Positions 1-64,000 of a stretch of DNA of 64,000 bases are shown here, in pieces (the first letter of the stretch is position 1; every line of letters begins with the position of its first letter). The position numbers and the translations under genes were made by a program. The notes under the pieces were generated by a model that ran no database searches, had not been told where the DNA came from, and was given only the letters and a program-made list of their open reading frames with translations. The stretch is from Ruegeria pomeroyi (GTDB taxonomy: Bacteria > Pseudomonadota > Alphaproteobacteria > Rhodobacterales > Rhodobacteraceae). The stretch spans positions 1,984,001 through 2,048,000 of the forward strand of contig NZ_JAGQAG010000001.1 of the NCBI RefSeq assembly GCF_021405525.1, written 5' to 3'.

Positions 1-127
1 CCTTGACCTTGTTCCCGCCAGTCTGGCTGCCCTTGCCTTTGCCCTGACCATTGCCGTTCCCGGCCAGAACCGGTGCCGCCGACAGGGTCAGGCCTACGAT
101 CAGCATCACGGATGTCATTCGTTTCAT
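1..127 (-). CDS. Small secreted protein, 3' end cut by window edge
   Basis: Only the first 42 codons are inside the window. They read as a signal peptide (MKRMTSVMLIVGLTLSAAPVLAG: Lys/Arg start, hydrophobic core, Ala-x-Ala-type cleavage near residue 22) followed by a Gly/Asn/Gln/Lys-rich stretch (GNGNGQGKGKGSQTGGNK). The mature part is low complexity, so no family can be named. An AAGGGAAG-like ribosome site lies just upstream of the ATG at 127. An ATG three codons later is an alternative start. Export to the periplasm or outside is an inference from the signal peptide. Confidence 0.6.
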   Translation of the reverse strand, partial: MKRMTSVMLIVGLTLSAAPVLAGNGNGQGKGKGSQTGGNKVK

Positions 128-261
128 GCGCTTCCCTTTCCGTTGCGACGGCAATCCTGTCTGTTCTGGAACCAAGATGGTGACTATGCCAGCCCGCCGC
201 CAGCCGATACGCGAGAAACCGCCGGTGCAGACACCGACGGGTCTGGCTTCTTTCTGGTCCG

Positions 262-310
262 AAATACTCCGGGGTGAATTGGCCGCAGGCCAAGAGGGGC
301 AGCGCCCCTC
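262..310 (-). repeat. Terminator-associated repeat, copy 1
   Basis: This 49-base element overlaps the mmsB stop codon. Read on the minus strand it is a perfect hairpin (GAGGGGC, loop GCT, GCCCCTC), a spacer, then CCCCGGAGTATTT. It matches the copy at 3519-3567 at 48 of 49 positions. Confidence 0.85.
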
Positions 311-1181
311 AGCCACGCCCGCGTTTTTCGAACCGGGGCAGCATGGCGCTGAAATCCATACCCTTGCCATCCTCTTCCTCGACGAACCGGGCGTATAGCG
401 CCTCGGCCAGCTGACCCATCGGCGTATCCGCATCGGCGCTGCCGGCGGCCTGCTGGCTCAGCCGCAGATCCTTGAGCATCAGTTCGGCGGCGAAACCGGG
501 CTTGTAGTCGTTGTCGGCGGGCGATTGCGGCCCCACTCCCGGCGCCGGGCAATAGGCGTTCATCGTCCAGCTATAGCCCGACGAGGTCGAAACCACGTCG
601 AACATCTTCTGCCGGTCCAGCCCCAGCTTGTCGGCCAGCGCAAAGGCTTCGCAAGTGGCGATCATGGTGACGCCTAGGATCATGTTGTTGCAGATCTTGG
701 CGGCCTGTCCGGCGCCTGCAACGCCGCAATGCACGGCCTTCTGTCCCATGATGTCGAACAGAGGCTTTGCCTTCTCAAACGCCGCCTCCGAGCCACCGGC
801 CATGAAGGTCAGCGTACCCGCCGCCGCGCCACCGATGCCGCCCGAGACCGGCGCGTCGACCGCCAGCAGTCCGGCCGCCTCGGCATCCGCCGCCACCGCG
901 CGGGCGCTGTCCACGTCGACGGTCGAGCAATCGACCAGCGCCGCGCCCGCCGTCATCGCCGGGATCACCTCGGCCGCAACGGCGCGCAGGATCTGGCCGT
1001 TGGGCAGCATGGTCACCACCACATCGGCGCCGCGCGCGGCCTCGGCCGCGCTGGCCGCGCGGGTCACACCCGCCACCTCGACCGGCGCCATGTCGAACCC
1101 GGTCACCTCGTGACCGGCCTTGGCCAGGTTGGCCGCCATCGGCGCCCCCATATTGCCCAGACCGATAAAGCCGATTTTCAT
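309..1181 (-). CDS. mmsB: 3-hydroxyisobutyrate dehydrogenase
   Basis: Oxidises 3-hydroxyisobutyrate to methylmalonate semialdehyde with NAD in the valine pathway (cytoplasm). The 290-residue length is normal for the family. The Rossmann glycine motif GLGNMG is at residues 7-12, the substrate-binding DAPVSGG at 109-115, and the catalytic Lys at about 162 in GQAAKICNN. It is the last gene of a three-gene operon and starts two bases after the hydrolase gene. Its ribosome site GAGGAGGA is itself the code for the C-terminal Glu-Glu-Glu of that hydrolase, so the two are probably translationally coupled. A hairpin repeat follows directly at the stop. Confidence 0.95.
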   Translation of the reverse strand: MKIGFIGLGNMGAPMAANLAKAGHEVTGFDMAPVEVAGVTRAASAAEAARGADVVVTMLPNGQILRAVAAEVIPAMTAGAALVDCSTVDVDSARAVAADAEAAGLLAVDAPVSGGIGGAAAGTLTFMAGGSEAAFEKAKPLFDIMGQKAVHCGVAGAGQAAKICNNMILGVTMIATCEAFALADKLGLDRQKMFDVVSTSSGYSWTMNAYCPAPGVGPQSPADNDYKPGFAAELMLKDLRLSQQAAGSADADTPMGQLAEALYARFVEEEDGKGMDFSAMLPRFEKRGRG

Positions 1182-1183
1182 GC

Positions 1184-2224
1184 CTATTCCTCCTCGAATG
1201 TCAGCGCCTCGGCGCCCAGCGGCTGCAACATGGCCGATACCGCCACCGCAGGCACCGTCAGGTCGGCATATTGCCAGCGCGGATTGCGATCCTTGTCGAT
1301 GATCTGGGCGCGGATCCCTTCCAGGAAATCGCCCTTTTCCATCGCACGATAGGTGAAGCGGTATTCCAGCTCCAGCGCCTTGCGGATGCTCAGCGTCGCG
1401 CCGCGCAACCGGTGCAGCATCTCCACCGTGCAGGCCATGGACAGCGGCGAGTTCCGCTCGAGGCCGGCGAGAATTTTCGTCGAAAATTCTCCGCCATCGC
1501 CCCTGAGCGAGGTCAGGATATCCCCCAGCGTCTCGCCACCGAAATGGCGGTCGATCTCCGCCTGCATGGCGCGCAACTCACCCTGCGGCGGGGTTTGGGC
1601 ATGCGTGGCCAGAACCGCCGGATCGCCCGAGGCCTCGAGCATCTCGATCAGCCCTTCCCAGTCACGTTGCGGGATGTAGAGATCGGCAAAACCCGCAAAA
1701 ATCGCGTCATCCGGTCCCATCCGCCGGGCGGTGGTGCCCAGGTATTCGCCCAGCCGCCCCGGCGCCAGCGCCAGCATCAGCGTGCCGCCCACATCCGGCA
1801 CCAGCCCGATGCCGCATTCGGGCATGGCGATCTTGCTGCTTTCGCCGACCACCCGGTGCGAGCCGTGACAGCCGATGCCGACACCGCCGCCCATGGTAAA
1901 GCCCTGCATGAAGCTGACCACCGGCTTGGGATACTCGAAGATCATCGCATTCATGCGATATTCGTCGCGCCAGAAGGTGCGCCCGTAACCGTAGTCACCT
2001 CGGGTGCCGGTATCATAGAGCTCGGCAATGTCGCCGCCCGCGCAAAACGCCTTGTCACCCTCGGCGTCGATGATCACTAGCGCGACGTCATCATCCTCGC
2101 GCCAGTTCCTCAGCGCCGCGTCGATCGCCATGCACATGTCATAGCTCATCGCGTTCAGCGCCTGCGGGCGGCTCAGCGTGATCCGCCCGGCGCGCCCCGT
2201 AACCCGGATGTCGATATCTGCCAT
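1184..2224 (-). CDS. 3-hydroxyisobutyryl-CoA hydrolase (enoyl-CoA hydratase fold)
   Basis: Hydrolyses 3-hydroxyisobutyryl-CoA to free 3-hydroxyisobutyrate in valine breakdown. Crotonase-fold marks are clear: CAGGD near residue 61, GGGVG near 112, and PECGIGLVPDVG near 135-146, which carries the acidic residues expected in this hydrolase rather than in a simple hydratase. The length (346) also fits the hydrolase and is longer than the roughly 260 of short hydratases. I chose the ATG at 2224, with GAGG five bases upstream; a GTG one codon earlier is possible. It lies between the isobutyryl-CoA dehydrogenase and mmsB, which supplies the pathway context. Confidence 0.9.
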   Translation of the reverse strand: MADIDIRVTGRAGRITLSRPQALNAMSYDMCMAIDAALRNWREDDDVALVIIDAEGDKAFCAGGDIAELYDTGTRGDYGYGRTFWRDEYRMNAMIFEYPKPVVSFMQGFTMGGGVGIGCHGSHRVVGESSKIAMPECGIGLVPDVGGTLMLALAPGRLGEYLGTTARRMGPDDAIFAGFADLYIPQRDWEGLIEMLEASGDPAVLATHAQTPPQGELRAMQAEIDRHFGGETLGDILTSLRGDGGEFSTKILAGLERNSPLSMACTVEMLHRLRGATLSIRKALELEYRFTYRAMEKGDFLEGIRAQIIDKDRNPRWQYADLTVPAVAVSAMLQPLGAEALTFEEE

Positions 2225-2231
2225 CACTTCC

Positions 2232-3374
2232 TCAGCGGTTGGCCAGCATGTGGCGGGCGGTGATCACCCGCATGATCTCGTTGGTGCCTTCCAGGATCTG
2301 GTGCACCCGCAGGTCGCGGACCAGCTTCTCGATCCCGTAATCGGCAAGATAGCCGTAACCGCCATGCAGTTGCAGGCACTGATCCACCACTTTCGAACCG
2401 GTCTCGGTCACGAATTTCTTGGCCATGGCGCAGAACTTGGTGGCATCGGGCGCCTTGTTGTCCAGCTTCCACGCCGCCTGTCGCAGGAAGGTGCGCGCCG
2501 CCTGCAACTCGATCTCCATATCCGCCAGCCGGAATTGCAGCGCCTGGAACTGGTCGATGGATTTGCCGAACGCCTTGCGCTCGCCCATGTATTGCAGCGT
2601 CATGTTCAGCGCCGTCTGCGCCGCGCCCAGGCTGCACGAGGCGATATTCAGCCGCCCGCCATCCAGCCCCATCATCGCGTATTTGAACCCGTCGCCCTCG
2701 ACGCCGACCAGGTTGCCCGCGGGCACCTTGCAATCGTCGAACTGCACCTGGGCCGTGGGCTGGCTCTTCCAGCCCATCTTCTGTTCCAGCGCGCCAAAGC
2801 TCAGGCCGGGCGTGCCGTCCTCGACATATACGGTCGAGATGCCCTTGGGCCCGTCCTCACCGGTGCGCACCATGCAGACATAGGCATCTGAATAGCCACC
2901 GCCCGAGATGAACGCCTTGGTGCCGTTGAGCACATAACCCTCGTTGGTCTTCTCTGCCCGCGTCTTCAGCGCCGCCGCGTCCGAGCCCGAGCCCGGTTCG
3001 GTCAGGCAATAGCTCAGCACCGTGTTGAGCGACAGCACATCCGGCATCACCCGCGCCTTCAACTCGTCACTGGCGAAATTGTCCAGCATCTTGGCGCACA
3101 TGTTGTGGATCGACAGAAAGGCCGCGACCGACGGGCAGGCCATGCTGAGTGCCTCGAACACCAGCGTGGCATCCAGCCGGGTCAACCCGGCACCGCCGGC
3201 CTCCTCGGACACGTAAAGCCCGCCAAAACCCAGCTCACCCACCTGCGGCCACAGGTCCTTGGGAATGGTGCCCTCGGCCTCCCATTGCCGGGCATAGGGC
3301 GCGATATTGTCCTGGCCGAATGCGTGGGCCATGTCGAAGATCGCGGTCTGTTCCTCGGTCAGTGCAAAATCCAT
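2232..3374 (-). CDS. Isobutyryl-CoA dehydrogenase (acyl-CoA dehydrogenase family)
   Basis: FAD-dependent oxidation of isobutyryl-CoA to methacrylyl-CoA, the first committed acyl-CoA step of valine degradation. The 380 residues match the short-branched acyl-CoA dehydrogenase type. The C-terminal ILEGTNEIMR carries the likely catalytic Glu (about 362), and YCLTEPGSGSDAA is the usual flavin/substrate region. A good ribosome site (GGAGG) precedes the ATG. It is first in the operon with the hydrolase and mmsB, so the promoter should lie in 3375-3518. The substrate is assigned from the neighbours; sequence alone would only say acyl-CoA dehydrogenase. Confidence 0.88.
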   Translation of the reverse strand: MDFALTEEQTAIFDMAHAFGQDNIAPYARQWEAEGTIPKDLWPQVGELGFGGLYVSEEAGGAGLTRLDATLVFEALSMACPSVAAFLSIHNMCAKMLDNFASDELKARVMPDVLSLNTVLSYCLTEPGSGSDAAALKTRAEKTNEGYVLNGTKAFISGGGYSDAYVCMVRTGEDGPKGISTVYVEDGTPGLSFGALEQKMGWKSQPTAQVQFDDCKVPAGNLVGVEGDGFKYAMMGLDGGRLNIASCSLGAAQTALNMTLQYMGERKAFGKSIDQFQALQFRLADMEIELQAARTFLRQAAWKLDNKAPDATKFCAMAKKFVTETGSKVVDQCLQLHGGYGYLADYGIEKLVRDLRVHQILEGTNEIMRVITARHMLANR

Positions 3375-3504
3375 GACGTTTCCTCCATCGGCAGGACAGC
3401 AGAATTGAACAGTTGTTTATTTCTTACCGCCGCGCCGATATCCGATCAAGCACCAATGCCGCAAATACCCTATGCAGAAATGCAAAGCGCGCCGCCCCAG
3501 GCCC

Positions 3505-3567
3505 TTTCACTTTGCCTTAAATACTCCGGGGTGAATTCGCCGCAGGCCAAGAGGGGCAGCGCCCCTC
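3505..3567 (-). repeat. Terminator-associated repeat, copy 2
   Basis: Same 49-base core as the copy at 262-310 (one mismatch), here followed on the minus strand by a longer tail AAGGCAAAGTGAAA. It starts three bases after the stop of the YbdK-type gene and has the same perfect 7-bp hairpin GAGGGGC/GCCCCTC. Confidence 0.85.
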
Positions 3568-3570
3568 CGC

Positions 3571-4686
3571 CTATAAATCCGCGTGGAACTCCTCGATCAG
3601 GTGGCGCACAACGGCACGCCCCGCATCCTCGCCCCGGGCCAGCGCCTCGGCATGGACCCGGCGTTGTCGGGTGGCCGAATTGCCGTGTTCGGCGATCTGG
3701 CGCAGCCGGGCGATCTCGGGCAGGGTACCCAGTGCCTCGGCATCCTCTGACAGCATGCCCATCAACTCGTCCATCAGCACCGTCATCGGCTTGACCGAGC
3801 GATCGCCGAAATCGATCAGCCCTTCGCCCACGCCATAACGCTGCGCGCGCCAGCGGTTCTCGCCCACCAGGAAACGGTCGTAATGGCGCCAGCGCAGGTT
3901 GCGCGCCTTCATCCGGCAGAGCATCCGCATCAGCGCCTGGTTCATCGCCGCCAGCGACAGCGCATGCTCCAACCGGGGCTGCACATCCATGATCCGGGTT
4001 TCCAGCGTCGGGAACCGGTGCGAGGGGCGCAGGTCCCACCAGATCTTGGTGGTGTCTTCGATCACCCCCAGTTCCACCAGGATACCCGTGGTGCGCTCAT
4101 ACTCCGCCCAGCTTGCGAATGTGGGCGGCAGGCCAGTGCGCGGCAGGTTGTCGAAGATGGTCAGCCGGTAAGAGGACAGGCCGGTGTCTTCGCCATTCCA
4201 GAAGGGCGAGGAGGCCGACAGCGCCAGCAGATGCGGCAGGAAATAGCTGAACTGCGGCATCAGATCGGCGCGCAGCGCCTTGTCCGCGACCCCGATATGC
4301 ACATGCATGCCACAGATCAGCATCCGCCGCGCCACCCCGCCCAACGCATGTTGCAGCGCGTCGTAGCGTTCCTTGCGAGTGTGGTGCTGGTCCTTCCAAC
4401 TGGCGAACGGGTGGCAGGAGACCGCGATCGGGGTCAGGTTATGCTCTGCCGCCCGTTGTGAGACGCAGGCGCGCAGACGCTTCAGGTCGTCGCGCGCGGC
4501 GGCAATGGTGGCATGGGGGCGGGTGCCGACCTCGATCTGGCATTGCAGGAATTCCGGGCTGACCTGGCCTTCGCAATCAGCCTGACAGGCCGTCATCAGC
4601 GCCTCGGGCGCCTCGGCCAGATGCAGGCTGTCGCGGTCGACCAGCAGATATTCCTCTTCGATGCCGAGTGTGAATTCCTTTTGCAT
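3571..4686 (-). CDS. ybdK: Carboxylate-amine ligase, YbdK/GCS2 family
   Basis: Member of the glutamate-cysteine ligase type 2 superfamily: ATP-dependent coupling of a carboxylate to an amine, with weak glutamate-cysteine ligase activity known for E. coli YbdK. The N-terminal [10 protein letters not shown] is the family signature, and GMHVHIGV and the [15 protein letters not shown] region are further conserved blocks. Length 371 is typical. The start at 4686 is supported by GGAGGGG two bases upstream; an in-frame start 13 codons earlier lacks this. Its true substrate is unknown. It is divergent from the methyltransferase gene, with 132 bp between. Confidence 0.85.
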
Positions 4687-4818
4687 GACCCCTCCACTGC
4701 CGGTTTCGGACCAGTGAACAGGCAACAGGTGGCTTTGCCAAGCAGGAATGGCGTTGGCCTGAGGGGCCGGGACGGGTAAGGAACGGGCCGGGACAGGCTG
4801 ACAGAGCGGGGCGGCGGG

Positions 4819-5664
4819 ATGAAGAAACGCAGATTTCCACGGGCAAATGCATGGTTGTCACGCTGGGGCGTGGCGCTGAGCGATGCGCGCGAGGCGCAGG
4901 CGGAACAGGCCCGGCTGGCCGATTTCGAGGCGCGCGGCGGGTTGGAGACGGCGGCCTATGCGCTGAGCCCCGGGATGCGGACCTTTGATCTGGCGCCGCT
5001 GATCGAGGATTACGCCCAGCACGCCGACGCGCTGGCGGCGCTGCATGACCCGGCGCAGTGCCGCACCGGATACCGCAGCGGCAATGGCTATTACGACACC
5101 CCGGATGCCGAGGCGTTGTATCTGATGATCCGCCGCTATCAGCCGCGCCGGGTGATCGAGGTGGGCTGTGGCAACTCGACCCGGATCACGCGGCAGGCGG
5201 TGCTGGATGGCGGGCTGGAGACCGAGATCACCGCGATCGACCCCTGGCCGCGCGCCGATATCGCGGGGGTGGTGGACCACTTTGAACAGGCCCGTCTGGA
5301 AGAGGTGGATCCGGCGCTGTTTGCCGGGCTCGAGGCCGACGATGTTCTGTTCATCGATTCAAGCCACCAGGTGCGGATGAGCAATGATGTGGCACATCTG
5401 TTCTGTCGCATCATCCCGGCGCTGGCGCCGGGCGTGGTCATTCATGTGCACGACGTGTTCCTGCCCTATGAATATCCCAAGCGCTTCTTTTACGACTGCC
5501 CGTCCTGGGGCGAGCAATATGTGTTGCATGCGCTGTTGCAGTCGGGCGGGTATGAGCTGCTCTGGCCCGGCTACTATCTGCAACGGGCGCGTCCCGATGC
5601 GGTCGCGGCGCTGCCGTTTCTGGCCCAGGGCCGGGCGCAGTCGCTGTGGATCCGCAAGCTATAG
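4819..5664 (+). CDS. Class I SAM-dependent methyltransferase
   Basis: A 281-residue cytoplasmic protein with a Rossmann methyltransferase core in its middle. Motif [11 protein letters not shown] is at about residues 112-121, an acidic strand end ITAIDPWP at 138-144, and VLFIDSSHQ at 176-184 with [10 protein letters not shown] at 211-220. The FIDSSH and HDVF elements resemble the CmcI/macrocin-O-methyltransferase-like group, which often uses a metal, but the substrate cannot be told. The N-terminal 100 residues are helical and unassigned. It stands alone on its strand and is followed by a hairpin repeat (5742-5786). Confidence 0.8.
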
Positions 5665-5741
5665 GGGTGAGTGCCCGGTTGTGACCAAAAGGCGCGCGCT
5701 TTGCGCGCACGCGTCTTGTTTGCGCTCGGGCCGCGCAGGCC

Positions 5742-5786
5742 CCGGGGCGCTGCCCCGGACCCCGGGATATTTGCGGCAAGAGGAAA
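5742..5786 (+). repeat. Terminator-associated repeat, copy 3
   Basis: Perfect hairpin CCGGGGC, loop GCT, GCCCCGG, then CCCCGGGATATTTGCGGCAA and GAGGAAA. It shares the GGGGCGCTGCCCC core and the CCCGG..TATTT tail with copies 1 and 2 and points the same way as the upstream methyltransferase gene. It ends three bases before the stop of the converging transpeptidase gene. A GC hairpin at about 5692-5708 precedes it. Confidence 0.8.
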
Positions 5787-5789
5787 GGG

Positions 5790-6389
5790 TCAGAGCAGGC
5801 GGACCTGGGTGCCGACCTGGACCAGTTCGTAGAGTTCCTCGACATGCTGGTTGTAGAGGCCGATACAGCCCGAGGAGCTTTGGCGTCCGATCTTGCGGGT
5901 GTCGTGGGTGCCATGCACCAGATAGGCGGGCCAGGTCAGATACATGGCGCGGGTGCCCAGCGGGTTGCCGACCTCGCCGCCCTCGATCCGGACCGGCAGG
6001 GTCGGGTCGCGCTCGCGCATCGAGGCGGTGGGGGTCCAGCTGGGGTTGACGGTCTTGCGCACGACCTCGGTATATCCGCGGCGGGTCAGTTCCTCGGTCA
6101 TCGGGACCGAGGAGGGATAGAGCTTGTAACTGCCATCGGCACCCCAGTAGTGCACAGCGCGGCTGGTGATATCGGCCAGCAGGCAGCCGACGCCGAGTTT
6201 TTCGAAATGGTCCTGCCAGTTCTGTTGCGCGAAAGAGGAGATGTTGCGCCGCACGGGCACCTGATCGCGAATTGCGGTCTCGGTTGTCGGGAAAGCGTCG
6301 GTCGACTGCGCGCGGGCGAGCGCGGGCGCGGCAAGCGCTGCCGCGGCACCGAGAAGGGTTGCACGGCGGGTCATGCGGGTGGTGGACAT
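5790..6389 (-). CDS. L,D-transpeptidase (ErfK/YbiS family), exported
   Basis: Forms 3-3 peptidoglycan cross-links or anchors proteins to peptidoglycan in the periplasm. The catalytic YkuD motif is plain: HGTHD near residue 159 and SSSGCIGL with the nucleophile Cys at about 175. The N-terminus MSTTRMTRRATLLGAAAALAAPALARAQ looks like a Tat-type signal (paired Arg, Ala-rich core, AxA site). I chose the start at 6389 with GGAG upstream; an ATG five codons later (MTRRAT) is also possible. Length about 199. It converges with the methyltransferase gene across the repeat at 5742. Confidence 0.88.
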   Translation of the reverse strand: MSTTRMTRRATLLGAAAALAAPALARAQSTDAFPTTETAIRDQVPVRRNISSFAQQNWQDHFEKLGVGCLLADITSRAVHYWGADGSYKLYPSSVPMTEELTRRGYTEVVRKTVNPSWTPTASMRERDPTLPVRIEGGEVGNPLGTRAMYLTWPAYLVHGTHDTRKIGRQSSSGCIGLYNQHVEELYELVQVGTQVRLL

Positions 6390-6607
6390 GTGAAACTCCG
6401 GTTTTCCTGCCTGATTAGCCATAGGATATATTGCTGCAATCGGTGCAATGGAAAAGGGGGAAACCTGTATCCGATTGTGTCGAAACGCGGCTGTTCACGC
6501 GTTTGTCATAAGTCGAGAGCGACGGGAAGGGGGGTCCTGCGCTGGAAGGTTGGGCCAAGGCGCCCGGGGAAAGGCCGCGACGCGTCGAACGCGATGGGCC
6601 AGAGGTG

Positions 6608-6641
6608 GAAACGCCCCGGTCCGCAGGGGCCGGGGCGTTCC
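6608..6641 (-). terminator. Hairpin terminator of mmsA
   Basis: Ten-bp perfect stem AACGCCCCGG/CCGGGGCGTT with a 10-base loop, 12 bases beyond the mmsA stop. On the minus strand it is followed by TTTCC. The rest of 6390-6607 shows no gene that I can support. Confidence 0.75.
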
Positions 6642-6651
6642 TTGTCAGGGC

Positions 6652-8151
6652 TTATTCCATCACGGGGATGGAGAATTCGCCGCCTTCCTTGATGCCCGAG
6701 GGCCAGCGGGCGGTGACGGTCTTGGTCCGGGTATAGAACTTGAACGCGTCGGGGCCGTGCTGGTTCAGGTCGCCAAAGGCGGATTTCTTCCAGCCGCCGA
6801 AGGTGTGATAGGCCAGCGGCACCGGGATCGGCACGTTGACGCCGACCATGCCGATATTGATCCGGTTGGCGAAATCGCGCGCGGCGTCGCCGTCGCGGGT
6901 AAAGATCGCGGTACCGTTGCCGTATTCGTGGTCCATGGCCAGGCCAAGCGCCTCTTCATAGCTCTTGGCGCGCACGGTGCTGAGGACCGGGCCAAAGATC
7001 TCTTTCTTGTAGATGTCCATGTCGGGGGTGACATGGTCAAAGAGATGCGGGCCGACAAAGAAGCCGTCCTCATAGCCCTGCAGGCTGAAATCGCGGCCAT
7101 CGACCACCAGCTTGGCGCCCTGTTCCACGCCCGAGTTCACCAGGCGCAGGATGTTCTCCTTGGCGGCGGCGGTGACAACGGGGCCGTAATCGACATCCTT
7201 GCCGGCGGTATAGGGGCCGACTTTCAGTTTTTCGATGCGGGGCACCAGTTTCTCGATCAGGCGGTCGGCGGTCTCATCGCCCACCGGCACGGCAACCGAA
7301 ATGGCCATGCAGCGTTCGCCCGCGGCACCGTAACCGGCGCCCACCAGCGCGTCGGCGGCCTGGTCCATATCGGCGTCGGGCATGATGATCATGTGGTTCT
7401 TGGCGCCGCCGAAACACTGCACGCGCTTGCCCTGGGCGCAGCCGGTGCCATAGATGTATTCGGCGATCGGGGTCGAGCCGACAAAGCCCACCGACTGGAT
7501 CACAGGGTTGTACAGGATCGCGTCCACCGCTTCCTTGTCGCCGTTGACGACCTGAAGGATGCCTTTGGGCAGTCCGGCCTCTTCCATCAATTCGGCCAGC
7601 ATCAGCGGCACCGACGGGTCACGCTCGGACGGTTTCAGGATGAAGGCGTTGCCGCAGGCGATGGCGGGCGCGAACATCCACATCGGGATCATGGCGGGAA
7701 AGTTGAACGGCGTGATGCCGGCGGTCACACCCAGCGGCTGGCGCATCGAATACATGTCGATGCCGGGGCCGGCGCTGTCGGTGAACTCGCCCTTCAGCAT
7801 GTGGGGGGCACCGATGCAGTATTCCACCACTTCCAGCCCGCGCTGCACGTCGCCCGCGGCGTCGGGCAGGGTCTTGCCGTGCTCGCGGCTCAGCGCCTCG
7901 GCCAGCTTGTCCATGTCGCGGTTCAGAAGGTCGACGAATTTCATCATCACCCGCGCCCGGCGCTGCGGGTTGACGGCGGCCCAGGCGGGCTGGGCGGCGG
8001 CGGCGATTTCAACCGCGCGGGCCATTTCCTCGGTCGAGGCGAGCGGGCATTTGGCCTGCACTTCGCCGGTGGCGGGGTTGAAGACATCGGCAAAGCGGCC
8101 CGAGGTGCCTTTGACATGTTCGCCGTTGATATAGTGGGTCAGTTCCTGCAT
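6652..8151 (-). CDS. mmsA: Methylmalonate-semialdehyde dehydrogenase (acylating)
   Basis: Converts methylmalonate semialdehyde to propionyl-CoA (also malonate semialdehyde to acetyl-CoA) with NAD and CoA. It follows MmsB in valine catabolism and also serves inositol breakdown. Aldehyde dehydrogenase fold of 499 residues, usual for the family. The catalytic Cys is at about 281 in GAAGERCMA, the cofactor-binding ILKPSERDPS at about 171-180, and VGFVGSTPIA at 221-230. It is separate from the mmsB operon by 3 kb and divergent from a LysR regulator. A clear terminator hairpin follows. Confidence 0.95.
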   Translation of the reverse strand: MQELTHYINGEHVKGTSGRFADVFNPATGEVQAKCPLASTEEMARAVEIAAAAQPAWAAVNPQRRARVMMKFVDLLNRDMDKLAEALSREHGKTLPDAAGDVQRGLEVVEYCIGAPHMLKGEFTDSAGPGIDMYSMRQPLGVTAGITPFNFPAMIPMWMFAPAIACGNAFILKPSERDPSVPLMLAELMEEAGLPKGILQVVNGDKEAVDAILYNPVIQSVGFVGSTPIAEYIYGTGCAQGKRVQCFGGAKNHMIIMPDADMDQAADALVGAGYGAAGERCMAISVAVPVGDETADRLIEKLVPRIEKLKVGPYTAGKDVDYGPVVTAAAKENILRLVNSGVEQGAKLVVDGRDFSLQGYEDGFFVGPHLFDHVTPDMDIYKKEIFGPVLSTVRAKSYEEALGLAMDHEYGNGTAIFTRDGDAARDFANRINIGMVGVNVPIPVPLAYHTFGGWKKSAFGDLNQHGPDAFKFYTRTKTVTARWPSGIKEGGEFSIPVME

Positions 8152-8219
8152 GGGATCTCCTCCGGATTGGCTGGCGGCACTTTAGGCTTGCGAAAATCCC
8201 GAGAAAAGAGGCAAGATTT

Positions 8220-8232
8220 CAAAAGCGTTTTG
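8220..8232. promoter_or_regulatory. Candidate operator in the mmsA-lysR divergent region
   Basis: Palindrome CAAAA-GCG-TTTTG lies in the 105-bp gap between the mmsA start (8151) and the LysR start (8257). Position and symmetry suit a LysR-type site; no binding evidence. Confidence 0.35.
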
Positions 8233-8256
8233 CAAGAATGCAACGACGAGGGCGGG

Positions 8257-9159
8257 ATGGATCCACATTGGGATGATATGAAGGTGTTTCTGGCGGTCGC
8301 GCGCGAGGAGAGCCTGTCGGGCGCGGGGCGTCAGCTGAAACTGGATCCCGCCACCGTCGGGCGCCGCATCGCCCGGCTGGAGGCCGCCTATGACACGCCG
8401 CTTTTTGCCAAATCGCCGCAGGGTTACACGCTGACCGCGGCGGGTGAGCGGCTGCTGTCGCATGGCGAACAGGCCGAGGCGGCGATGCGCAGCGCCTCCG
8501 AGGCGCTGGCCGGCACCACCGAGGGGCTGACCGGTCAGATCCGCATCGGTGCGCCCGATGGCAGCGCCAACTACCTTTTGCCGCAGGTCTGCGCCCAGAT
8601 CAGTGACGAGAATCCGGATCTGGATATCCAGATCCTCGCCCTGCCGCGTGTCATCAACCTGTCGCGGCGCGAAGCGGACATGGCCGTCACCGTCAGCGCG
8701 CCCACGGCGGGGCATCTGCTGGTGCAGAAGATCACCGATTACCGGCTGCATATGGTGGCCTCGCGCCGCTACCTGCGCACGCATCCCCCGATCGAGACGC
8801 TGGCCGACCTGCGTGGTCACCGGATGATCGGATATATCCCCGACATGATCTTTGATCGCGAACTGGATTACCTCAACGATATCGGCATCGAGCGGGTGGC
8901 ACTGGCCTCGAATTCGGTTTCGGTGCAACTGCGGCAGGCGGGGCATGGGTCGGGCATCTGCGTGGCGCATGATTTCACCCTGCCGTTCCATGGCAATCTG
9001 CGGCGCATCCTGACCGATCAGGTCAGTCTGACGCGCTCTTTCTATCTGGTCCGGCATCAGGGCGACCAGCGCAGCGAGCGGCTCAACCGCTTTGCCGAGG
9101 CGCTGACGCAGGGGATCCGCGACGAGGTAGCACGGCTCGAGGCTGACGCCACGTCTTGA
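8257..9159 (+). CDS. LysR-family transcriptional regulator, probable mmsA regulator
   Basis: 300-residue LysR protein: N-terminal winged helix (residues about 4-63, MKVFLAVAREESLSGAGRQL then TVGRRIARLEA) and a C-terminal effector-binding domain. The reading frame is open far upstream, but the family start MDPHWDDMKVFLAVA at 8257 with GAGGGCGGG before it is the real one. It is divergent from mmsA, the common layout for a LysR regulator and its target, so control of methylmalonate-semialdehyde dehydrogenase is inferred. The inducer is unknown. Confidence 0.88.
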   Translation: MDPHWDDMKVFLAVAREESLSGAGRQLKLDPATVGRRIARLEAAYDTPLFAKSPQGYTLTAAGERLLSHGEQAEAAMRSASEALAGTTEGLTGQIRIGAPDGSANYLLPQVCAQISDENPDLDIQILALPRVINLSRREADMAVTVSAPTAGHLLVQKITDYRLHMVASRRYLRTHPPIETLADLRGHRMIGYIPDMIFDRELDYLNDIGIERVALASNSVSVQLRQAGHGSGICVAHDFTLPFHGNLRRILTDQVSLTRSFYLVRHQGDQRSERLNRFAEALTQGIRDEVARLEADATS

Positions 9160-9219
9160 CAGGGCGACGCAATGGCGCAACGCTTTTGAATATGAAGAGA
9201 TATTTCGGAGGTGTTGCAT

Positions 9220-9654
9220 ATGCTCGTTCAGGCCATTCTCAAGTCCAAGGCCAGTGACGGGGTCGTGACCGTCAGCGCCGCGGCCACCGTGGCTGAGGCC
9301 GCCGCGATTCTGGCAGAGAAGCGTATCGGCACCGTGGTCGTCTCGGACGATGGCGAGACGGCGCTGGGGATCCTCTCCGAGCGTGATATCGTGCGCGAAC
9401 TGGCCGCCAGTGGCAGCGGTTGTCTGAGCGAAACGGTCAGCGCCTACATGACCAAGGATCTGGTGACATGTGGCCGTGATTCCAAGGTGCAGGATGTGCT
9501 GACCCAGATGACCGAGCGCCGCTTCCGCCACATGCCGGTGGTCGAGGAGGGCAAGCTGGTCGGCCTGGTCACCCTGGGCGACGTCGTCAAGGCGCAACTG
9601 GCTGAACTGGCGATGGAGAAGAACGCCCTCGAAGGCATGATCATGGGCCACTAA
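9220..9654 (+). CDS. CBS-domain protein (tandem CBS pair)
   Basis: 144-residue cytoplasmic protein made almost only of two CBS domains, about residues 8-62 (VVTVSAAATVAEAAAIL ... GILSERDIVREL) and 75-130 (VTCGRDSKVQDVL ... RHMPVVEEGKLVGLVTLGDVV). Paired CBS domains usually bind adenosine nucleotides and regulate a partner. No catalytic domain is fused. The ATG at 9220 has GGAGGT seven bases upstream; a GTG three codons earlier overlaps that ribosome site and is less likely. Target unknown. Confidence 0.88.
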   Translation: MLVQAILKSKASDGVVTVSAAATVAEAAAILAEKRIGTVVVSDDGETALGILSERDIVRELAASGSGCLSETVSAYMTKDLVTCGRDSKVQDVLTQMTERRFRHMPVVEEGKLVGLVTLGDVVKAQLAELAMEKNALEGMIMGH

Positions 9655-9747
9655 TCGCAAACAACGCTTTGCCGCAGGTTGGAATGCTTGCACCTGCGGC
9701 AGAGATATGTTTGCTTGCGCAGCAAGATTGTTGCGCAGGAGGCCCAG

Positions 9748-10245
9748 ATGAGAGTGGCTTTGTATCCCGGTACCTTTGATCCGATCACCCTGGGTCACGT
9801 CGATATCATCCGTCGCGCCGCTGCGCTGGTGGACAAACTGGTGATCGGGGTCGCGATCAACCGCGACAAGGGGCCGCTGTTCACGCTTGAAGAACGGGTC
9901 GCGATGATCGAGGCGGAATGCGCCGCGCTCAGCGCCGAGACCGGGACCGAGATCGTGGCGCATCCGTTCGAGAATCTGCTGATCGACTGCGCCCGCGACG
10001 TGGGCGCCCAGATCATCGTGCGCGGCCTGCGCGCGGTGGCGGATTTCGAATATGAATTCCAGATGGTCGGCATGAACCGCGCGCTGGATGACAGTGTCGA
10101 GACCGTGTTCCTGATGGCCGATGCCCGCCGCCAGGCGATTGCATCAAAGCTGGTGAAGGAAATCGCGCGGCTGGGTGGGGATGTGTCGAAATTCGTGCCT
10201 CCCCGGGTCAATGATGCCCTCAAGGAGCGGCTGGGCAGGGCGTAG
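9748..10245 (+). CDS. coaD: Phosphopantetheine adenylyltransferase
   Basis: Fourth step of coenzyme A synthesis: transfers AMP from ATP to 4'-phosphopantetheine, giving dephospho-CoA. The nucleotidyltransferase signature YPGTFDPITLGH is at residues 6-17, RGLRAVADFEYEFQM lies in the middle, and the IASKLVKEIARLGGDVSKFVP block near the C-terminus replaces the usual ISSSxVRE motif. Length 165 is standard. The ATG at 9748 follows GGAGG closely, so 23 open codons upstream are not coding. It sits 93 bp after the CBS gene on the same strand. Confidence 0.95.
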   Translation: MRVALYPGTFDPITLGHVDIIRRAAALVDKLVIGVAINRDKGPLFTLEERVAMIEAECAALSAETGTEIVAHPFENLLIDCARDVGAQIIVRGLRAVADFEYEFQMVGMNRALDDSVETVFLMADARRQAIASKLVKEIARLGGDVSKFVPPRVNDALKERLGRA

Positions 10246-10344
10246 GCGTTCCGCGCATTTCCACTTTGTCCTGATGATTTGAAGCGAAACGGCTGCAACC
10301 GGGCCAAACGGGCATCCGGATCGCAAAGCGGTTCGGCGCGCGCC

Positions 10345-10488
10345 CTATCGCCAGAAGGCCAGCCATTCGAGCAAATCGAAAAGCTTCTTGCCCAGAAACA
10401 GCATATGTTCGGTTCCGAACATGGCGAAATCCAGCATGACCGTGCCCAGCAGGATGACACCCAGCCATATGGAGATCTGATTTGTCAT
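10345..10488 (-). CDS. Small single-span membrane protein (47 aa)
   Basis: Begins MTNQISIWLGVILLGTVMLD and ends FLGKKLFDLLEWLAFWR. Residues about 7-25 form one hydrophobic span; the C-terminal half is amphipathic with Trp/Phe and two Lys. The start at 10488 is chosen because the upstream extension would run through the gap terminator hairpin (10510-10538). I recall similar short proteins next to gap genes in other Rhodobacteraceae, sometimes annotated by proximity as GAPDH, which this is not. Function unknown. It lies downstream of gap on the same strand but beyond a terminator. Confidence 0.65.
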   Translation of the reverse strand: MTNQISIWLGVILLGTVMLDFAMFGTEHMLFLGKKLFDLLEWLAFWR

Positions 10489-10509
10489 GATGTCCCGGCT
10501 CCGACAGAA

Positions 10510-10538
10510 ACGCCCGCCCAGATAACCTGAGCGGGCGT
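10510..10538 (-). terminator. Hairpin terminator of gap
   Basis: Eight-bp stem ACGCCCGC/GCGGGCGT with a 13-base loop, 25 bases after the gap stop; on the minus strand it is followed by TTTCTG. Confidence 0.65.
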
Positions 10539-10563
10539 CTTGTCTCAAGAGGGTCAGCGGAAA

Positions 10564-11565
10564 TCAGCCCAGACGGCCCATCGCCACCGCCACATCGGCC
10601 ATACGGACCGAGAAACCCCATTCGTTGTCGTACCAGGCCAGCACGCGCACCATGCGGTTTTCCACCACGCGGGTCTGGTCGGGGGCAAAGATCGAGCTTT
10701 CGGGGGTGTGGTTGAAATCGGTTGAGACCAGCGGCGCGGGCTCGTATCCCAGCACGCCCTTCATCGGGCCACTTGCGGCGGCCTGAACGGCGGCGTTCAC
10801 CTCGTCGGCACTCACGTCGCGCCCCGCGCGGAAGGTCAGGTCGACAGCCGAGACATTGGGCGTGGGCACCCGGATGGCCGATCCATCGAGCCGCCCCTTG
10901 AGGTTCGGCAGCACCTCACCCAGTGCCTTGGCGGCGCCGGTCGAGGTGGGGATCATCGACATCGCGGCGGCACGGGCGCGATAGAGGTCCTTGTGGCGGC
11001 GGTCCAGCGTCGGTTGGTCGCCGGTATAGGCGTGGATCGTGGTCATGATGCCGTGTTCGATGCCAAAGGCCTCGTCCAGCACCTTGGCCAGCGGCGCCAG
11101 GCAGTTGGTGGTGCAGGACCCATTCGAGATCATGGTGTCGGAGGCGGTCAGTTGGTCGTCGTTGACGCCATAGACAATGGTCTTGTCCACGTTCTTGCCG
11201 GGGGCGGACAGCAGCACCTTCTTGGCGCCGCGCTCCAGATGCACCTTGGCCTTGGCGCCATCGTTGAACTTGCCGGTGCATTCCAGCACCACGTCGCAGC
11301 CTGACCAGTCCAATTCGTTCAGGTCATAGGTCGAGAACATCTGCATGTCGCCGCGACCCAGGTTCATGGTGCCGTCGCCGATGGTGACCTCACCCGGAAA
11401 ACGACCATGCACGCTGTCATACTTGATCAGGTGGGCAGCGGTTTCCAGCGGACCGGTGGCGTTGACCTTGATCACCTCGATATCGTCGCGGCCCGAGGCT
11501 GCGATATGCGACAGGGTGCACCGACCGATGCGGCCAAATCCGTTGATACCAACCTTGATGGTCAT
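10564..11565 (-). CDS. gap: Glyceraldehyde-3-phosphate dehydrogenase, GapB-like
   Basis: Interconverts glyceraldehyde 3-phosphate and 1,3-bisphosphoglycerate. It has the full GAPDH layout: NGFGRIGR at 8-15, the active site SNGSCTTNCLAP with Cys at about 151, and a usual length of 333. The start at 11565 follows GGAG; an in-frame ATG 12 codons upstream lacks it. At the end of the second strand, where NAD-specific enzymes have Asn-Asp (IND), this protein reads VNATGPLETAAHL with Ala in place of Asp. That resembles B. subtilis GapB, which prefers NADP and works in gluconeogenesis. Cofactor and direction are therefore inferred, not certain. Confidence 0.93.
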   Translation of the reverse strand: MTIKVGINGFGRIGRCTLSHIAASGRDDIEVIKVNATGPLETAAHLIKYDSVHGRFPGEVTIGDGTMNLGRGDMQMFSTYDLNELDWSGCDVVLECTGKFNDGAKAKVHLERGAKKVLLSAPGKNVDKTIVYGVNDDQLTASDTMISNGSCTTNCLAPLAKVLDEAFGIEHGIMTTIHAYTGDQPTLDRRHKDLYRARAAAMSMIPTSTGAAKALGEVLPNLKGRLDGSAIRVPTPNVSAVDLTFRAGRDVSADEVNAAVQAAASGPMKGVLGYEPAPLVSTDFNHTPESSIFAPDQTRVVENRMVRVLAWYDNEWGFSVRMADVAVAMGRLG

Positions 11566-11748
11566 TCCGAAACTCCGACAGACGTGATTTTGACCCGCCA
11601 TATAGACGGCGCGGCCAAGGGCAGAAAGGGCAAAACCGATTTATTTTGAGTGTGTTAGCGCAAACTTGGTCCGGTTGCGCTAACGCTTGCGACCAACGGG
11701 CGATAAGATAGGGTGACCAGAACGCGGACAGGATGAAAGGATGCAGGC

Positions 11749-12729
11749 ATGAGCGGATTGCTGGCCCTTCTCGATGATGTGGCGGGAATTGCCAAGGTCG
11801 CGGCGGCCTCGGTCGACGATGTGGCGGCACAGGCGGCCAAGGCGGGCGCCAAGGCGGCGGGCGCGGTGATTGACGATGCGGCGGTGACGCCGAAATACGT
11901 GCACGGTTTTGCGCCGGCGCGGGAATTGCCGATCATCTGGAAGATCGCGCGCGGATCGATCCGCAACAAGTTGCTGATCCTGCTGCCTGCGGCGCTGATC
12001 CTCGCGAATTTCGCCCCCTGGCTGATCGCGCCGCTGTTGATGCTGGGCGGGGCCTATCTGTGTTTCGAGGGGGCGGAAAAGGTCTATCACGTGCTGGTGC
12101 CGCATGACACCAGCCATGTGTTCAAGGAGGACGAGCCGGGCGACCCGCTGCATCTGGAAGAGGAAAAGGCCGCCGGGGCCATCAAGACCGATTTCATCCT
12201 GTCGGCCGAGATCATGACCATCATCCTCGCCGCGATTCCCGAAAGCGGTTTCTGGATGGAGGCGGCGACGCTTGCGGTGGCCGGGATCGGCATCACCGTG
12301 GCGGTCTATGGCTCGGTGGCACTGATCGTCAAGGCGGATGATGTCGGGCTTTATCTGGCTGAAAACGGACGGCTTGGCCCCACCCGCGCCTTTGGTCGGG
12401 GGCTGGTACGGGGGATGCCGGGCTTCATGCATCTGCTGACGGTGGTGGGCACGGCGGCGATGCTGTGGGTGGGCGGTTCCATCGTTATCCACGGGATGGA
12501 GGAGTTGGGCTTTGGCTGGCTCGGCCACCATATCCATGACCTCGCCTATGCTGCCGGACATGCGGTGCCCGCAGGCTGGACCGGCGCGGTGGAATGGACC
12601 ACCAAGGCGGCGCTGGACGGCATCTTTGGCTTGGCGCTTGGCTTTGTGCTGATCCCTCTGGCGACGCGTCTGATCGCGCCGCTCTGGCGCGTGGTCACCG
12701 GCAAGGGGGTGGATGCCAAGGGGCACTGA
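11749..12729 (+). CDS. DUF808 family inner-membrane protein
   Basis: 326-residue protein of the DUF808/YedI family. The Ala-rich N-terminal region (MSGLLALLDDVAGIAKVAAASVDDVAAQAA) and KYVHGFAPARELPIIWKI are typical. Hydrophobic spans are visible at about residues 74-106, 150-195, 220-245 and 280-305. The family's biochemical role is unknown. The stop codon TGA forms the loop of a perfect terminator hairpin shared with the converging dpaL gene. Confidence 0.85.
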   Translation: MSGLLALLDDVAGIAKVAAASVDDVAAQAAKAGAKAAGAVIDDAAVTPKYVHGFAPARELPIIWKIARGSIRNKLLILLPAALILANFAPWLIAPLLMLGGAYLCFEGAEKVYHVLVPHDTSHVFKEDEPGDPLHLEEEKAAGAIKTDFILSAEIMTIILAAIPESGFWMEAATLAVAGIGITVAVYGSVALIVKADDVGLYLAENGRLGPTRAFGRGLVRGMPGFMHLLTVVGTAAMLWVGGSIVIHGMEELGFGWLGHHIHDLAYAAGHAVPAGWTGAVEWTTKAALDGIFGLALGFVLIPLATRLIAPLWRVVTGKGVDAKGH

Positions 12730-12740
12730 GTGCCCCTTGG
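12716..12740. terminator. Bidirectional hairpin whose loop is the stop codon
   Basis: Perfect 11-bp stem CCAAGGGGCAC/GTGCCCCTTGG. The 3-base loop, 12727-12729, is exactly the TGA of the DUF808 gene. It sits seven bases from the stop of the converging dpaL gene, so it could serve both transcripts. Confidence 0.8.
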
Positions 12741-12747
12741 ACAGGGT

Positions 12748-13941
12748 TCAGGCCATATCCTCGCCCGCCATGATCCGGGCATAGATCTCGGGGTCGGTGA
12801 TCCCTTCGGAACCGATCAGCAGCACGCGGGCGCTTTCATCCAGTCCGAGAGCGGCACTGAGCGATGCATCGCTGCGCGCGGCGATGAGCGCAGCCAGCCC
12901 GGCGACGGCGCTTTCCCCGGCTTCGACCGCAGGGTCGTTCCCCAGCGGATGCGCCAGCAGCCGCACGGTCGGCGCCACCAGCGTATCGGGGATGGTCAGG
13001 TAATCGCGGGCATCTTCGGCCAGGATCGCCCAGGCCAGCGGCGAGGGTTCGCCGCAGGACAGGCCCGCCATGATGGTCTCTTCGGCGATTTCGACGGCAG
13101 TGGCCGCCCCGGCGCGCGCACTTTCATAAAGACAGGCGGCGCGGTCGGGTTCGACAACAACGACACGCGGCGCCGCCTCGCCCCAATGCTGCACCAGCGC
13201 GGCGGTCACCCCGGCGGCCAGCCCGCCGACACCGCCCTGAAGAAAGACATGGGTGGGCGCCCGGTCCATCTCGCGGCAGATCTCGCGCACCATCACGCCA
13301 TAGCCCGCCATCACGTCGCGCGGCGGATCGGTATAGCCGGGCCACGAGGTGTCGGAGACCACGAACCAGCCATGGGCCTCGGCCTCGTCCTTGGCCATGC
13401 GCACCGATGCGTCGTAATCGCCGTCGATGCGGATCACCTCGGCGCCCAGATCGCGCATCGCCTGCGCGCGGCCCTCGCTGACCTCGGCATGGATATAGAT
13501 GCGACAGGGCGCGCCAAAGCGCTGACAGCCCCAGGCCAGCGAGCGGCCGTGGTTGCCATCGGTGGCGGAAACCAGCGTGATCCCGGCCACCGCGTCGCGA
13601 TGCTTGCCCGCGCGGATGTCGGCCAGTTCGACCTGCGCGCCGGTGCGGTGGGCAATCTCGCGTTGCAACATGCCGAGGGCCGCATAGGCACCGCCAAGCG
13701 CCTTGAAACTGCCCAGGCCAAAGCGCGGGCCTTCGTGCTTGTAGCGGATCTCATCGACGCCGATCGCCCGTGCCAGCGCCGGCAGCGCCACCAGCGGGGT
13801 CGGGGCGTAACCGTCCCATTGGGTGATCTCACCCTCGGCGGCGTCGAAATTCTGTGGCGACAGCACCCGGTGGGCGGCATCGCCCCGGGCGGGCGAACAA
13901 GAGACATGGCCCAGATGGGCGGCGGGCAGAAGGTCTTTCAT
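12748..13941 (-). CDS. dpaL: Diaminopropionate ammonia-lyase
   Basis: PLP enzyme (fold type II) that splits 2,3-diaminopropionate to pyruvate and two ammonia; E. coli YgeX is the reference. The PLP lysine is at about 80 in FGLGSFKALGGAYA, SATDGNHGRSLAWG holds the second catalytic acidic residue, and GGVGGLAAGV is the phosphate-binding loop. Length 397 fits. It starts two bases after an M20 amidohydrolase gene, recalling the E. coli ygeX-ygeY pair. The substrate could arise from diaminopropionate-containing peptides or acylated forms; that part is inference. Confidence 0.88.
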   Translation of the reverse strand: MKDLLPAAHLGHVSCSPARGDAAHRVLSPQNFDAAEGEITQWDGYAPTPLVALPALARAIGVDEIRYKHEGPRFGLGSFKALGGAYAALGMLQREIAHRTGAQVELADIRAGKHRDAVAGITLVSATDGNHGRSLAWGCQRFGAPCRIYIHAEVSEGRAQAMRDLGAEVIRIDGDYDASVRMAKDEAEAHGWFVVSDTSWPGYTDPPRDVMAGYGVMVREICREMDRAPTHVFLQGGVGGLAAGVTAALVQHWGEAAPRVVVVEPDRAACLYESARAGAATAVEIAEETIMAGLSCGEPSPLAWAILAEDARDYLTIPDTLVAPTVRLLAHPLGNDPAVEAGESAVAGLAALIAARSDASLSAALGLDESARVLLIGSEGITDPEIYARIMAGEDMA

Positions 13942-13943
13942 TA

Positions 13944-15086
13944 TCAGTCCTTTCTTTGCGGCAGCCGGTCCCGCACCAGTGCCGCCCAGAAGGCGGCCCC
14001 GATCGGCAGCAGCGCGTCGTTGAAATCGTAATCCGAGGCATGCAGGGGCTGGGCATGGGCGCCCTCGGTCCCGTTGCCCATCAGCAGGAAGCAGCCGGGT
14101 ACGGCGGCGGTGAAATGGGCGAAATCCTCGGAGAAACTCATCGGCTCACGGTTCCCCTCGGCCTCCAGCCCCGCCGCGCGGGCGGCGCGGCAGACCGCCT
14201 GAGCTGGTTCTGGCGCATTCATCGTCTCGACGAACTGGGTGTCGAAGGTGACCGCGACGCGAACCCCATGCGCCGCCGCCACGCCGCGCGCGATCTGCTC
14301 CATGAAACGCTGGATCTCGGCGCGATCCTGGGGCGCGCGGGCGCGAAAATCGCCCTTGAGCGTGGCATGACCCGGCAGCACGTTGCGCTGGCCATCGGTC
14401 AGGAACTCGGTCACCGAGATCACCGCGCCCGAGGCGGGCGCCAGCTTGCGCGCGACCACGGTTTGCAGCGCGGTCACCATCTCGGCCCCCACGGTGATCG
14501 CATCGACCCCGGCCTGCGGCATCGAGGCATGGCCGCCCTGTCCGGTGATGTCGATCTGGAACAGCGTCTCGCTGTTGCAGATCAGGCCGGGCCGGGTCGA
14601 GACATGGCCAAGCGGGGCGCCGGGCAGGTTATGGATGGCATAGACTTCGTCGATGGGAAACCGCTCCAGAACGCCCTCGTCGATCATCGCGCGCGCGCCC
14701 AGCCCGTGCTCTTCGGCGGGCTGGAACAGGAACACCACGGTGCCGTCGAAATCGGCGGCGCGCGCAAGCTCCTCGGCGGCGCCCAGCAACATGGTCATAT
14801 GCCCGTCATGGCCGCAGGCATGCATCACGCCGGGAGTGGTCGAGACATGGTCATGGCTGGTGGTCTCGGTGATCGGCAGCGCGTCCATGTCGGCGCGCAG
14901 CCCGATGGCGCGATTGCCGCTGCCCGCACGCAGCACGCCGACCACGCCCGCGCCCTCGTACACCTCGATCCCGAGATCGCGCAGATGCGCGGCCACCACC
15001 GCCTTGGTCCGGGTCTCGGCCAGGCCAAGCTCGGGGTGGCGGTGCAGGTCGTGCCTGAGTTGCGTCAGCCGCGCGGCGAAATCCAT
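13944..15086 (-). CDS. M20-family amidohydrolase (hippurate hydrolase/aminoacylase type)
   Basis: Zinc or manganese amidohydrolase removing an N-acyl group from an amino acid. Metal-site blocks are visible: GLRADMDALPITE, HACGHDGHM, and FQPAEEHGLGARAMIDEGVL. A dimerisation domain occupies roughly residues 185-295. The 380-residue length is that of the HipO/amhX class. It is the first gene of a tight pair with dpaL, so a natural guess is that it releases diaminopropionate from an N-acylated precursor. The promoter probably lies in the 127 bp after hutF. Confidence 0.85.
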   Translation of the reverse strand: MDFAARLTQLRHDLHRHPELGLAETRTKAVVAAHLRDLGIEVYEGAGVVGVLRAGSGNRAIGLRADMDALPITETTSHDHVSTTPGVMHACGHDGHMTMLLGAAEELARAADFDGTVVFLFQPAEEHGLGARAMIDEGVLERFPIDEVYAIHNLPGAPLGHVSTRPGLICNSETLFQIDITGQGGHASMPQAGVDAITVGAEMVTALQTVVARKLAPASGAVISVTEFLTDGQRNVLPGHATLKGDFRARAPQDRAEIQRFMEQIARGVAAAHGVRVAVTFDTQFVETMNAPEPAQAVCRAARAAGLEAEGNREPMSFSEDFAHFTAAVPGCFLLMGNGTEGAHAQPLHASDYDFNDALLPIGAAFWAALVRDRLPQRKD

Positions 15087-15213
15087 CCTGTCGACTCCGG
15101 TTGGGATTCTGACGCAGGATAGGCGGAATTTGTGCGTGTGTTACATCGTGCTTCGCAGGTTGCTGCTAAATTTTTTGCGCATCTTGGCTGATGGTGATCT
15201 GGTTTTTGCGTTT

Positions 15214-16575
15214 TCAGATCCGCGAGAGCAGGTCACGCAGGACCGCGCCATAGCGGCGGGCGATTGCGTCCTCTGCCACATGCCGACCCGCGCGCACCTG
15301 ATGGCGGCCCGCCGACCAGAGATCGGTCACCACCCGGTCGCCAGCGGCAAAGATCAGCCCGTCCAGCAACTGGCCCGGTTCCAGCGCGCAGAGCGCTGGC
15401 GCATTGCTGTCGATGGCGACCAGATCGGCCAGCGCGCCGGGCGCGATCTCTCCGGCCCCGCGGTCCAGCGCGCGGGCACCGCCGCGCACGGCCCCCAGAT
15501 AGAGCGCCGCGCCCGTAGAGCCTTCGGCACCGGCCAGCACGTTGCGTTCGCGGTCGCGCAGCCGCTGGGAGTATTCCAGAAGCCGCAACTCTTCTGACAG
15601 GGAAATCAATATGTTGGAATCCGATCCTACACCAAATGCGCCGCCCGTTTCGAGATAGGGTACCCCGTTGAAGATGCCGTCACCCAGATTGGCCTCGGTG
15701 ATCGGGCACAGGCCCGCAACCGCGCCGGTGGCCGCCATGGCGCGGGTCTCGGCATCGGTCATGTGGGTGGCGTGGATCAGGCACCAGCGCGGCCCGACCG
15801 CCGCGTTGTTCAGCAGCCAGTCGACCGGGCGGGCGCCATAGGCGGCCTCGATCTCTTCGACCTCGCGGGTCTGTTCGGCGATGTGGATATGCACCGGCCC
15901 GTCCGGGTGGCGTGCCGCGACCTCGGCCAGATCGGCGGCCGATACCGCGCGCAGTGAATGCGGCGCGATGCCGACACGGGCATCGGCGGGCAGGGTGCCT
16001 GCATGGGCGCGGACGCCTTCGACAAGGGTGCAATAGGCGTCAAGCTCGTTGCCGAAACGCAATTGCCCGCCTGCGAGCGCGCGCCCATCGGCGCCGCCAT
16101 GGGTATAGAGGACTGGGAGCAAGGTCAGGCCGATGCCGGTTTCCGCCGCTGCCTGGACGATCCGGGCCGACATCTCGGCCCTGTCGTCATAGGGCCCGCC
16201 GCCGGGGCGGTGATGCAGGTAATGGAACTCGCCCACCGCCGCATAACCCGCCTTTTGCATCTCGACAAAGGTCTGGGCGGCAATCGCCGCCACATGCTCG
16301 GGCGTCAACCGGTCGAGAAAGCGGTACATCAGCTCGCGCCAGGTCCAGAAGCTTTCGCGCCCCCGGCTGCGATACTCGGTCATTCCCGCCATCGCCCGCT
16401 GAAAGCTGTGGCTGTGCAGGTTGCCCGGCGCGGGTAACAGCGTGTCGACCCGCACATCGCCCGGCAGCGGCGCGCTGTTCGGCTCGACCGATGCGATATG
16501 CAGCCCGTCAAGCGTGACGCGGACGTCAGACAGCCAGCCCTTGGGGCCAAGCAGGCGATTGGCGAAAACAGTCAT
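15214..16575 (-). CDS. hutF: Formimidoylglutamate deiminase
   Basis: Hydrolyses N-formimidoyl-glutamate to N-formyl-glutamate and ammonia, the fourth step of the five-step histidine pathway. Amidohydrolase-superfamily metal motif GNLHSHSFQRAM, family motif GRESFWTWRELMYRF, then HIHIAEQ and HATHMTD later. The 453 residues are typical. It is last in the hut operon, 11 bases after hutU. Its presence with hutG defines the HutF/HutG route and removes the need for a one-step HutE formiminoglutamase. Confidence 0.95.
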   Translation of the reverse strand: MTVFANRLLGPKGWLSDVRVTLDGLHIASVEPNSAPLPGDVRVDTLLPAPGNLHSHSFQRAMAGMTEYRSRGRESFWTWRELMYRFLDRLTPEHVAAIAAQTFVEMQKAGYAAVGEFHYLHHRPGGGPYDDRAEMSARIVQAAAETGIGLTLLPVLYTHGGADGRALAGGQLRFGNELDAYCTLVEGVRAHAGTLPADARVGIAPHSLRAVSAADLAEVAARHPDGPVHIHIAEQTREVEEIEAAYGARPVDWLLNNAAVGPRWCLIHATHMTDAETRAMAATGAVAGLCPITEANLGDGIFNGVPYLETGGAFGVGSDSNILISLSEELRLLEYSQRLRDRERNVLAGAEGSTGAALYLGAVRGGARALDRGAGEIAPGALADLVAIDSNAPALCALEPGQLLDGLIFAAGDRVVTDLWSAGRHQVRAGRHVAEDAIARRYGAVLRDLLSRI

Positions 16576-16586
16576 CCGCGCGCGCC

Positions 16587-18269
16587 CTAATTGCCCAGGA
16601 TGCCCGGCAGGCGCAGGCCATGTTGGCGGGCGCAGTCGAGCGCGGTCTCATAGCCCGCATCGGCATGGCGCCAGACGCCGCTGGCGGGGTCGTTCCACAG
16701 CACCCGTTCCAGCCGGCGGGCGGCCTCGGGCGTGCCATCGGCGCAGATCACCACGCCCGCATGTTGGGAAAAGCCCATGCCGACGCCGCCGCCGTGATGC
16801 AGGCTGACCCAAGTGGCGCCCGAGGCGGTGTTGACCAGCGCGTTCAACAGCGGCCAGTCGCTGACCGCGTCCGAGCCGTCGCGCATCGCTTCGGTCTCGC
16901 GGTTGGGCGAGGCGACCGAGCCGCTGTCGAGGTGATCGCGCCCGATCACCACCGGTGCCTTCAACTCGCCACTGGCCACCATCTCGTTAAAGGCAAGGCC
17001 CGCCTTGTGCCGGTCGCCAAGGCCGATCCAGCAGATGCGCGCGGGCAGGCCCTGAAAGGCGATGCGCTCCTGTGCCATGTCCAGCCAATTGTGCAGATGG
17101 GTGTTGTCGGGAAACAGCTCCTTCATCTTGGCGTCGGTCTTCAGGATATCCTCGGGGTCGCCCGACAGGGCGCACCAGCGGAACGGGCCGATCCCCTTGC
17201 AGAACAGCGGCCGGATATAGGCAGGCACGAAGCCGGGAAAGGCAAAGGCATTTTCCAGCCCCTCATCCTGCGCCACCTGGCGGATGTTGTTGCCGTAATC
17301 CAGCGTCGGCACGCCTGCGTTCCAGAAATCGACCATCGCGGCCACATGCTGTTTCATCGAGGCGCGGGCGGCTTTCTCCACCGCTTTGGGGTCGCTCTCG
17401 CGCTTGTCCTTCCATTCCGCCATGGTCCAGCCCAGCGGCAGGTAGCCGTTGATCGGGTCATGGGCGCTGGTCTGGTCGGTGACGATATCGGGGCGCAGAC
17501 CACCCGCCTGCATGCGGGCGTAGATCTCGGGGAAAATCTCGGCGGCATTGCCCAAGAGCCCCACGGATTTCGCCTCGCCCGCCCTGGTCCAGCGGTCGAT
17601 CATGGCCAGCGCCTCGTCCAGCGTTTCGGCCTTTTCATCCAGGTACCTGGTGCGCAGGCGGAAATCGATACTGTCGGGGTTGCATTCGACCGCCAGGCAG
17701 CAGGCACCCGCAAAGACGGCGGCCAGAGGTTGCGCCCCGCCCATGCCGCCCAGACCCCCGGTCAGGATCCAGCGGCCGGTCAGGTCGCCGCCATAATGCT
17801 GGCGCCCGGCCTCGGCAAAGGTCTCATACGTGCCCTGAACGATGCCCTGGGTGCCGATATAGATCCAGGACCCGGCGGTCATCTGGCCGTACATCATCAG
17901 GCCCTTCTTATCGAGCGCGTTGAAGTGATCCCAGTTGGCCCAATGCGGCACCAGGTTGGAATTGGCGATCAGCACGCGGGGCGCGTCGGCATGGGTGCGC
18001 ACCACCGCGACCGGCTTGCCCGATTGCACGACCAGCGTCTCGTCCGCCTCCAGGTCTTTCAGCGTGGCGACGATGGTGTCGAAATCGCTCCACGTGCGGG
18101 CCGCACGGCCAATGCCGCCATAAACCACCAGCTCATGCGGGTTCTCGGCCACATCCGGGTGCAGGTTGTTCATCAGCATCCGCATCGCGGCCTCGGTCTG
18201 CCAGCTCTTTGCGGTCCGCTCAGGTCCGGTGGGCGGATAGACGTCGCGGGTGTTCTTGCGGTCAAGCAT
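16587..18269 (-). CDS. hutU: Urocanate hydratase
   Basis: Adds water to urocanate to give 4-imidazolone-5-propionate, using tightly bound NAD as an electrophile. Full length (560) and very conserved: MLVYG-type [28 protein letters not shown] (dinucleotide loop), [14 protein letters not shown], and [18 protein letters not shown] near the C-terminus. It starts two bases after hutG, and its ribosome site AGGAG is in the end of hutG. Confidence 0.97.
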
Positions 18270-18271
18270 GA

Positions 18272-19087
18272 TCAGGCTCCTCTGGGGCTGCTCAGGCGCC
18301 CGGACAGCGCCAGTGTTTCGAGTTGGGTCAGGATTTCGGCCAGCACCGGGCGCAGGCGGTCGGCGCGCTCGGTCCGATAGGTCCAGGGTGCGGCCTCGTC
18401 CATATAGGCGCGCTGCGCGGTTTCCATCTGGATGGCGTGTTGGCCGGTCTCGGGCCGACCGTAATGGCGGGTGGTCCAGCCGCCCTTGAAGCGGCCGTTC
18501 AGAACGGTCTGGTCCGGGTCGGCGGCGCGGCAGGTTTCAAGCGTCGCCACCTCGATCTCGGGGGCGCAGGTGGTGCCATTGTTGGTGCCGATATTGAATA
18601 TCGGCAGGGTGCCGGCAAACAGGAACGGAATGTCGGACCGGATCGAGTGGCAATCATACAGCACCGCCACCCCGTGCCGGTCGCGGGCGCGCACCAGCGC
18701 CTCGGCCAGCGCGGCGTGATAGGGGGCGTGATAGGTGGCGCGGCGCTCGGCGATCTCGTCGGCCTCGGGCGCTTGCCCCGACCGCCAGATGTCATGCCCG
18801 TCGAAATCGGTGGTGGGACAGAGCGTGGTGGTGTTCTGCCCGGGATAGAGCGAGATGCCAGCGGGGTCGCGATTGGCGTCGATCACATAGCGGTGCACGG
18901 TTGATTTCACCACGCTCGCGCCGGGCAGCAGCCCGGCATAGAGCCGGTCGATATGCCAGTCGGTATCGCTCAGCCCCTGGCCGCGCGGGTTCAGCCGGGC
19001 GTGGATCGCATCGGGCACAAAGGTGCCACCATGCGGCATGCCCAGCACCACCGGGCCGTCGCCCCGGATCACCTCGACCGGCGTCAT
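18272..19087 (-). CDS. hutG: N-formylglutamate deformylase
   Basis: Final step of histidine breakdown: N-formyl-glutamate to glutamate and formate. It begins [31 protein letters not shown] and [13 protein letters not shown] are the expected metal and substrate blocks. Length 271. The same frame is open much further upstream, but the true ATG at 19087 overlaps the hutH stop as ATGA, so the upstream part is only the shadow of hutH. Translational coupling to hutH is likely. Confidence 0.94.
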
Positions 19088-20622
19088 GGCCGCAGCCCGC
19101 CCATGTCGATCCCCACCGCATCGAGGAGCGCACCGGCGCCGACCAGCCGCGCCGCGGTTTCGATCTCGGGCGCCATGTAACGGTCTTCCTCCAGCCGGGG
19201 CACCTCGGCGCGCAGTCGCGCGACCGCAGCTTGCAGCGCGGTGCTGGTCTGCAAGGGCGCACGGAACTCGATGCCTTGCGCGGCGCAAAGCAGCTCGACG
19301 CCCAGGATGTAATGCAGGTTGTCGACCATCCGACCCAGCCGCACCGCCCCATGCGCCGCCATGGATACGTGATCCTCCTGATTGGCGCTGGTGGGGGTGC
19401 TGTCGGTGACGCAGGGATTGGCCAGATGCTTGTTCTCGCTCATCAGCGCGGCGGTGGTGACTTCGGCAATCATCAGGCCGGAATTCAGCCCCGGTTTCGG
19501 GGTCAGGAAAGGCGGCAGATCGAAACTCAGCGTCGGATCCACCATCAGCGCCACCCGGCGTTGGGCGATGGCGCCGATCTCGGACAGGGCCAGTGCGATC
19601 AGATCGGCGGCAAAGCCCACCGGCTCGGCGTGGAAATTGCCGCCCGAGACGATCATGTCCGCCTCGGCCAGCACCAGCGGGTTGTCGGTGGCGGCATTGG
19701 CCTCGATCTCCAGCGTCTGGGCGGCCTGGCGCAGCACGTCCATGGCCGCACCGGTCACCTGCGGCTGGCAGCGGATGCAATAGGGGTCCTGCACCCGGGT
19801 GTCGCCCTCGCGATGGCTTTCGCGGATCTCCGAGCCGTCGAGCAGCGCCCGCATCCGGGCGGCGGCGTCGATCTGGCCGCGATGGCCGCGCAGCGCGTGG
19901 ATTTCGGGTTGCAGGGGCGCGGTCGAGCCCATGATCGCATCGGTGGACAGCGCCGCCGTCACCAGCGAGGAAGTCGCCGCGCGCCAGGCACCGAACAGGC
20001 CCGCCAGCGCGAATGCGGTCGAGAACTGGGTGCCGTTGATAAAGGCCAGCCCCTCCTTTGGCCCCAGCGGAATGGGGGTCAGGCCGGCACGTGCCAATGC
20101 CACGGCGCCGGGCAGGCGTTCGCCCTGGTATTCGGCCTCGCCTGCGCCGATGATCACCGCCGTCATATGGGCCAGCGGCGCCAGATCGCCCGAGGCTCCG
20201 ACCGAGCCCTGCACCGGGATCACCGGGGTGACATCGCGCGCCAGCATCTCCTGAAGCAGCGTGATCAGCTCCCACCGCACGCCCGAGGCGCCACGCCCCA
20301 GCGACAGCAGCTTCAGCACCATCATCAGCCGGGCCATGCGGCGCGGGATCGGGGCGCCGACGCCGCAGCAATGGGACAGGATCAGGTTGCGTTGCAGGGT
20401 GGCGGTGTCCTGCGGTGCGACCTTGAGGCTGGCCAGTTTGCCAAAGCCCGTATTCACGCCATAGACCGGCGCATTGCCCGCTGCCGCCGCCTGAATGCGC
20501 GCCGCCGCCGCCTCGACCGCCGGGCGGCAGGCGGGGTCGAGCCGCGCCGGGCTTTCGTCGAAATAGATCTGCGCCAGTTGCTCGAGCGTGGCAGAGCCGG
20601 GGGTGAGGGTGAGGGCGGTCAC
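19084..20622 (-). CDS. hutH: Histidine ammonia-lyase
   Basis: Non-oxidative deamination of histidine to urocanate, the entry step. The Ala-Ser-Gly triad that forms the methylidene-imidazolone cofactor is at about residues 143-145 in [27 protein letters not shown] (about 54-64) and TDNPLV are also conserved. Length 512 is standard. ATGA overlaps at both ends couple it to hutI upstream and hutG downstream. Confidence 0.97.
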
Positions 20623-21824
20623 AAGGTGCCTCCGATGATGCGTTTGTAAAGCGGGTTGAACCCGATGCGATAGGCGAGTTCCGCCGGGTGAGCCACGTCC
20701 CAGACCGCCAGATCGGCGCGCTGGCCCGGGGCCAGCGTGCCCCGGTCGATCATACCCAGCGCGCGCGCGGCATTGCGGGTGGCGCCGGCCAGCGCCTCTT
20801 CGGGCGTCAGGCGAAACAGGGTGCAGGCCATGTTCATCGCCAAGAGCAGCGATGTCATCGGCGAGGAACCGGGATTGGCATCGGTCGAGACCGCCATCGG
20901 CACGCCATGTTCGCGCAACAGCGCAACGGGCGGCTTTTGCGTTTCGTTCAGGGTATAGAACGCACCGGGCAGGATCACCGCCGTCATCCCGGCCCGTGCC
21001 ATGGCCACCACGCCCTCCTCGTCGAGATACTCGATATGGTCGGCCGAGAGCGCGCCGTAAGAGGCGGCGAGTTTGGCCCCGCCCAGATTGGAAAGCTGTT
21101 CGGCATGCAGCTTCACCGGCAGGCCCAGATCGCGGGCCACGTCAAAGACGCGGGCGATCTGGGCAGGGTCAAAGGCGATGCCCTCACAGAACCCGTCCAC
21201 CGCATCCACCAGCCCCTCGGCATGGGCGGCGCGCAGGGCGGGGATTGCCACGGTGTCGATATAGGCATCCGCGCGTCCGGCATAGTCCGCCGGCACCGCA
21301 TGGGCGCCGAGAAAGCTGGTGCGGATGGTCACGTCACGGTGCTGGCCGATCGCGCGGGCGGCGCGCAGCATGCGCAGTTCGGTCTCGGTGTCCAGCCCAT
21401 AGCCGGATTTCACCTCGATCACCGCCACGCCCTCGGCGATCATCGCATCGACACGGGGCAGGGCGCTGGCGACCAGCTCTGCCTCGGTGGCGGTGCGGGT
21501 GGCCGTCACGGTCGAGACGATGCCGCCGCCCGCGCGCGCGACCTCTTCATAGGTGGCCCCTTGCAGCCGCATTTCGAATTCCGAGGCCCGGTTGCCGCCA
21601 AACACGATATGGGTGTGACAGTCGATCAGTGCGGGCGTCACCAGCCGCCCGCCCAGATCATGCGCGGGCAGGGTGGCGAACCGCGCGGGCAGGTCGGCAC
21701 GTGGCCCTGCCCACAGGATATGTCCGGCCTCGGCCACCAGCGCGGCGTCGTGGATCAGCCCATAGGGCGCGGAGTCGCCCGCCATGGTCGCGAGGGTACA
21801 GTTCTGAAACAGGGCGATTGACAT
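20619..21824 (-). CDS. hutI: Imidazolonepropionase
   Basis: Hydrolyses 4-imidazolone-5-propionate to N-formimidoyl-glutamate. Amidohydrolase metal motif [13 protein letters not shown], with [16 protein letters not shown] and [10 protein letters not shown]-type blocks ([12 protein letters not shown] here), and the C-terminal NAARALG typical of the family. 401 residues. It is the first gene of the hut operon, so the operon promoter and HutC operator are expected in 21825-21992. Confidence 0.96.
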
Positions 21825-21943
21825 TGGGGCGGCCTGGTTGATTTTACCCCCTCACATGTATGAGTAATAGTTTTTTATGTCCAGTCATAATATGAGGCGC
21901 GAGCGCGCTTCTCACCCTTTTTGCGCTGTTCAGCACGCGCGCC

Positions 21944-21961
21944 AATTTGTATACGTAAATT
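21944..21961. promoter_or_regulatory. hutC: Candidate HutC operator
   Basis: AATTTGTATACGTAAATT has 5-bp outer arms AATTT/AAATT around GTATAC. It lies between divergent hutI and hutC, about 30 bp before the hutC start. AT-rich symmetry and position suit a GntR/HutC site; the match is by eye only. Confidence 0.45.
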
Positions 21962-21992
21962 CCGAATTGCGCAGATTTATAAGGGCGGGGCG

Positions 21993-22694
21993 ATGGGCGA
22001 GGAGACGCGGGTCAGCTATCAGGAGATCAAAGCCCGCGTCCTGGCGGCGATCCGCGACAATACCTGGCCGCCGGGCGCGATGCTGCCGGGCGAGGTGACG
22101 CTGGCCGAGGAATATGGCTGCGCGCGTGCGACCGTCAACCGGGCCATGCGCGAACTGGCCGAAGAGGGGATCGTCGAGCGCAAGCGCAAGGCGGGCACGC
22201 GGGTCAAACTGGCTCCGGTCCGGCAGGCGCGTTTCGCAATCCCGGTGGTGCGCGAAGAGATCGAGAGCACAGGTGCCACCTATCGCTATGCGCTGGTCAG
22301 CCGCTCCGAAGAGGCCGCGCCGAACTGGCTCTGCGCTCAGTTGGGGCTGTCCGCACAGGACCGGGTCTTGCAACTGGTCTGCATGCACTACGCCGACGAG
22401 CGTCCCTTTCAGCTGGAACAGCGCTGGATCAACCTGAGTACGGTGCCGCAGGCAGAGCACAAGGATTTCTCGCAGACCGGACCCAATGAATGGCTGGTCA
22501 GCGAGGTGCCGTTCACCGATATCCGGCTCAGTTTCTCGGCCTGTCGGGGCAACCGCGAAACGGCCGAGTTTCTGGGCGGCAACGAGACCGACGCCCATTT
22601 CACGGTGGAGCGGGTGACCTGGTTGGGCGAGCGGCCGGTGACCTATGCCCGGCTGCTGTTCCATTCGGGCTATCGCATGACCACGATGTTATGA
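21993..22694 (+). CDS. hutC: Histidine utilisation repressor (GntR/HutC subfamily)
   Basis: 233 residues: N-terminal GntR winged helix (about 5-75, LPGEVTLAEEYGCARATVNRAMRELAEEGIVERKRKAGTRV) and a C-terminal UTRA ligand-binding domain (about 90-230). In characterised bacteria HutC represses hut genes until urocanate binds. It is divergent from the hut operon. The start MGEETRVSYQEIK at 21993 aligns with the family; the open frame upstream covers the operator and is not coding. Confidence 0.92.
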   Translation: MGEETRVSYQEIKARVLAAIRDNTWPPGAMLPGEVTLAEEYGCARATVNRAMRELAEEGIVERKRKAGTRVKLAPVRQARFAIPVVREEIESTGATYRYALVSRSEEAAPNWLCAQLGLSAQDRVLQLVCMHYADERPFQLEQRWINLSTVPQAEHKDFSQTGPNEWLVSEVPFTDIRLSFSACRGNRETAEFLGGNETDAHFTVERVTWLGERPVTYARLLFHSGYRMTTML

Positions 22695-22776
22695 CACGAT
22701 ACGACGATGGGACCTCGTCGGATTTCGTGCTAGCCGGAAGGTCGATGCCGCAATTCGATCAGAAAGCCGGACTGCC

Positions 22777-23241
22777 ATGTCTCATCCCCTGGACGCCGCC
22801 GACCTGACCATTCTGCGCAGCCTGCAAGAGGATTGCCGGCTGGGGCTGGAAGAGCTGGCGCATCGCTGCGCGCTGTCGGTGCCTTCGGTGCAGCGTCGGT
22901 TGAAGCGGCTGCGTGAGGCAGGCTTGATCGAAAAGGAAATCGCCGTTCTCGACCCGGCGGGGTTCGACTGGAAGATGACCTTTGTGGTGATGGTCGAGCT
23001 GGAGCGGGAATCGCTCCAGCAGCTCGATCTGTTTCGCAAAAGGGCCAAGGCCGAGCCGCAGGTGCAGCAATGCTACTATGTCACCGGCGAGGCGGATTTC
23101 ATCCTGATCTGCACCGCACGTGACATGCAGGATTTCGAAGCGCTGACCCATCGGTTGTTCTTCGAGGATTCGAATGTCCGGCGTTTCCGCACCTCGGTGG
23201 CGATGGACCGGACCAAGGTTTCGCTCAGCCTGCCGATCTGA
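22777..23241 (+). CDS. Lrp/AsnC-family transcriptional regulator
   Basis: 154 residues: helix-turn-helix at about 8-55 (LTILRSLQEDCRLGLEELAHRCALSVPSVQRRLKRLREAGLIEKE) and a RAM effector domain after about 65 (VVMVELERESLQQLDLF ... CYYVTGEADFILICTARDM). This family responds to amino acids. It lies 82 bp downstream of hutC on the same strand, so a link to amino-acid catabolism is possible but unproven. A run of hairpins follows the stop. Confidence 0.9.
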   Translation: MSHPLDAADLTILRSLQEDCRLGLEELAHRCALSVPSVQRRLKRLREAGLIEKEIAVLDPAGFDWKMTFVVMVELERESLQQLDLFRKRAKAEPQVQQCYYVTGEADFILICTARDMQDFEALTHRLFFEDSNVRRFRTSVAMDRTKVSLSLPI

Positions 23242-23247
23242 GCGGCG

Positions 23248-23317
23248 CCGTTTTCTTGCAAAGAAAACGGGACGGAAAACAGATGTTTTCCGGGCCGGAA
23301 TTTCCGCGAAATTCCGG
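23248..23317. terminator. Three consecutive perfect hairpins after the AsnC gene
   Basis: CCGTTTTCTT/AAGAAAACGG (10 bp, loop GCA, 23248-23270); GGAAAACA/TGTTTTCC (8 bp, 23274-23291); CCGGAATTTC/GAAATTCCGG (10 bp, loop CGC, 23295-23317). The stems are unrelated in sequence. All lie between convergent genes. Confidence 0.75.
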
Positions 23318-23337
23318 CGGCGTTGCTCTACGGAAAA

Positions 23338-23359
23338 GGGGCGCGGTCACCCGCGCCCC
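23338..23359 (-). terminator. Hairpin terminator of tkt
   Basis: Nine-bp stem GGGGCGCGG/CCGCGCCCC with a 4-base loop, 25 bases beyond the tkt stop. It is the fourth hairpin in this intergenic region. Confidence 0.65.
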
Positions 23360-23384
23360 CCCCTGTGTCTTTTCCGGATCAGCC

Positions 23385-25409
23385 TCAGCCCAGCAGGTCC
23401 TTGACCTTCGCGACAGTTGCAGCGGCGGTGATGCCGAACTTCTCATAGAGCTCTTCGGCCGGGGCCGAGGCGCCAAATCCGGTCATACCGACAAAGCCCG
23501 CCTTGGCCTCGCGCCCACGCTCGCCCAGCAGCCAGCGGTCCCAGCCGCCTGCACGAACCGCGGCCTCGATGCCGACGCGGACCGGGCCTGCGGGCAGGAC
23601 GCGCTTGCGATAGGCTTCGTCCTGCTCGGCAAACAGTTCCATGCACGGCATCGACACCACGCGGGTGCCGATACCCTCGGCCTCGAGCGCTGCGCGGGCC
23701 TGCATGGCGATCTCGACCTCGGAGCCAGTGGCGATCAGGATCACCTGACGCTTGCCCGCGCTTGCATCGGCCAGCACATAGGCGCCCTGCGCGCTGAGGT
23801 TCTTGGTCTTGTGCTCGGTGCGCAGTGTCGGCAGGTTCTGGCGCGTCAGCGACAGGACCGAGGGGCTCTGCTGGAAGGTCAGGGCCAGTTCCCAGGCCTC
23901 GGCTGTTTCCGCCGTGTCGGCGGGGCGGAACACATAGGTGTTGGGCGTGGCCCGGCTGATCGCCAGATGCTCCACCGGCTGGTGGGTCGGACCGTCCTCG
24001 CCTAGCCCGATCGAGTCATGCGTCATCACAAAGACCGACGGGATCTTCATCAGCGCGGCCAGGCGCATCGCCGGGCGGGCGTAGTCGGTGAAACACATGA
24101 AGGTGCCGCCATAGGGGCGGATGCCGCCATGCAGCGCCATGCCGTTCATCGCCGCCGCCATGCCATGTTCGCGAATACCCCAGTGGATATAGCGGCCCTT
24201 GCGGTTTTCAGGCAGGAAGATGCCCAGATCGGCGGTCTTGGTATTGTTCGAGCCGGTCAGGTCGGCCGAGCCGCCGACGGTCTCGGTCATGATCGGGTTG
24301 ACGACCTTCAGCACCTCTTCCGAACTTTTGCGGGTGGCCCATTTGGGCTGCTCTTCGGACACCTGCTTTTTCAGGGCACGGATGGCGCCCGACAGTTTCT
24401 TGGGCGCCTCGAACGCATAGGCGCGGGTAAATTCGGCCTGCTTGCGCTCGCTCAGCTCGGCAAAGCGGGCCTGCCAGGCGGCGCGCTCGGCGGCGCCCCG
24501 GCTGCCGATGGCCTCCCAGGCGGATTTAACCTCCGCGGGCACCTCGAAGGGTCCATGCGCCCAGCCATAGGCCTCTTTCGCGGCCAGAAGCTGGCCCTGG
24601 TCGGTCAGCGCGCCATGACCCTTGGGGGTGTCCTGTGCCGCGTGGCCGAGCGCGATATGGGTCTTGCAGGCGATCATCGTCGGCTTTTTCGAACCCTTGG
24701 CCTGGGTCAGGGCGGCGTCGATGGCGGCCGGGTCATGTCCGTCAATCTCGATCACATGCCAGCCCGAGGCGGCAAAGCGGCGGACCTGATCGGTGCGGTC
24801 GGCGATATCGACGGTACCGTCGATGGTGATGTTGTTGTTGTCCCACAGGACGACCAGCTTGCTCAGCTCCAGACGCCCGGCAAGGCCGATGGCCTCCTGG
24901 CTGACGCCCTCCATCAGGCAGCCGTCACCGGCGATCACATAGGTGTAATGGTCGACGACCTTCTTGCCGTACTGCGCGCGCTGGATTTCCTCGGCGATGG
25001 CAAAGCCCACGGCGTTCGAGATGCCCTGACCCAGCGGGCCGGTGGTGGTCTCGATCCCATTGGCCAGGAAATTCTCGGGGTGGCCGGCGGTCTTTGCACC
25101 CATCTGGCGGAAGTTCCTGATCTCGTCCAGCGTGATCTCAGGATTGCCGGTGAGATAGAGCAGCGAATAGAGCAGCATCGAACCATGGCCGGCCGACAGG
25201 ATGAACCGGTCGCGGTCGGGCCATGTGGGGGTGACGGCGTCGAATTTCAGGTGCTTTTCGAACAGCACGGTGGCGACATCGGCCATGCCCATCGGCATGC
25301 CGGAATGGCCGGAATTCGCCGCCGCGATGGCATCCAGCGTCAGGGCGCGGATGGCGGTGGCCTTGGTCCAGTGGTCGGGGTTCGCAGTGCGCAGCGCAAT
25401 CAGGTCCAC
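23385..25409 (-). CDS. tkt: Transketolase
   Basis: Thiamine-diphosphate enzyme moving two-carbon units between sugar phosphates (pentose phosphate and Calvin-type pathways). The N-terminal block [20 protein letters not shown], the ThDP/Mg motif [13 protein letters not shown] (about 150) and the pyrimidine-domain [19 protein letters not shown] are intact. Two GTG starts are possible. I prefer the one at 25409 ([14 protein letters not shown], 674 aa), with AAAGGA upstream, because it matches the family; the other at 25460 adds a basic 17-residue leader. Confidence 0.93.
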
Positions 25410-25675
25410 GAGGCTTTGTCCTTTGGGTTTCGGGCGGGTTTTGCGCTCAATACCACTCACCCCTCAAAGTTCAAGCCAAACAGGTTTTTTGTCGGAGACG
25501 CTACATCAGAAGCCGCCGACAAGTCGTTGAAAGCAAAGATGGGGGTATTTTCCCCGTCATTTGGTTAGACTACTGCTATCCATTCCGGCATCCGATTCGG
25601 TCGGCATCATTGCCGCGCCGTTCCGGGTCCGGAAAAGAGAAGCAAGAACAACACGCGCATCACGAGGGTGAGGGC

Positions 25676-26557
25676 ATGAGCCAGATCGAGGAACTGCACA
25701 GCCGCATTTCGGTCGCGATGGAGCGGATCGGAGCCGGGGTCGAAGCCCTGGCGATGCCGCAAGAGGCAGCGCCGCCATCGGAATCCGTCGAAGCCGATAA
25801 TGATCTGATCGCTGCGCTGGAAGACGAACGGCTCGCTAATGCGCAGTTGCAAGAGCGACTGAAGGCGATCAAGTCCAAATATGAGGTCGAAATCCAGGCG
25901 CTGCAAGCTGAGGCCGCAGCAGCGCCGATGCCCGTCGAGGATGAAGGCGAGCTTGACAGGCTGCGAGCGGACCTTGCCGAGGCAACTGCCAAGCTGATGT
26001 CCGCTGAGGCGGCCCGGGCAGAGCTGGCCGAGGCCAAGGCGGCGCTGGAGGCCGAAGACCAGAGCACGCTGTTGCGCGCAGAGATCGACGCGCTCAAGGC
26101 CGAGCTCGACGCGGTCGAGGATGTTGAGGCGCTCAAGGCCGAGATCGAGGATCTGCGCTCCCAGGCCGGCAACAGCGCGGTCGAGGATGAACTGCGCACC
26201 GAGATCGAGGCTCTGAAATCCGAACTGGGCCAGTCCGAACGAGTCTCGGAGTTGAGCTCCGAGTTGGAGATGCTGCGCGCCGAACGGGTCAGCCATGGTG
26301 CGGCAATGTCGCGACTGGATGGCGATCTGCAACGGCTGCGCAAGGCCAATGATCAGCTGCGCAAGGCACTGTCGGATCTGCGCGCCGCCAACGAGGCCGG
26401 GGTGGGCGAGCCGCACCTGATCAATGCGGCGATGCTGGCCGAACTGGAGGCTCTGCGCGCTCAACGTGCCACCGATGCGGCCGAGGTTCAGGCGGTGCTG
26501 AGCAAACTGGGGCCGCTGCTGACGTCGGCGAACCTGGCGGAAGGAGAGGATGAATAA
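25676..26557 (+). CDS. Coiled-coil protein coupled to ZapA
   Basis: 293 residues dominated by heptad-like Glu/Ala/Leu/Lys sequence from about 35 to 275 (DLIAALEDERLANAQLQERLKAI; SAEAARAELAEAKAALEAE; ELSSELEMLRAER). No enzyme motif, signal or membrane span is visible. Its TAA overlaps the zapA ATG (TAATG), so the two are translationally coupled. In E. coli, ZapA works with the coiled-coil protein ZapB, which has no obvious alphaproteobacterial counterpart, so a divisome role is a reasonable inference. The start at 25676 follows GAGGGTGAGGGC. Confidence 0.8.
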   Translation: MSQIEELHSRISVAMERIGAGVEALAMPQEAAPPSESVEADNDLIAALEDERLANAQLQERLKAIKSKYEVEIQALQAEAAAAPMPVEDEGELDRLRADLAEATAKLMSAEAARAELAEAKAALEAEDQSTLLRAEIDALKAELDAVEDVEALKAEIEDLRSQAGNSAVEDELRTEIEALKSELGQSERVSELSSELEMLRAERVSHGAAMSRLDGDLQRLRKANDQLRKALSDLRAANEAGVGEPHLINAAMLAELEALRAQRATDAAEVQAVLSKLGPLLTSANLAEGEDE

Positions 26558-26952
26558 TGCCCGAAGTGACAATTCATATCGGCGGCCGCGCCTTCGAGGT
26601 TTCCTGTCAGGAAGGCGAGGAGAGCTTTCTGCATTCGGCTGCCAAGATGCTGGATGACGAGGCGCAGGTGCTGTCGGACCAGATCGGGAGGATGCCCGAG
26701 GCTCGGATGCTGCTGATGGCCGGGCTGATGCTGGCCGACAAGACTGCCGCAGTCGAAGACAAGATCGGCGTAGTCGAAGCCCGGTTGGCCGAGCGCGAGG
26801 CCGAACTGGAAGCGCTGAAATCCGCACCCGCACCCGCGCCCGAGCGGGTTGAGGTAGCAGTGATCCCGCCCTCGGTCACCGATACTTTGGCGGAACTGGC
26901 GGCCCGCGCCGAGGCGCTGGCCGACCGGATCGAAGAAAAGGTGGTAGGCTGA
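26557..26952 (+). CDS. zapA: Cell division protein ZapA
   Basis: Promotes FtsZ bundling at midcell. 131 residues: an N-terminal ZapA globular domain (PEVTIHIGGRAFEVSCQEGEESFLHSAAKMLDDEA) and a central to C-terminal coiled coil (LMLADKTAAVEDKIGVVEARLAEREAELEALK). It ends with a Pro/Ala linker and a short helix. It is the second gene of a pair with the coiled-coil gene, with a one-base overlap. Five hairpins follow within 130 bp. Confidence 0.88.
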   Translation: MPEVTIHIGGRAFEVSCQEGEESFLHSAAKMLDDEAQVLSDQIGRMPEARMLLMAGLMLADKTAAVEDKIGVVEARLAEREAELEALKSAPAPAPERVEVAVIPPSVTDTLAELAARAEALADRIEEKVVG

Positions 26953-26960
26953 GGCCGGGC

Positions 26961-27074
26961 CAAGATATCGCGGATATCTTGTAAAAAGCGCCCCTTGGGG
27001 CGCTTTTTTGACAGGATTTCAGGGGAAATCCTGTTGGCAAAGTCTTTCCAAGACTTTGCTTGCGGTTGCCGCAA
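26961..27074. terminator. Five tandem hairpins between zapA and grxD
   Basis: In order: CAAGATATC/GATATCTTG (26961-26981); AAAAAGCGCCCC/GGGGCGCTTTTT (26983-27008, a classic bidirectional terminator); ACAGGATTTC/GAAATCCTGT (27011-27034); GCAAAGTCTT/AAGACTTTGC (27037-27059); TTGCGG/CCGCAA (27060-27074). All stems are perfect with 2-4 base loops. They fill nearly the whole gap between convergent genes. Confidence 0.85.
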
Positions 27075-27080
27075 GCGCGC

Positions 27081-27443
27081 TCAGGCGTTGGCGGCGCGAA
27101 TCTTGTCGGCGGCGTCCTTGTCATAGGCGACACCGTTCTCTTCCAACAGCGTGTCCAACTCGCCTGACAGGGTCATCTCGGTGATGATGTCGCAGCCGCC
27201 CACGAACTCGCCCTTGACATAAAGCTGCGGGATGGTCGGCCAGTCGGAATAGTCCTTGATGCCCTGGCGGATCTCGTCATCGGCCAGCACGTTCACATCC
27301 TGATAGGCCACGCCCATGTAGTTGAGCACGCCGGCCACGCGGCTGGAAAACCCGCATTGCGGCATTTCCTTGGTGCCCTTCATGTAGAGCACCACATCGT
27401 TGGCTTTGACGGTTTCGTCGATACGGGTCTTTGCGTCGGTCAT
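27081..27443 (-). CDS. grxD: Monothiol glutaredoxin (Grx4/GrxD)
   Basis: CGFS-type glutaredoxin that binds and hands on [2Fe-2S] clusters, often in a complex with Bol[17 protein letters not shown] puts the single active Cys at about residue 30, and [20 protein letters not shown] is the usual glutathione-binding region. 120 residues. It lies downstream of bolA on the same strand, the natural partner in iron-sulfur trafficking and iron sensing. Confidence 0.96.
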
Positions 27444-27504
27444 TGATGCGTTTCCTTCTGCGCCACGCGGGGTGGCAGAACTGTCTGTCTCCGGCGCCCA
27501 ACGC

Positions 27505-27741
27505 CTATTCGGGCGCCTTGGTGGTCAGGGCCAGCGCGTGCAGCTTGCCGCTGTCGATTTCGGGCTTCACCGCCGCGTTGACGGCACGCTGTTGCTGGAT
27601 CCGGCTCTGGCCACGAAAGCTTTCGTCCACCACCTCGGCGGCCCAATGATTGCCGTCGCCTGCTAGGTCGGTGATGGTGATTTTTGCCTTGGGGAAGTTG
27701 GCGCGGATCAGCGCCTCGATTTCATGGGCTTCCATGGCCAT
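27505..27741 (-). CDS. bolA: BolA family protein
   Basis: 78 residues: [20 protein letters not shown], then a helix-turn-helix-like KH fold with the family signature [15 protein letters not shown] and the conserved C-terminal [11 protein letters not shown]. The start at 27741 follows GGAG by eight bases; the 19 open codons upstream are not supported. It is 61 bp before grxD. BolA and monothiol glutaredoxins form a [2Fe-2S]-bridged dimer in other organisms. Confidence 0.93.
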
Positions 27742-27823
27742 GTTATATACTCCAGATGTCTTGCCCCCAGATGTAGAGCGCCGGACCGGGGCGCGCAAGT
27801 CACCCCCGCAGTTGCCACAGGAA

Positions 27824-27862
27824 AAGCGCGCCCCGGAGGCGCGCGTTGGGGCCGGGGCGCTT
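27824..27862 (-). terminator. Probable purL terminator
   Basis: AAGCG(CG)CCCCGG pairs with CCGGGGCGCTT, an 11-bp stem with a two-base bulge, one base beyond the purL stop. Confidence 0.5.
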
Positions 27863-27863
27863 C

Positions 27864-30023
<2,160 letters not shown>

Positions 30024-30321
30024 CTGGTGTCGTTCCCCCGTGAAAGTTGAGATGCCTTTAGCGGATATCCGAAGGAGGGGGAAGAGGGGGACGCCGGTCA
30101 GATCCGCGACCTGTTCGCGCCTGCTCAGCGGATGAGGCCAACAGGTTTCGAAACCGGAGCGACGGCGCGCGGATTGCACTTGCGCGCTGTTTTGCGGATT
30201 TTGCGAACAAGCACAGCGGGCGCGGAGGAAAACCGGTTCTGCACTCTAACCTGCCCGGGGCGGCGGGCGGCGCACAGGGCAATCGTCCGTCGCGATACAA
30301 GGGTTGCCGATTGAAAAACGC
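30024..30321. other. Non-coding stretch between purL and tRNA-Asn
   Basis: About 300 bases with no supported gene. Short open frames here lack ribosome sites or family likeness. It should contain the purL promoter; I cannot place a -35/-10 pair with confidence. Confidence 0.4.
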
Positions 30322-30353
30322 AAAAGGCGAAACCGAGGGGGCTCGCCCTTTTT
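30322..30353 (-). terminator. tRNA-Asn terminator
   Basis: Minus-strand stem AAAAGGGCGA/TCGCCTTTT (one bulged G) with a GC-rich loop, about 22 bases after the encoded CCA of the tRNA. Confidence 0.6.
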
Positions 30354-30375
30354 GCTTGAGTATCAAGCGATTGAA

Positions 30376-30450
30376 TGGCTCCGGCGGTAGGGATCGAACC
30401 TACGACCAATTGATTAACAGTCAACTGCTCTACCGCTGAGCTACGCCGGA
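30376..30450 (-). tRNA. tRNA-Asn (anticodon GTT)
   Basis: Full cloverleaf: acceptor TCCGGCG/CGCCGGA, D arm GCTC AGCGGTA GAGC, anticodon arm GTTGA CTGTTAA TCAAT (anticodon GTT), T arm GTAGG TTCGATC CCTAC, discriminator G and encoded CCA at 30376-30378. One G-T pair closes the anticodon stem; everything else pairs. Confidence 0.97.
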
Positions 30451-30499
30451 ACGGTTCGCGCCGTATAGCAATCCCGATTCAGCGCGTCCAGAGGGGGAG

Positions 30500-30522
30500 G
30501 AGAAAATTCGTCGAATTTTCTC
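30500..30522. terminator. A-tract palindrome GAGAAAATTCG/CGAATTTTCTC
   Basis: Perfect 11-bp inverted repeat around one T, six bases beyond the stop of the P-loop gene. The core GAAAATTCG.CGAATTTTC recurs at 45504-45534. Confidence 0.6.
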
Positions 30523-30528
30523 ACGCGC

Positions 30529-31395
30529 TCAGCCGGGGCGGTTTTCCAGGGTGGATTCAATCAGCTCGTCGAAATCTGCGGCGTCGCGGATGGCGCCGAT
30601 CTGTTCGGCGGTGACGGTGATCCCCCAGTTGCGGGCCATGGCGCGATAGCGGGGCTGGCGATGGGCCAGCGCCTGGGCATAGGTCCAGCGGATAAAGGCG
30701 TCGGGGTCAACTTCGTCGGGCGCGCAATCGTTCTCGGCCAGATAGGCCTCCCACACCCGGGACAGGAATTCCGGCTGATAGGACATCGGTTTGGGCGCCT
30801 TGTCGAAACGGCGGATCAGCTCGGCGGTATGAGCCTCGGACCCTTCGATCCAGATCATCAGCGTGTGCTTGGACAGCTCGCTCAGCACCTGGTCGCGCGG
30901 ATCCTCGGGGTCGACCCATTCACAGATCGAGCCACCAGTGTCGCAGATGAAATGCGGATAGCCATAGAGCCGCTGCGCCCGGTCGATGAAATACTCGGTG
31001 TCGAGTAGGGCATAGATCTCGGCATGGCGGAACTGGTCTTGACGGCGGCGGTATTCGGCGATCGGCAGGCCGCCCTTTGCGGGGGCGCCGGGTTTGCCCA
31101 GGTAGGTCGAGACCGGGGTCAGGTTTTCAAACGAGATGTTCGAGCCGATATAGATCGAATCCGACATCAGGAGATCGCGCAGGAAGGGCACCTTCATCGC
31201 CTCGGCCTTGGCGTTGTCGGTGATGAACTCGCCCATGTAGCGGGTGCCGATGCGGTAGTCGATCGAGTAGTGGAACCAGTCGCCGTTGTCGCGCAACCGG
31301 TTCGAGACATGGGTCTTGCCCAGGCCCGACATGCCGAAAAAGAGCACTTTCTTGCGGCTGGCCTCGCGCCAGTCCCGAGCCGAGCCGTAGATCAT
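30529..31395 (-). CDS. P-loop NTPase of unknown function
   Basis: 288 residues. A Walker A loop GMSGLGKTHVS (about residues 21-31, Lys 27) opens an N-terminal nucleotide-binding domain, preceded by the strand KKVLFF. LMIWIEGSE near 185-195 could be a second strand. The C-terminal 90 residues are helical and Trp/Tyr/Arg-rich. The layout resembles small-molecule or nucleotide kinases rather than an ABC ATPase (no LSGGQ). I recognise no named family. Start at 31395 with GAGGGCGGG upstream. It follows an EamA transporter gene by 53 bp on the same strand. Confidence 0.75.
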   Translation of the reverse strand: MIYGSARDWREASRKKVLFFGMSGLGKTHVSNRLRDNGDWFHYSIDYRIGTRYMGEFITDNAKAEAMKVPFLRDLLMSDSIYIGSNISFENLTPVSTYLGKPGAPAKGGLPIAEYRRRQDQFRHAEIYALLDTEYFIDRAQRLYGYPHFICDTGGSICEWVDPEDPRDQVLSELSKHTLMIWIEGSEAHTAELIRRFDKAPKPMSYQPEFLSRVWEAYLAENDCAPDEVDPDAFIRWTYAQALAHRQPRYRAMARNWGITVTAEQIGAIRDAADFDELIESTLENRPG

Positions 31396-31448
31396 CCCGC
31401 CCTCATCCTTGCTGTTCTGGCCCTTGCTAATGGGCGCGGCGGGCGGGG

Positions 31449-32348
31449 TCAATCGTGGCGGCGCGGGCGGCGGTTCAGTACCATCAGGCCAAGGGCCAGC
31501 AGGGCAAGGCCGCCAAAGGCATTGGCCGGCAGCGCCTCGGATCGTATCCAGGCACCCAGGCCAATAGCCACCGGCGGGATTACCAGCGTGACCAGCATCA
31601 GGTTCCCCGCACCCGCCATCGCCAGAACCCGGTAATAAAGCAGATAGGCCCCCGCCGTGGCGACCAGCGCGTAATATCCGATCGCCGCCCAGGTCACCGG
31701 TTGCAGCGACAGGGTGACGGGCCCGTCGATCAGCAGCGCGGCGGGCAACAGGATCAGGCTCGACCCGGTCAACATTCCGGCAGCGGCCAGTTGCGGCGGC
31801 AACCCGCTCAGCCGGGCGCGCGCCCAGGCCCCGGCCAGTGCATAGGAAAGCGTGCCCGCCAGCACCGCCAGCTGCGCGGTCGAGCGCGGGTCGAACCGGG
31901 TCAGATGCTCTGGCCCGATGGCCACCACGACGCCGGCAAAGCCGATGCTCACCCCCAGCAGGCGCCGGGGCGTCAACCGCTCGTCGGCAAAGACCGCTGC
32001 CGCGACCAGCACGCCAAAGATCGCGGTGCTGGCATTCAGGATCGAGGTGAGCCCGGTCTCGATATGCAACTGGCCCCAGGCCATCAGGCCAAAGGGGATC
32101 ACGTTGTTCAAAAGCCCCATCACCAGAAAGGCGCCCCAGATGCGGGGATCGCGCGGCAGCGCGATGCGGCTGGCCCAGACCACCAGCCACAACAGCAGGG
32201 CAGCCCAGAACGTCCGGTGCAGCACTGCCGTGACCACCGGCACCTCGTCCAGCGCGATGCGGATCGCCAGGAAGGACGCGCCCCAGATCAGGCCAAGCAG
32301 CAACAGCTCGGCCCAGGCGCGGGGGGACAGGGTTTTCTGATCGTTCAT
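31449..32348 (-). CDS. EamA-family (DMT) transporter
   Basis: 299-residue inner-membrane protein with about ten hydrophobic spans in two EamA repeats: WAELLLLGLIWGASFLAIRI at the start and RFDPRSTAQLAVLAGTLSYAL opening the second half. It ends in a short basic tail NRRPRRHD, which suggests a cytoplasmic C-terminus. Members export amino acids or metabolites; the substrate cannot be predicted. It may be co-transcribed with the P-loop gene downstream. Confidence 0.85.
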   Translation of the reverse strand: MNDQKTLSPRAWAELLLLGLIWGASFLAIRIALDEVPVVTAVLHRTFWAALLLWLVVWASRIALPRDPRIWGAFLVMGLLNNVIPFGLMAWGQLHIETGLTSILNASTAIFGVLVAAAVFADERLTPRRLLGVSIGFAGVVVAIGPEHLTRFDPRSTAQLAVLAGTLSYALAGAWARARLSGLPPQLAAAGMLTGSSLILLPAALLIDGPVTLSLQPVTWAAIGYYALVATAGAYLLYYRVLAMAGAGNLMLVTLVIPPVAIGLGAWIRSEALPANAFGGLALLALGLMVLNRRPRRHD

Positions 32349-32401
32349 GCCCTGTTGTGCCCGACCCCGCGCCCCCGCGCGACCCGATTCCTGCGCCTTG
32401 A

Positions 32402-33517
32402 TCAGTTCAGCGCATAGGTGATCTGGAACCCGACGCTCCAGGCGCTGTTGCCGGTAAAGCGGGCGCCGTTGTTGGTGGTGGCATCGCCCAGATCGGTATA
32501 GCGCACGCCGCCCGAAATCTTGGCCTTGTCCAGCGAATAGGTGCCGCCCAGTCCGACGCTCCAGAACCCGTCGGTGGGGCCGAGATCGGACAGGCTGTCG
32601 CCCGAGCGCTGCTCGTATCCCAAAGTCACCGCGCCCGAGAAGGCCTCGGAGAATTTCCGCCCGATGCCCAGCGAATAGGTCACCGTATCGCTGTCGTAGT
32701 CGACCAGGTTGCTAAGCGGCGGATAATTGGGCGGGTTATAGACCAGCGCGGTCCAGTCGACCCAGCGCACGCTGCCAAAGAGAAGCGTGTCGGCGGCGAT
32801 GCCGGTCTGAAAATCCAGGTTCACCGATTGCGGCGTGCTGATCGTGCTGGATGAGGGCAGGGTGGCCACGAAGCCCGGCGGCGCAGGCGGCGGCGGGTTC
32901 AGGCTCTCGCTTTGTTGCAGGGTATGGTCGATGGCCGAGTTATAGGTCAGCGCCACCCGGGCGGCGATATCGGATCGCTCCCACGCGACGCCCACGACAT
33001 AGCCGTAATCGACCGGGCTGTCGGTGGTCACGCTATATCCGGCAGCGGCGGGAACGGTGACGCTGGCCTCGGCCCGCTGGGCGCGCAGGCCGCCGATCAC
33101 GCTCAGCCCCCGGTCAAAGCGATAGCGGAACACGGCGGTCAGCGCGTCGGTATCGGCCTTGGCCCTGAGCACATCGCGGCGCCCGCCCGGAACCGGGTTT
33201 TGCGATAGCGGATAGGCGGCGTCATAGGTGATGTCGGCGCCAAAGGGCTGGTCATAGATCAGCGCGAAATCCAGCCGGTTGGTCAGCGCTTTCTTATAGG
33301 CGAAATGCGGCAGGACAAAGCTGTTGGCCACATTGCCCGAGGGCACACCGCCCAGGCTGCCGCTGACGCGGGGGTCGGTCCAGCCGAGGCGAAACTGGAC
33401 CGCATCGCCCTCTTCAAAGAGGATGTTGATGCCCTGGCCTGATCGGTCAAGGCCGCCCGCCTGTGCCGCCACCGTCAGGGTGCACAAAGCCAGCGCACCC
33501 GAAAGCGCGTATCTCAT
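32402..33517 (-). CDS. FadL-like outer-membrane transport protein
   Basis: 371 residues with a signal peptide (MRYALSGALALCTLTVAAQAGG, cleavage near 20) and alternating beta-barrel sequence ending in aromatic/Asn residues (WSVGFQITYALN). GGLDRSGQGINILFEEGDAVQF is the FadL-type N-terminal hatch region. FadL proteins carry long-chain fatty acids or other hydrophobic compounds across the outer membrane. The start at 33517 has GGGAGAG seven bases upstream. It is monocistronic by spacing. Confidence 0.82.
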   Translation of the reverse strand: MRYALSGALALCTLTVAAQAGGLDRSGQGINILFEEGDAVQFRLGWTDPRVSGSLGGVPSGNVANSFVLPHFAYKKALTNRLDFALIYDQPFGADITYDAAYPLSQNPVPGGRRDVLRAKADTDALTAVFRYRFDRGLSVIGGLRAQRAEASVTVPAAAGYSVTTDSPVDYGYVVGVAWERSDIAARVALTYNSAIDHTLQQSESLNPPPPAPPGFVATLPSSSTISTPQSVNLDFQTGIAADTLLFGSVRWVDWTALVYNPPNYPPLSNLVDYDSDTVTYSLGIGRKFSEAFSGAVTLGYEQRSGDSLSDLGPTDGFWSVGLGGTYSLDKAKISGGVRYTDLGDATTNNGARFTGNSAWSVGFQITYALN

Positions 33518-33654
33518 TGATCTCTCCCAGATATCTCCGTCCCGCGCAGGTGAGTGGCTGCGGGGATTTCCCATTGTGGTGAGATCAAGTTATGGGGGTG
33601 TACAGATCGGTCAACTCTTGACGATGGGTCAGCTCGCGCCGGATTGAGAGAGCG

Positions 33655-34521
33655 TTACCGCGCCGTGTTCCGGGTCTCGGCAAGGATATTGAGGTAGTTG
33701 CCGGCAAAGATCACTGCGGCGCCGACGAAAACCCAGATATCCAGTGCCTCGCCATAGAGCAGCATGCCTACCACGGCGATGGTGGGCAGGCGGGCAAAAT
33801 CGATGGGGACGACCACGGTGGCGGGGGCAATGGCCAGCGCGTTGGTGATGCAGAAATGCGCCAGAAGACCGGCTAGCCCCACCAGCACCAGATAGGGCGC
33901 GGTGCCGAGCGTGGGCAGTGCAATCTGACCGTCATGGCCCGAGGCCACCAGCCCCAGCACCGCCTGCATGATCGTCAGCCAGAACATGATGCAGCCGATA
34001 CTGGCAAGCCGTGTGAGCTTTTTTGTGGAAATCGTTGTCATGGCAAAGAAAATCGCCGACAATGCCGCCGTGACAATGCCGATATTGAGACTGCTGGCGC
34101 CGGGACGGGCGACGATCAGGATCCCGATGAAGCCGATGACCGCCGCGGCCACGCGCACCCGTGTCATCCGTTCACCCAAAAGCAGCGGTGACAGCAGGAT
34201 GACCCAAAGCGGCTGGGTGAATTCCAGCGCAAAGACCTGCGCCAGCGGAATCACGGTCACGGCAAAGAACCACAGGTTCTGGCCGGTGAAATGCACCGCA
34301 TTGCGCAGCGCGTGTAGACCCAGCGCGCGGGTGCTGACCTGATGCCATTTACCGCTGAAGGTGAGCGCCAGCGACACCACCAGCACGCCTACAAAGCTGC
34401 GATACATCATGATTTCGAATGTATCATGCACGGCGCTCAACTCGCGCCCGGCCACCGCCATCGCCGAGAACGAGGCGATGGCACCGGTCATCCACAGCGC
34501 GGCGCGGGCGATGGGGCTCAT
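33655..34521 (-). CDS. EamA-family (DMT) transporter
   Basis: 288 residues, about ten transmembrane segments in two EamA halves (ALWMTGAIASFSAMAVAGREL first; NIGIVTAALSAIFFAMTTISTKKL opening the second). It is only distantly like the EamA protein at 31449. Substrate unknown. It lies 33 bp downstream of guaA on the same strand, with no clear hairpin between, so read-through from guaA is possible. Confidence 0.85.
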   Translation of the reverse strand: MSPIARAALWMTGAIASFSAMAVAGRELSAVHDTFEIMMYRSFVGVLVVSLALTFSGKWHQVSTRALGLHALRNAVHFTGQNLWFFAVTVIPLAQVFALEFTQPLWVILLSPLLLGERMTRVRVAAAVIGFIGILIVARPGASSLNIGIVTAALSAIFFAMTTISTKKLTRLASIGCIMFWLTIMQAVLGLVASGHDGQIALPTLGTAPYLVLVGLAGLLAHFCITNALAIAPATVVVPIDFARLPTIAVVGMLLYGEALDIWVFVGAAVIFAGNYLNILAETRNTAR

Positions 34522-34554
34522 GCCGCTATCGGGCAGGCCGCGTGGGGGGCATGG

Positions 34555-36114
34555 TCACTCCCACTCGATGGTTCCCGGAGGTTTCGAGGTGATGTCATAG
34601 GTGCAGCGGTTGATGCCCTTGACCTCGTTGATGATCCGGGTAGCGGTTTCCCCCAGGAACTCGTGGGTGAACGGGTAGTAATCGGCGGTCATGCCATCGA
34701 CCGACGTCACCGCCCGCAGCGCACAGGCATAATCATAGGTGCGCCCGTCGCCCATCACGCCGACGGTGCGGACCGGCAGGATCGCAACAAAGGCCTGCCA
34801 GATCTCGTCATAGAGCCCGTGTTTGCGGATCTGGTCGATATAGATCGCGTCGGCCTCGCGCAGGATCTCCAGCTTTTCGCGGGTGATCTCGCCGGGGCAG
34901 CGGATGGCCAGGCCCGGTCCGGGGAAGGGGTGGCGGCCGATGAAGCTTTGCGGCAGGCCCAGTTCGCGGCCCAGCGCGCGGACCTCGTCCTTGAACAGCT
35001 CGCGCAGCGGCTCGACCAGTTTCAGACCCATCTTTTCCGGCAAGCCGCCCACATTGTGGTGGCTCTTGATCGTCACCGAGGGGCCACCCGAGAAGCTGAC
35101 CGATTCGATCACGTCGGGGTAAAGCGTGCCCTGGGCGAGGAATTCGGCGCCCTCGATGGTGTCGGCATGTTTCTGGAACACGTCGATGAAGAGTTTGCCG
35201 ATGATCTTGCGCTTGGTTTCCGGGTCGGACTGGCCGTCAAGCTCGCCCAGGAACAGGTCGGATTCGTCGGCATGGATGAGCTGGATGTTGTAGTTGTCGC
35301 GGAACATGCCGACGACCTCGGCCGCCTCGTTCTTGCGCAACAGCCCGTGATCGACAAAGACGCAGGTGAGCTGGTCGCCGATCGCCTCGTGAATGAGGAT
35401 CGCGGCGACGGAACTGTCGACACCACCCGAGAGGCCGCAGATGACTTTCTTTTCGCCCACCTGCTCGCGGATCTTGCGGATCATCTCTTCGCGATAGGCG
35501 CCCATGGTCCAGTCGCCCTTGAACCCCGCCAGACGCACGAAGTTTTCGTAGAGCTTTGCGCCGTTCGGGGTGTGGTGCACCTCGGGGTGGAACTGGACCG
35601 CATAGAAATGCCGGCTGGTGTCGGCGGTGATGGCAAAGGGCGCGCCGGGCGAGGTGCCGTAGACCTCGAACCCGGGGGCGATTTCGGCGACGTGGTCGCC
35701 ATGGCTCATCCAGACCTGTTCGCGACCGTCGGCGAACCAGCCGTCGAGAATGTCGAGCGTGCCCTTGGGCGTGACATAGGCGCGGCCAAACTCGGCGGTG
35801 CCGTGGCCGGATTCGACGCGGCCGCCGAGCTGGGTCATCATCGTCTGCTGGCCATAGCAGATCCCCAGGATCGGCACGCCATAGTCGAAGATCTCCTGCG
35901 GTGCGCGGGGGCTGCCCTCGCGCGTGACGCTGTCGGGTCCGCCCGAGAAGATCACCGCCCGTGGCGCCATTTCGCGCACGAAGTCCATGGTGACGTTCTG
36001 ATAAGGGTGGATTTCGCAATAGACGTTCAGCTCGCGCAGGCGGCGGGCGATCAGCTGCGTTACCTGGCTGCCGAAGTCGATGATCAGAAGGCGGTCGTGG
36101 GATGTCTGGCTCAT
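34555..36114 (-). CDS. guaA: GMP synthase (glutamine-hydrolysing)
   Basis: Converts XMP to GMP with glutamine and ATP. N-terminal class I amidotransferase domain (Cys at about 86 in GICYGQQ, then the QFHPEVHHT His-Glu pair near 175), PP-loop ATPase domain ([11 protein letters not shown] near 230) and C-terminal dimerisation domain ending in [10 protein letters not shown]. The 519 residues are full length. Two strong palindromes lie 45-90 bp upstream of the start. Confidence 0.97.
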
Positions 36115-36158
36115 GTCAGGCTCTTAGGGCGCGGTCTGGCGTTGCGCAAGAGGTGGCG

Positions 36159-36204
36159 CCGGAAAACGGCGCGTTTTCCGGGCCGTTTTCCATATGGAAA
36201 ACGG
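36159..36204. repeat. Two adjacent palindromes upstream of guaA
   Basis: CCGGAAAACG/CGTTTTCCGG (10 bp, loop GCG, 36159-36181), then a perfect 22-bp palindrome with arm CCGTTTTCCAT (36183-36204). Unlike the other hairpin groups in the window, this lies between divergent start sites, not gene ends. The remainder of 36205-36350 has no gene. Confidence 0.8.
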
Positions 36205-36350
36205 TGCCGCGCCGGATCGGCGTGGCGCGCTGTCGCTCAAAGGCGCGTTACATGTCGCTTTTCCCCCCAGAGCGCCGCAATCCACGTTCGAAATCGGCAA
36301 GCGCCTGATAAAAGACAGTCCACGCTAACCAATCACCCAGGGGATCAACC

Positions 36351-37895
36351 ATGGAAGAGGCAATGACCCGGCGACGCGCCCGGGGCGGCGGTGGTGCCGC
36401 CCGCCGTGCCGAACGCTCGGCGGTTGTGATCGAGACCGCCAAATACATCGAACGTAACATCCCCAATTTCGAGGTGCTCAACGAAGAGGCGCTCGAAATC
36501 ATCGAGGCGAATGCCGAGACGGTGCTGGCCGAGATCGGTGTCAACTTCGTCAACAACCCCGCAGCACTGGAGCGCTGGCGCGCGGCCGGGGCCGAGGTCG
36601 AGGATGAGCGGGTGCGCATCCCCCGCGGGCTGGCGCGCAAGCTTTGCTCCACCGCCCCCAGCCAGTTCACCCAGTATGCCCGTAATCCCGAGAAATCGGT
36701 GGTTATCGGCGGTCGCAATCTGGTTCTCGCACCGGTTTATGGCCCGCCCTTCGTGCGTGACGCACAAGGTGGGCGCCGCTATGCGACCATGGCCGATTTC
36801 GAGAAGTTCGTGAAGCTGGCCTATATGTCGAAATGGCTGCACCATTCCGGCGGCACCGTGTGCGAGCCCACCGACATTCCGGTGAACAAGCGTCACCTGG
36901 ACATGCTGATGGCGCATATGACATTGAGCGACAAGCCGTTCATGGGGTCTGTCACCGCGCCGGAGCGGGCGCAGGATTCGGTCGAGATGTGCGAGATCCT
37001 GTTCGGCAAGGAGTTCGTGCGCGACAACACGGTGATGACCTCGCTGGTCAACATCAACTCGCCGATGACCTTCGACGACATCATGATGGGCGCGCTTGAG
37101 GTCTATGCGGCCAGCAACCAGGCCTGCATCATCTCTCCGTTCATCGTCGGCGGCGCAATGGCTCCGGTGTCGGTGGCGGGTACGCTGACCCAGGTTCTGG
37201 CCGAGGTTCTGGCCGGTGTCGCCTATAGCCAGTTGATCCGCCCCGGCGCGCCGGTGATCTTTGGTGCCTTCGTGTCGTCGATCGACATGAATTCGGGCGC
37301 GCCCACCTTTGGTACGCCCGAGGCAAGCCTCGTCACCTATGGCGCCGGTCAGCTGGCGCGGCGTCTGGGCCTGCCGTTCCGCTCGGCGGGGTCGTTCTGC
37401 GGCTCGAAACTGCCTGATGCGCAGGCGGCCTATGAAACCGCCAACTCGCTCAACATGGGGTTGCTCTCGGGCGTGAACTTCATGCTGCATGCCTGCGGCT
37501 GGCTCGAAGGTGGCCTGGTGGCGGATTTCGAGAAATTCGTCATGGATGCCGATCAGTTGGGCGCATTGCACGGGTTGGCCAAGGGCGTTCCCGTCGATGC
37601 CGAGCATCAGGCGATGGGCGCAATCCGCGAGGTGGGGCCGGGCGGCCACTACCTTGGCTGTGCCCATACCCAGGCCAATTTCAAATCCGCCTTCTGGAAA
37701 TCCGAACTGCTCGACTACAAGCCGTTCGAAACCTGGGAGGAAGAGGGCGCGCGCGACACCTATGCGCTGGCCTCGGGCCGGGTCGAGAAACTGTTGGGCG
37801 CCTATCAGCAGCCCGCACTCGACCCCGAGATCGCCGGTGCGCTGGCGGCCTATGTGGCCGAGAAGAAGGCCTCGATGCCCGACGCCTTCATGTAA
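36351..37895 (+). CDS. Trimethylamine methyltransferase family protein (MttB-like, no pyrrolysine)
   Basis: 514 residues of the MttB superfamily, corrinoid-dependent methyltransferases acting on quaternary or tertiary amines. Recognisable blocks are EALEIIEANAETVLAEIGVNF, TDIPVNKRHLDMLMAHM, GGAMAPVSVAGTLTQVLAEVLAG and AGSFCGSKLPDAQAAYETAN. There is no in-frame amber codon, so it belongs to the non-pyrrolysine branch that includes glycine-betaine and carnitine demethylases. No corrinoid protein or reductive activator lies nearby. The basic N-terminus (TRRRARGGGGAARRAERS) is unusual. Substrate unknown. The gene's stop is one base from that of DUF6477. Confidence 0.85.
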   Translation: MEEAMTRRRARGGGGAARRAERSAVVIETAKYIERNIPNFEVLNEEALEIIEANAETVLAEIGVNFVNNPAALERWRAAGAEVEDERVRIPRGLARKLCSTAPSQFTQYARNPEKSVVIGGRNLVLAPVYGPPFVRDAQGGRRYATMADFEKFVKLAYMSKWLHHSGGTVCEPTDIPVNKRHLDMLMAHMTLSDKPFMGSVTAPERAQDSVEMCEILFGKEFVRDNTVMTSLVNINSPMTFDDIMMGALEVYAASNQACIISPFIVGGAMAPVSVAGTLTQVLAEVLAGVAYSQLIRPGAPVIFGAFVSSIDMNSGAPTFGTPEASLVTYGAGQLARRLGLPFRSAGSFCGSKLPDAQAAYETANSLNMGLLSGVNFMLHACGWLEGGLVADFEKFVMDADQLGALHGLAKGVPVDAEHQAMGAIREVGPGGHYLGCAHTQANFKSAFWKSELLDYKPFETWEEEGARDTYALASGRVEKLLGAYQQPALDPEIAGALAAYVAEKKASMPDAFM

Positions 37896-37896
37896 G

Positions 37897-38196
37897 TTAC
37901 GCGTCTTGCGGGGCGTGGCTGGTCTGCACCAGCTGCGCCTCGCCCATCATGGCGATCAGCAGGTCCACGTGCCGGGGCAGCGAATATCCCGCATCCTCTG
38001 CGCGCCGCTGCTCGTCCAGAACCCTTTCCAGCTCCAACAGCCGCATCAGCGCCGCCGCCGGGCGCGGCAGCTTGCCGTATCCAAGGATACGTTGCAGGTG
38101 GCGGTCGCGGTTGTATTCCGCCTGGCCAAAGCGTGCGGCGCGGATCAGCAGGCGCGGGCGGCGCAGTTGCGATACCATGGACATCAGGTCCTGCAT
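37897..38196 (-). CDS. DUF6477 family protein
   Basis: 99 residues beginning MQDLMSMVSQLRRPRLLIRAARFGQ, then a basic helical stretch EYNRDRHLQRILGYGKLP and an acidic C-terminal half. No enzyme or membrane features. I recall such proteins as a Rhodobacterales family found beside the DUF6456 regulator. In R. capsulatus the genes rcc01865/rcc01866, needed for gene transfer agent production, are adjacent; that this gene is the counterpart of rcc01866 is an inference. Start at 38196 supported by AAAGGAAA. Divergent from the DUF6456 gene, with 242 bp between. Confidence 0.75.
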   Translation of the reverse strand: MQDLMSMVSQLRRPRLLIRAARFGQAEYNRDRHLQRILGYGKLPRPAAALMRLLELERVLDEQRRAEDAGYSLPRHVDLLIAMMGEAQLVQTSHAPQDA

Positions 38197-38336
38197 GACA
38201 TTTCCTTTCCCTAAACGATGTTCGCCACATTTCTGCCACAACCATTGCGGGTGTTGCTTTGATTTGGAAACTACCGTGCGCTGACTTCAGAACTGTTTAT
38301 TCTTTCGAAACAATGATGGGCTGGTCAGCAGATATC

Positions 38337-38351
38337 TTAACGAACAAGTAA
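38337..38351. promoter_or_regulatory. CtrA-like site (TTAA-N7-GTAA)
   Basis: TTAACGAACAAGTAA differs from the CtrA consensus TTAA-N7-TTAA at one base. It lies 88 bp upstream of the DUF6456 gene in the divergent region. In Rhodobacterales CtrA controls gene transfer agent genes, which fits the inferred role. By-eye match only. Confidence 0.4.
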
Positions 38352-38438
38352 CCAATGCAACCATAAGGTGTGTGCGCAACTCGGGGGATAACTGCTGGAT
38401 AAAAGGGTCAGTCAATTTGCCTTTGAGGGTAGGACACG

Positions 38439-39593
38439 ATGGGTAACTGGGCAGAAAACGCCGTCCCCGGCTGGGTTCCCGAAAGCGCGCAGCGCTATCT
38501 GGCTCATACCGAGGCGGGGTTCTCGATCCGGGATCTGGCGCGCGGTGCGGGGTGTCATGCCTCGACCGTGCTGCGTCAGATCCGGCGGGTTGAAATGCGG
38601 CGGGACGATCCCCTGGTGGACGCGGCGCTCGAGGCATTGGCGGCCACTCATTTCCCGCCGCTGAAACTCAGCAGATCGCCGGTTTCGCGCGGTGGCGACA
38701 AGCCAGAGGATACCGCCCCGATGACGAAGCCCGCCCAACAGATCGAGGAGACCCCCGACGCCGCCACCTTTGACCTGGAGGCCACGCGTATCCTGCGGCG
38801 GCTATGCGAAAGCGGCGCGGTGCTGGCGGTGGCCGAGGATATGGACAAGGCCGTGGTGGTGCGCGACGACGGCAAGGGCGGCAATACCCGCACCGCCGTG
38901 GTCAGCTGCGCGATGGCGCAGGCGCTGGCGCTCAAGGACTGGATCGCCTGCGACAAGCCGGGCCGGATCAGCCGCTATTACCTGACCACCGCCGGGCGTG
39001 GCGCCCTGGGCCGGCTGCTGGCCGAGGCCGAGAACCGCGCCCGCGCCGCGCAGGACGGGTTCGCCGAGGCGCAAAGCCCCTTTGCGGCGCAACACCGGGT
39101 GATGGGGGAAAAAACCGTGGCGGGCGAGGCCGGTGAACGGCCGCGCCGGGTGCGCTACAACATGGCGGAAAGTCCCCTGATCGCGCTGGCCCGGCGCAAG
39201 GATCGTGATGGTCAGCCCTTTCTGGACGACACGCTGGTGCGCGCGGGCGAGCGGCTGCGCGAGGATTTCGAACTGGCGCAGATGGGTCCCAACATCGCGC
39301 AGAACTGGGACCGGTTCCTGACCGGCGGCGCGAGGGGCGGTTTTCACCCCGACAGCGGTGTCGGTCATGGCCCCGAGGCTGCCCGCGACCGCGTGGCGCG
39401 CGCGCTATCCGAGCTGGGGCCGGGGCTGAGCGATGTGGCGCTGCGCTGCTGCTGCTATCTGGAGGGGCTGGAACTGGCCGAAAAACGCATGGGCTGGTCG
39501 GCGCGGTCCGGCAAGATCGTGCTGCGCATCGCCCTGCAACGGCTCAAGCGGCATTACGAGGAACAGAGCGGGCGCGACCGGCTGATCGGATAA
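38439..39593 (+). CDS. DUF6456 helix-turn-helix regulator, probable GTA activator GafA
   Basis: 384 residues. An N-terminal helix-turn-helix (about 22-50: HTEAGFSIRDLARGAGCHASTVLRQIRRV) is followed by a variable acidic linker, a middle winged-helix-like part (AVLAVAEDMDKAVVVRDD ... RYYLTTAGRGALGRLL) and a conserved C-terminal domain (about 240-380, SPLIALARRKDRDGQPFL ... IVLRIALQRLKRHYEEQ) that looks like a sigma-factor or phage-type DNA-binding module. R. capsulatus GafA has a DNA-binding N-terminus and a C-terminus that contacts the RNA polymerase omega subunit. Assignment as GafA rests on domain likeness and the DUF6477 neighbour, so it is probable, not certain. Confidence 0.7.
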   Translation: MGNWAENAVPGWVPESAQRYLAHTEAGFSIRDLARGAGCHASTVLRQIRRVEMRRDDPLVDAALEALAATHFPPLKLSRSPVSRGGDKPEDTAPMTKPAQQIEETPDAATFDLEATRILRRLCESGAVLAVAEDMDKAVVVRDDGKGGNTRTAVVSCAMAQALALKDWIACDKPGRISRYYLTTAGRGALGRLLAEAENRARAAQDGFAEAQSPFAAQHRVMGEKTVAGEAGERPRRVRYNMAESPLIALARRKDRDGQPFLDDTLVRAGERLREDFELAQMGPNIAQNWDRFLTGGARGGFHPDSGVGHGPEAARDRVARALSELGPGLSDVALRCCCYLEGLELAEKRMGWSARSGKIVLRIALQRLKRHYEEQSGRDRLIG

Positions 39594-39634
39594 TCCCGGG
39601 TTGTTGCCGGGGGTGATTGCGATATGTTTCGCCT

Positions 39635-40597
39635 ATGAGCTTCACCCTCCGGCAACTCCATTATTTCAAGGCCCTGGTCGAGCAGCGCAACTTTGGCCGC
39701 GCGGCCGAGGCCTGCCATGTCTCGCAACCCGCGCTGTCGGTGCAGATCCGCGCACTCGAAGAGGTTCTGGGCGGGCCGCTGGTCGAGCGGCGCGCTCGCG
39801 ACGTGGTGCTGACACCGCTCGGGCGCAGCGTGCTGCCACTTGTCGATCAGGCGCTGGCCAGTGCCGACCGGCTTGACCGGTTCGCGCGGGATCAGGCGGG
39901 CGCGGCAAGCCTGTCTCTGGGCCTCATCCCCACCATGGCGCCCTATCTGCTGCCCGGCGTGCTGGCGGAACTCAGGGCGCAGAACCTGTCCTTGCGGGTG
40001 CATGTGCGCGAGGCGCGCACCGAACAACTGTTGCAGGCGCTGCACAAGGGAGAGCTGGACGCGGCGGTACTGGCCCTGCCGGTGTCGCAGGCGGGGCTGA
40101 CATCGGTCGAGCTGTTTCGCGACCGGTTCCTACTGGCCGGGTCCGAGGCCCGTCTGGCGCGTCTGGCTCAGGGGGCCGAGGCGCCGCGCCCCACCGATCT
40201 GCAACCCGCGCAGTTGATGCTGCTTGAGGATGGCCATTGCCTGACCGATCAGGCGCTCGAGGTCTGTGGCCATGACCGGGCAGCGGCCGGGATCAACATG
40301 GGCGCCTCGTCGTTGGCCACGCTGTCAAGACTGGTGGCCGAGGGATTCGGTCTCACCCTGATGCCGGAGCTGGCAGCGCGCTCGGAACTGGCCGCCGTGC
40401 CGGGGCTGCGGCTGCATCGGTTCCCGGCGCCGGAACCGGCCCGTACCGTTGGGCTGGTGCGGCGCAGCTCGACCTATCGGGCGCGCTGGTTCGACGATCT
40501 GGAACGCATCATCCGTCAGGTGGGCGAGGGGATCGTGACCGAAGCGCGCAAGGCCCCTCCGCCGCAACCGGCGGAAGGGCTGGATGCCGCGGGTTAG
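39635..40597 (+). CDS. oxyR: Hydrogen peroxide-sensing LysR regulator OxyR
   Basis: 320 residues. The N-terminal LysR winged helix (MSFTLRQLHYFKALVEQRNFGRAAEACHVSQPALSVQIRALEE) is followed by the effector domain. EDGHCLTDQALEVC places two Cys nine residues apart (about 202 and 211), matching the E. coli OxyR redox pair Cys199/Cys208 in GHCLRDQAMGFC. That makes OxyR much more likely than a generic LysR. Neighbours agree: an aquaporin and a peroxiredoxin come next on the opposite strand. It ends by sharing overlapping stop codons with the aquaporin gene. Confidence 0.92.
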   Translation: MSFTLRQLHYFKALVEQRNFGRAAEACHVSQPALSVQIRALEEVLGGPLVERRARDVVLTPLGRSVLPLVDQALASADRLDRFARDQAGAASLSLGLIPTMAPYLLPGVLAELRAQNLSLRVHVREARTEQLLQALHKGELDAAVLALPVSQAGLTSVELFRDRFLLAGSEARLARLAQGAEAPRPTDLQPAQLMLLEDGHCLTDQALEVCGHDRAAAGINMGASSLATLSRLVAEGFGLTLMPELAARSELAAVPGLRLHRFPAPEPARTVGLVRRSSTYRARWFDDLERIIRQVGEGIVTEARKAPPPQPAEGLDAAG

Positions 40598-41229
40598 GCG
40601 CGTGTCAGCCCGTTCTTGTGCAGGATGCCAGCCAGAGCACCACCCGCCAGCGGCGCAACCAGGAACAGCCACAGCTGCGCCAATGCCGCGCCGTCGAACA
40701 GGTTGCTGGCAATGGACCGGGCCGGGTTGACCGAGACACCGGTGATGGCGATGCCCGCGATATGGATCAGCGTCAGCGTGAGGCCGATGGCCAGCCCGGC
40801 CACCGGGGTCGCATGCCCGTCCTGGGTCGCGCCAAGGATCACGGTCACAAAGAGGAAGGTCGCCACCACCTCGAAGATCAGCGCCGCCGCCAGGCCCTGC
40901 GGGCCGATCATGTTCTTGGCCATGGCCGGATCGCCGCTCATCGCGAGAATGACAAAGGCCGCCGCCAGCCCGCCCACGACCTGCGCTACCCAATAGCCGA
41001 TCATTTCGGGCATCGACATCCGCCCGGCCATGAAGGCGCCGATGCTGACCGCCGGGTTCAGATGCGCGCCCGAGATCGGGCCGATCCCATAGGCCATGGC
41101 CACCACCGCCAGACCAAAGGACAGGCTGATGCCCAGCGCGCCCACCTGATCGGCCATGAAGGTGATGGTCGAAAAACTCATGAAGACCAGCGTGAACGTG
41201 CCGATCACTTCTGCAATATTCTTTTTCAT
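40594..41229 (-). CDS. aqpZ: Aquaporin Z-type water channel
   Basis: 211-residue MIP-family channel with six spans and both pore loops: HLNPAV (Asn-Pro-Ala at about 58-60) and VNPARS (168-170, Arg 171). The filter residues align as Phe38, His156 and Arg171, which means AqpZ rather than a glycerol channel. Where E. coli AqpZ has Thr183 this protein has Val (about 165). Some AqpZ-like channels also pass hydrogen peroxide, which would suit its place between oxyR and a peroxiredoxin. Its stop overlaps that of oxyR. Confidence 0.93.
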   Translation of the reverse strand: MKKNIAEVIGTFTLVFMSFSTITFMADQVGALGISLSFGLAVVAMAYGIGPISGAHLNPAVSIGAFMAGRMSMPEMIGYWVAQVVGGLAAAFVILAMSGDPAMAKNMIGPQGLAAALIFEVVATFLFVTVILGATQDGHATPVAGLAIGLTLTLIHIAGIAITGVSVNPARSIASNLFDGAALAQLWLFLVAPLAGGALAGILHKNGLTRA

Positions 41230-41336
41230 GTTCCCTCCCGTGGGGGTATTCCCCTGAATTGATATGCCGGCAGTTGCCGTGTCTTTTTGCCTTATGAAAA
41301 AAATCTAACTCACCAGACGGGAAAAAAGTCAAAAAA

Positions 41337-41361
41337 ATACCCGCGCAAGTCGCGCGGGTAT
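41337..41361 (-). terminator. Rho-independent terminator of the peroxiredoxin gene
   Basis: Ten-bp stem ATACCCGCGC/GCGCGGGTAT with a 5-base loop. On the minus strand it runs straight into seven T residues. A textbook terminator, 23 bases after the stop. Confidence 0.88.
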
Positions 41362-41384
41362 CGAAAAATGTGTCGGGCCAGGGG

Positions 41385-41933
41385 TCAGGCGGCGATTTCG
41401 CTGTTTGTCGCGACAAGCCAATTCAGCACCGTTTCAGGCGACGAGACGCCATAGGGGTCCTCGGGGCAGTTGTCCATCAGACCGGGTTCTTCGAACCAGG
41501 CCTCGATCTTGCCGTCATTGACAACGGCCGCATAGCGCCACGAGCGCATGCCGAAACCCAGATTGTCCTTGTCGACCAGCATGCCCATCTTGCGGGTGAA
41601 CTCGCCCGAGCCATCGGGGATCACGGCGACGTTCTTCAGGCCCTGCGCCTCGGCCCATTTGTTCATGACAAAGCTGTCATTCACCGACATGCAATAGATC
41701 GCGTCGATGCCCTGGGCCTGGAAATCGCCAAAGCCGTTTTCGAAACCGGGCAGCTGGTAGGTCGAGCAGGTGGGGGTGAAGGCGCCGGGCAGCGAAAAGA
41801 GCACCACGCGCTTGCCCGCGAAATAGTCGGCGGTGGTCATGTCCTGCCAACGATAGGGGTTCGGGCCGCCGACGGCCTCGTCGCGCACGCGGGTGCGGAA
41901 GGTGACATTGGGAAGGGATGCTCCGGTCTTCAT
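41385..41933 (-). CDS. Peroxiredoxin, Prx5 (AhpC/TSA redoxin) type
   Basis: Thiol peroxidase reducing hydrogen peroxide and organic peroxides. 182 residues with the peroxidatic Cys at about 56 in SLPGAFTPTCSTYQLPGF. Other Cys are in DAIYCMSVND and LMDNCPEDP, so a resolving Cys may exist. The AGAF-type Prx5 proteins are often recycled by glutathione/glutaredoxin. The start at 41933 has AAGGAG eight bases upstream; eight earlier codons are not supported. It is two genes from oxyR and followed by a strong terminator. Confidence 0.92.
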   Translation of the reverse strand: MKTGASLPNVTFRTRVRDEAVGGPNPYRWQDMTTADYFAGKRVVLFSLPGAFTPTCSTYQLPGFENGFGDFQAQGIDAIYCMSVNDSFVMNKWAEAQGLKNVAVIPDGSGEFTRKMGMLVDKDNLGFGMRSWRYAAVVNDGKIEAWFEEPGLMDNCPEDPYGVSSPETVLNWLVATNSEIAA

Positions 41934-42130
41934 CAGACGATCTCCTTGGAATTTCAATAGGTCGGGCGACGGTTAGAGCGATTCCAAACCGGCTTCAACC
42001 GGGGAAATGCTGCATGTGCAGCATCACGCCGCCCCGAGAATGCATGGCGGTCATGCAGCAGTGGCCTTACTTGTGACGCCGCGTTATGTTAGAGGGTGCC
42101 GCAACCGTTCCAGCCAAGGGAAACCGACCC

Positions 42131-43081
42131 GTGCGTGACCTGAAGATCCCCGAGCAGCGCCACCCCGAAAAGGCGCATCGCCCCGATCAGTCGCAACCCA
42201 AGAAACCGGACTGGATCCGGGTCAAGGCGCCGGGGGGCAAGGGCTATGCCGATACCCGCCGGATCATGCGCGACAACAACCTGGTCACCGTGTGTGAAGA
42301 GGCCGGATGCCCCAATGTCGGCGAATGCTGGAGCCAGGGCCACGCCACCATGATGATCATGGGCGAGATCTGTACGCGCGGCTGCACCTTTTGCAACATC
42401 GCCACCGGGCGGCCCGATGCGCTCGATGCGTTCGAGCCGGGCCGGGTGGCGCATGCGGTCGAGAAACTGGGCCTGAACCATGTGGTGATCACCAGCGTGG
42501 ACCGCGACGACCTGGCCGATGGCGGGGCCGAGCATTTTGCCCAGACCATTCGCGCCATCCGGCATCGCAGCCCCTCGACCACGATCGAGATCCTGACACC
42601 CGATTTCCTGAAATGCGCGCCCGAGGTGCTGGAGGTCGTGGTTGCGGCCAAGCCGGACGTGTTCAACCACAATCTGGAAACCGTGCCGGGCCTCTACCCC
42701 GAGGTGCGCCCGGGTGCCCGCTATTTCCACTCGCTGCGCCTGCTCCAGCGGGTCAAGGAACTGGACCCGTCGATCTTTACCAAATCCGGCATCATGGTCG
42801 GCCTGGGAGAGATCGAACAGCAGGTGCGCCAAGTGATGGACGACATGCGCGCCGCCGATATCGATTTCCTGACCATCGGCCAGTATCTGCAACCGACGCC
42901 GAAACACCACCGGGTCGACCGTTTCGTCACGCCCGAAGAATTCGCCTCTTATGAGAAAGCCGCCTATGGCAAGGGCTTCCTGATGGTTTCGGCAACGCCG
43001 CTGACGCGCTCGTCCTATCATGCGGGTGACGATTTTGCGCGGCTGCGGGATGCGCGGCAGAAAAAGCTCGGCCTGGCCTGA
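42131..43081 (+). CDS. lipA: Lipoyl synthase
   Basis: Radical-SAM enzyme inserting two sulfurs into protein-bound octanoate. Both iron-sulfur sites are present: the auxiliary cluster [12 protein letters not shown] and the radical-SAM [18 protein letters not shown] and [10 protein letters not shown] complete the family pattern, and the C-terminal [10 protein letters not shown] has the Ser ligand region. I prefer the GTG at 42131 ([14 protein letters not shown], 316 aa) because it matches the family and AAGGGA precedes it; an ATG at 42086 lacks a ribosome site. Confidence 0.96.
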
Positions 43082-43098
43082 CATCCGATGCGCCAGTC

Positions 43099-43121
43099 CT
43101 GACCGGCGCGGGCGCGGTCAG
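43099..43121 (-). terminator. Hairpin overlapping the cytochrome stop
   Basis: CTGACC/GGTCAG arms with inner GCGC/GCGC pairing lie between the convergent lipA and cytochrome genes and include the cytochrome stop codon. Confidence 0.45.
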
Positions 43122-44002
43122 TTTGCGGGTAGCGCCTTGAGATAGGCGGCAATGGCCGCACGGTCCTCGGGCGGCAGTTGTGCGGTGTTCTGGATCACAT
43201 CCGCCATGGCGCCGCCGGCGCTGTCGTAATCGGGGGTAAACCCGGTTTCCAGGTAATAGGCGATGTCCTCGGCGCTCCACTTCAGCGTCCCCGGCGTCAG
43301 GTCGGGAAACCGGCCCTTGCTGCCGGGGATCGGACCGCCGGACAGCCATTTGTCGCGCTGCAATCCGCCCAGCGCATCGCGCGGCGTGTGGCATTCGCCG
43401 CAATGTCCCAGCGCCTCGACCAGATAGCGCCCGCGTGCGATCTGGTCGTCGGCGGGGTCGGTCATCACCCAGCCTTTGCCCGTGTTGAGCTGTTTCCACA
43501 TCCCCAGGCCCCGCCGGATGTTGAAGGGAAAGCCCACGTCATGCGCCCGGCTGGGCGTATCCGAGACGGGCAGGGTGATCAGATAGGCATAGAGATCGGC
43601 GATATCGCCCAGTTCCGCGTTGGCGTAGGAGACGAAAGGAAAGGCGGGGTAATAATGCTGCCCCTCGGGCGAGGTGCCGTGCATCATGGCATTGACCAGG
43701 TCCAGCAGGCTCCAGCCGCCGATCCCGTGTTCGGGTGAGGGCGAGATATTTGGTGCGTAGAACGTGCCGAAGGGGCTGGCAAAGCCTTCTCCCCCGGCCA
43801 GAACCAGCTTGGTTTCACCCTCGGCACCCGGCGCCGCATGGCACGAGGCGCAACCGGCAGCGGCAAAGACCAGCGCGCCACGCTGTGCATCGCCCGCGAC
43901 ACCTTCCAAACCGCCCTGAGCCAGGCGTTCGGGCCGGGTGAGCAGCCAGAACACCGCAAGGCCGGCAAGCGCCAGCACCGCACCGATGCGCAAGAGCTTC
44001 AT
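43118..44002 (-). CDS. Membrane-anchored dihaem cytochrome c
   Basis: 294 residues. One N-terminal span (about 5-22, IGAVLALAGLAVFWLL) acts as an uncleaved anchor. Two c-type haem sites: CASCH at about 51-55 and CGECH at 201-205, each in a cytochrome-c domain. GGWSLLDLVNAMMHGTSPEGQHYYPAFPF resembles the subunits that take electrons from membrane or periplasmic dehydrogenases. It is encoded 58 bp after cytochrome c' on the same strand. The electron donor is unknown. Confidence 0.86.
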   Translation of the reverse strand: MKLLRIGAVLALAGLAVFWLLTRPERLAQGGLEGVAGDAQRGALVFAAAGCASCHAAPGAEGETKLVLAGGEGFASPFGTFYAPNISPSPEHGIGGWSLLDLVNAMMHGTSPEGQHYYPAFPFVSYANAELGDIADLYAYLITLPVSDTPSRAHDVGFPFNIRRGLGMWKQLNTGKGWVMTDPADDQIARGRYLVEALGHCGECHTPRDALGGLQRDKWLSGGPIPGSKGRFPDLTPGTLKWSAEDIAYYLETGFTPDYDSAGGAMADVIQNTAQLPPEDRAAIAAYLKALPAN

Positions 44003-44060
44003 CCGCGCCTCCGTCAGAAACAAGGAACCGGTCCCAGTCTAGCCGGGACCGGCGCGCGCG

Positions 44061-44537
44061 TCACTCTTCGGCGCGGAAGGGCTTGTGACACCCGCCGCAA
44101 GAGGCGCCAACCGGGCCGATGGCCCCGCGCAGCGCCTCGAGGTCGGTCCCGGCGGCGGCCTGCAGGGCCGCGACCGCTTCACCCATCGCCTGCGACTTGG
44201 CGCCGATATCCGAATCGGCGGCCCAGATCGCGGGAAGGGCGCGGGTCCCCTCGACCGAGGCATTGTCAGACCCGGCGGGCCAGGCGGTGGGCATCCAGAT
44301 CGACTTGGCGGCGGCCAGGTTGTTGGCGGCCTGCGCGGCGGCTTCGGCGTCGTATTCGGCTTCGCCCTTGGCCATGGCGCCAAGAATGCCCAGGTTGAAG
44401 GCATAGAGCGTCATCTGCGCTTGGCGGGCCTTGATTTCACGCGCGAATTCGCCCTGTGCGTGGCTACCGGCCAGGGCCAGCCCCCCCACGGCACACAGCG
44501 TGGCGGCGGCGATGGCGGTCTTGGTCTTTGCAAACAT
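44061..44537 (-). CDS. Cytochrome c' (c-prime)
   Basis: 158 residues: signal peptide MFAKTKTAIAAATLCAVGGLALA, then a four-helix bundle with the single haem site near the C-terminus (CGGCHKPFRAEE, Cys at about 147), the hallmark of cytochrome c'. These high-spin periplasmic haem proteins bind nitric oxide or carbon monoxide, or in the b562-like group carry electrons. Start at 44537 with GGAGACGGGAC upstream. Probably co-transcribed with the dihaem cytochrome and divergent from a LysR gene. Confidence 0.87.
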   Translation of the reverse strand: MFAKTKTAIAAATLCAVGGLALAGSHAQGEFAREIKARQAQMTLYAFNLGILGAMAKGEAEYDAEAAAQAANNLAAAKSIWMPTAWPAGSDNASVEGTRALPAIWAADSDIGAKSQAMGEAVAALQAAAGTDLEALRGAIGPVGASCGGCHKPFRAEE

Positions 44538-44576
44538 GTCCCGTCTCCGTTGCGAAAAAGATAATGACAACATCTC

Positions 44577-44588
44577 CAAGTGTACTTG
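44577..44588. promoter_or_regulatory. Candidate operator CAAGT-GT-ACTTG
   Basis: Palindrome in the 100-bp gap between the divergent cytochrome c' and LysR genes. Position fits a LysR-type regulatory site; no further evidence. Confidence 0.3.
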
Positions 44589-44637
44589 TGTTAATCTTAG
44601 CGGATAGTCTGCATTTCTGGTTAAAGGGTCTTAAATC

Positions 44638-45498
44638 TTGCACAGATTGAACTGGGACGACCTGCAATTTGTCTTGGCGGTGGTCGAGGCGGGCAGTGTG
44701 GCGGGGGCGTCCCGGCAGATGGGGGTCAATCACGCCACCGTTCTGCGCCGGATCGCCGCCTTTGAGGAGAGTGTCGGCACCCAGGTGTTCGACCGGACCC
44801 CGCGTGGCTATGTTCTGAGACCCGATCGGTTGCGCCTGATCGCGGCAGCGCGCGAGGTGGGGCAGGCGGTGCAGTCGGTGCACCAGCTGGCGCAGGGGCT
44901 GGACGCGCCCCTGGCCGGTCACGTGCGCGTGACCTCGACCGATACGCTGTGCCAGAGCCTGCTGCCCGAGATCCTCGCCGATCTGCACCAGAGTGCGGGG
45001 GAATTGCGGCTGTCGCTTATCTCGACCAACAGCCATCTGAACCTGTCGCGGCTCGAGGCCGAATTGACCCTGCGCCCCGCGCCGGTGCTGCCCGAGGGTT
45101 TGGTTGGGGAAAGCCCGGTCAGCATGGCCTTTGCAGCCTATGTGGCACCGGGTTGCAATAACGCGGGCTGGCTCGGCTTTGACGGAGCGATGCGGAGGTC
45201 GCGACCCTGGGCCTGGCTGGAACCGCAACTGGAACCTGGCGCGGCAATCGGATCGGCCGACAGTTTCCTGGTGCTGCGCGAGATGGTGGCGCAGGGGCTG
45301 GGCCGGGCCTTGCTGCCCTGTTTCATCGCCCGCAACGATCCCCGATTGGTGCGGCTTGATGTCGGACTGCCACCCGAGACCGCAACCCCGATCTGGGTCG
45401 CCTGTCACGAGGAACTGGCCGATGTGCCGCGCCTGATCCGGGTGCGGGGCCTGCTCTGCCAGGCGCTGCGTGACCGGGCGGCGCAACTCGGCCCGTGA
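44638..45498 (+). CDS. LysR-family transcriptional regulator
   Basis: 286 residues: winged helix at about 5-64 (LNWDDLQFVLAVVEAGSVAGASRQMGVNHATVLRRIAAFEE) and an effector domain (HVRVTSTDTLCQSLLPEI ... GSADSFLVLREMVAQGLGRALLP). The start codon is TTG, at 44638 with AAAGGG nine bases upstream, or the TTG three codons later. Divergent from the cytochrome c genes, which are its likely targets. It carries the NHATVLRR variant of the HTH found in the MNWDD-type LysR group. Confidence 0.85.
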   Translation: MHRLNWDDLQFVLAVVEAGSVAGASRQMGVNHATVLRRIAAFEESVGTQVFDRTPRGYVLRPDRLRLIAAAREVGQAVQSVHQLAQGLDAPLAGHVRVTSTDTLCQSLLPEILADLHQSAGELRLSLISTNSHLNLSRLEAELTLRPAPVLPEGLVGESPVSMAFAAYVAPGCNNAGWLGFDGAMRRSRPWAWLEPQLEPGAAIGSADSFLVLREMVAQGLGRALLPCFIARNDPRLVRLDVGLPPETATPIWVACHEELADVPRLIRVRGLLCQALRDRAAQLGP

Positions 45499-45503
45499 GC
45501 CGG

Positions 45504-45534
45504 GACCAAGAAAATTCGACGAATTTTCTTGGTC
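45504..45534. terminator. 15-bp perfect inverted repeat between LysR and hpt
   Basis: GACCAAGAAAATTCG/CGAATTTTCTTGGTC around a single A, between convergent genes. It shares the GAAAATTCG core with 30500-30522. Confidence 0.75.
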
Positions 45535-45559
45535 TGCGCCGCGTGCGAAGCGGGCCGTT

Positions 45560-46102
45560 TCAGCCTTCGGTAAAGCGCACCTTGCCGATGAAGGGCAGGT
45601 TGCGGTTGCGTTGGGCAAAGTCGATGCCATAGCCCACGACGAATTCATCGGGTATCTCGAAGCCGATCCAGTCGGAGCGGAAATCCACCTCGCGCCGGCT
45701 GGGTTTGTCCAGCAGGGCGATGGATTTCAGGCGTTTGGGCTGACGGCTGAGCAACAGATGCGTAACATGGTTCAGCGTGTGGCCGGTATCGACGATATCC
45801 TCGACCACCAGCACGTCGCGCCCCTCGATCGGGCTGCGCAGATCCTTGAGGATGCGCACCTCGCGGCTCGATTCCATCGCGTCGCCATAAGAGGAGGCTT
45901 CGAGGAAATCGACCTCGATCGGCAGGTCCAGTTCGCGCACCAGATCGGCGATGAACACGAAACTGCCGCGCAACAGGCCCACCACGACCAGCTTGTCGGT
46001 ATCGGCGAACTCGGTCTGGATCTCACGGCACAGCGCCTCGATCCGCGCCGCGATGGCCTTGGCCGAGATCATCTCGTCAATCACATAAGCGCGGTCAGTC
46101 AT
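45560..46102 (-). CDS. hpt: Hypoxanthine phosphoribosyltransferase
   Basis: Salvages hypoxanthine (and often guanine) to IMP/GMP with PRPP. The PRPP-binding motif [14 protein letters not shown] is at about 97-110; [20 protein letters not shown] is the pyrophosphate loop region and [20 protein letters not shown] the C-terminal hood. 180 residues, typical. The start at 46102 has AAGGGGGC upstream; the 28 earlier codons overlap the divergent ratA promoter. Confidence 0.95.
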
Positions 46103-46176
46103 CGCAGCCCCCTTGATCTTTGGCGCGCAACATACGAAATCACGCGCCATTGTCACCAACAAATACCCAAGGACAG

Positions 46177-46623
46177 ATGCCCACACATTCGGAAACCCGA
46201 CGCCTGCCCTATACCGCCCAGCAGATGTACGATCTGGTTGCCGATGTGGCGAAGTATCCGCAATTCCTGCCCTGGTGCGCCGCGGCCCGTATTCGCAGCA
46301 TCACGCCACAGGGCGCGGCGCAGGTGATGGAGGCCGATCTGGTGATCTCGTTCAAGGTGTTCCGCGAACGGTTCGGCAGCCGGGTGACCCTGTTTCCAAA
46401 GGATATGCGGATCGACACCGAATACCTGGACGGGCCGTTCAAATACCTGAAATCCGACTGGGCCTTCGCCGATGCACCCGAGGGGGGCTGCGACGTCTCC
46501 TTTCACGTGGATTTCGAGTTCAGGAACGCCATCCTGCAAGGGGTGATCGGTCTCGTGTTCAACGAGGCGATGCACCGGATCGTGCGCGCCTTCGAGGAAC
46601 GGGCACGGGCGCTTTACGGCTGA
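46177..46623 (+). CDS. ratA: RatA/COQ10 family START-domain protein
   Basis: 148 residues with the SRPBCC fold. [39 protein letters not shown] is the diagnostic N-terminus, and [12 protein letters not shown] and [29 protein letters not shown] complete it. Alphaproteobacterial and mitochondrial members bind ubiquinone (Coq10) and assist respiration; E. coli RatA is described as a ribosome-associated toxin. The Coq10-like role seems more likely here. Start chosen after AAGGAC. Divergent from hpt. Confidence 0.9.
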
Positions 46624-46669
46624 GCGATGCCCTCTTTACGCGGGTCCGTCCGGCGCTAGACTGCGCGTC

Positions 46670-47965
46670 ATGCCAGATTTGACACGCGCCCTTGCCGATT
46701 TCGCCACCGGTTCCATCACCACGACGCCCGCCGCCCGGCTGGTCACGTCGCTATCCGCGCTTGACTGGATCGCGGTCGGTCGGGCCGGGGTCGAGGAGCC
46801 GGTCTCGCGCATCCTGCGCGAGATGGTGCTGGAAGAAGGCGGAACCGGGCGCGCGCATCTGTTCGGTGGCGGCGCGGCCCCCCTGCGCGGCGCGGCGCTG
46901 GTCAACGGCACCGTGTCCCATGCGCTGGATTACGACGACACTCATTTCGCCCATATCGGCCACCCTTCGGTGGCGGTGTTTCCCGCCGTGCTGGCCATGG
47001 CAGAGGCGCGCGATGCCGCGATCGTCGAACTGCTGGAGGCGGCGCTGGTGGGTATGGAGCTCTCGGTGCGCGTGGGACTCTGGCTGGGGCGCGGGCATTA
47101 TCAGGCGGGGTTTCATCAGACCGCCACCGCGGGCGCCTTTGGTGCCGCCGCCGCAGCCGGGCGGCTGGCCGGGCTGACGCCGGAGCGGATGGCGCTGGCG
47201 CTGGGGCTGACCGCCACCCGCGCCGCCGGTCTCAAGGCGCAGTTCGGCACCATGGGCAAACCCTATAACGCGGGTCTGGCGGCCGCAGCCGGGATCGAGG
47301 CAGTGGAACTGGTGCGGCGCGGCTTTGTCGCCAATCCGCTGGCGATGGAGGGCGAATACGGCTTTGGCGCCACCCATCACGGCGCGGATGAGATGTCGGC
47401 GCTGGAGGGCCTGGGTGAAAGCTGGCTGTTCGAACAGGTCAGCCACAAGTTCCATGCCTGCTGCCACGGGCTGCATGCGGCGCTGGAGGCCGCGCGCAGC
47501 CTGGATATCGCCGCGCCCGAAGTGGCCACATTGACGGTTCGCACCCATCCGCGCTGGCTGAGCGTGTGCAACCAGCAGGCGCCGACAACCGGACTGGGGG
47601 CCAAGTTCTCGTATGGGACCGTGCTGGCAATGCGGGCGCTGGGGCATGATACAGCGCGGCTTGACAGCTATAGCGATGCCATTTGCGCCGATCCGCGGCT
47701 GATCCAGCTGCGCGACCGGGTGGAGGTCATCGGTGACGAAAGCCTGAGCGAGACCCAGGCGCATCTGTCGCTCTTGCGCCGTGACGGTCAGCGACAGGAG
47801 GTGAGCCATGACCTGGTGGCGCCACTGACGCTTGCCGAGCGCGAGGAACGCGTGCGCGCCAAGGCGGCCAAGCTGATCGGGGGCGGGGCCGCTGACGAGA
47901 TCTGGGCCTTGCTGCGCACCGGCGGCGGGGCGGCTGATCTGGCGTCGCGTTTGACCGCTGGCTAA
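46670..47965 (+). CDS. MmgE/PrpD family protein
   Basis: 431 residues of the 2-methylcitrate dehydratase/cis-aconitate decarboxylase-like family. Conserved stretches: HALDYDDTHFAHIGHPSVAVFPA (about 84-106), ATRAAGLKAQFGTMGKPYNAGLAA, and KFHACCHGLHAALEAA. Substrate within the family (methylcitrate, itaconate-type acids, imidodisuccinate) cannot be told from sequence. No prpB or prpC is nearby, so a methylcitrate role has no support from context. It ends eight bases before a hairpin repeat. Confidence 0.83.
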   Translation: MPDLTRALADFATGSITTTPAARLVTSLSALDWIAVGRAGVEEPVSRILREMVLEEGGTGRAHLFGGGAAPLRGAALVNGTVSHALDYDDTHFAHIGHPSVAVFPAVLAMAEARDAAIVELLEAALVGMELSVRVGLWLGRGHYQAGFHQTATAGAFGAAAAAGRLAGLTPERMALALGLTATRAAGLKAQFGTMGKPYNAGLAAAAGIEAVELVRRGFVANPLAMEGEYGFGATHHGADEMSALEGLGESWLFEQVSHKFHACCHGLHAALEAARSLDIAAPEVATLTVRTHPRWLSVCNQQAPTTGLGAKFSYGTVLAMRALGHDTARLDSYSDAICADPRLIQLRDRVEVIGDESLSETQAHLSLLRRDGQRQEVSHDLVAPLTLAEREERVRAKAAKLIGGGAADEIWALLRTGGGAADLASRLTAG

Positions 47966-47972
47966 AGCGGTA

Positions 47973-48025
47973 TCGCGCGTGCCGCGCGATGCCTCCGGCG
48001 GGGATATTTACAGCAAGAGGAAAAA
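47973..48025 (+). repeat. Terminator-associated repeat, copy 4
   Basis: Perfect hairpin TCGCGCG, loop TGC, CGCGCGA, then a spacer and GGGGATATTTACAGCAAGAG followed by GAAAAA. The tail matches copy 3 (ATATTT..GCAAGAGGAAA) although the hairpin arms differ. It starts eight bases after the MmgE/PrpD stop. Confidence 0.7.
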
Positions 48026-48067
48026 GGGGGTCTTCAAGGGGAGAGGCTGAGGTAGCGACCAGAGAAA

Positions 48068-48095
48068 AGGCGGACCCCTTCTCAGAGATCCGCCT
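48068..48095 (-). terminator. Possible amtB terminator
   Basis: Seven-bp stem AGGCGGA/TCCGCCT with a 14-base loop, about 40 bases after the amtB stop. Confidence 0.45.
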
Positions 48096-48132
48096 GAGCC
48101 CGTTGAGGGGCATCAAAGCAGCCGAGGTGGGC

Positions 48133-49314
48133 TCAGCTGCTCATGTCATAGGCCCGCTCACCATGCACGGAGAGGTCGAGCCCGTTTGTCTCGGTCTCGG
48201 CATCTACGCGAAGCGGAGTGATGAGCGCAACCACCTTGATCAACACGATGGTGACAACTGCCGTGAAGACACCCACGATGACCAGCCCGCCCAGCTGCGC
48301 GGTCCAGCTGCCAGCGCCGAGCAGGGCGATCATGAGCGTGCCAAAGATGCCGCCAACCCCGTGCACGGCAAAGACGTCGAGCGTATCGTCGATCTTGAGT
48401 GTGTTGCGCACCAGGTTCACCGCCTCTTGACAGAGGATCCCCGCGACGGCGCCAATGAGCAGTGCTGCGGCCGGGCCGACAAAACCGCTGGCGGGCGTGA
48501 TCGAGGCAAGACCTGCGATGGTGCCGGTGACGAGGCCGACCAGCGAGGCCTTGCCGTATTTGATCCGCTCCCACAGCGCCCAGCTGAGCGAAGCGGTGGC
48601 GGCCGAGATATGGGTCACGGTCAGCGCCATGGCGGCGCCACCATCGGCGGCCAGCTGTGAGCCGCCGTTGAAGCCGAACCAGCCCACCCACAGCATCGCC
48701 GCACCGATCATCACGAAACCGGGATTATGCGGCGGGGTGGTGCGGTTCCGACGCGGCCCCAGCACGACCGCGATGATCAGTGCGGCCAGACCGGCGGTTT
48801 CATGCACCACGATGCCGCCCGCGAAATCCTTGACGCCCGTCTCGCCAAAGATGCCGCCGTCGGCCAGCATGCCGCCGCCCCAGATCCAGTGCACCACCGG
48901 CGCATAGCAGAGCAGCATCCACAGACCCGAGAAGGTGAGGACAAAGCCGAAGCCCACGCGCTCGACATAGGCGCCGACGATCAGGGCAGGGGTGATGATG
49001 GCAAATGTCATCTGGAAAGCAAAGAACAGGATCTCGGGCAGGGTGCCGCTGAGGCTGTCGGCGGTTACGCCGATCAGCATCACCTTGTCCAGCCCGCCCC
49101 AATAGCCCGATGTGCCGCCGCCAAAGGCGATGGAATAGCCGGCCACCAGCCATAGAATGCTCATCAGACAGGCGATGGCGAAACAGTGCATGAACACGCT
49201 CAGCACGTTGCGGGCGCGCACGAGGCCACCATAGAACAGGGCCAGACCCGGCAATGTCATGAACAGGACCAGGGCTGTGGCTACGATGATCCAGGCGGTA
49301 TCGGCTCCGTTCAT
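48133..49314 (-). CDS. amtB: Ammonium transporter
   Basis: 393 residues with the eleven-span Amt/Mep/Rh fold. The signature DFAGGIVVHETAGLAALIIAVVLG holds the first pore His and FAVHGVGGIFGTLM the second; the N-terminus AWIIVATALVLFMTLPGLALFYGGLVR is typical. The start at 49314 has AAAGGAGAG upstream. Unusually there is no glnK next to it, though ntrBC and ntrYX lie a few kilobases away and would be expected to control it. Confidence 0.95.
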   Translation of the reverse strand: MNGADTAWIIVATALVLFMTLPGLALFYGGLVRARNVLSVFMHCFAIACLMSILWLVAGYSIAFGGGTSGYWGGLDKVMLIGVTADSLSGTLPEILFFAFQMTFAIITPALIVGAYVERVGFGFVLTFSGLWMLLCYAPVVHWIWGGGMLADGGIFGETGVKDFAGGIVVHETAGLAALIIAVVLGPRRNRTTPPHNPGFVMIGAAMLWVGWFGFNGGSQLAADGGAAMALTVTHISAATASLSWALWERIKYGKASLVGLVTGTIAGLASITPASGFVGPAAALLIGAVAGILCQEAVNLVRNTLKIDDTLDVFAVHGVGGIFGTLMIALLGAGSWTAQLGGLVIVGVFTAVVTIVLIKVVALITPLRVDAETETNGLDLSVHGERAYDMSS

Positions 49315-49468
49315 GGGCCGCTCTCCTTTACTGCAATTGCGAGTGTCGGGAGGGGTTGAACGGATTTCAGGCGCGGTAAAAAGAGGCGACCCGCCGGAAA
49401 CATGCCTGTTTTTGCCGCTTTTTATCAAGTGCTGAAAAAAGCGGCGCTCTGGCGCGGGGTTTGCCGGT

Positions 49469-49948
49469 TCAGGGGGCGATCAGGGAAAGGCCGCGATCCA
49501 GCAGCGCCAGGGCGTGGTCGCGGGCGGCCGCGCGTACCTGGCCGCGGCCCGGTGCGCCGAAGTCCACCGTTTCACTGGTTGTGGCGATGCCATCGCCCGC
49601 CAGCGCGAAACAGACCCGGCCCTCGGGCTTGAATTCGGACCCGCCCGGGCCGGCGATACCGGTAATCGCCACCGCCAGCGTGGCGCGGGAATGATCCAGC
49701 GCGCCCTCGGCCATTTCGCGCGCGACCTGTTCGGACACCGCGCCATGCGCGTCGATCGTGGCCTTGCGCACGCCCAGCATCTCTTGCTTGGCGCTGTTGG
49801 TATAGGTGACGAACCCACGCTCGACCACGTCGGAACTGCCGGGAATGTCGGTCAGGGCGGCGATCACCATGCCGCCGGTGCAGCTTTCGGCGGTGGCGAT
49901 CCTGGTCTTCTGTTTTCGGGCACGCTCCAGCAGGTCGGCAACAGTCAT
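49469..49948 (-). CDS. CinA C-terminal domain protein (nicotinamide-nucleotide amidase)
   Basis: 159 residues: only the C-terminal CinA/PncC domain, with ATAESCTGGMVIAAL, GFVTYTNSAKQEMLGV and AITGIAGPGGS. PncC deamidates nicotinamide mononucleotide to nicotinate mononucleotide for NAD recycling; the N-terminal COG1058 domain of full CinA is absent, as in many Proteobacteria. Its ATG overlaps the pgpA stop (ATGA), so it is the last gene of ispDF-pgpA-cinA. Confidence 0.9.
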   Translation of the reverse strand: MTVADLLERARKQKTRIATAESCTGGMVIAALTDIPGSSDVVERGFVTYTNSAKQEMLGVRKATIDAHGAVSEQVAREMAEGALDHSRATLAVAITGIAGPGGSEFKPEGRVCFALAGDGIATTSETVDFGAPGRGQVRAAARDHALALLDRGLSLIAP

Positions 49949-50442
49949 AGGCCCAGTACTCCATGGAAAAGCCCTGCCAGCAGCGCGGTGCCGATGGCGG
50001 CAAAAAGACCGGCGATGATATCGTCCAGCATCACCCCCGTCGGGTCGCCCCGGCGGTCGGCCCAGCCGACCGGGCCGGGTTTGGTGATGTCGAACAGGCG
50101 AAACAGGACAAAGGCCGCGATCCAGCCGGGCCAGAGTGCCGAGATGTCGAGCCCGTGCAACCAGGCGGGCAGGGACAGCGCCCAAAGCGCCAGGAACTGG
50201 CCCGCCACTTCGTCGATGACGATTTCCGAGGGGTCGTGATCGGCCTTACCCGCGGTCATTACCCGCGTTGCCCAGAGCCCGGCGAGATAGGCGCCCGCAG
50301 TGGCCAGCGCCAGCAGGGGAAAGCCGCCCATCTGATGCAGGACCCAGGCCAGCGGCAGCGCGGCAAGCGAACCCCAGGTGCCTGGCGCGGGTCGCAGATA
50401 GCCGACGCCGCCGACGGTGCCGATCAGGGTTGCCGCGCTCAT
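49945..50442 (-). CDS. pgpA: Phosphatidylglycerophosphatase A
   Basis: Removes the phosphate from phosphatidylglycerophosphate to make phosphatidylglycerol, in the inner membrane. 165 residues with about four hydrophobic spans. [20 protein letters not shown] and the acidic motif [16 protein letters not shown] are the PgpA marks, and [31 protein letters not shown] the third block. ATGA overlaps couple it to ispDF before it and cinA after it. Confidence 0.93.
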
Positions 50443-51572
50443 GGTTTCACCAGACAGGCGGTGGCCAGCGCGGCGATCCCTTCTCCCCGGCCGGTGAAAC
50501 CCAGCCGTTCGGATGTGGTGGCCTTGACCGAGATACGGGTTGCCTCCAGCCTCATGATGCGGGCCATTTCCCGTTGCATTGCAATGGCATGCGGGCCGAT
50601 CTTTGGGTATTCGCAAACCAGCGTGCAGTCGATGTTCGAGACGGTGAAACCGCGCGCGCGCACCAGATCGACCGCGTGACGCAGAAAGATCTCGCTGGCC
50701 GCGCCCTTCCATTGCGGGTCCGAAGGCGGAAAATGGCGGCCGATATCGCCCTCGGCCAGCGCGCCATAGAGGGCGTCGGTGACCGCATGCATGCCCACAT
50801 CGGCATCGGAGTGGCCCTGCAAACCCCGGTCGTGCGGCACCTTGATCCCGCAAAGGATCACGTGATCGCCCGGTCCGAACCGGTGCACGTCATATCCATT
50901 GCCAAGCCTTACATCCATGTCCTGCCTCAATATCCGTTCGGCGCGGGCGAAATCCTCGGCCCGCGTGATTTTCAGGTTGTCTGGGTCGCCCGGCACGATG
51001 GCCACGGTCAACCCGGCGGCGCGCGCCACCTCGACGTCATCCGCCGCAGCGCCCGGGTGGGCGGCATGGGCCGCGACGATCGCGTCATAGCGAAAGCCCT
51101 GCGGCGTCTGCGCGGCAAACAGCCCGTCACGGTCGCGGGTGCCGGTCACCATACCCTCGGCCCCGGTCCAGAGCGCATCGGTCACCGCCAGTCCCGGCGC
51201 CGCGCCGGGATGGCTGTCGAGCGCGTCCAGTACGGCGCGAATGGTGTCCTTTGAAACGCAGGGCCGCGCCACGTCATGGATCAGCACCTTGGTTATGCCC
51301 AGACCGTCCAGCGCCGCCAGCCCGTTCTGAACCGAGCCCGCACGATCGTCTCCGCCCGGCGCCAGGATCAGCGGGGTCTGCGCGAATTCCTTCCACGCAT
51401 CGCGGTCCTCGGGATGCAGCACCAGAACCACGTGACCGATCTGCGGGATGGCAAAGCGTTCCAGCGTCCAGTCGGCCACCCGGCGCCCGGCCAGCGGGCG
51501 CCATTGTTTCGGCACGCCACCGCCCGCGCGGGTGCCGCGCCCGGCGGCAACGATGATGGCGGCTGTGGTCAT
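50439..51572 (-). CDS. ispDF: Bifunctional IspD-IspF isoprenoid enzyme
   Basis: Fused MEP-pathway enzyme, 377 residues. Residues about 1-215 are the IspD cytidylyltransferase ([22 protein letters not shown] loop; HDVARPCVS). Residues about 218-377 are the IspF cyclodiphosphate synthase ([19 protein letters not shown] with the metal Asp and His; [20 protein letters not shown]). The fusion is common in alphaproteobacteria. Start [11 protein letters not shown] at 51572; the longer frame upstream runs into the dusB promoter region. Confidence 0.96.
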
Positions 51573-51708
51573 GGCGGTCCTCGGGGCGCGGGTAGGCGGG
51601 TATTGCCCGATCTTTATGGGGTGACGCCTTCGCTGGCAATGACCCGTGGTGTAGCGATTAAAAATTAGGCAGATGCGTAATTGATGACCCTTGATTGGGT
51701 GCGATTCA

Positions 51709-51753
51709 TTGTGCAATGGCCTTGGCTTCATTACCAAGACCTCAATTGCACAA
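51709..51753. promoter_or_regulatory. Nested inverted repeat upstream of dusB-ntrBC
   Basis: Outer arms TTGTGCAAT (51709-51717) and ATTGCACAA (51745-51753) enclose inner arms CTTGG (51721-51725) and CCAAG (51734-51738). It lies 14 bp before the dusB start. It may be an operator or an RNA hairpin in the operon leader. The outer TGCA-type arms faintly recall NtrC sites (TGCAC..GTGCA), but the spacing is too long. Confidence 0.5.
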
Positions 51754-51766
51754 GGATTAGGCACAG

Positions 51767-52750
51767 GTGACGCTGCATCTCGGAGACAAGACCCTGACCC
51801 CGCCGGTGATCCTGGCGCCGATGGCCGGAATCACCGACCGGCCCTTTCGTGACCTGGTGATGGAATTCGGCGCCGGCATGGTGGTGAGCGAGATGGTTGC
51901 CAGCCAGGAGATGGTGCAGGCCAAGCCGGGTGTGCGCGAGCGGGCGGAACTGTCGGCGGATGTGGAAAATACCGCCGTGCAGCTGGCCGGGCGCGACTCC
52001 CACTGGATCGCCGAGGCTGCCCGTCAGGTTGCCGACCGGGGCGCGCGGGTGATCGACATCAACATGGGCTGTCCGGCCAAGAAGGTGACCAACGGCTATT
52101 CCGGCTCGGCCCTGCTCAAGACCCCCGATCACGCATTGCGCCTGATCGAGGCGGTCGTGGGGGCCGTCGAGGTGCCGGTGACGCTCAAGACCCGGCTGGG
52201 CTGGGACGATACGCTGATGAACGCGCCTGATGTGGCGCGGCGCGCGGCGGATGCGGGGGTGCGCATGGTGACGATCCATGGCCGAACCCGTTGTCAGTTC
52301 TACAAGGGGCGCGCCGATTGGGCGGCGATTGCGGCAGTGCGCGCGGCGGTCGATGTGCCGCTGATCGCCAATGGCGATATTACCTGCGCCGAGACGGCCC
52401 GGCAGGCGCTGGAGCGGTCTGGCGCCGATGGCGTGATGGTGGGGCGCGGTGCACAGGGGCGACCCTGGCTGCTGGCGCAGATTTCCCATGCGCTTTATGG
52501 CACGCCCGCGCCCGAGGTGCCGCAGGGTGCGGCGCTCGCCGACATGGTGGCGCGCCACTATCAGGCGATGCTGGATTTCTATGGGCGTGACCTGGGCCTG
52601 CGCGTGGCGCGCAAGCATCTGGGATGGTACATGGACGAGGCCGCCACCCCGGCGCCGCTGCGCAAACAGGTGCTGACGGCGCGCGATCCCGAAACGGTTC
52701 TGCGCCTGCTGCCCGAGGCGCTGAGCGGCACGGCGGAGGCGGCGGCATGA
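51767..52750 (+). CDS. dusB: tRNA-dihydrouridine synthase B
   Basis: FMN enzyme reducing uridine to dihydrouridine in the tRNA D loop. 327 residues from a GTG start. [16 protein letters not shown] at the front, catalytic Cys at about 102 in [21 protein letters not shown], and [13 protein letters not shown]. It precedes ntrB with an ATGA overlap, the arrangement known from R. capsulatus (nifR3-ntrB-ntrC), where the gene was first called nifR3. Confidence 0.95.
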
Positions 52751-53826
52751 GCGCTGAAAACGCCATCTGGGCCTCGCTGCCGGTGCCCGCCTTCCTGATC
52801 GACGCCGGCGACCGGATCGTCGACGTGAACTCTGCCGCCGAAGGGTTCCTGAACCTGTCGCGCAAGGCGGTGCTGGGCCAGCCGGTCTGGGATCAACTGG
52901 CCATCGACGCGCCGATCGAACCTGCGTTCGAGCGCGCCCGAGCCCAGGGTACACCGCTGTTCGTCAACGATATCGATGTCGGCTCGGGCAATCGGGCTCC
53001 GTTGCAATGCGCCATCCAGATCGCCCCCCTGATCGGCAGTCCCGGTGTGATGATGATGCTGCTCAGCCCGCGCGAACTGGCCGGGCGGATGACGCAGAGC
53101 CATTCGGTGAAATCGGCAGCGCAATCAGCCATCGGCATGGCCGAGATGCTGGCGCACGAGATCAAGAACCCGCTGGCGGGCATCACCGGCGCGGCGCAGC
53201 TTCTGAGCATGAACCTCGCGGCCGAAGACCTTGAACTTACGGATCTTATCGTGGCCGAAAGTCGCCGTATCGTAAAACTGCTGGAGCAGGTCGAACAATT
53301 CGGCAATCTCAGTGTGCCCGATTTCAAGCCGGTCAATATTCACGACGTGCTGGACCGGGCCCGCCGCTCGGCGCTGCTTGGCTTTGGCGCGCATATGAAG
53401 ATCATCGAGGATTACGACCCCTCGCTGCCGCTGGCCTATGGCGACCCCGACCAGCTGTTGCAGGTGGTGTTGAACCTGCTGAAAAACGCCTCCGAGGCGG
53501 CGCCGGGTGGCGGCACCATCCGGTTGCATACCTATTTCGAACATTCCTTCCGTCTGCGCCGCAATGACGGTTCGGGCCATTCCCTGCCGCTTCAGGTCGA
53601 GGTGATCGACGACGGTCCGGGCCTGCCCGAAGAGATTCGCGCCGATATCTTCGATCCCTTTGTCTCGGGGCGCGAGAACGGCACCGGGCTGGGCCTGGCG
53701 CTGGTGAGCAAGATCATTTCCGACCATGACGGCTGGATCGCCGTCGATTCGGTCCCGGGCCGCACGGTGTTCCGCCTGTCGTTGCCCCGGGTGCCGAAGC
53801 AAAGCGGCGAAAAGGAGAGCAACTGA
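52747..53826 (+). CDS. ntrB: Nitrogen regulation sensor kinase NtrB
   Basis: 359-residue soluble histidine kinase. An N-terminal PAS domain (about 8-110, [28 protein letters not shown]), phosphoacceptor His at about 137 in [21 protein letters not shown] box [12 protein letters not shown] and G boxes DDGPGLPEE and GTGLGLAL. It is controlled by PII proteins in known systems and phosphorylates NtrC. ATG at 52747 overlaps the dusB stop; ntrC begins at the last base of its own stop. Confidence 0.95.
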
Positions 53827-55199
53827 TGGATGGCACGGTTCTGGTGGCCGACGACGACCGCACGATCCGCACGGTGCTGACCCAGGCGCTGACGCGGGCG
53901 GGGTGCAAGGTGCATGCGACCTCGTCCCTGACCACGCTGATGCGCTGGGTGGCCGAGGGCAAGGGCGATGTGGTGATCTCGGATGTGGTCATGCCCGATG
54001 GCAACGGGCTGGAGATGCTCCCCAAGATCTCGCAGGACAGGCCCGGCCTGCCGGTGATCGTGATCTCGGCCCAGAACACGATCATGACCGCGATCCAGGC
54101 CGCCGAGGCCGAGGCCTATGACTATCTGCCCAAACCCTTTGACCTGCCCGACCTGATGAAACGCACCGCGCGTGCGCTGGAGCAGAAGCGGCGCAGCGCG
54201 CCCTCTGAGCCGCGCGACGAGGTCGCCGAGCGGCCCGACGAGTTGCCGCTGGTGGGGCGCACCCCGGCGATGCAGGCGCTCTATCGACTGGTGGCCAAGG
54301 TGATGAACACCGATCTGCCGGTTATGATCTCGGGCGAGAGCGGCACAGGCAAGTCGCTGATCGCGCGCACAATCCACGATTTCTCGGACCGCCGCACCTT
54401 GCCCTTTGTCTCGGTCACCGCCGCAGACCTGATGGAACTCGAAGGGCCGGCGCGGGTGCTGGCGCGGGTCAAGGGCGGTACGCTGCTGATCGACGAGATT
54501 GCCGATATCAGTGACGAGATTCAGGGCCGGATCGTACGGATGATGGATGCGCCCGGCGATTACGTGCCGCGGTTCATGGCCACCAGCCAGGGCGATCCGG
54601 CCCGCGCGATGGAGGCGGGCAAGCTGCGGCGCGACCTTTACTACCGGCTGTGCGGGGCGCCCATACATGTGCCCGCCCTGCGCGAGCGGGTGGACGATAT
54701 TCCGCTGTTGACCGAGTATTTCATGGCCAAGGCCGAACGCGAAGGGGCGCCAAAGCGCTGGTTGGGCACTGGCGCGGCCGAACTGTTCCGCCTCTATTCC
54801 TGGCCGGGCAATGTGCGGCAGTTGGAGAACGCGGTGCGCCGCTTGTCGCTGATCAGCCGGGCCGAGGAAATCTCGCGCACCGAGGTCGAGCAGGTGCTGG
54901 GCAATCAGCCCGAACTGGAACCCGCGCTTGGCGGACGCGGCGATGCCGAAAAGCTTTCTGCCTCGGTCGCGCGGCATCTGCGGCGCTATTTTGACCTGCA
55001 CGGCAGTGTTCTGCCGCCGCCGGGCCTGTACCAACGCATCCTGCGCGAAGTCGAGGCGCCGCTGATCGAAATCGCGCTCGAAGCATCGGGCGGCAATCAG
55101 GCCAAATGCGCCGATCTTCTGGGGATCAACCGGAATACGCTGCGCAAGAAGATCACCGACCTCGATATAGAGGTGACACGGCGCCGTAAGCTGATGTAA
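53826..55199 (+). CDS. ntrC: Nitrogen regulation response regulator NtrC, lacking GAFTGA
   Basis: 457 residues: receiver domain (phospho-Asp at about 53 in [11 protein letters not shown]), AAA+ domain (Walker A GESGTGKS at 170-177, Walker B GTLLIDE at about 218-224) and Fis-type HTH at the C-terminus ([20 protein letters not shown]). Between Walker A and B the sequence reads [22 protein letters not shown]; the GAFTGA loop that contacts sigma-54 is deleted. R. capsulatus NtrC has the same loss and activates sigma-70 RNA polymerase. TGATG overlap with ntrB. Confidence 0.95.
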
Positions 55200-55203
55200 T
55201 ATC

Positions 55204-55277
55204 GCCACACAAAGCGTGGCATCCGGGCCTCAACCCGGCAGAGACCACGAGATATGGCGGTAAGCCGCTTTGGCGGC
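55204..55277 (+). repeat. Three short hairpins in the ntrC-ntrY gap
   Basis: GCCAC/GTGGC (55204-55220), CCGGG/CCCGG (55223-55238) and GCCGC/GCGGC (55264-55277) follow the ntrC stop. Each stem is only 5 bp. They may act as a weak terminator, an RNA-processing site or a leader between ntrC and ntrY. Confidence 0.4.
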
Positions 55278-55298
55278 ACATCAGGATGAGGGCAGCAG

Positions 55299-57584
55299 GT
55301 GACAACCCGGTCACAGAACGGGCCGTTCATTTCGCTCAGCGAATGGCGCAAGACACGAAAAGCGCGCAATATCGGGACCTTGGGGCTGGTTGTTCTGGGC
55401 CCGGTTTTGACCGTTGCAACCTATCTGGTGACCGGACCCTTCGATCTGGGGGCTGGCTCCACCACGTTGCGACTCATCCTGCTTGCAGACCTTGTCTATA
55501 TTCTGGTTCTAGCGGCGCTGGTGCTGTCGCAGGTGGGGCGGCTGGTGGCCGCCCGGCGCGAGAAATCGGCGGGATCCCGCCTGCACCTGCGCCTGATCGG
55601 GGTGTTTACCCTGTTGGCGCTTATCCCGACGATCACGGTGGCGATCTTTGCCGGGCTGACGCTCAATATCGGGCTCGAAGGTTGGTTCTCGGACCGGGTG
55701 CGCAACGTCGTGGGCAGCTCGCTCGCGGCGGCCGAGGCCTATGAGCTGGAACACCGCGAGGGGCTGACCCAGGATGCCCGCGCATTGGCCCGCTATCTGG
55801 ATCAGGCGCGGACGCTGAATTTCTTCATTTCCGATGCCGAACTGCGGGGGGTATTGGCCCAGGGGCAGGGCCAGATTCAGCGCGGCCTACGCGAAGCTTA
55901 CGTGGTGGACGGCGGCGGCGAGATCAGGGCGCGCGGCGACCGGTCCTATCAGTTCGATTACGAACAACCCGCGCCTGACCAGTTCCGTGCCGCCCAGACC
56001 AACGGTCATGTGATCATCCAGGATTGGGACAACAGCGAATTTCGGGCGCTGGTGATGCTTCAGGCCTATCCTGACCGTTATCTCTATGTCAGCCGAGAGG
56101 TGGATGGCGAGATCCTCAACCTGCTCGACGATACCAAGGAAACGGTGCATCTGTATCAGCAGCTCGAGAACGAGCGCGGGCGGGTATTGTTCGAATTCGG
56201 CCTGCTTTATTTGGGCTTTGCGGTGATCCTGATCCTGGCCGCGGTCTGGTTGGGCCTTTGGTTTGCCGAACGTCTGTCGCGCCCTGTCGGGCGGCTGACA
56301 ACCGCGGCTCAGCGCGTCGGTGGCGGTGATCTGGGCGTGCAGGTGCCCGAGGAACAGGGCGATGACGAGATCGCCATGCTGGGGCGCTATTTCAACCAGA
56401 TGACCCGCCAGTTGAAGGGGCAGCGCGACACGCTTTTGGAAAACACCCATCAGATCGAACGCCGCCGACGGCTGTTCGATTCGGTGCTCAGCTCGGTCAC
56501 CTCGGGTGTGGTGGGGTTGGATGCACAGGGGCGGGTGACATTCGTCAACCGCTCGGCCGAACGGCTGCTGGACTGGTCAGGCGACGAGCAGAGCCTCGAT
56601 CTGGCGGTGGCCGTGCCGGAGTTCGTGCCCTTGTTCGAGAGCCTTGTCGGGACCGCGCAGGAAACCGTGCAGGCCGAGATCAAGGTGACCCGCAAGGGGC
56701 AGCTGGAAAACCTGCTGGTCCGCATGTCCACCCGGCGCGGCGAGGATGACACGCTGGAGGGGTACGTGGTCGCCTTTGACGATGTCACCGACCTGGTCAG
56801 CGCCCAGCGGATGGCGGCCTGGGGCGATGTGGCCCGGCGCATCGCACATGAGATCAAGAACCCGCTGACCCCCATCCAGCTGAGCGCCGAGCGCATCAAG
56901 CGCAAGTTCTCGCGCAAGCTGGACGAGGCCGATTGCGACAGCCTGGAATCGATGACCGATGTGATCGTGCGTCAGACCAACGACCTGCGCCGCATCGTCG
57001 ACGAATTCTCGAAATTCGCCCGCATGCCCGAACCCGACCGGCATGAGGAGGATCTGACCCGCCTGGTGCGCGACGCGGTGCTGCTGCAACAAACGGGCCA
57101 GCCAGACGTGGCGGTCCAGGCGGATCTGCCCGACGCGCCTCTGATGGGCAATGTGGATGCTACCATGCTTAGTCAGGCGCTGATAAACCTGATCAAGAAC
57201 GCGGGCGAAGCGATTGAAACATTGGTGAAAAAGGGTGCGCCTGAAGGGCTGAAACCGGAAATCCGGGTGACCCTGACCGGCGACGCCGAGGGCAGCCAGA
57301 TCACCATTGCGGACAACGGGATCGGCCTGCCCGAGGACCGGGCGCGCCTCTTTGAGCCCTATGTCACCACCCGCGACGAGGGCACCGGCCTGGGCTTGCC
57401 CATCGTCAAGAAGATCATCGAGGAACATGGCGGGACGCTGCATCTGGAGGATGCGCCCGTCTTCGACGGCCAGGACCATTTCGGCGCCATGGCTGTCATC
57501 CGACTGCCGGGCTACGACCCGGCCTCCAGATCCGCCATGCAGAGACAGGCGACCAGAAACAAGGCGAAAGCAGGACCGACATGA
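55299..57584 (+). CDS. ntrY: Membrane sensor histidine kinase NtrY
   Basis: 761 residues from a GTG start. Three N-terminal spans (about 25-45, 55-78, 92-122), a periplasmic sensor part to about 300, a fourth span (about 300-325, FGLLYLGFAVILILAAVWLGLWF), HAMP (RLSRPVGRLTTAAQRVGGGDLGV), PAS (FDSVLSSVTSGVVGLDAQGRV), His box [22 protein letters not shown] and an ATPase domain with GTGLGLPIV. It pairs with NtrX in nitrogen, redox and envelope responses. ATGA overlap with ntrX. Confidence 0.95.
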   Translation: MTTRSQNGPFISLSEWRKTRKARNIGTLGLVVLGPVLTVATYLVTGPFDLGAGSTTLRLILLADLVYILVLAALVLSQVGRLVAARREKSAGSRLHLRLIGVFTLLALIPTITVAIFAGLTLNIGLEGWFSDRVRNVVGSSLAAAEAYELEHREGLTQDARALARYLDQARTLNFFISDAELRGVLAQGQGQIQRGLREAYVVDGGGEIRARGDRSYQFDYEQPAPDQFRAAQTNGHVIIQDWDNSEFRALVMLQAYPDRYLYVSREVDGEILNLLDDTKETVHLYQQLENERGRVLFEFGLLYLGFAVILILAAVWLGLWFAERLSRPVGRLTTAAQRVGGGDLGVQVPEEQGDDEIAMLGRYFNQMTRQLKGQRDTLLENTHQIERRRRLFDSVLSSVTSGVVGLDAQGRVTFVNRSAERLLDWSGDEQSLDLAVAVPEFVPLFESLVGTAQETVQAEIKVTRKGQLENLLVRMSTRRGEDDTLEGYVVAFDDVTDLVSAQRMAAWGDVARRIAHEIKNPLTPIQLSAERIKRKFSRKLDEADCDSLESMTDVIVRQTNDLRRIVDEFSKFARMPEPDRHEEDLTRLVRDAVLLQQTGQPDVAVQADLPDAPLMGNVDATMLSQALINLIKNAGEAIETLVKKGAPEGLKPEIRVTLTGDAEGSQITIADNGIGLPEDRARLFEPYVTTRDEGTGLGLPIVKKIIEEHGGTLHLEDAPVFDGQDHFGAMAVIRLPGYDPASRSAMQRQATRNKAKAGPT

Positions 57585-58993
57585 GTGATATTTTGATCGT
57601 TGACGATGAGCGCGACATTCGGGAACTGGTCTCGGATATTCTTGAGGACGAAGGCTATACCACCCGTCTAGCGGGCACGTCCGACGAATGCATGGCCGAA
57701 ATCAATGCCGAACCACCGGGGCTTCTTATCCTCGATATCTGGCTGAAGGACAGCCGGATGGACGGGATCGACATCCTCAAGACGGTGAAGCGTGACAACC
57801 CGGATGTGCCGGTGGTGATCATCTCTGGGCACGGCAATATCGAGATCGCGGTAGCCGCGATCAAGCAGGGCGCATACGATTTCATCGAGAAACCGTTCAA
57901 CATCGACCAGTTGATGGTGGTGATCCGCCGCGCGATGGAAACCTCGCGCCTGCGTCGCGAGAATGCGCAACTGAAGCGCCGCGAAGTGACCAGCGCAGAG
58001 ATGATCGGCCAGTCGACGGCATTCCGCGCCATGATCGGACAGCTCGACAAGGTGACGAAGTCCAATGGCCGCGTGATGCTGCGCGGACCGGCAGGAGCGG
58101 GCAAGGAGATTGCCGCGCGTTATATCCATGCCCATTCCAACCGTGCCAACGCGCCTTTTGTGACCGTCAACTGTGCCGGGGTCGAGCCGGAGCGGATGGA
58201 AGAGATGCTGTTCGGTCGTGAAAGCCAGGAGCGTGGTGTCGAACCCGGTCTGCTGGAACAGGCCCATGGTGGTGTGGTGTTCTTTGACGAGGTGGCGGAC
58301 ATGCCGTCCGGAACCCAGTCGAAAATCCTGCGGGTGCTGGTGGATCAGCAATTCCAGCGGGTCGGCGGCACCGACAAGGTGCGGGTTGATCTGCGGGTAA
58401 TCTCCTCCACCAACCGCGATCTCGAGGCCGAAATCCAGGCCGAACGCTTCCGCCAGGAGCTGTATCACCGTCTGAACGTGGTGCCGATCGCGGTGCCCTC
58501 GCTCGAGGATCGGCGCGAGGATATTCCGGTTCTGGCCGGCTATTTCATCGAACAGTGTCATCAGAGCCAGGGCCTGCCGCTGCGCGAGTTGAGTGACGAG
58601 GCGGTCGCGCTGATGCAGACCATGTCCTGGCCGGGCAATGTGCGCCAGCTCAAGAACCTGATCGAGCGGGTGCTGATCCTGGGCGAGGGTACCGGTTCAA
58701 TCGAGGCGCGCGAACTGCCCAGCGACGAGGGCAAGGCCGCCGAAGAGGGCCGGGTGGTGCTGTCGGGCGCGCTGGCGACCCTGCCGTTGCGCGAGGCGCG
58801 CGAGGCGTTCGAACGCGAATACCTGCTGACCCAGATCAACCGGTTTGGCGGCAACATCAGCCGCACCGCCAGCTTTGTCGGGATGGAGCGCAGCGCGCTG
58901 CACCGCAAGCTGAAATCGCTGGGCGTGGTCACCTCCAGCAAGTCGGGCGCCCGCGTGGCGCATATGGACGAAGAGGTGGAGGCCGCCGAGTAA
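57581..58993 (+). CDS. ntrX: Response regulator NtrX, GAFTGA loop absent
   Basis: 470 residues: receiver (phospho-Asp at about 52 in LLILDIWL), AAA+ domain (Walker A GPAGAGKE at 169-176, Walker B VVFFDEVADM near 232) and Fis-type HTH (NISRTASFVGMERSALHRKLKSL). Where sigma-54 activators have FGHEKGAFTGA, this reads FGRESQERGVEPGLLEQAHGG, so sigma-54 contact is not expected. It probably acts as a DNA-binding regulator through sigma-70. Confidence 0.94.
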   Translation: MSDILIVDDERDIRELVSDILEDEGYTTRLAGTSDECMAEINAEPPGLLILDIWLKDSRMDGIDILKTVKRDNPDVPVVIISGHGNIEIAVAAIKQGAYDFIEKPFNIDQLMVVIRRAMETSRLRRENAQLKRREVTSAEMIGQSTAFRAMIGQLDKVTKSNGRVMLRGPAGAGKEIAARYIHAHSNRANAPFVTVNCAGVEPERMEEMLFGRESQERGVEPGLLEQAHGGVVFFDEVADMPSGTQSKILRVLVDQQFQRVGGTDKVRVDLRVISSTNRDLEAEIQAERFRQELYHRLNVVPIAVPSLEDRREDIPVLAGYFIEQCHQSQGLPLRELSDEAVALMQTMSWPGNVRQLKNLIERVLILGEGTGSIEARELPSDEGKAAEEGRVVLSGALATLPLREAREAFEREYLLTQINRFGGNISRTASFVGMERSALHRKLKSLGVVTSSKSGARVAHMDEEVEAAE

Positions 58994-59012
58994 GGGGAGC
59001 TGTCGCGCCCCT
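58993..59012. terminator. Weak hairpin after ntrX
   Basis: AGGGG/CCCCT with a 10-base loop, between the converging ntrX and lipoprotein genes; GCCCGCGGGC palindrome adjoins it. Confidence 0.35.
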
Positions 59013-59490
59013 AGCCCGCGGGCCGGGGCGTGACCACCTGATACGAGCCGTCCTGATAGGTCACCACGCAGGAATTCGGCCCCAGCGCCGGTAATTTGGC
59101 GCCGCGCACCGGCTGTACCTGGGCAGCCACCGCCTCGCTGCATCGGGGCAGTTCGACCGGAGCATAGCCCTTGGCGGCCATGCATTGCTGTTCGACACGG
59201 GCGCGCAGGCCGGAATTGGCGTCGACGGTATAGACATTGCCCGGCACCCAGTTGCCCGGCGTGGTGTAACACTGACCGGCAGAGTTGCAGACGGTGCGCC
59301 CCGGATAAAATATCGGCGGGCTTTGCCGGACCTGATTGGCCACCGGCGCATCGCGCAGCGCCTTGACCTCGCAATCGAGCGTATCCGACTGTTGCCGTGT
59401 AACGCTGACGCCCTCGCGGTAATAGATCGAAAGCGGGCCGCAACCCGTTAGAATCACTGTGGCGGCAAGGGGCAGGGTCCAGAGTTTCAT
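59011..59490 (-). CDS. Predicted lipoprotein, unknown function
   Basis: 159 residues. MKLWTLPLAATVILTGCGPLS is a lipoprotein signal with lipobox LTGC. The mature part has several Cys (DTLDCEVKAL, TVCNSAGQCYTTPGN, EQQCMAAKGY, LPRCSEAV, PNSCVVTYQ), suggesting disulfides in the periplasm. I recognise no named family. Start at 59490 (the lipobox decides it); 12 earlier codons are not supported. It is on the strand opposite to the ntr and trk genes around it. Confidence 0.75.
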   Translation of the reverse strand: MKLWTLPLAATVILTGCGPLSIYYREGVSVTRQQSDTLDCEVKALRDAPVANQVRQSPPIFYPGRTVCNSAGQCYTTPGNWVPGNVYTVDANSGLRARVEQQCMAAKGYAPVELPRCSEAVAAQVQPVRGAKLPALGPNSCVVTYQDGSYQVVTPRPAG

Positions 59491-59588
59491 GCATGGCAGA
59501 GTGGCACTGAATTCGGCGTCTGACAATTGAATTGACCCTGTCCCGGCCTTCTGTCATTCAAAAACCCTCAGGCAAAAGGGGCCAGGGA

Positions 59589-60965
59589 ATGAAGGTCATC
59601 ATCTGTGGGGCCGGGCAGGTCGGATGGCAGATCGCGCGGCATCTGTCGGGCGAACTGAACGACGTGACCGTGGTGGACAACAACCCCGATCTGGTGCGCC
59701 GCGCGACCGAAACGCTAGACGTGCAGGGCATTGCCGGTTTCGCCTCGTATCCCGATGTGCTGGAACGCGCGGGCGCGCGCGACGCGGACATGATCATCGC
59801 GGCCACCTATTCGGACGAGGTCAACATGGTCACCTGCCAGGTGGCCCATTCGGTGTTCGGCATCCAGCGCAAGATCGCCCGCCTGCGCTCGAAATCTTAT
59901 CTCAACGCCATTTATTCCGACCTCTATCGGCGTGAGCATCTGCCCATCGACGTGGTGATCAGCCCCGAACGCGAGGTGGCCGCCGCCGCCATGCGGCGCC
60001 TGTCGGCGCCCTCGGCATTTGATACCGAAACCTTCATGGACGGTCAGGCTCAGTTGGTCGGCCTGTCGGTGGACGAGGAAAGCCCGGTCATCAATACGCC
60101 GCTGCGCCAGCTGACCGACCTGTTTTCAACCCTGCGCGCCATCGTTGTCGGGATCCGGCGCGAAGGCACGCTGTTTGCCCCCGAACCCGGAGACCAGATC
60201 TTCGCAGGCGACGAATGCTATGTCTTCTGTCATGTGGGTGACGTGAACAGAACGATGGAAGTCTTTGGTAAGACATATAAAAAGCAGGATCGTGTTGTGA
60301 TTGTAGGCGGCGGGAACGTGGGCCTCGAAGTGGCCCGCGCGCTGGAGGAGCACAAGACGCGCATTCATGCCAAGGTGATCGAGCGCGACCGCCGCAATGC
60401 CGAGCGTGCCGCTGAGGCGCTGGAGCGTACCATCGTGCTGCATGGTGACGGGCTGGATGCGGGCCTGTTGGCCGAGGCCGGGATCGCGCGCGCCGATGCG
60501 ATGCTGGCGGTGACCGACGATGACCGCACCAACATGCTGGCCGCCGTGCGGGCCAAGGCCGAGGGCTGCCGGCTGGCGATTGCGCTGATCAACGACCCGA
60601 CCCTGGTGGCGCTGATGCCGCCCCTGGGCATCGACGCCTATATCAACCCACGCGCCACCACCGTCAGCTCGATCCTGCGTCATATCCGGCACGGGCGGGT
60701 GCGGCAGGTCTATTCCATCGGCGATGCCGAGGCCGAGGTGATCGAGGCCGAGGTGCTGTCGACTTCGCCCATGGCCGGCCAGCGGCTGCGTGACATCGAC
60801 TTTCCCGAGGGCGTTCTGGTGGGTGCGGTGCGCAAACAGGGCAAGGTGGTGCGCCCGACCGGCGAATTGCGCATCGAAGAGGGCGATGTGATCGCCATCT
60901 TCGCCATGGCAGACGACGTCCCTGAGGTCGAGCGGCTGATGCAGGTCTCGATCGACTTCTTCTGA
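59589..60965 (+). CDS. trkA: Trk potassium uptake regulator TrkA
   Basis: Peripheral membrane NAD-binding protein that gates TrkH. 458 residues in two RCK repeats: Rossmann motif CGAGQVGWQIA at about 5-15 and VGGGNVGLEVA at about 238-248, each followed by a RCK-C domain. The end contains VRPTGELRIEEGDVIAIFA. The start at 59589 fits the family and follows AAGGGGCCAGGG. Its stop overlaps the trkH start (TGATG). Confidence 0.95.
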   Translation: MKVIICGAGQVGWQIARHLSGELNDVTVVDNNPDLVRRATETLDVQGIAGFASYPDVLERAGARDADMIIAATYSDEVNMVTCQVAHSVFGIQRKIARLRSKSYLNAIYSDLYRREHLPIDVVISPEREVAAAAMRRLSAPSAFDTETFMDGQAQLVGLSVDEESPVINTPLRQLTDLFSTLRAIVVGIRREGTLFAPEPGDQIFAGDECYVFCHVGDVNRTMEVFGKTYKKQDRVVIVGGGNVGLEVARALEEHKTRIHAKVIERDRRNAERAAEALERTIVLHGDGLDAGLLAEAGIARADAMLAVTDDDRTNMLAAVRAKAEGCRLAIALINDPTLVALMPPLGIDAYINPRATTVSSILRHIRHGRVRQVYSIGDAEAEVIEAEVLSTSPMAGQRLRDIDFPEGVLVGAVRKQGKVVRPTGELRIEEGDVIAIFAMADDVPEVERLMQVSIDFF

Positions 60966-62500
60966 TGACGCGCCGTAGAAAAACAGAAGAGTCGGGCCTG
61001 TTGCGGCAACTTCCGCTGGCATTGCTGATTTGGGGTCTGTTCTCGGTGATGATGTGGGTACCGGCGGCCTATGCGCTGACGTTGAACGATCACCCCACCT
61101 CGCGCTCGTTTTTCTATTCCGGCATTCTGGGGCTGGTGACCGTCACAACCATCGTGCTGGCACGGGCCGGGCGGCCGTCGCGCCATGGGGTGCTGGGGCA
61201 GTTGGCGGCATTGTTGTCCACCTTTGCGTTGTTGCCGTTGTTTCTGGCGGTGCCGTTTCACGACGCGCTGAAGACCACGAGCTTTCTGAACTCTTATTTC
61301 GAGATGGTCAGCGCGATCACCACTACCGGCGCCGAGATGTTCCCCGACCCCGGTCGCCTGAGCGCGCCGCTGCATCTGTGGCGGGCGCAGGTGGGTTGGC
61401 TTGGCGGGCTGGTGATGTGGATCGCAGCCTCTGCCATCCTGGCGCCGTTGTCGCTGGGCGGTTTCGAAGTGACGGCCCAGGGACAGCCGGGCCGGGTGCT
61501 GGTCGGGCAGGGGGAAAGCGTCGATCCACGCGGACGGCTGCTGCGCATCGCGGCGACGCTGGCGCCGGTCTATGCGGGCCTGACGCTGGTTGTTGCGCTC
61601 CTGCTGCTGGCGGCGGGCGATCCAGGTCTGGTGGCGATCTGTCATGCGATGTCGGTGATGGCGACTTCGGGCATCTCGCCGGTGGGCGGGTTGTCGGGCA
61701 GCGCTTCGGGCCTGACGGGCGAAGCGATCCTGTTCCTGTTCATGTTCTTTGCGCTGTCGCGGCTCACCTTCTCATCGGACACCGCCATGCGCGGCCATGC
61801 CCGGCTGGATGAGGATCCCGAGTTTCGCATTGGCCTGCTGATCCTGCTAGGGGTTCCCGCGCTGCTCTTCCTGCGCCACTGGTCGGGCGCGTTCGAGATC
61901 GCCTCGGGCGAGAACGTGACACTGGCGCTCAGGGCCCTTTGGGGCAGCCTGTTCACGGTGATGTCCTTTCTGACCACGACAGGGTTCGAATCCACTGATT
62001 GGGCCGAGGCGCGGCAATGGTCGGGGCTGGGTACACCGGGGATGATCCTGCTGGGTCTTTCGGTGATCGGCGGCGGCGTTGCCACCACTGCCGGCGGGGT
62101 CAAGCTGTTGCGGGTTTACGCGCTTTACCTGAACGGTATGCGGGAAATGCAGCGGTTGGTTCACCCGTCGTCGGTCAGTTCCGCCACCGGGCGCAACCTT
62201 CGTATCCAACGTGACGGGGCGTTCATTGCCTGGGTGTTCTTCATGCTGTTTGCCATTTCACTGGCGGCGATTGCACTGGCGTTAGCGGCGGCGGGATCGG
62301 ATTTCGAAACCGCCATGGTGCTTAGCATTGCCACGCTCAGCACCACCGGTCCGCTGATCGAGGTTGGCGCTGAGTTGCCGATCCGCCTGATCGAGATGCC
62401 CAACGCCGCAAAGGTGATTCTGAGCGGTGCGATGATCATCGGACGGCTGGAAACGCTGGCCTTTATCGCGCTGATCACCCCCGCGCTGTGGCGGAATTGA
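60965..62500 (+). CDS. trkH: Trk potassium transporter TrkH
   Basis: 511-residue inner-membrane potassium channel subunit with about ten to twelve spans in four pore repeats. Filter-like segments are ITTTGAEMFPDPG (about 118), MATSGISPVGG (about 232), FLTTTGFESTDW (about 337) and LSTTGPLIE (about 458). It needs TrkA, encoded just before it with a one-base overlap. The N-terminus is basic (MTRRRKTEESG). Confidence 0.94.
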   Translation: MTRRRKTEESGLLRQLPLALLIWGLFSVMMWVPAAYALTLNDHPTSRSFFYSGILGLVTVTTIVLARAGRPSRHGVLGQLAALLSTFALLPLFLAVPFHDALKTTSFLNSYFEMVSAITTTGAEMFPDPGRLSAPLHLWRAQVGWLGGLVMWIAASAILAPLSLGGFEVTAQGQPGRVLVGQGESVDPRGRLLRIAATLAPVYAGLTLVVALLLLAAGDPGLVAICHAMSVMATSGISPVGGLSGSASGLTGEAILFLFMFFALSRLTFSSDTAMRGHARLDEDPEFRIGLLILLGVPALLFLRHWSGAFEIASGENVTLALRALWGSLFTVMSFLTTTGFESTDWAEARQWSGLGTPGMILLGLSVIGGGVATTAGGVKLLRVYALYLNGMREMQRLVHPSSVSSATGRNLRIQRDGAFIAWVFFMLFAISLAAIALALAAAGSDFETAMVLSIATLSTTGPLIEVGAELPIRLIEMPNAAKVILSGAMIIGRLETLAFIALITPALWRN

Positions 62501-62637
62501 GCGTCGGACGCTGCCGGGGCTTTCGCAGATAAGCTCTATTTTCGGCTGGCATATCCCAAATTGGCGCGACATACTCCGCCTGAGGGAGCGCGTTGGTCCG
62601 CAGCGCGTTGCAAGAACAAAGGCGAGATTGAACAAAA

Positions 62638-62877
62638 ATGGCTTCGGACAGACAAAATCTGCAGGACGCATTCCTGAATCACGTCAGAAAGACCAAGGTT
62701 CCGGTCACGATTTTCCTGATCAACGGTGTGAAATTGCAGGGTGTGATCACCTGGTTCGACAATTTCTGCGTGCTGCTGCGCCGCGACGGACAGTCGCAGC
62801 TGGTTTACAAGCATGCGATCTCGACGATCATGCCTGCCCAGCCGATCAGCCTGTATGAGGGCGAAGACGCCAATTGA
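62638..62877 (+). CDS. hfq: RNA chaperone Hfq
   Basis: 79-residue Sm-like protein forming hexameric rings that pair small RNAs with mRNAs. The [41 protein letters not shown] Sm1 region and the Sm2 motif YKHAIST are intact. The C-terminal tail is short, as usual in alphaproteobacteria. Its stop overlaps the hflX start (TGATG). Ribosome site weak (GGCGAG). Confidence 0.97.
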
Positions 62878-64000
62878 TGGAACATGATCGGGCGCGCACC
62901 CGGGCCTGGGTGCTGCACCCCGAACTCAAATCCGATCTTGATCGCCGTGACCCGGTTCCGGCGCTGGAAGAAGCCGTGGCTTTGGCCGCGGCCTTGCCGG
63001 ATCTCGAGGTTGTCGGATCTGGCATCGTGCGATTGGCCAAGCCGCAGCCCGGACACCTGTTCGGATCGGGCAAGGTCGAGGAACTGGCCACGCTGTTGCA
63101 TGACAACGAGGTCGAGCTGGTTCTGATCGACGGGCCGCTTTCCCCGGTGCAGCAACGCAACCTGGAAAAGGCATGGAAGGTCAAGATACTCGACCGGACC
63201 GGCCTGATCCTGGAAATCTTCAGCGACCGCGCCCGCACCCGCGAAGGCGTTTTGCAGGTCGAGATGGCGGCACTCAGCTATCAGCGGACCCGGCTGGTGC
63301 GCGCCTGGACTCACCTGGAGCGTCAGCGCGGCGGTCTGGGCTTTGTCGGCGGTCCGGGGGAAACCCAGATCGAGGCCGACCGGCGCGCCATTGACGAACA
63401 GCTGGTGCGGCTCAAGCGGCAGCTCGACAAGGTGGTCAAGACCCGCGAGCTGCACCGCAAGGCGCGCGCCAAGGTACCCTATCCGATCGTGGCGCTAGTG
63501 GGATATACCAACGCGGGCAAATCGACCCTGTTCAACCGGCTGACCGGGGCCGAGGTGATGGCCAAGGACATGCTGTTCGCCACGCTCGATCCGACCATGC
63601 GGCGGGTGGTGCTGCCCGACGGGCCCGAAGTGATCCTGAGTGATACCGTGGGCTTCATCTCGGATCTGCCGACCGAGCTGGTGGCCGCCTTCCGCGCCAC
63701 GCTCGAAGAGGTGCTGGCCGCCGATCTCATTGTTCACGTGCGCGATATCAGTCATGCCGCGACCGAGGAACAGGCCAGCGATGTCGAGGCCATTCTGGCC
63801 TCGCTCGGGGTGGACGAGGGGCGGCCGAAATTCGAGGTCTGGAACAAGGTCGATCTGCTCGACCCCGACAAGCGCGCGGCGCTGCGCGACCGGACCGCGC
63901 GCGATGCGTCGCTCTTTGCGGTGTCGGCAGTGACGGGCGAGGGGCTGGAGCCTTTGCTGTCGGCCATTGCCCAGGCGCTGGCCGAGACCCGCAGCGAGGC
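62877..64000 (+). CDS. hflX: GTPase HflX, 3' end cut by window edge
   Basis: 374 codons are inside the window. It starts [20 protein letters not shown]. The HflX domain includes LFGSGKVEELATLL and GPLSPVQQRNLEKAWKVKILDRTGLILEIFSDRARTREG, then RGGLGFVGGPGETQIEADRR. The G domain has GYTNAGKSTLFN (G1), DPTMRR (G2 region), SDTVGFISDLP (G3) and NKVD (G4). HflX splits stalled ribosomes. Overlap with hfq supports co-transcription. Confidence 0.96.
   Translation, partial: MEHDRARTRAWVLHPELKSDLDRRDPVPALEEAVALAAALPDLEVVGSGIVRLAKPQPGHLFGSGKVEELATLLHDNEVELVLIDGPLSPVQQRNLEKAWKVKILDRTGLILEIFSDRARTREGVLQVEMAALSYQRTRLVRAWTHLERQRGGLGFVGGPGETQIEADRRAIDEQLVRLKRQLDKVVKTRELHRKARAKVPYPIVALVGYTNAGKSTLFNRLTGAEVMAKDMLFATLDPTMRRVVLPDGPEVILSDTVGFISDLPTELVAAFRATLEEVLAADLIVHVRDISHAATEEQASDVEAILASLGVDEGRPKFEVWNKVDLLDPDKRAALRDRTARDASLFAVSAVTGEGLEPLLSAIAQALAETRSE

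Follow-up and report, generated by a model that had tools for sequence, protein, structure and literature searches.

The gene transfer agent (GTA) of R. capsulatus is activated by GafA, which binds the GTA promoter, interacts with the RNA polymerase omega subunit, and induces both its own gene and lysis genes (PMC6363796, PMC9638019). Relatives of GafA carry the DUF6456 annotation (PMC9638019), the gafA promoter contains a CtrA site of the form TTAAC-N6-GTAAC (Fogg 2019, PMC6363796), and synteny of gafA with guaA and lipA has been published (PMC6363796). Mutation of the adjacent gene, rcc01866, yields particles that are made but immature, with undetectable lysis, and that study could not predict what the gene does (PMC9638019). 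In Caulobacter, the GafA homologues GafY and GafZ activate and anti-terminate (PMC11150451). Loss of GTAs has so far been treated as the outcome of pseudogenisation or deletion in lineages of cheaters (PMC10883770). Each of these statements reflects the portions of the cited papers that were available to us. Here, we describe the gafA locus in a 64-kb window of Ruegeria pomeroyi, meaning the whole stretch of 64,000 nucleotides that was analysed, and a deletion of the GTA cluster that recurs among relatives.

RESULTS

The gafA/DUF6477 locus

The features of the locus and its surroundings, followed by the GTA-type holin gene of the genome in contig coordinates, are as follows.

34555..36114, minus strand, guaA, conserved flank (synteny)
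36351..37895, plus strand, trimethylamine methyltransferase (MTTB) gene (PF06253, 779 bits)
37897..38196, minus strand, DUF6477 gene, 99 aa, in the position of rcc01866 (PF20083, 131 bits against a Pfam cut-off of 25; 26-row alignment)
38197..38438, no strand, divergent promoter region, 242 bp between start codons (sequence)
38337..38352, plus strand, CtrA-type site TTAAC-GAACAA-GTAAC, 86 bp before the gafA ATG (published motif match)
38439..39593, plus strand, probable gafA orthologue, predicted DUF6456 transcription activator, 384 aa (PF20057, 213 bits)
38511..38588, plus strand, putative GafA N-terminal helix-turn-helix, residues 25-50 (HTH_38, E 9.6e-4, below cut-off)
39150..39563, plus strand, DUF6456 domain, C-terminal module, residues 238-375 (Pfam)
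39617..40597, plus strand, LysR-type regulator gene (Pfam)
42086..43081, plus strand, lipA, conserved flank (synteny)
C1:2384438-2384767, strand not given, GTA-type holin gene (PF11351, profile match)

The preliminary description had claimed a 384-residue protein with an N-terminal helix-turn-helix and a conserved C-terminal module. The reading frame is there and the C-terminal module is DUF6456, far above its cut-off of 26.3 bits, but the helix-turn-helix match is sub-threshold (19.3 bits, cut-off 27). The protein aligned with 23 relatives at 41-73% identity, and its N part was well conserved across the family alignment and could also be aligned with gp38 of Roseobacter phage RDJL Phi1 by hhalign. 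Its PHROG match was phrog_31864, to which that database assigns no function. For the proteins of the locus, no NCBIfam model scored above cut-off and no PDB relative was convincing (best E values, 0.27 and 0.35). Moreover, guaA and lipA were both present in 90 of the 99 loci fetched from relatives. Domain content, the conserved N part, synteny, and the promoter site together support identification of the protein as a GafA orthologue and, judged by sequence, the locus is an orthologue of the known gafA/rcc01866 locus and ordinary in itself.

The promoter site proved better than first claimed. The stretch TTAACGAACAAGTAA at 38337-38351 had been called one base off a CtrA site, and it does match TTAA-N7-TTAA at 7 of 8 positions; the next base, however, completes TTAAC-GAACAA-GTAAC (38337-38352), which matches TTAAC-N6-GTAAC at 10 of 10. 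At a threshold of at least 9/10, it is the sole match on either strand of the whole 64-kb window. Of 60 GTA-positive loci (our own included), 58 had a site at or above that threshold in the gafA promoter region, the exceptions being those of genomes G093 and G101; of 2059 same-length background windows of the fetched loci, only 4 did. Thus, the site occurs more often than chance would allow. It was kept in 22 of 33 gafA loci from GTA-less relatives, significantly fewer than in the GTA-positive loci (Fisher p 1.4e-4), as expected if the job of the site is GTA control.

The R. pomeroyi genome (4.51 Mb, 4 contigs) has one GTA_TIM gene. A GTA capsid cluster elsewhere in the genome had been proposed as a check, and a head-tail cluster was indeed found; it shares the contig with the window and stops about 34 kb ahead of it. 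In order, it encodes terminase, portal, protease, capsid, connector, tail tube, DUF2460, hub, and the megatron g15; 9 of the 10 cluster reading frames tested matched the expected phage or GTA families, and the g14 frame matched none. The claim that the locus is a GTA master switch therefore stands as far as a GafA orthologue and a GTA structural cluster in one genome are concerned, and neither of the two outcomes named beforehand as refuting it came about; the share assigned to DUF6477 is at most a possibility.

The DUF6477 gene

The divergent gene lies 242 bp from gafA, as the preliminary description had it, and its 99 codons are counted from the ATG at 38196, the mechanical open reading frame beginning further out at a TTG. 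Eight residues were invariant among the 26 aligned rows (R13, P14, A21, R36, E57, R64, Y71, and H76). A single-sequence structure model contained four helices with a pLDDT of 56.6, too poor for a fold search. There was no PHROG match for the protein, tblastn with the window protein matched no phage record, and our literature search on DUF6477 found no paper. DUF6477 stood divergently beside gafA in all 60 GTA-positive loci, in 31 of the 33 GTA-less ones, and in 5 of 7 others; the four remaining loci (two GTA-less, two other) were without it. In one genome, G056 (L077), gafA and a GTA cluster with capsid were present, yet DUF6477 was neither beside gafA nor elsewhere. In GTA-positive G041, DUF6477 was cut to about 50 residues. 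We conclude that DUF6477 is not an absolute requirement for GTA retention.

Of the 390 genomes in an order sample, 385 had DUF6477 and 373 had GTA_TIM. Among 385 genomes sampled across the class, DUF6477 occurred in 7, five of them from the same family as R. pomeroyi, and DUF6456 occurred in 71. One genome of a different family, G450 (C3:76379-78289), has DUF6477 divergent from and near DUF6456. None of the 14 control genomes, which included Caulobacter, had a DUF6477 match. DUF6477 thus mainly accompanies GafA in the family of R. pomeroyi, the GafA family itself being wider.

GTA-less relatives that keep the regulators

The GTA-less set was built from 17 genomes without GTA_TIM and 19 with a weak GTA_TIM match; seven others were added, and all 43 were searched with the R. 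pomeroyi capsid. GTA-like capsids, which are 66-83% identical in relatives, were found only in G000, G091, G041, G063, G210, G056, and G227. Removing G091, in which capsid was present, from the 36 left 35 GTA-less genomes, a lower bound because GTA-less genomes with GTA_TIM from a phage copy escape the count. G366 was left out of the 35: it has no GTA-like capsid, a long GTA_TIM match, no DUF6477, and only a scrap of gafA. Five of the 35 gave phage-type or scrap capsid matches at 30-50% identity, and G251, counted as GTA-less, has a 108-residue capsid scrap with a stop. DUF2793 was tried as a particle-only control and went unused, as 13 of 78 genomes lacked a match, including our own and several that are GTA positive.

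Most GTA-less genomes nonetheless keep the regulators. Matches were found to DUF6456 in 33 of the 35 (not G232 or G326), to DUF6477 in 32 (not G005, G163, or G232), and to the PF11351 GTA holin in 33, one of them partial (not G232 or G110). The gafA gene was broken in G002, where a stop splits it, and in G223, where there is a frameshift; in G163 it was truncated.

A recurrent deletion

In 19 of the 35 GTA-less genomes (L149-L167), spread over 12 genera, the R. pomeroyi TerL matches only to about residue 183-185, and in 16 of these the TerL match sits in an open reading frame of 831-893 aa. TerL(1-183), ending in AAWVDE or alike, runs on in frame into g15 directly behind E655, resuming at residue 656 with xGCAAVDKG or alike. 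By eye, 18 joints were exact, and G102 had one base missing there. We take TerL E183 to be the end of the Walker B strand. The lost stretch, as measured in 29 intact relatives, is 11.0-12.4 kb; what is left is an open TerS reading frame and the TerL::megatron fusion frame, in most cases alongside the GTA holin, gafA, and DUF6477.

The fusions appear to have arisen many times. In trees of the TerL half and of the g15 half, fused and intact clusters were interleaved largely in host order, and parsimony on a tree that combined the 19 fused clusters with 29 intact ones gave a minimum of 17 origins if the event is irreversible. The only all-fused clade in that 48-cluster tree had a support of 0.35. 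In genus g8, three fused genomes did not form a clade among ten intact members. Finally, the flanks of the joint and the codon after it agree for the most part with the terL and g15 of the lineage concerned.

The joint was also found in 66 contigs (L189-L254) of the named GTDB contig collection with a pattern that by construction finds only exact joints. Several of these are MAGs, and some come from the same genomes as the 19, such that the two counts overlap. Ruegeria, Roseovarius, Sulfitobacter, Silicimonas, Thioclava, and other genera were represented, as were three Hyphomicrobiales (Chelativorans, Mesorhizobium alhagi, and Phyllobacterium). Both TerL and g15 were seen in 65 of the 66, L241 starting at the joint, and mltG lay within the fetched stretch in 44. 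By set thresholds, the fusion frame was full in 41, cut by the end of the stretch in 16, and short in 9. The pattern had no match in viral contigs. No other GTA genes were found in the 66 stretches or in the 19 loci, and no capsid above 35% identity was found elsewhere in the 19 fused genomes. A data artefact was considered and rejected: the joint recurs in the named GTDB collection, and the length stated by the assembler equalled the sequence length in 7 of the 8 titles giving one, the eighth being off by one base, so nothing seems to have been excised after assembly.

Other changes to the cluster were seen in passing. In G377 (L168) and G001 (L188), which belong to two genera, g3 continues from about residue 225 into g15, at a different point of g15 in each, and in G091 (L172) the region from g5 to g15 is lost. 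In G063 (L186) and in genus g8 (L255-L264), g15 carries some 130-190 additional residues a little ahead of the point at which other genomes have the joint; in G063 this addition is in frame and, by eye only, like a carbohydrate-binding module.

DISCUSSION

How one and the same joint could arise repeatedly is the surprising part of this work. A single ancient fusion allele was considered and rejected, as each fusion tracks the terL and g15 of its host, and third-position divergence from intact sisters did not clearly rise towards the joint. For TerL, that divergence was 0.35 nearest the joint, 0.33-0.40 in the next five bins, and 0.22-0.28 far away; for g15, it was 0.57 nearest and 0.44-0.58 elsewhere, with intact-intact controls at 0.50 nearest. 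Deletion driven by a repeat was also set aside. In 29 intact clusters, the 40-bp match at both sites was mostly unremarkable, the fraction of equal or better matches ranging from 3e-5 to 0.27. Averaged over lineages, the pair of sites ranks 52nd of 5.35 million; it has a conserved 36-bp stretch in common, and the proteins encoded at both sites contain PQ-x4-W-x2-EL. The stretch is only 50% identical, however, which is too little for ordinary homologous recombination. Deletion would therefore need either a recombinase or selection for exactly the TerL::g15 fusion.

A functional fusion kept by selection did not hold up well. The fused frame contains no stop codons, and dN/dS was 0.036-0.184 in pairs with a fused member in which dS was unsaturated, but since the three fused g8 genomes are not closest to one another, the constraint mostly predates the deletions. 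Moreover, N/S in the g15 C part was slightly higher on fused branches (200/876 versus 157/905, p 0.02). In a structure model of the fusion, residues 33-71 and the stretch immediately behind the joint (170-210) had a pLDDT below 50, while the C-terminal half was confident. Strong selection for exactly this fusion would, with no confident fold predicted just after the joint, be less likely than a site-specific event. That RcGTA-type clusters have been removed repeatedly by one site-specific event is itself a proposal we hold tentatively, and we consider it possible rather than probable. In the literature searched, as far as the text available to us extended, no description of a recurrent identical deletion was found (including PMC10883770, PMC6473078, PMC9836097, PMC11409702, PMC8116508, PMC9765227, PMC13420450, PMC11655674, and PMC9632790). 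If the deletion is site specific, a precise and perhaps programmed excision could make GTA producers into non-producers, which would bear on the origin of GTA cheaters. If it holds at all, the recurrent deletion would provide a defined molecular event for GTA loss that should be detectable by PCR in ordinary cultures; it would matter more than the locus in the window, and it deserves a study of its own.

Why GafA and DUF6477 persist in genomes that have lost the GTA must also be considered. One explanation is that the two proteins have a GTA-independent role as well, such as control of lysis or competence, and hence outlive the GTA. That explanation looked strong at first, as most of the 35 capsid-less genomes keep DUF6456, DUF6477, and the holin. 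Neither regulator showed relaxation: N/S was 165/659 on GTA-less branches and 142/576 on GTA-positive sister branches for gafA, and 58/148 and 55/149, respectively, for DUF6477 (16 chosen triplets, three of which share one sister). The TerL remnant, however, was equally unrelaxed (45/233 versus 62/244, p 0.24, 13 triplets), and an open TerS frame remains in all 19 fused genomes. Since the remnant is under the same constraint as the regulators, the GTA losses are most simply read as recent, and the deletions are scattered at the tips of the tree. Also against such a role, among the 19 fused genomes gafA is broken in 2 of 3 with a broken fusion frame versus 0 of 16 others (p 0.018), it is truncated in G163, and 8 of the 14 GTA-less loci that have no fusion lack a CtrA site at 9/10 or better. 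Thus, GafA and DUF6477 probably do not have a GTA-independent role, and we regard one as unlikely.

Two other explanations fare worse. DUF6477 might be a bystander that merely sits beside gafA, which would fit its lack of a published molecular function and its absence from GTA-positive G056. We consider this very improbable, however, as DUF6477 is the divergent neighbour of gafA in nearly all loci and keeps that arrangement in G450, outside the family; moreover, a relative lies two genes from a GafA-like gene in phage RDJL Phi1, and the rcc01866 mutant has a published phenotype. The pair might instead regulate a different prophage rather than the GTA, as phages do carry GafA-like genes. Against this, the locus sits in a chromosomal guaA/lipA context, the pair is near-universal in the order, and its contig also carries the GTA cluster; the neighbours tested have metabolic or regulatory roles, and none is a phage gene. 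A prophage target is, we think, hardly credible.

By analogy with published work, the locus is very probably the Rhodobacterales gafA/rcc01866 pair working as in R. capsulatus. CtrA, together with quorum sensing, would act at TTAAC-N6-GTAAC to raise gafA transcription, and the DNA-binding ends of GafA would then engage the GTA promoter and recruit RNA polymerase. GafA would in turn boost its own gene and turn on the GTA cluster on the same contig along with lysis genes. The biochemistry of these steps is inferred from R. capsulatus and Caulobacter, while gene identity, synteny, the promoter site and its conservation, the GTA cluster, and the GTA-type holin gene are direct observations. DUF6477 was claimed to be part of the activation switch, which is at best a tentative reading, as the published mutant acts late and G056 keeps its GTA without the gene. 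Because that mutant makes immature particles with no detectable lysis, we place the DUF6477 step after activation. Our guess is that DUF6477 supplies a small accessory protein, probably helical, for a late step of the maturation and lysis that depend on CtrA. The preliminary description further held that its function is undescribed; this is true of the molecular function, but the phenotype of the rcc01866 mutant and Dshi_1585 of Dinoroseobacter shibae are in print. With this locus, a known regulatory family gains a further genome and the role of rcc01866/DUF6477 a clean test case.

The known systems differ from the locus to varying degrees. In Caulobacter crescentus, two proteins take the place of the one found here, GafY resembling the N part of GafA and GafZ the C part, according to the portion of the report available to us (PMC11150451). 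In phage RDJL Phi1, GafA-like, CtrA-like, and DUF6477-like genes also occur together (gp36-gp38), and profile alignments related gp38 to GafA (E 1.1e-20, 27% identity) and gp36 to DUF6477 (E 2.9e-8, 32% identity), an arrangement in line with Fogg 2019 (PMC6363796) in its accessible parts. Unlike the divergent pair here, however, the phage genes lie on one strand with a CtrA gene (gp37, annotated ctrA) in between. We note that a viral contig, L265 (IMGVR_UViG_2515154196_000001), encodes a 48% identical DUF6456 stretch, followed by frames that by eye are like an HNH nuclease and the small and large terminase subunits.

Closer likenesses are found among cellular genomes. Dinoroseobacter shibae has the same pair, Dshi_1584/Dshi_1585, with predicted CtrA sites and quorum-sensing control; in the descriptions available to us in part, that pair is adjacent to ctrA, whereas a motif search of the 64-kb window found no ctrA gene. 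The rcc01865/rcc01866 pair of R. capsulatus, in the portions of its published descriptions at hand, shares with the window locus the divergent arrangement, guaA/lipA synteny, TTAAC-N6-GTAAC, and a GTA cluster elsewhere in the genome, a likeness that rests on position, synteny, site, and those descriptions. The two differ in spacing: the site lies 86 bp from the gafA start here but usually 65-71 bp in Fogg's alignment (PMC6363796), and several near relatives of R. pomeroyi have a candidate gafA start 84 bp from the CtrA site.
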